Source: a virus. Taken from it: a DNA stretch of 20,480 nt. A program made the translations under genes and the position numbers. The notes beneath the pieces are model-generated. The model was not told where the DNA came from. It did no database searches and worked only from the letters and a program-made list of their open reading frames with translations. The stretch spans positions 1 through 20,480 of the IMG/VR virus record IMGVR_UViG_3300025645_003552. The stretch is one strand, 5' to 3'. Shown here piece by piece: positions 1-20,480 of this stretch (positions within the stretch are counted from its first letter, which is position 1; every line of letters begins with the position of its first letter).

Positions 1-1
1 A

Positions 2-1675
2 CCAATTATTCTGACTCTTGCAACTGGTGAGACTGATATGGCTGCAGATGATGTCATGGGTAAGATTGCTTTCCAAGCACCAGATGAAGGAACAGGTACG
101 GATGCAGTCTTGGTTGCTGCTGCAATCCAAGCAAGGTCAGAAGGAGATTTTAGTTCAAGTGTAAACGCAACTTCATTAGACTTTATGACAGGTGCATCTG
201 AAGCAGCTACCACAAAGATGAGTGTTATGAGTTCAGGTAATGTTGGTATAGGCTCTAGCAACCCTGCTCAAAAGCTCCATGTAGCTCATGCAGGTAGGCT
301 TGGATTACAAGTGGAAGCTACCACAACTGATATTGCCGAGGTACTACTAAAGAACACTACGGAAACATGGGGCATTAAAAATGAAGGTGGTAATCTTGTA
401 ATAGCAGATGAGTCTACTGGTATTATGGCTACAGTACTTAAAGATAGTGGTAAAGTTGGTATAGGTATTGCAGCCCCGACAAGTGAACTACAAGTAACGG
501 CAGCTACTCCAGAAGTTAATATCCATGATGGAGCAGCCGATACCTTTACCTCTGGAGATGTATCTAGTTCTCTACTATTTACTGCACGAAATTCTAGTGT
601 AAGAACAATGGGGGAAATTGATGCTATTCATGCTTCCACAAACGGTACTGTTGGACATCTTCGATTTCAAACTCGACACGGCGATGCTTTAGCAGAACGT
701 GTGCGAATAGATTCGAGTGGTAATGTTGGTATAGGAACTTCTGCCCCAGAATCAGACTCAATTCTTGAACTAGAACAGGGTTCGCCGGGCCCAAGATTAC
801 GTCTTACCAATACAACAGGGGGCGGTAAGTCCTATAAACTTCTCTCCAATAATAGCGGTAATTTAACTGTTTTAGGAAATGGGAATGATACTCGTATTTT
901 ACTTGATGATTCGGGCAATGTTGGTATAGGCACTGCTTCTCCTTTAACAAAAACTCATATTTTTGGATCAGGAACAGCAGTTGTGGCATCTGGTAGTGAC
1001 GGAAGAGCAGAAGCTTTTATTGAAGGTGCAAACATTCCGTTAACTAACAGTTATGGCAATCTAACTATTATTTCAAATTCAGCGAAAGCAGCCGATACTG
1101 GTGGTCAAATTGCTTTAGGTGGTAAGCACACAGATGGCAGTAATTCTTATGGAACGTGGGCTGTAATTAAGGGCGCTAAAGAAAATGGAGATAACGCAAA
1201 TATTGCTAGTTATTTAGCGTTCTCAACTCGTGCAAACGGTGGGGGTAATACAGAAAAATTTAGAATTGCATCTAATGGAGACTTAACTGCAACAGATACA
1301 AGTATTGCATCTAACTCAGATTCAAGACTAAAGAAAAATATTAAAAATTATAGTTATAGTCTTGAAGACTTTAAAAAATATAAACCTAAAACTTTTGATT
1401 GGAAAAATCCAGAAATACATGGAAATAAAAGTAATGTAAGAGGATTTATAGCACAAGAAGTGCAAGAAATAGATTCTAGATATGTCGGTGGAATTGGAAT
1501 TATCTCTGATAATCCAGATTTTAATTTTATTACAAAAACAGAAGATGATTTAGAAAATCAAAAAACCGCACTAACTTCTTCTCTTGGTTCAAAAGACGCA
1601 ATGTATATTTCTGTTATACAACAACTTATGGAAAAAATAGAAACATTAGAGGAAAAAGTTTCCGCATTAGAATAA
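2..1675 (+). CDS. Tail fibre / appendage protein with C-terminal peptidase_S74 chaperone (5' partial)
   Basis: The frame is open to the window edge and reads sensibly upstream of the first ATG (position 38), so the gene almost certainly starts outside the window. Residues are numbered from that ATG. The body carries repeated GNVGIG/GKVGIG-type units (about residues 68, 140, 229 and 294), each followed by a P-x(3-5)-L stretch, typical of beta-structured fibre shafts. The C-terminus from about residue 427 is an intramolecular chaperone of the endosialidase type (peptidase_S74): SDSRLKKNI, then FDWKN and RGFIAQEVQEID, ending in a coiled coil. Ser427 and Lys432 align with the Ser/Lys dyad that autocleaves this domain in phage endosialidases. 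The known role of the domain is to trimerise the fibre and then be released. The product is probably a receptor-binding or whisker-like fibre at the virion tail. The receptor cannot be read from the sequence. Confidence 0.88.
   Translation, partial: PIILTLATGETDMAADDVMGKIAFQAPDEGTGTDAVLVAAAIQARSEGDFSSSVNATSLDFMTGASEAATTKMSVMSSGNVGIGSSNPAQKLHVAHAGRLGLQVEATTTDIAEVLLKNTTETWGIKNEGGNLVIADESTGIMATVLKDSGKVGIGIAAPTSELQVTAATPEVNIHDGAADTFTSGDVSSSLLFTARNSSVRTMGEIDAIHASTNGTVGHLRFQTRHGDALAERVRIDSSGNVGIGTSAPESDSILELEQGSPGPRLRLTNTTGGGKSYKLLSNNSGNLTVLGNGNDTRILLDDSGNVGIGTASPLTKTHIFGSGTAVVASGSDGRAEAFIEGANIPLTNSYGNLTIISNSAKAADTGGQIALGGKHTDGSNSYGTWAVIKGAKENGDNANIASYLAFSTRANGGGNTEKFRIASNGDLTATDTSIASNSDSRLKKNIKNYSYSLEDFKKYKPKTFDWKNPEIHGNKSNVRGFIAQEVQEIDSRYVGGIGIISDNPDFNFITKTEDDLENQKTALTSSLGSKDAMYISVIQQLMEKIETLEEKVSALE
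239..930 (+). repeat. Imperfect repeated motif in fibre gene (GNVGIG units)
   Basis: A near-identical DNA motif of about 14 bases, AATGTTGGTATAGG, occurs at 239, 722 and 917, with a variant (AAAGTTGGTATAGG) at 452. All are in the same frame and encode (S/D)-S/D-G-N/K-V-G-I-G. The units are protein repeats of a fibre shaft, not mobile or regulatory repeats. The high DNA identity could allow recombination that changes shaft length. Confidence 0.7.
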
Positions 1676-1676
1676 G

Positions 1677-1684
1677 TATAAATA
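1677..1684 (+). promoter_or_regulatory. T4-type late promoter TATAAATA
   Basis: An exact TATAAATA octamer, the known T4 late promoter consensus read by sigma gp55, sits in the 27-base gap between the fibre gene and the inner spanin. Its end is 18 bases before the spanin ATG, with a CGGAG ribosome-binding site between. Position and exact match make it a convincing late promoter for the lysis and small-gene block. Confidence 0.75.
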
Positions 1685-1702
1685 GATAAACGGAGAAACA
1701 AT

Positions 1703-2110
1703 ATGATAAAAGTTTACATTTTAGTCGCAGTTATTGGATTGGTTGGTGGTGCAGTTTATGGTGCTTATTTTTACTATAACGACACTCAAAACCGTATTCG
1801 AATACTTACGGAAAATGCTGCACAATTAGAAATTGCAACACAGACACAAAAAAACACCATAGACACTCTTGTGCAAGATGCTGAACAAAATGCTGAACTT
1901 GCAAAAGAACTAAATACAAGACTTGAAGCTGCTAATAACTACAAAAATCAACTTATTGGTAAATTGAGAAAACATGATCTTTCTCGTTTGAGTCAACAAA
2001 AACCTCTTTTAGTTGAAGGAAAAATAAACCATGCGACAAAGAAATTGCTTACCGAATTTGAAACAATCACTGGGGCTGTTCCTGTTATTGCCGATCCTAC
2101 TGTTAAGTAG
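1703..2110 (+). CDS. Inner-membrane spanin (Rz-like)
   Basis: This 135-residue protein has one N-terminal membrane segment (about residues 3-23, rich in I, V, G and A), followed by a long polar, Gln/Asn/Glu-rich helix likely to form a periplasmic coiled coil. Its last 80 bases overlap, in another frame, a lipoprotein gene (2031-2462). This is the classic Rz/Rz1 arrangement, in which an inner-membrane spanin pairs with an outer-membrane lipoprotein spanin to fuse the two membranes at the last step of lysis. The start at 1703 follows CGGAG with good spacing and lies just after a late promoter. The assignment rests on topology and arrangement, not on sequence identity to lambda Rz. Confidence 0.75.
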   Translation: MIKVYILVAVIGLVGGAVYGAYFYYNDTQNRIRILTENAAQLEIATQTQKNTIDTLVQDAEQNAELAKELNTRLEAANNYKNQLIGKLRKHDLSRLSQQKPLLVEGKINHATKKLLTEFETITGAVPVIADPTVK

Positions 2111-2462
2111 TGGGTGTTCACTCTGGCCAAGTCTTAAAGAAATATCTGTTCAAACAGTAGAAGCAAAAAGGATTATTCCATTACAGAATAAACCTCGTCC
2201 TGTTGATATGAACAATATGCATTTCTGGATTGTTACAGAGCAAAATTTTGAAGAATTTAAGACTAAATTTACAAAAAAGAATGGTTCTTTTTTATTTTAT
2301 AGTATTAGTGTAAGAGACTATGAAAATCTTGCATTAAATATGGCTGAAATAAAAAGATACATAGAGCAACAAAAAGAAATCATAATTTATTATGAAGATG
2401 CAATAACCTTCCAACAAACTGGTAAAAAACCAGAAAAAGAACTAAAGGAGATTAAAGAATAA
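2031..2462 (+). CDS. Outer-membrane spanin lipoprotein (Rz1-like)
   Basis: This 143-residue protein starts inside the inner-spanin gene in another frame. Residues 12-28 form a lipoprotein signal peptide ending in a lipobox LSSGC, with Cys29 as the lipidation site. No Asp follows the Cys (next residues SLWPSL), consistent with outer-membrane sorting. The mature part is about 115 residues, polar and helical at its C-terminus, longer than lambda Rz1. Partner of the upstream gene in the lysis step. Its stop shares one base with the next ATG (TAATG), so the DUF1353 gene is probably translationally coupled. Alternative: an unrelated phage lipoprotein, but the overlap architecture favours a spanin. 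Confidence 0.72.
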   Translation: MRQRNCLPNLKQSLGLFLLLPILLLSSGCSLWPSLKEISVQTVEAKRIIPLQNKPRPVDMNNMHFWIVTEQNFEEFKTKFTKKNGSFLFYSISVRDYENLALNMAEIKRYIEQQKEIIIYYEDAITFQQTGKKPEKELKEIKE

Positions 2463-2950
2463 TGGGCAGTTTCAACAATAAACTTTCAGCAGAGTTTCAC
2501 CCACCTAACAAATGGATTTTAGAACGTGCGCTTACATATCAAAATTCTGATATGGAAGAATCAGCACTTCAGTCAGTTGGGATAAAATGCCCAGCAAGTA
2601 AGATTACTTGTAAAAAAGATTTTGAGACAGACCTTGCAAGTGTACCTCGTACTATGTGGTGGTTGATTTCACCTTGGGATATAGCTCGTGCTGCAATTAT
2701 TCACGATTTGTTGTACAGACGTATTCGAGAATATCGTGCAAAAAATGAAACTCCAGATAATCCAGATTTAGAAACAGTAGTTAATAACTACAAAGCTGCA
2801 AAGGTAGCTGCAGACAAAGTGTTTCTGATGGCAATGGAAGATGCAAGTCCAACTGTTCCAAAATGGAAAATAAAAGCAGCCTATAATGCAGTTGTTGTCT
2901 TTGGTCGTTGGTCAATCATACCAACACATGAAGAACTCTATAATACCTAA
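2462..2950 (+). CDS. DUF1353 family protein
   Basis: This 162-residue protein shows the DUF1353 signature: FETDLASVPR (about residues 58-67), a Trp-rich WWLISPWD stretch, then AAIIHDLLYR with a conserved His-Asp pair. The family is common in phages and unknown in biochemical function. The conserved Asp, His and Asp residues look like a metal or active-site cluster, but no reaction is established. It follows the spanin pair with a one-base overlap (TAATG), so it is co-translated with the late lysis block. Confidence 0.8.
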   Translation: MGSFNNKLSAEFHPPNKWILERALTYQNSDMEESALQSVGIKCPASKITCKKDFETDLASVPRTMWWLISPWDIARAAIIHDLLYRRIREYRAKNETPDNPDLETVVNNYKAAKVAADKVFLMAMEDASPTVPKWKIKAAYNAVVVFGRWSIIPTHEELYNT

Positions 2951-2951
2951 T

Positions 2952-3119
2952 ATGACTGGCGTTATGGACAAAAACACAGTTTCTAAGCATTACTGCAAAT
3001 CTTGTGGTGATGAAAATCACTGTGGTCGCATAAATTATAATGAAGATGGCACAGTAAAATGTGGAATTTGTAAGTGTGCAGTCTGTCACCCTAGAAAAAA
3101 ACAACTCAATAGAGGTTAA
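2952..3119 (+). CDS. Small Cys-rich putative zinc-binding protein
   Basis: This 55-residue protein has seven cysteines in a zinc-ribbon-like layout: Cys15, 18 and 24, then 37, 40, 42 and 45 (CKSC, CGICKCAVC), and a basic tail. An in-frame ATG at 2928 and longer upstream extensions exist, but they lie inside the DUF1353 gene and add non-conserved residues. ATG 2952, just after that gene's stop, or ATG 2964 is more natural. No family is recognised. Small zinc-finger proteins of this kind are frequent in T4-like marine phages and may bind nucleic acid or host proteins. Confidence 0.6.
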   Translation: MTGVMDKNTVSKHYCKSCGDENHCGRINYNEDGTVKCGICKCAVCHPRKKQLNRG

Positions 3120-3122
3120 AAT

Positions 3123-3383
3123 ATGTGGTTCTTCTTGATAAGTAATATTTGTGGAAGTATCCTTGGCAACGCAACAAATAGTTGGTTTGCTGATACAAAA
3201 CTCGGTAAATGGTTTTACCGTAAAGTTGATGATGTATCGACATGGACTTCAAAAAAATTGGGGTTGAAGATTTTAAAAGATGAGGCAAGCTGGCAGGCAA
3301 AGTACCCAAATGTCGCCTTAAAAATAGAAAAACTAGAAGCCAGAATAAAACAGCTAGAGGATAAAGATAATAAAGTGGATTGA
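3123..3383 (+). CDS. Conserved small phage protein of unknown function
   Basis: This 86-residue protein has a hydrophobic N-terminus (WFFLISNICGSILG), a middle rich in Trp and Lys (ADTKLGKWFYRKVDD), and a C-terminal charged helix with heptad-like Leu/Ile spacing (residues about 66-82). An AGAGG ribosome-binding site lies 7 bases before the ATG. It resembles a conserved hypothetical I associate with marine T4-like phages. The amphipathic layout suggests membrane association and oligomerisation. No function is assigned. Confidence 0.65.
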   Translation: MWFFLISNICGSILGNATNSWFADTKLGKWFYRKVDDVSTWTSKKLGLKILKDEASWQAKYPNVALKIEKLEARIKQLEDKDNKVD

Positions 3384-3450
3384 TTTATTTCTGCTGGTAC
3401 TAAATGCTAGCTTAATCCTACTGGTTTGTTGTATAACAAAGGAGAAAACT

Positions 3451-3612
3451 ATGAACTGGATAAAAGAAAGATTGTTGGAAAGAACTTCATGGGACGGCGC
3501 TACACTTATAGGTGTCGGTCTTGTGGTATTGTTCTTGGGCCCATTTGCAAAATACGCAGCTATGGCTGCAATTGCATGGGGTGTTGTTACCATGTTGAAA
3601 TCAGAAGATTAA
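3451..3612 (+). CDS. 53-residue small membrane protein (holin-like candidate)
   Basis: A short gene starting MNWIKERLLERTSWDG and ending KSED, with GGAG 7 bases before the ATG. Residues about 18-48 are almost entirely hydrophobic (LIGVGLVVLFLG, then YAAMAAIAWGVV), split by a Pro and a Lys, giving one long or two short membrane helices with charged ends. It stops 4 bases before the next gene. Size, topology and closeness to the spanins fit a holin or pinholin, but that is inference only. Another reading frame over the same bases (3426-3629) lacks these features and is a shadow. Confidence 0.65.
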   Translation: MNWIKERLLERTSWDGATLIGVGLVVLFLGPFAKYAAMAAIAWGVVTMLKSED

Positions 3613-3616
3613 TATC

Positions 3617-4051
3617 ATGGCAGAGTTAGAGACAGAAGTAAAACTTATCAAAAAAGAGATACATGATCAAAAAAAGATACATGATCGCATTGATATAGCA
3701 ATTGAAAAATTAACTGATGTCTCTAACTCTATTCATCGTATGCTCGCGGTGCATGAAGAAAAAATTGCAAGACAAGAAGAAGCAATAGAAGATGCAGAAA
3801 AATCATTAGAAAATCGTAGAACTGAACTCTCTACTAAAATAGATGAACTTCACTCTCGTATTACTACAAATAGTAAAGAAATCATGGCTGCTGCATCTAC
3901 ACAGCACATTCAACAGAATAAAGAAATTCAGAAGATTAAAGACGAACTTGCTGCAAGAGTAGGTGTCTTAGAGAAATGGAGACACGTTCTTATTGGTGGC
4001 TCTATCGTAATCGGGTTTATTATACACAAGTTTATCAAATTTAGTACTTGA
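3617..4051 (+). CDS. Coiled-coil protein with C-terminal membrane anchor
   Basis: This 144-residue protein is strongly charged and helical over residues 1-120, with repeated Lys/Glu/Ile spacing typical of a coiled coil (KLIKKEIHDQKKIHDRID). It ends in one membrane helix (about residues 122-139, VLIGGSIVIGFIIHKF). It is tail-anchored, so the bulk probably lies on one side of the inner membrane as an oligomeric rod. It matches a marine-phage hypothetical family whose function I do not know. It follows the small membrane protein after a 4-base gap, and its TGA stop lies within the -35 element of the primase promoter. Confidence 0.7.
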   Translation: MAELETEVKLIKKEIHDQKKIHDRIDIAIEKLTDVSNSIHRMLAVHEEKIARQEEAIEDAEKSLENRRTELSTKIDELHSRITTNSKEIMAAASTQHIQQNKEIQKIKDELAARVGVLEKWRHVLIGGSIVIGFIIHKFIKFST

Positions 4052-4076
4052 CATTTATGGTGCAGTCCTGTATGAT
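4048..4076 (+). promoter_or_regulatory. Consensus sigma70-type promoter for primase
   Basis: TTGACA (4048-4053), exactly 17 bases, then TATGAT (4071-4076). The predicted transcription start is about 4083, and the primase ATG is at 4086, so the message would have almost no leader and no room for a ribosome-binding site. The -35 element contains the TGA stop of the upstream gene. Confidence 0.75.
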
Positions 4077-4085
4077 GTATCTAAT

Positions 4086-5093
4086 ATGTCGTATATTGAT
4101 TCAAAATTCTTAAATATTCTTAGTCCTCAACTGTTAAAGTTTCAAAAGAAGGGTGATAACCTGTGGAACTTTCGTTGTCCTTACTGTGGGGATTCCCAAA
4201 AATCTCGTTCCAAAGCAAGAGGATTTGTATATCGCAAGAAAAATGACCTGTTCTTTAAGTGTCATAATTGTGGTATGGGAACAACTCTTGGCAATCTTAT
4301 TAAGTATTTGGACTCTAAAATTCATAAAGACTATATAATGGAGAGATATAAAAGTGGAGTCAAAACTGTTGACCCAAAGTCGGAGTTTAAATTCAATGCC
4401 CCAGTGTTTCGCAAAAAAGGTGTCCTCAAAAATCTTAAATCTATTTCAGATTTGTCAGAAAAACATCCTGCTCGAAGCATTATTGAAAAAAGAAAACTGC
4501 CACTTAAATGTCTTAACGACTTATACCTGTGTGAGTCATTTTACAAATTCACGAATTCATTAATACCGAATAAATTTCCATCATTAGATGGAGATCACCC
4601 AAGGCTATTGATTCCATTTCGTGATAAAGATGGTGAAGTGTTTGCGTATCAGGGTAGAGCGTTTGGTGATGAAACACCTAAGTATATCACAATCAAACTA
4701 GATAGTGATGCAGATAAAATATTTGGTTTAGACAAAGTAGATATGAAAAAGAAAATCTATGTTGTCGAAGGCCCGATAGATAGTTTGTTCTTAGATAATT
4801 GCATTGCAGTTGCTGGAGCAGACTTTAATAATGTTCAAGGTGATATAACAGTTATCTATGATAACGAACCAAGAAACAAGGAGATAGTTAAACAAATAGA
4901 AAAAACTATCAACGAGGGTCGAAGCGTTGTTCTGTGGCCAGACAGTATGAAAGAGAAAGATATTAATGATATGATTTTGTCAGGACACACAAAAATAGAA
5001 ATACAAAAAATTATAGAAGACAATACCTTTGAAGGTGTTGCTGCTAAATTGAGATTTACAGGATGGAAAAAAATAAATGAAAGAAGCATTTGA
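4086..5093 (+). CDS. 61: DNA primase (T4 gp61-like)
   Basis: This 335-residue protein makes RNA primers for lagging-strand synthesis with the replicative helicase. An N-terminal zinc ribbon has Cys31-x2-Cys34 (RCPYCGDS) and Cys59-x2-Cys62 (KCHNCG), with the basic RSKARGF stretch between. A middle RNA-polymerase-like region contains LLIPFRDKDGEVFAYQGR. A Toprim domain follows, with VVEGPIDS (Glu228) and the acidic YDNEPRN motif (Asp259). Length and motif order match T4-type primases rather than full-size DnaG, which has a C-terminal helicase-binding domain. It starts just downstream of a strong promoter and is followed by the ribonucleotide reductase genes, so replication and dNTP supply are adjacent. 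Confidence 0.92.
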   Translation: MSYIDSKFLNILSPQLLKFQKKGDNLWNFRCPYCGDSQKSRSKARGFVYRKKNDLFFKCHNCGMGTTLGNLIKYLDSKIHKDYIMERYKSGVKTVDPKSEFKFNAPVFRKKGVLKNLKSISDLSEKHPARSIIEKRKLPLKCLNDLYLCESFYKFTNSLIPNKFPSLDGDHPRLLIPFRDKDGEVFAYQGRAFGDETPKYITIKLDSDADKIFGLDKVDMKKKIYVVEGPIDSLFLDNCIAVAGADFNNVQGDITVIYDNEPRNKEIVKQIEKTINEGRSVVLWPDSMKEKDINDMILSGHTKIEIQKIIEDNTFEGVAAKLRFTGWKKINERSI

Positions 5094-5169
5094 CACACTT
5101 TTTTTACACAAACTTGCAACCGCACCTGAGAGGATACTTGGGGATATATAAAAAGGAGCTATAAACAAA

Positions 5170-6975
5170 ATGGAATCTGCCGGAATCGCATACCTCAACT
5201 CGGAAGAAAAATATTTAAATATCAACATAGAAAGACACAAAGACAATAAAATATCAGAACAGGCAAAAAAATTATTAAAGGATTATTATCAATTAGAAGA
5301 CGAGGTATCACCACAGCAGGCATACGCAAGAGCTGCAGTTGCATATTGTTATGAAGATTATGAATTAGCACAAAGAATATATAACTATGTTAGTGATGGG
5401 TGGTTTATGTTTGCATCACCAGTATTATCTAATGCGCCACTTCCTAATGTAAAAACAAAAGCACTTCCCATTTCTTGTTTTTTAACTTATGTTCCTGATT
5501 CATTAGAGGGTCTTATTGACCATTCTGCTGAACTACGTTGGTTGTCAGTTAAAGGTGGTGGTGTCGGTGGACATTGGAGTGATGTTCGTGCGGTGTCAGA
5601 TAAGGCGCCAGGCCCAATGCCATTCATACATACAGTAGACGCTGATATGACGGCTTATCGTCAAGGTAAGACTCGTAAGGGGTCGTATGCTGCATACATG
5701 GATATATCACACCCCGACATTATTGAGTTCCTTAATATGCGTATTCCTACAGGGGATGTGAATAGAAAAAATTTAAATCTGCACCACTCAGTAAATATTA
5801 GTGATGCGTTTATGAGAGCAGTTGAAAGAGATGAGATGTGGGATTTGATTGATCCTAATGACCAGACAGTTCGTGATAGTAAAAAAGCTAGAAAAATCTG
5901 GGAGACAGTTTTAGAAACTCGTTATCGTACAGGCGAACCATATCTAAATTATATTGATACTGTTAATCGTGCGATGCCACAATCCATGAAAGACAAGGGA
6001 TTGAAAATACATGGGTCTAATTTGTGTAATGAAATACATTTGCCTACTTCTGAAGACCGCACAGCTGTATGTTGTTTGTCATCTGTCAACCTAGAGAAAT
6101 ATGACGAATGGAAAGACAGTTTTATGATTGCTGATCTTGTTCGGTTTTTAGATAATGTGCTTCAATTCTTTATTGATAATGCACCAACTGAAATAAGTCG
6201 TGCAAAGTATTCTGCTGAACAAGAGCGTTCTCTTGGTCTTGGTGCAATGGGTTGGCATTCTTATCTTCACAAACACCGCATTCCTTTTGAGTCGGACATT
6301 GCAAAAGAAAAAAATATTGAAATCTTTAGACATATAAAATCAGAAGCAATATTAGAAACAGAACAGTTAGCAACAGAACGTGGAGAGTGTCCAGACATGG
6401 AAGGAACAGGTAGGCGCAACTCACATCTACTTGCGATTGCTCCTAATGCAAACAGTTCGATTATTTGTGGAACATCACCATCTATCGAACCAAATAAAGC
6501 AAACGCATACACTCACAGAACAAGAGCTGGTTCTCATTTAGTCAAAGATAGATACCTTGAAGAAGAGTTAGAAAAGGTAGGCAGAAACGATACTAAAGCA
6601 TGGACTTCTATTATTACTAATGGTGGTTCAGTTCAACACTTAAAATATTTGTCAGATGAAGTAAAGAGTGTGTTTAAAACAGCAATTGAAATTGACCAGA
6701 ATGAAATCATATCTCAAGCTGCAAATCGGCAAGAGTTTTTGTGTCAGGGTCAATCTTTAAATGTATTTTTTGCGTCTGGTGCTAAACGTGCAGAACTTCA
6801 TGAGGTTCACTACAATGCTTGGAAACTTGGTTGTAAAGGAATGTATTATTTGAGAACAGAAACATCAAACAAAGCAGAAAACGTGTCTACACAAGTAGTT
6901 CGTGATGCACTAAAAGATTACGAAACTCAAGCAATGTCAATTAACCAAGAGGAGTGTGTCGCATGTCAGGGATAA
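5170..6975 (+). CDS. nrdA: Class I ribonucleotide reductase large subunit NrdA, short form without ATP-cone
   Basis: Catalyses reduction of ribonucleoside diphosphates to deoxyribonucleotides with NrdB. Catalytic residues are present: redox Cys103 (SCF) and Cys301 (AVCCLSS), the Asn284-x-Cys286-x-Glu288 triad in GSNLCNEI with thiyl-radical Cys286, and the radical-relay pair Tyr559-Tyr560. A C-terminal Cys596-x2-Cys599 pair would be regenerated by glutaredoxin. At 601 residues it is about 150 shorter than E. coli or T4 NrdA. The N-terminus begins close to the catalytic domain, so the ATP-cone that allows dATP shut-off is absent. GGAG lies 12 bases before the ATG, rather far. The last 13 bases overlap the glutaredoxin-NrdB gene. 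It serves phage DNA synthesis in the host cytoplasm. Confidence 0.95.
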   Translation: MESAGIAYLNSEEKYLNINIERHKDNKISEQAKKLLKDYYQLEDEVSPQQAYARAAVAYCYEDYELAQRIYNYVSDGWFMFASPVLSNAPLPNVKTKALPISCFLTYVPDSLEGLIDHSAELRWLSVKGGGVGGHWSDVRAVSDKAPGPMPFIHTVDADMTAYRQGKTRKGSYAAYMDISHPDIIEFLNMRIPTGDVNRKNLNLHHSVNISDAFMRAVERDEMWDLIDPNDQTVRDSKKARKIWETVLETRYRTGEPYLNYIDTVNRAMPQSMKDKGLKIHGSNLCNEIHLPTSEDRTAVCCLSSVNLEKYDEWKDSFMIADLVRFLDNVLQFFIDNAPTEISRAKYSAEQERSLGLGAMGWHSYLHKHRIPFESDIAKEKNIEIFRHIKSEAILETEQLATERGECPDMEGTGRRNSHLLAIAPNANSSIICGTSPSIEPNKANAYTHRTRAGSHLVKDRYLEEELEKVGRNDTKAWTSIITNGGSVQHLKYLSDEVKSVFKTAIEIDQNEIISQAANRQEFLCQGQSLNVFFASGAKRAELHEVHYNAWKLGCKGMYYLRTETSNKAENVSTQVVRDALKDYETQAMSINQEECVACQG

Positions 6976-8237
6976 GAATAGTAACAAAATCAGATTGTCC
7001 TTTTTGCTCAATGGCAAAGAATTGGCTCAAAGAACATTCCTTTGAATACACAGAAGATTTAATTAACAATGAAGAAGAACGTCTTGCGTTCTATCAAACA
7101 ATCAATGGTGCTACAGAAATTGTGGGTGAATTAAATACTCGCAGAATTAATTCTGTTCCTCAAATTTTTATTGATGATAAACGTATCGGTGGATATGATG
7201 AGTTGTTAAAGGTGGGTGATGACTTGTTAAGAAAACGCTGTGGGGGTGGACTGATGCAATTTAGTGAAACCTATAAACCATTTCATTATCCTTGGGCAGT
7301 AGAGATTACCACACGCCATGAGAAAGCACACTGGATAGAAGATGAACTTGATTTGTCTGATGATGTTTCAGATTGGAAGTCTGGTAAGGTTACAGATATT
7401 GAAAAGGAATATGTCACAAACATTCTACGTCTGTTTACACAGTCAGATGTTGCAGTCGGTCAGAACTATTTCGATCAGTTCATTCCTAAGTTTAAGAACA
7501 ATGAAATTCGTAATATGTTGGGTTCTTTTGCAGCTCGAGAAGGTATTCATCAACGTGCGTATGCATTGTTAAACGAAACACTAGGACTACCAGACAGCGA
7601 GTATCATGCGTTCTTAGAATACAAAGTGATGGTTGACAAGATTGAGTTTATGCAAGAGTCTGATAATAATAGTATGAAGGGTTTGGGTCTTGCGCTTGCA
7701 AAGTCGGTGTTCAACGAAGGCGTTGCGCTATTTGCATCATTCGTTATGTTGTTAAACTTCCAACGGTTCGGTAAGATGAAAGGTATGGGTAAAGTTGTTG
7801 AATGGTCTATTCGTGACGAGTCTATGCATGTTGAAGGAAATGCAAAGTTGTTTCGTCAATTCTGTATCGAACACCCCAAAGTAGTTGATGATGAATTTAA
7901 ACTAAGCATTTACGAGATGGCGCGAGTCGCAGTTAAGTTAGAAGATAAGTTTGTTGACCTTGCATATAAACTAGGAAATGTTGATGGTTTAGAAGCATCC
8001 GAAGTAAAATCATATATAAGGTATATAACAGATAGGCGACTATTGCAGTTAGGTCTAAAGACTAACTTTAAGGTAAAAGAAAATCCACTACCTTGGCTAG
8101 AATGGGTTTTAAATGGCGCCGACCACACTAACTTTTTTGAAAATCGTGTTACTGAATATGAGGTAGCAGGATTGTCTGGCAATTGGGATGATGCATATGA
8201 AAAAGAAAGTGAGGTGGCCGTATGCTCAATAAATTGA
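6963..8237 (+). CDS. nrdB: Glutaredoxin-NrdB fusion (ribonucleotide reductase small subunit)
   Basis: A 424-residue fusion. Residues 1-95 form a glutaredoxin: Cys12-Pro-Phe-Cys15, then NSVPQIFID with the cis-Pro and IGGYDEL. After a CGGG linker, residues 98-424 are the class I R2 subunit, with metal ligands Asp162, Glu193, His196, Glu252, Glu286 and His289, and radical Tyr200 four residues after His196 as in E. coli (H118/Y122). The chosen ATG at 6963 has AAGAGGAG ending 8 bases upstream, inside nrdA; an in-frame GTG at 6954 overlaps that site and is rejected. The fused glutaredoxin can plausibly reduce the C-terminal Cys pair of NrdA. An ATG at codon 98 could also give a stand-alone R2. T4 keeps the glutaredoxin (nrdC) as a separate gene. 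Confidence 0.93.
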   Translation: MSGIRIVTKSDCPFCSMAKNWLKEHSFEYTEDLINNEEERLAFYQTINGATEIVGELNTRRINSVPQIFIDDKRIGGYDELLKVGDDLLRKRCGGGLMQFSETYKPFHYPWAVEITTRHEKAHWIEDELDLSDDVSDWKSGKVTDIEKEYVTNILRLFTQSDVAVGQNYFDQFIPKFKNNEIRNMLGSFAAREGIHQRAYALLNETLGLPDSEYHAFLEYKVMVDKIEFMQESDNNSMKGLGLALAKSVFNEGVALFASFVMLLNFQRFGKMKGMGKVVEWSIRDESMHVEGNAKLFRQFCIEHPKVVDDEFKLSIYEMARVAVKLEDKFVDLAYKLGNVDGLEASEVKSYIRYITDRRLLQLGLKTNFKVKENPLPWLEWVLNGADHTNFFENRVTEYEVAGLSGNWDDAYEKESEVAVCSIN

Positions 8238-8392
8238 TTGTTTGTAATGAATGTGATGCAGAATTTAAAGTTGCCCACACTATGGATGAGGTTTATTATA
8301 GAGTAGAGTATTGTGTTTTTTGTGGTGGCGAACTATCCGAAGAAAATAAAGATGAAGTAGAACCACCAGAATGGACTGATGATGACGAATAA
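8222..8392 (+). CDS. 56-residue zinc-ribbon protein
   Basis: A small acidic protein that begins inside the end of nrdB (16-base overlap) with GAGGTGG as its ribosome-binding site. Cys8-x2-Cys11 (VCNECD) and Cys31-x2-Cys34 (YCVFCGG) make a four-cysteine zinc ribbon, followed by an acidic tail (EPPEWTDDDE). This pattern recurs in marine T4-like phages. The function is unknown; a role in protein or nucleic-acid binding is inferred. Too short for common ORF cut-offs and easily missed. Confidence 0.72.
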   Translation: MLNKLIVCNECDAEFKVAHTMDEVYYRVEYCVFCGGELSEENKDEVEPPEWTDDDE

Positions 8393-8561
8393 TGATGGGG
8401 GAAAAGGTTCTTCTCCAAGACCCATAAGTAATAAGAAACAATTTGATAAAAATTGGAATTTGATATTCGGAGAGAAGAAAGATAATGAAAACGCAAAGTG
8501 CAAAAGCAAAAGGAAGAAGATTTCAGCAGTGGGTTCGCATGATGCTCATAGAGTGTCTTGA
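8379..8561 (+). CDS. Short phage protein with GKGSSPRP motif
   Basis: About 60 residues, starting at ATG 8379 or 8382, overlapping the zinc-ribbon gene by 14 bases and the nuclease gene by 77. The first half has a recognisable small-phage-protein motif, GKGSSPRPIS, followed by FDKNWNLIFG, which I recall in short marine-phage proteins. The second half is basic and lies wholly within the overlap with the nuclease frame, so only the first 35 residues look constrained. Function unknown. Confidence 0.55.
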   Translation: MMTNNDGGKGSSPRPISNKKQFDKNWNLIFGEKKDNENAKCKSKRKKISAVGSHDAHRVS

Positions 8562-8850
8562 TGTACATCCAGAAGATGTAGAAAGTAGGTCGATGGGTGC
8601 TGGTGGTGAAGATTTGATTATGGCAAGAGCTGCAAGAGAAAAGTTTCCATATTCAATTGAGTGTAAAAACCAAGAAACACTTAATGTGTGGAAATCATAC
8701 GAACAAGCAAAATCCAACTCTGGAGAATATGAGCCAGTAGTTTTTATAAGACGAAATAATCAAACACCTCTAGTAGTGGTTGATGCAGAATACTTTATTG
8801 AGTTGCATCGAATGTTACCAAAGGAATATAATATAGATGAGCTTTGTTGA
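8485..8850 (+). CDS. PD-(D/E)XK-type endonuclease (Holliday-resolvase-like fold)
   Basis: This 121-residue protein has an N-terminal helix (AKAKGRRFQQWVRMMLIE), then SMGAGGED with Asp43, and the catalytic Glu59-Cys-Lys61 (YSIECKNQE). With Glu23 these form the PD-(D/E)XK nuclease core seen in VRR-NUC and archaeal resolvase-like enzymes. It probably cuts branched or damaged phage DNA in replication or recombination; the substrate is not determined. It shares 14 bases with the following methyltransferase gene. A restriction-like pairing with the methyltransferase was considered, but that enzyme does not look like a DNA methylase. Confidence 0.75.
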   Translation: MKTQSAKAKGRRFQQWVRMMLIECLDVHPEDVESRSMGAGGEDLIMARAAREKFPYSIECKNQETLNVWKSYEQAKSNSGEYEPVVFIRRNNQTPLVVVDAEYFIELHRMLPKEYNIDELC

Positions 8851-9397
8851 AGAATATAAGAAATACCACGCAGAAGAAGAACATAATTTTCCCGGCAATA
8901 GTCTTAGACCACAACTAAGACACATTGTCGATTTGGTACAAGATACTAAATCAAAAACCTTGCTTGATTATGGTTGTGGTAAGGGATTACAATACTCTGA
9001 ATGGAAACACCACGAAGAGTTTGGAGTGATGCCTGCTTTATATGACCCTGCTGTTCCAGCATTTCAAAAACTACCATCTGGGCCTTTTCATGGTGTGTAT
9101 TCCACAGATGTATTGGAACACATACCCAAAGAACAAATTCCAGAAACAATATATAACATTTATTCACGAGCAGAACGATTTGTTTTCCTCGGAATATGCA
9201 CTAGACCAGCAAATACAATCCTTCCAAATGGTGAAAACGCACATTGTACAGTAGAACCAATAGGTTTCTGGCGAACAATGGTCGAAAAATATGCACCAAA
9301 CCCTGTCTATACTCACATAAAAACCTATGGTAACTGCAATAGTTACGAAATACTTCATGAAGATGTTTATCTTGAGTGGTATATAAACAACGTGTGA
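8837..9397 (+). CDS. Class I SAM-dependent methyltransferase
   Basis: This 186-residue protein has SAM-binding motif I LLDYGCGKG (Asp44 to Gly50) and the post-core motif STDVLEHIP (Asp91 to His95), typical of the Methyltransf_11/UbiE-like fold. The DPPY or NPPY motif of DNA adenine or cytosine-N4 methylases is absent, and so is the PC motif of C5 methylases. The substrate is therefore more likely a small molecule, sugar or protein. It overlaps the nuclease gene by 14 bases and is the last gene before the late promoters. Confidence 0.78.
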   Translation: MSFVEEYKKYHAEEEHNFPGNSLRPQLRHIVDLVQDTKSKTLLDYGCGKGLQYSEWKHHEEFGVMPALYDPAVPAFQKLPSGPFHGVYSTDVLEHIPKEQIPETIYNIYSRAERFVFLGICTRPANTILPNGENAHCTVEPIGFWRTMVEKYAPNPVYTHIKTYGNCNSYEILHEDVYLEWYINNV

Positions 9398-9400
9398 CGT

Positions 9401-9408
9401 TATAAATA
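9401..9408 (+). promoter_or_regulatory. T4-type late promoter TATAAATA (distal copy)
   Basis: Exact TATAAATA in the 52-base gap between the methyltransferase and the curli-like operon, 27 bases upstream of a second exact copy. An ATACCTA / TAGGTAT inverted pair (9406-9412 and 9434-9440) overlaps the ends of both copies. Confidence 0.68.
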
Positions 9409-9427
9409 CCTAACCGAATAGATATCT

Positions 9428-9435
9428 TATAAATA
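9428..9435 (+). promoter_or_regulatory. T4-type late promoter TATAAATA (proximal copy)
   Basis: Second exact late-promoter octamer, placed so that transcription would begin about 10-15 bases before the first start codon of the curli-like operon. Two tandem copies imply strong late expression of the genes at 9450-15642. Confidence 0.75.
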
Positions 9436-9449
9436 GGTATATTGGAGGT

Positions 9450-9749
9450 ATGAATGTGGATGTATTTACATTAATTACTAAGGTGGGAGCGCCAGTTGCT
9501 GGAGCTTTAGTTATGGGATTCTTCATTTTTTTAGTATTAAAACAAATACTAGAAGGTATCATCGATCAAATAAGAACTCTAACTATGTTTTGTAAAATGC
9601 TTGAAGATAGAGCAAGAGTGGGTTGTAATGAGCTTATAAAGATTGATTTGTTGGTTAGTTCTGCTTTAGGAGTTACCCCAGACATCAATAGAATTGCTCG
9701 TGCTGAAAACTTCAAAGAAGATGGAAAGTTGGATGTGAGGAGAGATTAA
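9450..9749 (+). CDS. One-TM protein at head of curli-like operon
   Basis: About 99 residues. The N-terminus FTLITKVGAPVAGALVMGFFIFLVLKQ... gives one membrane helix (about residues 10-33), followed by a mixed helical cytoplasmic or periplasmic part with two cysteines (MFCKMLEDRARVGC). The pattern ITxxGxPVxxAxxMGxFI is shared with the next gene, so the two are probably paralogues. GGAGG sits one base before ATG 9450 but 7 bases before an in-frame GTG at 9456, so the real start may be the GTG. Family unknown; holin-like or scaffold roles are possible. It is the first gene after the tandem late promoters. Confidence 0.68.
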   Translation: MNVDVFTLITKVGAPVAGALVMGFFIFLVLKQILEGIIDQIRTLTMFCKMLEDRARVGCNELIKIDLLVSSALGVTPDINRIARAENFKEDGKLDVRRD

Positions 9750-10078
9750 TGGGAGATGTAGCAAAACTAATTACCGAATTTGGGTTTCCAGTTGTTATGG
9801 CTGTCGGTATGGGTTATTTTATATACTACATATGGCAGTTTATTAGTAACAACATTCAACCAGAGTTAGACGCAATGCATCTTGCTCTTATAAAATGTAT
9901 AGACCAAAATCGTATGTTAGATAATGATATGATACGACTGCAACAAAAAGTAAATGTAGTTTTAGAATATAGAGAAAAAGATAAAATGCAAGAAGAAATA
10001 CAAGAACAGGCAGAAAAAATCAGCAATGAAAAAGTATTGGCTGGAAAAAAACAAAATGAAAATAAACAGAACACTTAA
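9749..10078 (+). CDS. One-TM coiled-coil protein, paralogue of previous gene
   Basis: 109 residues: an N-terminal membrane helix (about residues 10-32, FGFPVVMAVGMGYFIYYIW), then a helical region (QPELDAMHLALIKCIDQNRMLDNDMIRLQQKVNVVLEYRE split by charged residues) and a Lys/Gln/Glu-rich coiled tail. It matches a small family I associate with marine phages; function unknown. Its ATG shares one base with the preceding stop, and its 3' end overlaps the CsgF gene, so it is translated with the secretion genes. It might be an inner-membrane partner of the pore or a holin. Confidence 0.68.
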   Translation: MGDVAKLITEFGFPVVMAVGMGYFIYYIWQFISNNIQPELDAMHLALIKCIDQNRMLDNDMIRLQQKVNVVLEYREKDKMQEEIQEQAEKISNEKVLAGKKQNENKQNT

Positions 10079-10535
10079 TTTTAAAATTAAAATAGCTATT
10101 TTATTATCGTTGTTTTTGTGTATGCATGTTGCAGAATATTCTAAAGCAAGCGACTTGGTTCATCAGTGGAAGTCACCAGCTTTTAGTGGAAATGGTTACA
10201 GTTCACACGCACTAACAATTGAAAACCAAGAACATTCTAGAAAGAAAGCGATAAGAGAAAAGAAAGAAGCTGCAGAAAGAGAAGCGTTAAGAGATGCAGC
10301 TAATACAAATCTTTCGAAGTTTATGAAAAATGTTGAATCAAGAATTTATGCACAGCTGTCAAAACAACTCGTAGACAGTATGTTCGGAGAAAATTCTGGA
10401 CAAGCAGGTACAGTCACATTTGAAGGTACAACAATCAGTTACGTCAAAGATACAGAAAACGTAACCCTAACAATAGTGGATACAAATGCAAGCGAAACCG
10501 TTATTACAGTTCCTATTGGCGACTTTACTTTTTAG
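10056..10535 (+). CDS. csgF: Curli assembly factor CsgF homologue
   Basis: About 159 residues from ATG 10056. An in-frame ATG at 10026 would add ten polar residues before the signal peptide and lies deeper in the previous gene. The signal peptide (KIAILLSLFLCMHVAEYSKA) probably ends at KA|SD. The mature N-terminus SDLVHQWKSPAFSGNG resembles the CsgF segment F-x-NPxFGGNP that plugs into the CsgG barrel. A Lys/Glu/Ala helix follows, then MKNVESRIYAQLSKQLVD, matching the ESRLxSQL helix of CsgF, and a C-terminal beta part (GTTISYVKD, NVTLTIVDT). In bacteria CsgF sits on the outer face of the CsgG pore and couples secretion to nucleation. It directly precedes and overlaps csgG by 50 bases. Confidence 0.85.
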   Translation: MKINRTLNFKIKIAILLSLFLCMHVAEYSKASDLVHQWKSPAFSGNGYSSHALTIENQEHSRKKAIREKKEAAEREALRDAANTNLSKFMKNVESRIYAQLSKQLVDSMFGENSGQAGTVTFEGTTISYVKDTENVTLTIVDTNASETVITVPIGDFTF

Positions 10536-11268
10536 TCTAGGTGGTTGTGCTACGACAGAATTCTTAGAAGCACCAACATCTACATCAGTCCCGATGGTGA
10601 ACAAATTAGAAAATTTTCCACCTCCTGAGAGGAAGGTTGACATAGCCGTGTATAAATTTGTCGATCAAACGGGGCAAAGGAAACCTATTGACACTGGTGC
10701 TTCATTCAGTATGGCTGTAACACAAGGAGCAGCAACGTGGTTAGTACAAGCACTTAAATCTGCTGGAAAGGGAGAGTGGTTTACAGTTGTTGAAAGAATG
10801 CAATTAGACCAACTGTTAAAAGAACGGCAGATTATAAGAAATACAAGAACCACTTATGATGGTGAAAATGCAAAAAAAGTTAGGCCTTTAACTTTTGCTG
10901 GTGTTTTCGTAGCTGGTGGAATTGTTGGTTATGATTCTAATATAGAAACTGGAGGTGCTGGTGCAAGATATTTGGGAGTAGGCCCACAAGTTGAATACCG
11001 TAGAGATATGGTGTCGGTTGGTCTACGATTAATATCTGTTCAAACAGGTGAAGTTTTACTTGCAGTAAGCTCCGAAAAAACTATATTAAGTGCTAAAGTT
11101 GGCGTAAGTCTTTTCACATTTTTAGACATGGGTACTAAATTGTTAGAAGTTGAAGCTGGCGTTACTGAGAATGAGTCTACATCTTATGCAGTTCGTAAAG
11201 CAATCGAACATTGTGTAAGTCAGATAATTGAGGAAGGGATAGAAAAAGAACTATGGAAATTTAAATAA
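10486..11268 (+). CDS. csgG: Outer-membrane curli secretion pore CsgG homologue
   Basis: 260-residue lipoprotein. The lipobox LGGC has Cys21 as the lipid anchor. The body matches CsgG along its length: DIAVYKFVDQTGQRKP, AVTQGA, a LxERQIIRxTR-like stretch (LLKERQIIRNTR), GGIVGYDSN, GGAGARYLGVG, LRLISVQTGEVL, SEKTIL, and the C-terminal AIEHCVSQIIEEGIEKELW. CsgG forms a nonameric outer-membrane channel that exports unfolded curlin. The constriction loop that carries Tyr51, Asn55 and Phe56 in mature E. coli CsgG is here IDTGASF (residues 68-74), one residue longer, with only the Phe clearly kept. Length is close to E. coli CsgG. It starts 50 bases inside csgF. Confidence 0.95.
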   Translation: MQAKPLLQFLLATLLFSLGGCATTEFLEAPTSTSVPMVNKLENFPPPERKVDIAVYKFVDQTGQRKPIDTGASFSMAVTQGAATWLVQALKSAGKGEWFTVVERMQLDQLLKERQIIRNTRTTYDGENAKKVRPLTFAGVFVAGGIVGYDSNIETGGAGARYLGVGPQVEYRRDMVSVGLRLISVQTGEVLLAVSSEKTILSAKVGVSLFTFLDMGTKLLEVEAGVTENESTSYAVRKAIEHCVSQIIEEGIEKELWKFK

Positions 11269-11280
11269 GGAGACAACTAA

Positions 11281-11985
11281 ATGAAAACGATTATATCTAG
11301 CATACTTGTATTAATTGCTCTCGTTTATTTTGTTATGTGGGGAGTGGGAGAAAGTTATGCAAGCGATGTATACATTACACAGTCAGGCGCAAGTCTTACT
11401 GCAAATGTTAATCAAGACGGACAGACCAATAAGTTTGGTGATTCAACTACGGCAGTTACTTTAACAGGTGACAATCAGACTTTGGATATTGACCAAATTG
11501 GTAATACAAATACCATTGCAGCTTCTGTTGTGGGTGCGACACAAACATTCACACTTAAACAAGAAGGTAGCAGTAATACATCTACTGTATCGGTTGGTGC
11601 TAACTCTGCGTCAGCTGACAATAGTATTATTGAAACGATCACAGGTAGTTCAAACACAACTACTGTCAACGTAGGTAACTCAGCTGCATCTGATGATGCA
11701 GATATTGATTTGACTGCAACTGGTGATAGCAATACTATAACCATTAATGAAAACAGTACTGCATCACTAACTGGTAGTGATAAAAAGGTAACAAACATTA
11801 CTGCAATCGGTTCTAGCAATACTATTACATCAACACATACTGGTGCAGCTGACCAAGATACAACTCTACATCATACAGGAGCATCTAGCACATTTGCGAT
11901 TACTCAAGGTGGTGCGTATGACGGCACAACCTCTATGACAACAGTGGGGTCTGGTCATAATGTTACGGTTACTATGGACGATTAG
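11281..11985 (+). CDS. Secreted curlin-like beta-repeat protein 1
   Basis: 234 residues. A signal peptide (residues 1-27, ending SYA|SD) is followed by about eight imperfect repeats of 22-28 residues with a Q-x-G-x-x-N or G-S/D-x-N-T-x-T core: ITQSGASLT, VNQDGQTN, IDQIGNTNTI, LKQEGSSNT, ITGSSNTTTV, ATGDSNTITI, AIGSSNTIT, TVGSGHNVTV. This follows the curlin repeat (S-x5-Q-x-G-x-x-N-x-A-x-Q) loosely, with some Gln replaced by Thr. Very rich in Thr, Ser, Asn, Asp and Gly, and free of Cys in the mature part. Immediately downstream of csgG with an AAGGAG site. Probably the main fibre-forming substrate of the phage pore. Whether it forms amyloid is unknown. Confidence 0.8.
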   Translation: MKTIISSILVLIALVYFVMWGVGESYASDVYITQSGASLTANVNQDGQTNKFGDSTTAVTLTGDNQTLDIDQIGNTNTIAASVVGATQTFTLKQEGSSNTSTVSVGANSASADNSIIETITGSSNTTTVNVGNSAASDDADIDLTATGDSNTITINENSTASLTGSDKKVTNITAIGSSNTITSTHTGAADQDTTLHHTGASSTFAITQGGAYDGTTSMTTVGSGHNVTVTMDD

Positions 11986-13033
11986 TTTTACACTTTTGAT
12001 GCTGATGAGCAATATTGCTCTGTCAGACACTATTGGTAATGTAGTAAAACAAAAAGGAAATGCCTCAGTTGAGAGAGCAAAGAATAAACTTTCTTTGAAA
12101 AAAGACTTTGGTATTGAATTTAAAGATAATGTCCGTACAGGAAATGGTGACGTTGGCATAAAATTTGTAGATAATACAAATGTGGCAATAAGCCCGCACA
12201 GTTCATTGGTAATAGATGACTTTGTGTACGACCCAAATAATAAGGGTGGGTCTAAACTTGTACTGAATGTCGCATTGGGAACAGTTCGATATGCAAGTGG
12301 TAACATTGCAAAACTGAATGCTCAAAATGTTGATATTCGTACTCCAACAGCACGAATAGGTGTTCTTGGAACTGCGTTCAGTATGACCGTTGATGAAGTC
12401 GGAAAGTCTTTGATTATTCTGCTTCCCAATGCAGACGGAACAGTGGGTAAAATTTCAGTAGAGAGTGAAGCTGGTCAAGTTATGCTCAATCAAGCATTTC
12501 AATCTACACTGGTTACAAATGGTGAAAGTATGCCAACTAAACCAGTTGTACTTGATTTATCTTTAGACCAGATTAATAATCTATTAATAATCAAACCACC
12601 AAAAGAAAAACTTATAGAAATAGTTAGAAACATTAATAGTTCAAATAACTTGTTAGATGTAGATTTCTTAGAGTATAAAGTGTTAGATGAAAATGAACTT
12701 GATGAAGACGAATTAGAATTTACTGAATTGGATATTAATCCTTTAGATGTAGATTTGTTGATGAATGTATTAGACCAATTGATTGCACTGACCGCACAGT
12801 CAGAAATGATAGATGGTAGAACAAGTGGGTTCAACAAAGCAACTCAAGTCAATACGCTTCGTGATGGTTCACGCTTAGAAATAATTAGACATGTTGGAAG
12901 TAGTGAGGTACATTTAAGACTAAACGCTGATTGGGGTTATGTAATTAATTTGACGCAAGGTGGAATACCTGTGCCGGAGATAACGACAGATGACGAAACT
13001 ACTAATAATATTGTTATCTATCAGTCTGAGTAG
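11960..13033 (+). CDS. Periplasmic FecR-domain protein
   Basis: 357 residues, starting 26 bases inside curlin 1. A signal peptide (about residues 1-22, ending IALS|DT) is followed by a FecR domain (about residues 55-150): DNVRTGNGDVGIKFVDNTNVAISP, LNVALGTVRYASG, VDIRTPTARIGVLGTAFSM. This beta-sandwich is known from sigma-factor signalling and from periplasmic proteins next to CHASE2 cyclases. Here there is no cytoplasmic anti-sigma helix or membrane helix, so it is a soluble periplasmic form. A second part has an acidic, Leu/Asp/Glu-rich region (about 231-270) and a short C-terminal beta domain. I infer it acts as a periplasmic sensor or adaptor between curlin export and the downstream cyclase. 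Confidence 0.82.
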   Translation: MLRLLWTISFTLLMLMSNIALSDTIGNVVKQKGNASVERAKNKLSLKKDFGIEFKDNVRTGNGDVGIKFVDNTNVAISPHSSLVIDDFVYDPNNKGGSKLVLNVALGTVRYASGNIAKLNAQNVDIRTPTARIGVLGTAFSMTVDEVGKSLIILLPNADGTVGKISVESEAGQVMLNQAFQSTLVTNGESMPTKPVVLDLSLDQINNLLIIKPPKEKLIEIVRNINSSNNLLDVDFLEYKVLDENELDEDELEFTELDINPLDVDLLMNVLDQLIALTAQSEMIDGRTSGFNKATQVNTLRDGSRLEIIRHVGSSEVHLRLNADWGYVINLTQGGIPVPEITTDDETTNNIVIYQSE

Positions 13034-13784
13034 TATTGCATACGCTGACAACAGTGTATTCATAGAACAAATTACTACTAGTGACGATACAACGATAACT
13101 ATTAATCAAGACGGCAATGACAATGCTGTCAACTTGTCTATGGCTCATGATGATAATACACTTGATTTTCATCAAGAGGGAAACAATAATACAATTAGTT
13201 GGGTTTCTTATTGGGGTTCTGGTAAATCTTGGGGCGGCGATTTAGATGGTTCTGATAATACATTACGATTTAAACAGTATAATACAACTGGTTCAGATTC
13301 AAACAGAATAGGATTTCATATACCTAGCAATGGTAATACTGTTGATGTATGTCAAGGAGCTTCTTTTGCCAGCAGTACATCTACGTCTTGTTCTGGAACT
13401 AGTTCTCAAGAATATGGTGGACATACCACTAATCTAGATTTACATTCTGGTGGTAACACGATTAAAATAGGACAACAAACAGGTACAGGAAATGCAGATC
13501 ATTATGTCCAACTATATACATATGGCGGTGAAAATAACGATATTTTTGTAAAACAAAATGGTAACGGAAATAAAACATTAAATATGACTGTGCGAACTGA
13601 TGGTGGCGAACAATCTATAATTCAGAAAGATAGTGGAGCTCATACTGCGACAATAGATTTAACAGGAAGTTATCACACAGATTTAGATTTAAAACAACAG
13701 GGTAGCACTAATCAATCGTATAGTTTAACACAAAATTGTCAAACGTCTGGCGGTTGTGGAGTAACACTAACACAAGGAAATTAG
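12990..13784 (+). CDS. Secreted curlin-like beta-repeat protein 2 (with Cys pairs)
   Basis: 264 residues, beginning 44 bases inside the FecR gene. A signal peptide of 19 residues ends AYA|DN. The repeats are looser than in curlin 1 but keep INQDGNDNAV, FHQEGNNNTI, VKQNGNGNKT, LKQQGSTNQS and LTLTQG-like ends. Two cysteine pairs, Cys121/Cys134 and Cys250/Cys256, may form disulfides, which is unusual for curlins. It is larger and more varied than curlin 1, so it may be the nucleator or cap (CsgB-like) or a functional head. The assignment as minor subunit is inference from its position and divergence. It stops one base before the cyclase gene. Confidence 0.75.
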   Translation: MTKLLIILLSISLSSIAYADNSVFIEQITTSDDTTITINQDGNDNAVNLSMAHDDNTLDFHQEGNNNTISWVSYWGSGKSWGGDLDGSDNTLRFKQYNTTGSDSNRIGFHIPSNGNTVDVCQGASFASSTSTSCSGTSSQEYGGHTTNLDLHSGGNTIKIGQQTGTGNADHYVQLYTYGGENNDIFVKQNGNGNKTLNMTVRTDGGEQSIIQKDSGAHTATIDLTGSYHTDLDLKQQGSTNQSYSLTQNCQTSGGCGVTLTQGN

Positions 13785-13785
13785 T

Positions 13786-15642
13786 ATGAAAAAATGGATT
13801 ATCTCTATCTTGGTTATTATTATATTTTGTGGTATACGTTTTGTAGACCCTTGGTTTCTGGACATGGTGCGAATGAAAGCACTAGACCAACATCAAAGAA
13901 CACAACAAGAAGAAATCTCAGATAAAATTGTAACAGTAGAAATAGATAATGAATCTATAAGAGAACGTGGTCAATGGCCATGGCCTAGAAATGAATTAGC
14001 AAAAGATATTGAAGAGTTGTATCGTATGGGAGCTGCAATTGTTGTAGTGCCTATACTGTTTGCAGATGCAGATAGAATGGGTGGTGATCAACAATTTGAT
14101 GAAATGTTGAAGAAGACTCCCACCATCATAGGTCAAATACCAGCAAACGAAACTAAAGGCAATCCTATTTCCAGAGGAGTAGCAACAATAGGTACGCCAT
14201 GGCAACCTTGGGTGTATAACTATACAGGTGCGGTTGGGCCAATAGAACCTTTTGCAAAATCAGCAATAGGTGTTGGTATGATGTTAGTTGCACCAGAGGG
14301 TGATGGTGTAGTTCGTAGAATGCCTTTAGTAGTTCAGATAGACGGACAACTATACCCATCATTATCTATGGAGATATTAAGAGTAGCTGCTGGTGATCTC
14401 AGTTACCAGATGAAAACTGGTGAGGGTGGTATCGAAGCACTACGCATACCAAAATACAAAAAGGTACTGACTGATGCGAATGGTGCAGTCTGGATTGATT
14501 TCAAATGGAAAACAAAAACCTATGCACTAAACAAATTGTATATAAACGAATTATTTGAAGAATTAAATTTCAACGGAAAGATTGTTATACTTTCACCAAC
14601 TGCGTCTGGTATTGATAATCCAGTTGCAACACCAGTTGGAGTTATTCAAAGTCATGATTTGATAGCTGCATCTATAACAACTATGATGACAGGAAGAAAC
14701 ATCACAAGGCCATTCTGGTCTGACTTAGCAGAGCTGTCAGTTACCCTAGTAACATCATTGGTACTAACTGCCGTGGTGTTAACACTAAGTTGGTATTTCG
14801 GTGCAATACTTCTACCTTTGTTCCTTGCAGGGTCTTACTATGGTAGTTCATACCTATTTACCGAATATAGTTATTTAATAGATTGGTCATACCCTGTTCT
14901 GACTATGTTTGTGGTTTGGTCGGTTGCAGCTTTCCTACGGTTCATGGAAGAATTTAGATTGCGTCAACAGATTAAGAAACAGTTTGAGCATTACCTTGAC
15001 CCAAGACAGGTTGCGGTTTTACAGAAAAATCCAGAGGCATTAAAACTTGGTGGTGAACGTAGAGAGATGAGCTTTCTCTTTATGGACATTGTTGGGTTCA
15101 CTCCTATATCAGAACACTACAAAAACAATGATGACCCAGAGGGGTTAGTTGACTGTATCAATGATTACCTAGATCGTATGACTAAGATAGTCTTGAATAA
15201 TGGTGGAACGGTAGACAAGTATATGGGTGATTGTATTATGGCATTTTGGAACGCACCACTGGATTGTGAGAACCATGCAGAAATGGCAGTTCGTACCTCT
15301 ATGGAGTGTGCGGTGGAGACTGAGAACCTAAAGGCTGCATGGAAGGAGAAAGGACTACCAGAGATTAATATCGGTAGTGGAGTCAATACAGGAACGTGTA
15401 TTGTGGGTAATATGGGTAGTAGCACCAGATTTGACTATTCGGTTATCGGTGATGCAGTCAATCTGGCTGCAAGATTAGAGGCATCTACTCGTAACTATAA
15501 GACTCGCGGTGGCGGTATTGTCAATACGATTTACTCATCATATACCCAAGAACAGCTACCAGATGACCTAAAAGGTGTCGAATTGGACAAAATTAAGGTC
15601 AAAGGTAAGGATGAATTGATAACTATTTTCAAACCTCGTTAG
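13786..15642 (+). CDS. CHASE2-domain class III adenylate cyclase
   Basis: 618 residues. One N-terminal membrane helix (about 4-20), a periplasmic CHASE2 sensor (about 21-310; VTVEIDNESIRERGQWPWPR, FADADRMGGDQQFD), three further helices (about 318-390), then a cytoplasmic class III cyclase (about 425-615). Catalytic residues are complete: metal Asp434 (FMDIVGF) and Asp482 (KYMGD), base-selecting Lys478 with Ser552 where Asp or Thr is usual, and transition-state Asn559 and Arg563 (NLAARLE). Lys478 points to ATP, so the product is probably cAMP. In bacteria, CHASE2 cyclases sit beside FecR genes, as here. A membrane cyclase with an outside-facing sensor is unexpected in a lytic-type phage. It is the last gene of the late operon. 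Confidence 0.93.
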   Translation: MKKWIISILVIIIFCGIRFVDPWFLDMVRMKALDQHQRTQQEEISDKIVTVEIDNESIRERGQWPWPRNELAKDIEELYRMGAAIVVVPILFADADRMGGDQQFDEMLKKTPTIIGQIPANETKGNPISRGVATIGTPWQPWVYNYTGAVGPIEPFAKSAIGVGMMLVAPEGDGVVRRMPLVVQIDGQLYPSLSMEILRVAAGDLSYQMKTGEGGIEALRIPKYKKVLTDANGAVWIDFKWKTKTYALNKLYINELFEELNFNGKIVILSPTASGIDNPVATPVGVIQSHDLIAASITTMMTGRNITRPFWSDLAELSVTLVTSLVLTAVVLTLSWYFGAILLPLFLAGSYYGSSYLFTEYSYLIDWSYPVLTMFVVWSVAAFLRFMEEFRLRQQIKKQFEHYLDPRQVAVLQKNPEALKLGGERREMSFLFMDIVGFTPISEHYKNNDDPEGLVDCINDYLDRMTKIVLNNGGTVDKYMGDCIMAFWNAPLDCENHAEMAVRTSMECAVETENLKAAWKEKGLPEINIGSGVNTGTCIVGNMGSSTRFDYSVIGDAVNLAARLEASTRNYKTRGGGIVNTIYSSYTQEQLPDDLKGVELDKIKVKGKDELITIFKPR

Positions 15643-15672
15643 AAATCAATAACTTACGCTCAGCGATTTGCC

Positions 15673-15701
15673 TTGACAAATCCTGTCCAATCCCTTATAA
15701 T
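15673..15701 (+). promoter_or_regulatory. Perfect sigma70 promoter (early type)
   Basis: TTGACA, 17-base spacer, TATAAT: both hexamers exact. It lies in the 90-base gap after the cyclase and drives the small gene at 15733. The 50 bases from 15671 resemble those from 15966 without gaps (38 of 50 by hand count), so the same promoter and leader were duplicated. The leader also holds an 8-codon ATG...TGA frame (15713-15736) that ends on the next ATG. Confidence 0.88.
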
Positions 15702-15732
15702 GGTTACATAAGATGAAAAAAGAGGTGACTAA

Positions 15733-15960
15733 ATGAGTCGAGTGAAAAATTGGGTGATGGACATGGAAGAGTACACAATTGATGCAGCTGCAGAGGTACT
15801 TTCAGATGTAGAAAACATCACCAGCAAAGAAGCAATTCTCTCAAATGTAATCGCATACGTCAAAGAACGTATGGAAATTGTTGATGAAAGTTACATAAAA
15901 GAGTATTTTGAAATGAATATTGACGAGTGGCGATTTGAGTTTAATTCAAAATATATCTAA
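15733..15960 (+). CDS. Small conserved early phage protein
   Basis: 75 residues, acidic, helical, starting MSRVKNWVMDMEEYTIDAA, with AGAGGTG 5 bases before the ATG. The opening MSRVKNWxMDMEEY is one I recall from short marine T4-like phage proteins; no function is known. It has its own perfect promoter and lies in a group of small early-type genes, so it may act on the host early in infection. Confidence 0.72.
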   Translation: MSRVKNWVMDMEEYTIDAAAEVLSDVENITSKEAILSNVIAYVKERMEIVDESYIKEYFEMNIDEWRFEFNSKYI

Positions 15961-15967
15961 TCAGGCC

Positions 15968-15996
15968 TTGACAAACCCTGTTCGGTGTGTTAATAT
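15968..15996 (+). promoter_or_regulatory. Sigma70 promoter (second copy of early cassette)
   Basis: TTGACA, 17-base spacer, TAATAT. It is in exact register with the promoter 295 bases upstream, including a shared CCTTGACAAA start and a shared ATAAGATGAAAAA leader. It drives the gene at 16008. Confidence 0.8.
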
Positions 15997-16007
15997 AGCT
16001 ATATAAG

Positions 16008-16475
16008 ATGAAAAAAGTGAGTAAAAATATGAAGTTTGAATTCTTTTGTGACCAACCTCAGAAAAAAACTGTGTCAAGTCATGATCATGTAATCAACTCT
16101 AAATGTGAGTGGAATACGCTGTCTAACAAAAATGCAGAAATTAAAATATTTGATATTGTGATGGACGCAGTTGATTATGAAACTTTCATAAGACTCTATC
16201 ATGCAGCTCTAGTTTCAGAGTATGTTCCAAAAGATGCGATGGAAACCTATAGAATGTGGTGTGCTGACATTACTGAAATACTTCTCAACAACGAAGAGAA
16301 GAATTTAAGTAGGTTAAAGATCAAAGAGTATGCTTTGTGTCATCGTGATTTGAAAGACTACAAACAAGAGTTTGATTGGGAAATGGTTGCTTTAAAGAAA
16401 GCAAAAGAGAAGTACCCACCACGTTATAAAGCTCTGTACTACAGACCAGAAGTAAAACTTGCGTTGGCTGCATAA
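16008..16475 (+). CDS. Early-region protein of unknown function
   Basis: 155 residues (or 148 from ATG 16029). Comparison with the duplicated leader of the neighbouring gene puts the ribosome-binding region where codons 1-7 of the longer form lie, so MKFEFF at 16029 may be the real start. The protein is mostly helical and charged, with a CHRDLKDYKQEFDWEM stretch and no recognised domain. It has its own promoter. Confidence 0.62.
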   Translation: MKKVSKNMKFEFFCDQPQKKTVSSHDHVINSKCEWNTLSNKNAEIKIFDIVMDAVDYETFIRLYHAALVSEYVPKDAMETYRMWCADITEILLNNEEKNLSRLKIKEYALCHRDLKDYKQEFDWEMVALKKAKEKYPPRYKALYYRPEVKLALAA

Positions 16476-16522
16476 GGAAATTTTTATAAACCAGTAGGAA
16501 AATACGAAACATAAATACTATT

Positions 16523-16744
16523 ATGGATGCTTTTACACACACAATACTAGCAATGGGTGCTATTATTATATCATATTCTATCGGTAGATATATTCAAAAT
16601 AATACTCTGCACGAAAAAGTTGTGGGTTGGGTTCTTGACAAGTTAGAAGAAGACGGATTTATTCAAACCAGACTAGATAATTCTGGCGATAAAGAATTAA
16701 TTAAAATATCGGAAATTATTGAAAACCACATCAAAGGTACTTGA
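16523..16744 (+). CDS. Small membrane-anchored phage protein
   Basis: 73 residues. Residues about 5-22 form one membrane helix (THTILAMGAIIISYSIGRYI), followed by a soluble helix, VVGWVLDKLEEDGFIQTR, and a polar tail DNSGDKELIKISEI. The layout matches a short marine-phage family I recall only as hypothetical. No good ribosome-binding site is visible. CATAAATA (16510-16517), one base from the late consensus, is too close to the ATG to be a convincing promoter. Confidence 0.62.
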   Translation: MDAFTHTILAMGAIIISYSIGRYIQNNTLHEKVVGWVLDKLEEDGFIQTRLDNSGDKELIKISEIIENHIKGT

Positions 16745-16769
16745 CTTTTTATTCCAAATAGAGTATATT
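16741..16769 (+). promoter_or_regulatory. Sigma70-type promoter overlapping upstream stop codon
   Basis: TTGACT (16741-16746), 17 bases, TATATT (16764-16769). The -35 contains the TGA stop of the preceding gene. The predicted start of transcription, about 16776, is at or just before the first ATG (16777), leaving at most about 16 bases of leader if MPVYY at 16792 is the true start. Confidence 0.7.
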
Positions 16770-16776
16770 TTATATT

Positions 16777-17145
16777 ATGACTATGCATATGATGCCTGTA
16801 TATTATACCTCTAATAGTACACGCAAAAAGAAACCCACCAAAAACAAGAGAATTCTTGCAGCACGTGCTGAATACGATGCTTTTCTTCGTAAACACGGCT
16901 GTCACCCCGATCAACTCAAAAATAAACCTAAGAAGTTTGTCGAATGGAAAGGTCACGAGAATGTGTATCGTAGAGAAACAAAATACATACCTAGTCGTAT
17001 GGACATGGGCAACATAGATAGTTGCACCAAAAAAGACAATTCCGAAAGACTAAAAATATCAGCAAATTATACTATTGCGCCTGCATATAATAAAGGTGCA
17101 TATCAAGTAATACCAAAAGCAAATGTAAAGGACATTGGTAAATGA
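16777..17145 (+). CDS. Conserved basic phage protein of unknown function
   Basis: 122 residues, or 117 if it begins at MPVYYTSNS (16792), the form I recall in marine phages. Four in-frame ATGs lie within 16 bases (16777, 16783, 16789, 16792). A Lys/Arg-rich stretch (RKKKPTKNKRILAARAEYDAFLRKHG) is followed by polar, low-complexity sequence and the C-terminal NVKDIGK. Possibly nucleic-acid binding because of the basic N-terminus; not established. Its stop overlaps the bS21 start (ATGA). Confidence 0.66.
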   Translation: MTMHMMPVYYTSNSTRKKKPTKNKRILAARAEYDAFLRKHGCHPDQLKNKPKKFVEWKGHENVYRRETKYIPSRMDMGNIDSCTKKDNSERLKISANYTIAPAYNKGAYQVIPKANVKDIGK

Positions 17146-17345
17146 AAGTAGAAGTTCGCAGAGGCAATGTGGATAAAGCTATTCGAAGTATGAAAAAGAA
17201 ACTGGAACAAGACGGACTTTTCAACACACTTAGAGAGCGTGAGTTTTATGAATCAAGAGGAACAAAACGTAGAAAAAGTAAAGCAGCTTCAATTCGTAGA
17301 CAACAAAGAGAATTAAAGAAAAGAAAAGATGAACTTGGATATTAA
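17142..17345 (+). CDS. rpsU: Phage-encoded ribosomal protein bS21
   Basis: 67 residues matching bS21 closely: MKVEVRRGNVDKAIRSMKKK, then LREREFYESRGTKRRKSKA, matching the REFYE-x2-T-x-RK-x-KA core of bacterial S21, and a basic helical tail. bS21 binds the small ribosomal subunit near the anti-Shine-Dalgarno end of 16S rRNA and aids initiation. It is one of the few ribosomal proteins known to occur in phages. It starts by ATGA overlap with the previous gene. A phage copy may replace the host protein to favour phage messages; this is inference. Confidence 0.93.
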   Translation: MKVEVRRGNVDKAIRSMKKKLEQDGLFNTLREREFYESRGTKRRKSKAASIRRQQRELKKRKDELGY

Positions 17346-17385
17346 ATCAAATACTAAAAATTTTCTAGAGGGGGTAAATAGTAAT

Positions 17386-17928
17386 ATGGCACGAAAGAAA
17401 ATAATTGCTACTACGGATAATAGTAAATGGGAAGCACCCAAGAAACGTAAACCTCGCAAACCTATGACCGAGGAACAGAAGAAAGCTGCAAGTGAACGAC
17501 TTGCAAAAGCAAGAGCTGCAAGAGCTGCAAAGAACCCCGACTATGGTAAAACTGGTGTTCATACTAGTGTAAAACATTTAGAAGATGAACATCAATTACA
17601 CCCCGATAAAGTTAAAAATTGGATTAAGACACAGAAAGACCTTGCAAAAGTTCAGCGCATATCTGTAAGACAGAACATTAAAGGTGCAGCTGCAAAACTT
17701 GCTACCCACGAAGGATATGTTCGCAATATGCAATCTTATCTTCGTACTGGTGATTGGGTTGATGATTTTTATGGAGAATATCAACAGAATAAAGTAAAAC
17801 GGCGGTGTGTAGCATTATCATACTATTGGTATGGGCCCAAGAAAGGTCAACCAAAAAGAACTGTTGGTGTACTCTATCCCGATTTGGGTTATGTGTGGAC
17901 TGAGGAAATGGCTGACGAAGAGGATTAA
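17386..17928 (+). CDS. Conserved Lys/Ala-rich phage protein
   Basis: 180 residues from ATG 17386, which follows an AGAGGGGG site. A longer frame from 17329 adds 19 unlikely residues overlapping bS21. The N-terminus is very basic (PKKRKPRKPMTEEQKKAASERLAKARAARAAKNP, in parts), followed by HPDKVKNWIKTQKDLA, a helical region, RTGDWVDDFYGEYQQNKVKRRC, and YPDLGYVWTEEM. It belongs to a marine-phage conserved hypothetical family. The basic N-terminus suggests RNA or DNA binding, and its place after bS21 hints at a translation-linked role, which is only inference. Confidence 0.7.
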   Translation: MARKKIIATTDNSKWEAPKKRKPRKPMTEEQKKAASERLAKARAARAAKNPDYGKTGVHTSVKHLEDEHQLHPDKVKNWIKTQKDLAKVQRISVRQNIKGAAAKLATHEGYVRNMQSYLRTGDWVDDFYGEYQQNKVKRRCVALSYYWYGPKKGQPKRTVGVLYPDLGYVWTEEMADEED

Positions 17929-17932
17929 TGAT

Positions 17933-18319
17933 TTGGAAGAAGATAATGAACTTGGCAAAGTTATTAAGGGGCCATGGAAAGAAACACCCATAAAACAAAT
18001 TGACGAAATTGCAATAGACCTCGAAATAAAAAAAGCGTTTGCTGAAAATTTAACACAAGAATTAATTGTTCACATGATTCAAATGTGTCATAACCACGAA
18101 ATTGTAGTTGATAATGAAAAGTTTATACAAGACATTGGTATTATAATTGAGTTTACGAGAGGATTGATATATAGAGTAATGTTAATGGATTACCCCACAC
18201 ATGACATTGTAGATACATTTGTTAATGTTGTTTATGATGATGATGGAAAAAAGCATACTGAAGTTGATATGGAACAGTTGAGAGAAACCATTGAATCACT
18301 TCATAAGGATGAAGAATAA
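17933..18319 (+). CDS. Small conserved phage protein, probable TTG start
   Basis: About 129 residues if it starts at TTG 17933, which has GAAGAGG 9 bases upstream and follows the preceding stop by 4 bases. In-frame ATGs exist only far inside the previous gene (17831, 17891) and give unlikely N-termini. Features: VIKGPWKETP, then a helical region, FIQDIGIIIEFTRGLIYRVM, and YPTHDIVDTFVNV. The pattern matches a family of marine-phage hypotheticals. It shares a TAATG junction with the RNase H gene. Function unknown. Confidence 0.62.
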   Translation: MEEDNELGKVIKGPWKETPIKQIDEIAIDLEIKKAFAENLTQELIVHMIQMCHNHEIVVDNEKFIQDIGIIIEFTRGLIYRVMLMDYPTHDIVDTFVNVVYDDDGKKHTEVDMEQLRETIESLHKDEE

Positions 18320-19164
18320 TGATTTTAGTTGATATGAGTCAAATTTCAGTTGCAAGTGTTATGATGCATTTGCATATGACCAAAGAAACTAAACCAGATG
18401 ATAATATGGTTCGCCATATGATTTTGAATTCGTTACGAATGTATCGTACTCGTTTTAAGTCTGAGTTTGGTGAGTTAGTATTGTGCTATGATTCCAAACA
18501 CTATTGGAGGCGCGACTATTATCCAGAGTATAAAGCTTCTCGCAAAACTACCAGAAAGAAATCAAACCACGATTGGGATGCTATCTTTGAGTGCCTTAAT
18601 AAAATCAAAAAAGAATTCTCAGAGAATATGCCTTACAAGTTTGTAGAGGTATATGGTGCAGAGGCTGATGATATTATTGGCACTCTTAGTGCAGAATCCT
18701 GTGATGAAGTTATGATATTGTCTGGTGATAAAGATTTTATTCAATTACAAAAGTATCCTAATGTAAAACAGTATAGTCCGATTACTAAGAAAATGGTAGA
18801 CGGAGAAAATCCTGTTACCTATCTTCAAGAACATATTTTCAAGGGTGATACTAGTGATGGCATACCTAATGTGTTATCACCAGATAATACATTTACTGAA
18901 GGATTGCGCCAACGCCCGTTAGGTGCTAAAAAGATTTCATCTTGGGTTGACAATAACATTGATGATGTGTTGCCTAATGATGAAGTAAAACGTAACTACC
19001 AAAGAAATAAAAAATTGATTGATCTTACTTGTTGTCCAGAAGAATTGTCGTCTGAGATAATACATAAATATAAGGAAGCACCAGTTAATGATCGTAGTAA
19101 ACTACTGAACTATTTTATTAAAACGAGGTTAAAAACTCTAACTGAATCTATAGGAGAATTTTAG
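18319..19164 (+). CDS. rnh: T4 RNase H-like 5'-3' exonuclease (FEN/PIN family)
   Basis: 281 residues. In T4 this enzyme removes RNA primers and nearby DNA from Okazaki fragments. The acidic metal-binding residues of the FEN family are visible: Asp5 (LVDMSQ), Asp58 (CYDSKHYWR), Asp117-Asp118 (EADDIIG), Asp137 and Asp139 (SGDKDF), and Asp180 (GDTSDGIPN). The YPEYKASR motif (residues 68-75) is the basic helical arch element. The C-terminal helical part is as long as expected. It is paired functionally with the primase at 4086 although separated by about 14 kb. Its stop is 1 base before the next ATG. Confidence 0.93.
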   Translation: MILVDMSQISVASVMMHLHMTKETKPDDNMVRHMILNSLRMYRTRFKSEFGELVLCYDSKHYWRRDYYPEYKASRKTTRKKSNHDWDAIFECLNKIKKEFSENMPYKFVEVYGAEADDIIGTLSAESCDEVMILSGDKDFIQLQKYPNVKQYSPITKKMVDGENPVTYLQEHIFKGDTSDGIPNVLSPDNTFTEGLRQRPLGAKKISSWVDNNIDDVLPNDEVKRNYQRNKKLIDLTCCPEELSSEIIHKYKEAPVNDRSKLLNYFIKTRLKTLTESIGEF

Positions 19165-19165
19165 A

Positions 19166-19645
19166 ATGGACTTATTAATATCAGAAATTTTGGACAAGGT
19201 GTCCAAAGCAAAAACAAAACAAAACAAGATTGCTCTGTTAAAAGAGCATGATAGCCAAGCACTAAGAATGGTTATCAAGGCATCATTTGATCCCAAAATC
19301 AAATGGGCATTACCAGAAGGTGAAGTTCCTTTCAAAAGAAACGAAGCACCAGCTGGCACTGAACATAGTGTTCTTGCGTATGAGTCTAGAAAACTATATC
19401 ATTATATTAAGGGTGGTAATGGTGATTTATCTCAGAGTAAAAGAGAAACAATGTTTGTTCAAATGCTTGAAGGTTTGCACGAATCTGAAGCAGACGTTCT
19501 TGTAGCTGCAAAAGATGGTGTACTCCATCAAATGTATAAGGGTTTGTCAGCAAATGTTGTAAAGGAAGCTTTCAACTGGACTGATGAGTTTATGGTAGAT
19601 GACCACGCTGTTTATCATCAGATGCCAGGCCCTGCGAATGGTTGA
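19166..19645 (+). CDS. DUF6433 family phage protein
   Basis: 159 residues, matching what I know of the DUF6433 family in T4-like marine phages: N-terminal LISEILDKVSKAKTKQNKIALLKEHDS, FDPKIKWALPEGEVPF, then ESRKLYHYI, MLEGLHESEADVL and the C-terminal KGLSANVVKEAFNW. Function unknown. It sits one base after the RNase H gene, as it commonly does with replication genes, so a helper role in replication or transcription is plausible but not shown. Confidence 0.8.
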   Translation: MDLLISEILDKVSKAKTKQNKIALLKEHDSQALRMVIKASFDPKIKWALPEGEVPFKRNEAPAGTEHSVLAYESRKLYHYIKGGNGDLSQSKRETMFVQMLEGLHESEADVLVAAKDGVLHQMYKGLSANVVKEAFNWTDEFMVDDHAVYHQMPGPANG

Positions 19646-19697
19646 TGACCTCGCAGAAATGGAATTAAAAACTAAGTATAATAAAAAGGGTCTTTAA
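19638..19697 (+). CDS. Possible 19-residue micro-ORF
   Basis: ATG 19638 to TAA 19697 encodes MVDDLAEMELKTKYNKKGL, overlapping the DUF6433 stop by 8 bases and ending 4 bases before the cell-wall hydrolase gene. It fills the only gap between these genes, and the composition is a plausible acidic-then-basic helix. No ribosome-binding site is clear. It may be chance. Confidence 0.3.
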   Translation: MVDDLAEMELKTKYNKKGL

Positions 19698-19701
19698 TAT
19701 A

Positions 19702-20220
19702 ATGAATGGAATTGAACAGCTAGTGGTCGGCACAATGTTTGGTGTTGTTGGTGCAGTTGCTCAACCTTTACCAGAAGATGTAAAGTCTAAATCGGTAGAA
19801 TGTCTTGCACTCAACATGTATCACGAAGCAAGGGGTCAGGGTACTGCTGGGGAACTTGCGGTGACTACTGTTGTAATGAACAGAGTTAATGACTCAAGGT
19901 TTCCTAATACTATATGTGGAGTGGTAAAACAAGGCCCGACTCGACCATCATGGAAAGACCCTAAAATTTCATTTCCCATTAAACATAAATGTCAATTTAG
20001 TTGGTATTGTGATGGTAAAAGTGATAAACCAAGAAATAAAAAAACTTATGCGAAAATGTTAGATTTTGCAGATGCAATATTAAGCAATAAGTTGTTGTAC
20101 TTAGATATTACTGATGGTGCTACGCACTATCACGCCGATTATGTCAATCCTTCTTGGGCAAAAACAAAAACAAAAACTGTAGAAATACAAGATCATATTT
20201 TTTATCGTTGGGAAAAATAA
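19702..20220 (+). CDS. SleB-like cell-wall hydrolase (probable endolysin)
   Basis: 172 residues of the Hydrolase_2 (SleB/CwlJ) family, which cleaves peptidoglycan as a lytic transglycosylase or muramidase-type enzyme. Key stretches are ALNMYHEARGQG with catalytic-type Glu42, AVTTVVMNRVNDSRFPNTICGVV, CQFSWYCDGK, and THYHADYVNPSWAKT. The N-terminus (VVGTMFGVVGAVAQ) is a weak signal or signal-anchor helix, so it may reach the periplasm by a signal-arrest-release route. It acts with the spanins at 1703-2462, although about 17 kb away, so the lysis genes are split. Confidence 0.85.
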   Translation: MNGIEQLVVGTMFGVVGAVAQPLPEDVKSKSVECLALNMYHEARGQGTAGELAVTTVVMNRVNDSRFPNTICGVVKQGPTRPSWKDPKISFPIKHKCQFSWYCDGKSDKPRNKKTYAKMLDFADAILSNKLLYLDITDGATHYHADYVNPSWAKTKTKTVEIQDHIFYRWEK

Positions 20221-20222
20221 AT

Positions 20223-20459
20223 ATGTCTGATAATATAATATCCTTATCAGATTTAATTGAGCAAAGGCTTCGTAAACAACAAGAGATAGATTACTATAAA
20301 GAAACTCTTATAAAGTTGGAACGAAAAATTGGTGAGCTTAGTAAAGAAGTAGGTATTACTTCTTTAATTATTGATATGATTGAGACTGAAAGGGTCTTGA
20401 CAATTGATGAGAAGCTTGGTAAAATGTTACTATTGAATGATAAAAAGAGAACCAAATGA
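20223..20459 (+). CDS. Small helical phage protein of unknown function
   Basis: 78 residues from ATG 20223. A longer frame from 20154 runs inside the hydrolase gene and is not used. Sequence: MSDNIISLSDLIEQRLRKQQEIDYYKETL and a long amphipathic helix (LIKLERKIGELSKEV), then ITSLIIDMIETE and a short tail. It resembles coiled-coil hypotheticals common in marine T4-like phages. Its 3' end holds a promoter for the next gene and overlaps the next start. Confidence 0.66.
   Translation: MSDNIISLSDLIEQRLRKQQEIDYYKETLIKLERKIGELSKEVGITSLIIDMIETERVLTIDEKLGKMLLLNDKKRTK
20397..20425 (+). promoter_or_regulatory. Sigma70-type promoter inside the previous gene
   Basis: TTGACA (20397-20402), exactly 17 bases, then TAAAAT (20420-20425). 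It lies within the 3' end of the small helical gene and 30 bases before the ATG at 20456, where a leader of ordinary length would be produced. Confidence 0.6.
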
Positions 20460-20480
20460 ATATATTTTATGTAGATCGTG
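20456..20480 (+). CDS. Start of a further gene (3' partial)
   Basis: ATG 20456 reads MNIFYVDR up to the window edge. It overlaps the preceding stop by 4 bases (ATGA). The start MNIFYxDxD is the opening of a phage protein family I recall as a conserved hypothetical, so this is probably a real gene, but eight residues cannot settle it. Confidence 0.5.

Follow-up and report, generated by a model that had tools for sequence, protein, structure and literature searches.

Why would a phage keep genes for curli export next to genes for a FecR-domain protein and a membrane adenylate cyclase? The window, a stretch of 20,480 nucleotides (positions 1 to 20,480 of IMG/VR record IMGVR_UViG_3300025645_003552), comes from a marine T4-like phage and carries such a combination as eight open reading frames, all on the + strand between 9450 and 15642 (Table 1).

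Composition and conservation of the module

The open reading frame coordinates, overlaps, gene families and two TATAAATA sites observed in the first-pass annotation were all confirmed. The csgF and csgG genes overlap by 50 bases (10486-10535), the first curlin gene and fecR by 26 (11960-11985), and fecR and the second curlin gene by 44 (12990-13033). The Pfam matches to CsgF, CsgG, FecR, CHASE2 and the cyclase all exceed the curated cut-offs. A T4-like phage is supported as well, and so is a late-type promoter: among 91 distinct upstream regions of relatives, 35 have the octamer directly ahead of the first gene of the module, where chance predicts 0.011 per region. A plain count of TATAAATA in the window was rejected as promoter evidence, as three copies against 2.1 expected are not above chance; only position and conservation carry weight. 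An octamer of this late type also precedes the spanin gene, at 1677.

Table 1. Predicted features of the window, with the evidence for their assignment
Feature	Position	Strand	Evidence
Spanin pair, Rz-like	1703-2459		
Tandem T4-type late promoter octamers TATAAATA	9401-9408, 9428-9435	+	Octamer match, position conserved in relatives
TM1, 99 aa, single N-terminal TM helix	9450..9749	+	phrog_18771 8e-21
TM2, 109 aa, TM1 paralogue	9749..10078	+	phrog_18771 8e-26
CsgF, signal peptide, conserved N-terminal segment	10056..10535 (ORF opens 10026)	+	Pfam CsgF 1e-21
CsgG outer-membrane pore lipoprotein, lipobox LGGC	10486..11268	+	Pfam CsgG 8e-56
Curlin-like protein 1, 234 aa, predicted beta-solenoid	11281..11985	+	Curlin repeats
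FecR-domain protein	11960..13033	+	Pfam FecR 1.5e-7, structure comparison, tail motif
Curlin-like protein 2, 264 aa, five Q-x-G-x2-N repeats	12990..13784	+	Repeat motif
CHASE2 membrane class III adenylate cyclase	13786..15642	+	Pfam CHASE2 4.9e-40, class III cyclase 2.1e-16
Endolysin, SleB-type	19702-20217		

The csgF gene probably starts at the internal ATG at 10056 rather than at 10026, and CsgF of relatives starts at the corresponding ATG. The CsgF sequence found no match in the PDB. CsgG aligns with E. coli CsgG over residues 9-258 (1.7e-49), and the cysteine of its lipobox is invariant in relatives. Pfam recognised no CsgE among the eight module genes; the CsgE gate has been described as accessory, and an alphaproteobacterial layout lacks it (PMC9599517).

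Both curlin-like proteins of the window fall below the Pfam cut-off for the curlin repeat (0.007 and 0.011); among the orthologues of curlin-like protein 1, 22 out of 30 match this family, the best at 6e-8. Q-x-G-x2-N motifs average 2.2 per protein for curlin 1 and 2.0 for curlin 2, compared with 0.08 and 0.24 in shuffles. The module thus possesses the curlin-repeat subunits of a type VIII (curli) secretion system. The AlphaFold2 model of curlin-like protein 1 reached a pLDDT of 85.6 and a pTM of 0.80, and a fold search with it gave no significant match in the PDB (best E 0.04).

The two small membrane proteins, TM1 and TM2, are assumed to correspond to the genes labelled HK in PMC9599517. In the alignment of relatives the C-terminus of TM1 is conserved as GK-x-D-x-R-[RK]-D, and TM2 has a conserved DRIRMLDNDLIRL; in some relatives the pair is inverted and lies downstream of the cyclase. 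Pfam detected no histidine-kinase domain in the window proteins, and of the families listed for 34 members none is a kinase. Known holins were likewise absent from the families listed for these members, and both assignments were rejected. TM1 and TM2 would rather be obligate small inner-membrane partners of the module.

The first-pass annotation had proposed that separated or decayed genes in relatives would argue against a single system. Neither was seen where contigs were long enough, the module being unbroken in more than 100 related loci. CsgF lies upstream of csgG in 112 of 112 loci, a curlin gene is kept in 109 of 109 and fecR in 95 of 95, the cyclase lies within 8 kb in 65 of 65, and TM1 and TM2 accompany the module in all 37 loci examined for them. 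Purifying selection acts on all eight genes (dN/dS 0.08-0.23, four comparisons). These results support a co-directional, conserved unit of curli export genes, FecR and CHASE2 cyclase. A CsgG gene on a 1,499-base Salmonella phage record was set aside as probable host DNA. Matches in Bacteroidota, Planctomycetota, Rhodobacteraceae and Pelagibacter MAGs (L043, L044, L047, L049, L050, L052 and L072) were regarded as probable phage contigs in bins because the contigs are short and, in L043, L044, L047, L049 and L072, because TM1/TM2 are present.

The suggestion that the full module awaits description did not hold. Wittmers et al. 2022 (PMC9599517) described the order small gene(s), csgF, csgG, curlin, fecR, curlin, adenylate cyclase in pelagiphages, which the window shares as csgF-csgG-curlin-fecR-curlin-cyclase, and Zaragoza-Solas et al. 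2020 (PMC7029224) reported parts of it. HTVC008M carries the module, and the OM43 (Methylophilales) phage Melnitz (MZ577097) has the same eight genes in the same order. Mosig EXVC030M, recovered by a primase search, gave no csgG match in the search of phages. The Melnitz paper (PMC9004378) states that csgA/csgB are lacking, whereas MZ577097 annotates two curlin-repeat proteins, FecR and the cyclase. Compared with the pelagiphage module as published, the small genes here show no histidine-kinase domain, a curlin kernel forms the end of FecR, and every locus sampled has both FecR and the cyclase, which had been described as frequent. The bacterial curli operon (CsgABCDEFG) shares CsgG, CsgF and curlin-type subunits with the phage module, which lacks CsgE, CsgC and CsgD and adds FecR and the CHASE2 cyclase. 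New with respect to published work are the integrity of the module and its selection, the TM1/TM2 pair, the anatomy and kernel of FecR, the Caulobacterales copies described below and the scarcity of cyclic-nucleotide-binding domains.

The FecR protein and its C-terminus

The FecR protein of the window consists, partly by prediction, of a signal peptide, a FecR fold (residues 26-197), a disordered region (209-283) and a C-terminal beta domain (290-357). Its C-terminus ends in the curlin kernel NNIVIYQSE. The kernel N-x-[IV]-x-[IVYF]-x-Q, a short motif, occurs within the last 14 residues of 65 out of 89 FecRs and nowhere else in those proteins, against 0.085 in shuffles and 0.65 in tail shuffles. 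It has the same form as the published curlin amyloid kernel N-x-h-x-h-x-Q (PMC10192328). The strict kernel was found in none of 29 control FecRs, picked by position, a few of whose frames may not be true FecR frames; an HMM-picked set had given only three closed proteins, hence the position-based one. The broader h-x-h-x-Q stands at the tail of 86 out of 92 FecRs and about 22 residues earlier in 70 out of 92; in curlins its spacing is 22-27 as well as 11.

Other comparisons of this region with curlins were negative or weak. Pfam Curlin_rpt matched none of 45 FecR rows, and when profiles of the FecR C-terminus and of curlin 1 were compared, the probability was 5%. A PSSM built on Q-x-G-x2-N scored FecRs above shuffles on average; it missed the tail of the window FecR because this tail stops directly after Q, and the kernel motif was used instead.

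By Foldseek the FecR fold matches PupR (6ovk, 4.8e-5), and it also matches the surface-anchoring domain of an RTX adhesin (5ix9, 35% identity over 62 columns; profile E 1.6e-4). The phage FecR shares the periplasmic fold of FecR/PupR cell-surface signalling anti-sigma factors, but the signal peptide is followed directly by the FecR domain, with no cytoplasmic anti-sigma region, and a linker and C-terminal beta domain are added. No sigma-factor or TonB-receptor gene was recognised adjoining fecR, the module genes being assigned to other families. The description of FecR as a signalling protein is incomplete, given the missing cytoplasmic anti-sigma part, the adhesin-anchor-like fold and the curlin kernel at the tail. 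These features suggest that FecR belongs physically to the machinery of the fibre.

These observations bear on the published reading of Wittmers et al. (PMC9599517), in which a complete curli system makes fibres only, to capture siblings or to shield against superinfection. The regulation would be ordinary and would fall to FecR and the cyclase, with no physical role of FecR in the fibre, as the match to the anti-sigma signalling domain of PupR could imply. The absence of a cytoplasmic anti-sigma region and of a recognised neighbouring sigma-factor or TonB-receptor gene, together with the kernel at the FecR C-terminus, make this reading unlikely.

The CHASE2 cyclase, the pore and a possible mechanism

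The last gene of the module is predicted to encode a class III nucleotidyl cyclase with a CHASE2 domain, its metal, base and transition-state residues being in place (D434, D482, K478, D550, N559 and R563 are all present). In 35 out of 85 cyclases, two catalytic positions are S/S. The link to cAMP proposed in the first-pass annotation is uncertain because a standard cyclic-nucleotide-binding domain was found in only 5 of 118 genomes of a Pelagibacter family and in none of 17 module phages. CHASE2 cyclases also occur in Alphaproteobacteria, where some are encoded divergently from FecR-domain adhesins or next to genes for type I secretion, and the pairing with a FecR domain parallels the phage module. 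In these adhesins and the RTX ice-adhesin anchor (5ix9), the FecR-like domain sits in the N-terminal part of the exported polypeptide, as here. There a single giant protein, with type I secretion as its probable route, makes up the adhesin, whereas the phage fibre would consist of separate curlin subunits passing through CsgG.

We tentatively propose, at somewhat less than even chances, that the genes make up a curli (type VIII) export module of a phage type with late transcription, in which CsgG with CsgF would form an outer-membrane pore exporting the two curlin-like beta-solenoid proteins. FecR would take part in the structure itself instead of regulating a sigma factor. The periplasm would hold its FecR domain, the disordered linker (~75 residues) could pass through the pore of CsgG, and the kernel-ended C-terminal domain may dock onto, nucleate or cap the fibre, anchoring it at CsgG. 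The CHASE2 part of the inner-membrane cyclase would read the state of FecR or of the fibre and set cAMP. The likely use of fibres on infected cells would be to keep nearby hosts within reach or to protect against competing phages; neither is favoured by the data.

In favour of this mechanism we count the unbroken module, its dN/dS, the FecR kernel, the PupR/5ix9 fold, the adhesin-adjoining CHASE2 cyclases, the intact catalytic residues and the separate lysis genes. Against it we count the two curlin comparisons of FecR, the shortness of the kernel and its absence from the Hyphomonas FecR, curlin 1 without a PDB match, the lack of a module CsgE, the S/S cyclases, and the fact that most of the Pelagibacter-family genomes sampled have no evident receptor for cAMP. 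The lack of clumping in Melnitz-infected cultures (PMC9004378) is also counted against it.

Two other uses of the pore have been suggested. For Melnitz, repurposing of CsgG/CsgF for lysis timing, as a pinholin- or secretin-like pore, was hypothesised (PMC9004378), and the late-type promoter shared with the spanin gene is consistent with it. The window already has a spanin pair and a SleB-type endolysin, leaving no lysis gap, and a bare pore would not need curlins, FecR and a cyclase under purifying selection; we consider this use very improbable. With spanins and endolysin at hand, the outer-membrane weakening before lysis considered in the first-pass annotation is also less needed. No holin was identified alongside these genes. 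An open CsgG pore taking up nutrients or cofactors during infection, a suggestion from the literature that a module without the CsgE gate would suit, is improbable too, as it leaves unexplained why CsgF, a pair of conserved curlin-like proteins, the kernel of FecR and the cyclase are there.

Bacterial copies and implications

The arrangement csgF-csgG-curlin-fecR-CHASE2 cyclase is also present in three Caulobacterales genomes, on bacterial-looking contigs. In the CsgG and CHASE2 trees these copies are nested inside viral diversity; for CsgG the AU test disfavours a single viral clade (p 0.0007), and the FecR tree agrees weakly with the nesting. Long branches are in play in these trees. Such genes usually pass from hosts to phages, and bacterial sampling is thin, so the bacterial modules may be donors that appear nested only because the true donor clade is unsampled, with repeated uptake by phages. 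We regard this origin as possible, if below even chances; the trees and the rarity of the module in bacteria speak against it.

The nesting suggests that a whole surface-fibre system was given by phages to bacteria. The broader proposal is that FecR is a periplasm-held, pore-threading fibre anchor and nucleator with a curlin amyloid kernel at its tip, read by the CHASE2 cyclase. This second-messenger sensor, coupled to secretion and also recurring in adhesin systems of bacteria, would have been packaged by phages and later passed to Caulobacterales. We hold it to be rather doubtful as a whole.

Phages of very abundant ocean bacteria carry a fibre-export system reported absent from Pelagibacter itself. 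The purpose of the cyclase becomes a sharp question, given how scarce receptors for cAMP are in the likely hosts. If the fibre is physically linked to the cyclase by FecR, there would be a concrete mechanism behind the puzzling presence of both proteins beside curli genes.

Gene content and conservation of the curli module

The 20,480-base IMG/VR record derives from a T4-like phage, and the window possesses a T4-like gene content, including a T4-type primase, nrdA, nrdB, a T4-type exonuclease, a tail-fibre protein, spanins and an endolysin. The closest primases are those of the OM43 phage Melnitz (55%) and the pelagiphages Mosig (50%) and HTVC008M (49%). The window NrdB carries an N-terminal glutaredoxin/thioredoxin-like domain in the same open reading frame, which opens with GTG.

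The first-pass annotation had described an operon of eight genes, and this observation was confirmed, with the gene overlaps exactly as reported. It had also held that the full module still awaited description, which is not the case. The csgF/csgG genes and an operon were already reported for pelagimyophages (Zaragoza-Solas et al. 2020, PMC7029224), the order HK(s)-CsgF-CsgG-CsgA/B-FecR-CsgA/B-AC is known in Pelagibacter podo- and myophages (Wittmers et al. 2022, PMC9599517), and the same eight genes are present in HTVC008M and Melnitz. The system of the window belongs to this published kind. Contrary to the statement that Melnitz lacks csgA/csgB (PMC9004378), two curlin-repeat proteins are annotated in its record.

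The compared loci comprise 117 viral loci among the matches listed, HTVC008M, Melnitz and seven MAG contigs probably of phage origin; they were gathered by CsgG similarity and include near-copies, and more than 586 relatives exist. Among the matches listed, in loci with sufficient contig, CsgF was upstream of CsgG (112/112), a curlin (109/109) and FecR (95/95) came after CsgG, and the cyclase lay at most 8 kb away (65/65); TM1 and TM2 were found in all 37 listed loci having room on both sides. The search for the eight-gene order in viral relatives thus found the module unbroken wherever the contig was long enough. The TM pair is mostly upstream on the same strand; in 13 loci it is inverted and downstream of the cyclase, keeping its attachment to the module. 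All eight genes showed dN/dS values of 0.08-0.23 between the window and four relatives. Two loci harbour extra genes between curlin 2 and the cyclase, several with signal peptides, which are possible further cargo of the CsgG pore.

The T4-type late promoter octamer TATAAATA was found directly 5' of TM1 in 28 of the 66 regions with TM1 first, and of csgF in 7 of the 25 with csgF first (expected, 0.011 per region in both). Since the octamer is enriched before the first gene of the module and also precedes a spanin gene, these motifs make late expression of the module likely. Metatranscriptome support for module expression has been reported (Wittmers et al. 2022, PMC9599517).

Features of the window and of the compared loci (L plus number)
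Feature	Locus	Position	Remark
Third TATAAATA	window	1677	just upstream of first spanin gene (1703)
Rz-like spanin pair	window	within 1703-2459	overlapping genes; own lysis genes
NrdB	window	6954-8237	
TM1, TM2, CsgF, CsgG, curlin-like 1, FecR, curlin-like 2, CHASE2 cyclase	window	9450-15642	co-directional
csgF start	window	10056	probable
SleB-type endolysin	window	19702-20217	own lysis gene
FecR protein parts	window		signal-peptide helix; FecR domain 26-197; disordered 209-283; C-terminal beta domain 290-357 (predicted)
Two curlin-repeat proteins	L042 (Melnitz)	7815-10609	
Extra genes	L021	13327-15766	
Extra genes	L027	13851-15857	
Phage-type curli operon	L053 (Hyphomonas sp. TMED17)	9471-15491	705 kb contig
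Phage-type curli operon	L045 (Caulobacteraceae MAG)	9525-15542	
Phage-type curli operon	L046 (Caulobacteraceae MAG)	8310-14364	
Probable phage contigs binned in bacterial MAGs	L043, L044, L047, L049, L050, L052, L072		several phyla
Inverted TM1/TM2 downstream of cyclase	L020, L032, L039, L040, L140, L141, L145, L154, L160, L161, L168, L174, L181		
D550S with N559S (second catalytic subtype)	L021, L027, L042, L047, L125, L127, L130, L132 and others		
FecR-domain partner divergent to CHASE2 cyclase	L266/L211, L268/L228		cadherin/RTX-type adhesins
FecR-domain partner divergent to CHASE2 cyclase	L267/L216		short FecR protein
CHASE2 cyclase beside apparent type I secretion genes or substrates	L207, L209, L225, L229		recognised by eye

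Features of the encoded proteins

The window CsgG aligned end to end with that of E. coli. The predicted structure of curlin-like 1, of good confidence (pLDDT 85.6), is a regular beta-solenoid, for which a fold search against the PDB gave no significant match. TM1 and TM2 are paralogues (PHROG 18771), each with a single N-terminal TM helix. If they are the genes labelled histidine kinases in the literature, that label does not fit, because the proteins have 99 and 109 aa and no kinase family was among the families listed for them.

The FecR structure was predicted with a mean pLDDT of 78. Its FecR domain resembles in fold PupR and other anti-sigma FecR domains (structure search, E about 5e-5), and also the RTX-adhesin cell-surface anchoring domain 5ix9 (35% identity over 62 columns; profile E 1.6e-4). 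The last residues of 65 of 89 distinct FecRs include N-x-[IV]-x-[IVYF]-x-Q, found nowhere else within those proteins and in none of 29 control FecR-family loci at the C-terminus (chance level 0.085 when whole proteins were shuffled and 0.65 when only the tails were). This motif has the same form as the curlin amyloid kernel N-$-h-$-h-$-Q (Sleutel et al., PMC10192328). A second h-x-h-x-Q is located about 22 residues before it in 70 of 92, and both Q columns are invariant in the alignment holding them. Against a curlin-like end of FecR, the Pfam curlin model did not match the protein and hhalign of FecR with curlin 1 was weak. None of the papers listed in a literature search on curli and nucleation mentioned FecR.

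The window cyclase possesses CHASE2 and a complete set of class III catalytic residues. None of the 85 homologues compared departs from it at the two metal aspartates, the lysine or the arginine; D550/N559 are replaced by S/S in 35. The S/S subtype also occurs in close CHASE2 relatives of the window, which suggests that the catalytic domain has been swapped among cyclases. Some alphaproteobacterial CHASE2 cyclases, collected without curli as a criterion, adjoin divergent genes for FecR-domain proteins or genes that resemble type I secretion genes or their substrates. A FecR-domain protein is paired with a CHASE2 histidine kinase in the Burkholderia BiofilmReg operon (PMC5192318), and S. meliloti CHASE2 cyclases respond via the outer-membrane protein NsrA (PMC13001267). 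Generalised from these cases, FecR and CHASE2 would seem to recur as a pair that senses the envelope in connection with surface structures.

Bacterial copies and the cAMP receptor

Three bacterial contigs harbour phage-type operons ordered csgF-csgG-curlin(s)-fecR-CHASE2 cyclase, without TM1/TM2. This finding corrects the literature, where bacterial curli operons were said to lack these genes. The flanks scanned contain genes for a TonB receptor, FAA hydrolase, 2OG-oxygenase, phosphoesterase and amidohydrolase. Full-length FecR is rare, with 1/385 in Alphaproteobacteria, 1/398 in the order, 2/249 in the family and 1/398 in the phylum, query genomes counted. The bacterial copies are nested within viral diversity in the CsgG and CHASE2 trees, the FecR tree agrees with lower support, and a single viral clade was rejected for CsgG (AU p 0.0007). 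Passage of the module from phage to bacterium is the simplest reading, to be taken with caution given the long branches; a rival origin is that unsampled donors lie behind the apparent nesting.

The cNMP-binding domain PF00027 was present in 5 of 118 genomes from the family of a Pelagibacter MAG and in 10 of 14 control genomes. Of the 17 phage records with the module, mainly fragments, none had it. The survey covers that domain only, other effectors being possible, and MAGs are incomplete genomes. Because the domain is so scarce, phage-made cAMP would have no obvious reader in most Pelagibacter-family hosts, if such bacteria are infected by the window phage. For specialists, the additions to the published system are the anatomy of FecR, the occurrence of the operon in bacteria, the obligate TM pair and the lack of an evident cAMP receptor.

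Follow-up and report, generated by a model that had tools for sequence, protein, structure and literature searches.

Why would a phage encode a complete nucleotide cyclase with its own sensor domain, what could the sensor report, and on what could the product act? We addressed these questions for a viral record 20,480 bases long, referred to in full length as the window. The cyclase gene is surrounded by T4-like genes. The window encodes, among others, the two subunits of ribonucleotide reductase, a tail-fibre protein, a relative of T4 RNase H and a DUF6433 protein, and the annotated phages closest to it at the protein level are HTVC008M (infecting SAR11) and Melnitz (infecting OM43). The viral record and this T4-like neighbourhood place the gene in a phage and not in a bacterial genome, as the original prediction had assumed. 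The reading frame runs exactly from 13786 to 15642 on the + strand, starts with ATG and is intact. The parts of the protein were as follows:

13786–15642, + strand: CHASE2 class III nucleotide cyclase, 618 aa (ORF, Pfam, residue alignment, AlphaFold2, Foldseek)
13816–14766, + strand: CHASE2 sensor, residues 11–327 (Pfam, E 4.9e-40)
14923–14982, + strand: TM3/linker junction, residues 380–399, left edge of the exchanged module (change points of protein pairs)
15064–15627, + strand: class III catalytic domain, residues 427–614, the exchanged module (Pfam Guanylate_cyc, E 2.1e-16)

The Pfam order is thus CHASE2 followed by the class III catalytic domain, the same as in CHASE2 class III cyclases of Alphaproteobacteria, among which those of S. 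meliloti have been named CyaD1/D2/K (PMC13001267). Residues D434, K478, D482, N559 and R563 aligned with solved class III cyclases, including CyaC (1wc1) and CyaB (3r5g); D434, K478, D482 and R563 were invariant, and every relative of the S or T type, as defined below by position 552, retained N559. The AlphaFold2 model (mean pLDDT 88.7) consisted of a single N-terminal helix, an alpha/beta periplasmic-type domain and, after three predicted membrane-type helices (312–333, 336–361 and 368–400), the class III catalytic domain. This layout predicts an N-terminal membrane helix, a periplasmic sensor, three membrane helices and a cytoplasmic enzyme. The best Foldseek matches of the model were the class III cyclases 6fht, 2w01, 1wc1 and 3r5g, and its catalytic part matched CyaC, CyaB and Cya2. 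The prediction of a complete CHASE2 class III cyclase in a phage, with all five catalytic positions intact and the periplasmic sensor kept, was therefore borne out by the intact frame, both Pfam domains and the residue alignment, as well as by the structure prediction that had been proposed as a check. Within the window's clade, dN/dS was 0.05–0.20 in the sensor and the catalytic domain alike, indicating that the cyclase gene is kept by selection. Judging from these sequence data, the enzyme is very probably real, and its product would be a cyclic nucleotide, most likely cAMP. Overall, the protein was 51% identical to the cyclase of HTVC008M and 38% identical to that of Melnitz, which belongs to a different catalytic type (D552/S559). 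It is without the C-terminal extension present in 76 of 81 sequences from the genome set.

The cyclase is the last gene of a curli (type VIII secretion, T8SS) cassette in the order csgF-csgG-curlin-FecR-curlin-CHASE2/cyclase. The remaining genes of the cassette and the two preceding it were as follows:

9450–9749, + strand: small one-helix membrane-type protein, phrog_18771 (PHROG match 8e-21)
9749–10078, + strand: second phrog_18771 paralogue (PHROG match 8.1e-26)
10026–10535, + strand: CsgF, curli outer-membrane accessory protein (Pfam PF10614, 1e-21)
10486–11268, + strand: CsgG, curli outer-membrane pore lipoprotein (Pfam PF03783, 8e-56)
11281–11985, + strand: curlin-repeat protein 1 (three QxGxxN repeats; Curlin_rpt 0.0073, weak, below the Pfam cut-off)
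11960–13033, + strand: secreted FecR-domain protein, ending in the curlin-like strand NNIVIYQ (Pfam FecR 1.5e-7; model)
12990–13784, + strand: curlin-repeat protein 2 (five QxGxxN repeats)

Components of type VIII secretion are present, with CsgG and CsgF recognized by Pfam and the curlin-repeat cargo recognized by QxGxxN (Pfam below the cut-off); none of 2000 shuffles reached the three repeats of curlin-repeat protein 1, and none of 2000 the five repeats of curlin-repeat protein 2. From its sequence, curlin-repeat protein 1 is a probable secreted fibre subunit. No match to the gate protein CsgE was obtained among the 10 proteins of the cassette and its neighbours scanned with Pfam, and CsgE is also missing from phage and alphaproteobacterial clusters according to the available text of PMC9599517. 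The overlapping or abutting arrangement of the cassette genes suggests a single transcript; the true start of csgF may be an inner ATG. Open reading frames of the phrog_18771 type also precede csgF in HTVC008M and similar relatives, homologous frames lying at this place in L002, L041 and L060. For the two window proteins of this type, Pfam gave no confident match and no holin family matched.

To what extent is the cyclase tied to this cassette? Three viral scans yielded at least 242 viral cyclase loci, including those of the window, HTVC008M and Melnitz, which are the closest relatives of three queries and not a random draw, with the best 80 of 460 relatives kept in one scan and at least one contig counted twice (L065 and L362). 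In all 116 loci with at least 6.5 kb upstream, csgG adjoined the cyclase, and in 114 of these both CsgG and FecR were encoded upstream on the same strand, as the full six-gene order (94/116) or a subset with csgG and FecR (20/116). The remaining two carried nothing on the cyclase strand and had csgG close by on the opposite strand. The cyclase of L222 and L224 has the opposite orientation to csgG, showing that division of the cassette into divergent units is possible. In the reverse direction, 35 CsgG loci had 5.5 kb or more of downstream sequence, and a cyclase was found in 34 of them; many of these contigs were the same as in the forward test, and the 39 loci from this search, seeded with the CsgG of the window, were close ones. 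One locus (L400) showed csgF-csgG-curlin-FecR-curlin and no cyclase within 7.8 kb. With csgG alongside wherever testable, a lone auxiliary gene was rejected.

The kind of locus is already known from the curli cassettes of pelagiphage HTVC008M (KC465899) and methylophage Melnitz (MZ577096), whose six genes are syntenic with those of the window. In our search for literature joining the phage cassette with CHASE2, cyclase or FecR, only PMC9599517, PMC7029224 and PMC9004378 treated the phage cassette. In the available text of the first, the T8SS clusters of pelagiphages, in myophage and podophage versions, have the same genes in the same order as the window, including FecR and adenylate cyclase (AC), with these two genes sometimes absent; the association is therefore strong in our sample and not absolute. 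In the same text, FecR is read as an iron regulator, CHASE2 is unnamed, FecR is not paired with CHASE2, and neither an exchange of catalytic domains nor a missing receptor is mentioned. The accessible parts of PMC7029224 and PMC9004378 describe csgF and csgG without the cyclase. What is new here is the pairing of FecR with CHASE2, the module exchange, the D/S module and the absent receptor.

We then considered what the FecR protein contributes. It comprises 357 aa with a FecR domain only, carrying neither an anti-sigma N-terminus nor a membrane anchor before the domain, and its model showed one short, signal-peptide-like N-terminal helix and a beta-rich periplasmic domain, of which the best Foldseek matches were periplasmic domains of anti-sigma regulators, including the PupR signalling domain. 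No ECF sigma factor or TonB receptor was detected among the window proteins scanned with Pfam, a subset of its ORFs. Iron regulation of the FecIR type was rejected because the anti-sigma part is absent. Across 112 loci, pairwise distances of FecR correlated with those of CHASE2 at 0.63 and with those of the membrane helices (TM) at 0.68, compared with 0.43 for both CsgG–CHASE2 and CsgF–CHASE2 and 0.08 for the catalytic domain and CHASE2. Among the sequences compared, the sensor thus co-varies with FecR, and the catalytic domain does not.

The C-terminal strand of FecR, NNIVIYQ, resembles the repeats NTLDFHQ, NTVDVCQ and others of curlin-repeat protein 2. A strict motif, N-x-[IVA]-x-[IV]-x-Q, occurred within the last 16 residues of 90 of 143 distinct viral FecR proteins (shuffles, mean 0.2) and was missed by 53; of 30 misses inspected, most seemed to end in a similar alternating strand with Gln, an impression rather than a count. 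The motif was found in none of 23 bacterial FecR proteins unlinked to T8SS, and in one of five T8SS-linked FecR loci outside the viral set, two of the five being copies of one locus. Pairing of FecR with CHASE2 extends to bacteria. After removal of four phage-like contigs binned into metagenome-assembled genomes (MAGs) from 80 bacterial CHASE2-cyclase loci, FecR lay less than 500 nt away in 12 of the remaining 76, mostly without curli, and somewhere in the available flanks in 24 of 76, as matched by a profile widened by iteration. According to the available texts, clusters of Campylobacterota pair FecR with CHASE2 cyclases (PMC9239204), and a Burkholderia operon pairs it with a CHASE2 kinase (PMC5192318). 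In these systems, as in the window, a secreted FecR-domain protein adjoins a CHASE2 protein; in contrast to the window, the texts name no curli genes, and the output may be a kinase. The CHASE2 cyclases of S. meliloti respond to a protein via an outer-membrane barrel (PMC13001267).

The catalytic domain followed a different course. At positions D434-K478-D482-552-559-R563, the 210 distinct viral proteins read DKDSNR in 133 cases, DKDDSR in 73 (a number enriched by the use of Melnitz as a query) and DKDTNR in three, one being truncated. Ser552 had been thought a small variation of the base-selecting pair; this did not hold, as Ser is the usual residue in bacterial relatives, occupying position 552 in 69 of 81 distinct genome-collection sequences (at least four of them phage-like), with Thr in the other 12. 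As a common bacterial state, Ser552 was likewise rejected as a phage peculiarity. Position 559 is Asn in 81 of 81 genome-set sequences and in all 18 readable of 20 fetched Pseudomonadota loci, and is Ser in the D/S type. In class III cyclases, Asn and Arg stabilize the transition state. On the sequences compared, D552/S559 is a phage-only catalytic type in which the transition-state Asn is replaced by Ser. No bacterial source of this domain emerged, the matches listed from 299 Pseudomonadota genomes being at most 42% identical. The metal-binding Asp, Lys and Arg residues were invariant in every complete viral sequence, including 73 of 73 of the D/S type, and both module types were under purifying selection. 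The D/S module is not decaying; it may have altered chemistry, with different or weak activity in some members.

Comparison of the two domains shows that phages have exchanged the catalytic domain as one block, whose left edge is the junction between membrane and catalytic parts, and that the window's protein is such a mosaic. The domains differed by at least 40 points in 2287 of 21,736 pairs, involving 173 of 209 proteins (the pairs are not independent), and the change point fell in bins 380–399 for 2286 of these 2287. In the pair L227/L260, a second edge was located near residue 590, after VKGK. Two pairs illustrate the discordance: L018 and L034 share 90% of the sensor and 35% of the catalytic domain, while L227 and L260 share 35% and 96%, respectively. 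The window itself is 67% identical to L034 in the sensor and 37% in the catalytic domain, and 41% and 78% identical, respectively, to L050; its genes flanking the cyclase on either side resemble those of L041, whereas its catalytic domain does not. The 73 DKDDSR proteins grouped as a single, long-stemmed clade in the catalytic tree and were scattered in the CHASE2 tree. For 112 loci, at least seven type changes were needed on the CHASE2 tree (six with weak nodes collapsed; shuffles, mean 34) and two on the catalytic tree. Distances between segments correlated at 0.55–0.64 within CHASE2 and 0.63–0.83 within the catalytic domain, compared with 0.05–0.16 between sensor and catalytic domain; the two halves of single genes correlated at 0.66 for CsgG, 0.77 for FecR and 0.39 for CsgF. 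With 40 proteins, the catalytic alignment rejected the sensor tree and vice versa (log-likelihood differences 2156 and 2268, the program warning of low AU resampling). Because each alignment refuses the tree of the other, alignment noise or a merely unequal rate was rejected as the cause of the discordance, and chimeras of single assemblies are unlikely because both kinds recur in several samples and in cultured phages. In a Rickettsiales-labelled MAG (L088, 5787–7718), the catalytic domain of a cyclase was 65% identical to that of phage L302, while its sensor was at most 34% identical to anything compared, and its neighbours encode TolC-type and cadherin-domain proteins; here, domains may have been swapped between a phage and a bacterium.

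What could the product act upon? According to one explanation, which the original prediction had advanced, the phage raises cAMP and a CRP-family regulator of the host changes transcription. The catalytic residues fit an adenylate cyclase, and the CHASE2 cyclases of S. meliloti do drive a CRP-family regulator (PMC13001267). The SAR11-infecting phage HTVC008M also has the cyclase gene. Two genomes carried the SAR11-441R site and four other SAR11 probe sites, which we take to identify SAR11, and 117 genomes of their order, many of them possibly incomplete, were searched. Neither a class III cyclase (0/117), nor a class I cyclase (0/117), nor a CRP-type HTH over the cut-off (0/117; weak matches below it in 16) was detected. 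A cNMP-binding domain was present in seven of the 117, within larger proteins (the open frame spanning 870 aa in six genomes and 372 aa in the seventh). The one examined (L433) is a large multi-domain protein unlike CRP, and proteins of this type were the sole candidate host cNMP binders seen. Records of 11 related phages, including two complete genomes, contained no cNMP-binding domain (PF00027), a twelfth record having been left out as a bacterial MAG. With neither cyclases nor a CRP-type regulator over the cut-off in the order and no cNMP-binding domain in the phages, CRP reprogramming is unlikely for SAR11 phages, and the proposed control of CRP genes is not supported for this host group. 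CRP control in another host is possible, and crp-fnr genes have been reported in special SAR11 lineages in the available text of PMC12816887. As a general account of the locus, we regard host reprogramming through CRP as unlikely.

The reading that we favour, and hold to be probable, is that FecR and CHASE2 watch curli assembly in the periplasm and drive a cyclase that acts through a non-CRP target or in another host. CsgG and CsgF would form the outer-membrane pore for the two curlin-repeat proteins. The secreted FecR-domain protein, with a C-terminus like one curlin strand, would meet the CHASE2 domain in the periplasm and report whether the pore or its curlin cargo is present, exported or assembled. 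In response, CHASE2 would alter the activity of the cytoplasmic catalytic domain, whose product would be a cyclic nucleotide and most probably cAMP. The sequences themselves show the membership in the cassette, the intact catalytic residues, the purifying selection, the FecR–CHASE2 co-variation and the catalytic-domain exchange, and from them we infer the periplasmic contact of FecR with CHASE2, its input and the product. As no standard receptor appeared in the SAR11 genomes and phage records searched, the output would pass through a non-CRP target or another host. A bolder form of this reading, to which we give somewhat less than an even chance, describes a device of two parts, in which a sensor tuned by FecR remains in the curli cassette and the catalytic output, including the phage-only module without Asn, is swapped among phages with its left edge at the membrane junction, and hosts without cyclase or CRP imply an unknown receptor, an unusual product or extracellular action. 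If true, a widespread group of ocean phages builds both a secretion system in the outer membrane and a sensor-cyclase watching that same system, and their signal output evolves through replacement of the entire catalytic domain. It would also raise the question of what cyclic nucleotides do in SAR11, an abundant ocean group without the usual machinery, and phage FecR, read so far as an iron regulator, would become one component of a sensor in the periplasm.

Other functions of the cassette and its cyclase can be weighed against the same data. If the cassette were a gated pore, the cyclase could couple the state of the pore to lysis timing. A lysis role of the curli pore has been proposed in the available text of PMC9004378, the window encodes a cell-wall hydrolase downstream (19702–20220), and csgF is immediately preceded by the genes of the two small membrane proteins. 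However, other genes and a distance of 4 kb separate the hydrolase from the cassette, the small proteins resemble no holin family, and the curlin repeats, needless for a mere pore, have been kept, all of which makes this explanation doubtful. The cyclase might instead exclude other phages in the manner of Pycsar, its product triggering an effector upon envelope disturbance by a superinfecting phage, with modules varying because competing phages acquire sponges or degraders. Such diversifying selection would agree with the repeated exchange of catalytic modules, and PADLOC models of Pycsar cyclases matched (best 5.6e-25), but PycC models represent class III cyclases generally, so that the match carries little weight, and the effector half of a Pycsar system is missing, with a cNMP-binding effector domain in 0 of the 11 phage records; we consider exclusion distinctly improbable. 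That the protein is now chiefly a structural or regulatory membrane protein, its product immaterial, would accommodate the loss of Asn559 in the D552/S559 type and the lack of a known receptor, but is very improbable given that the catalytic domain is constrained at least as much as the sensor in most pairs compared and that the metal-binding Asp, Lys and Arg persist even in the D/S type.

We also looked for bacterial counterparts. Within a single class and family, 21 genomes encoded CsgF, from which 20 loci were taken, one genome (G183) being excluded as under the cut-off. The order csgF-csgG-curlin-curlin-FecR-cyclase occurred in two of the 20, namely, G001 (the Caulobacteraceae MAG of L087) and G421; the other 18 carried no FecR or cyclase, three of them ending at or just after csgG. 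L087 sits among bacterial genes. The available text of PMC9599517 states that AC and FecR are outside bacterial T8SS operons, to which these two Caulobacteraceae-family genomes are exceptions. In the sensor tree, the bacterial operons L087 and L201 adjoined the phage sequences L285 and L286. The phylogeny that had been suggested for finding a bacterial donor thus revealed no simple one: either direction of transfer fits this nesting, a simple donor was rejected, and the bacterial full-order operons could be phage-derived. Three phage-like contigs with the cyclase or the whole cassette (L084, L085 and L090) were binned in Bacteroidota-labelled MAGs.

Two further features of the window were noted. 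Just 3′ of the cyclase lies the following element, found by consensus match only:

15673–15701, + strand: perfect sigma-70-type consensus (12/12)

The total count of sigma-70-type sites in the window was near the shuffled mean; from its sequence and place, this one is likely to mark the start of the next transcription unit. Upstream of the cassette, at 6954–8237, a glutaredoxin domain and the ribonucleotide reductase small subunit, both recognized by Pfam, are fused in a single ORF.
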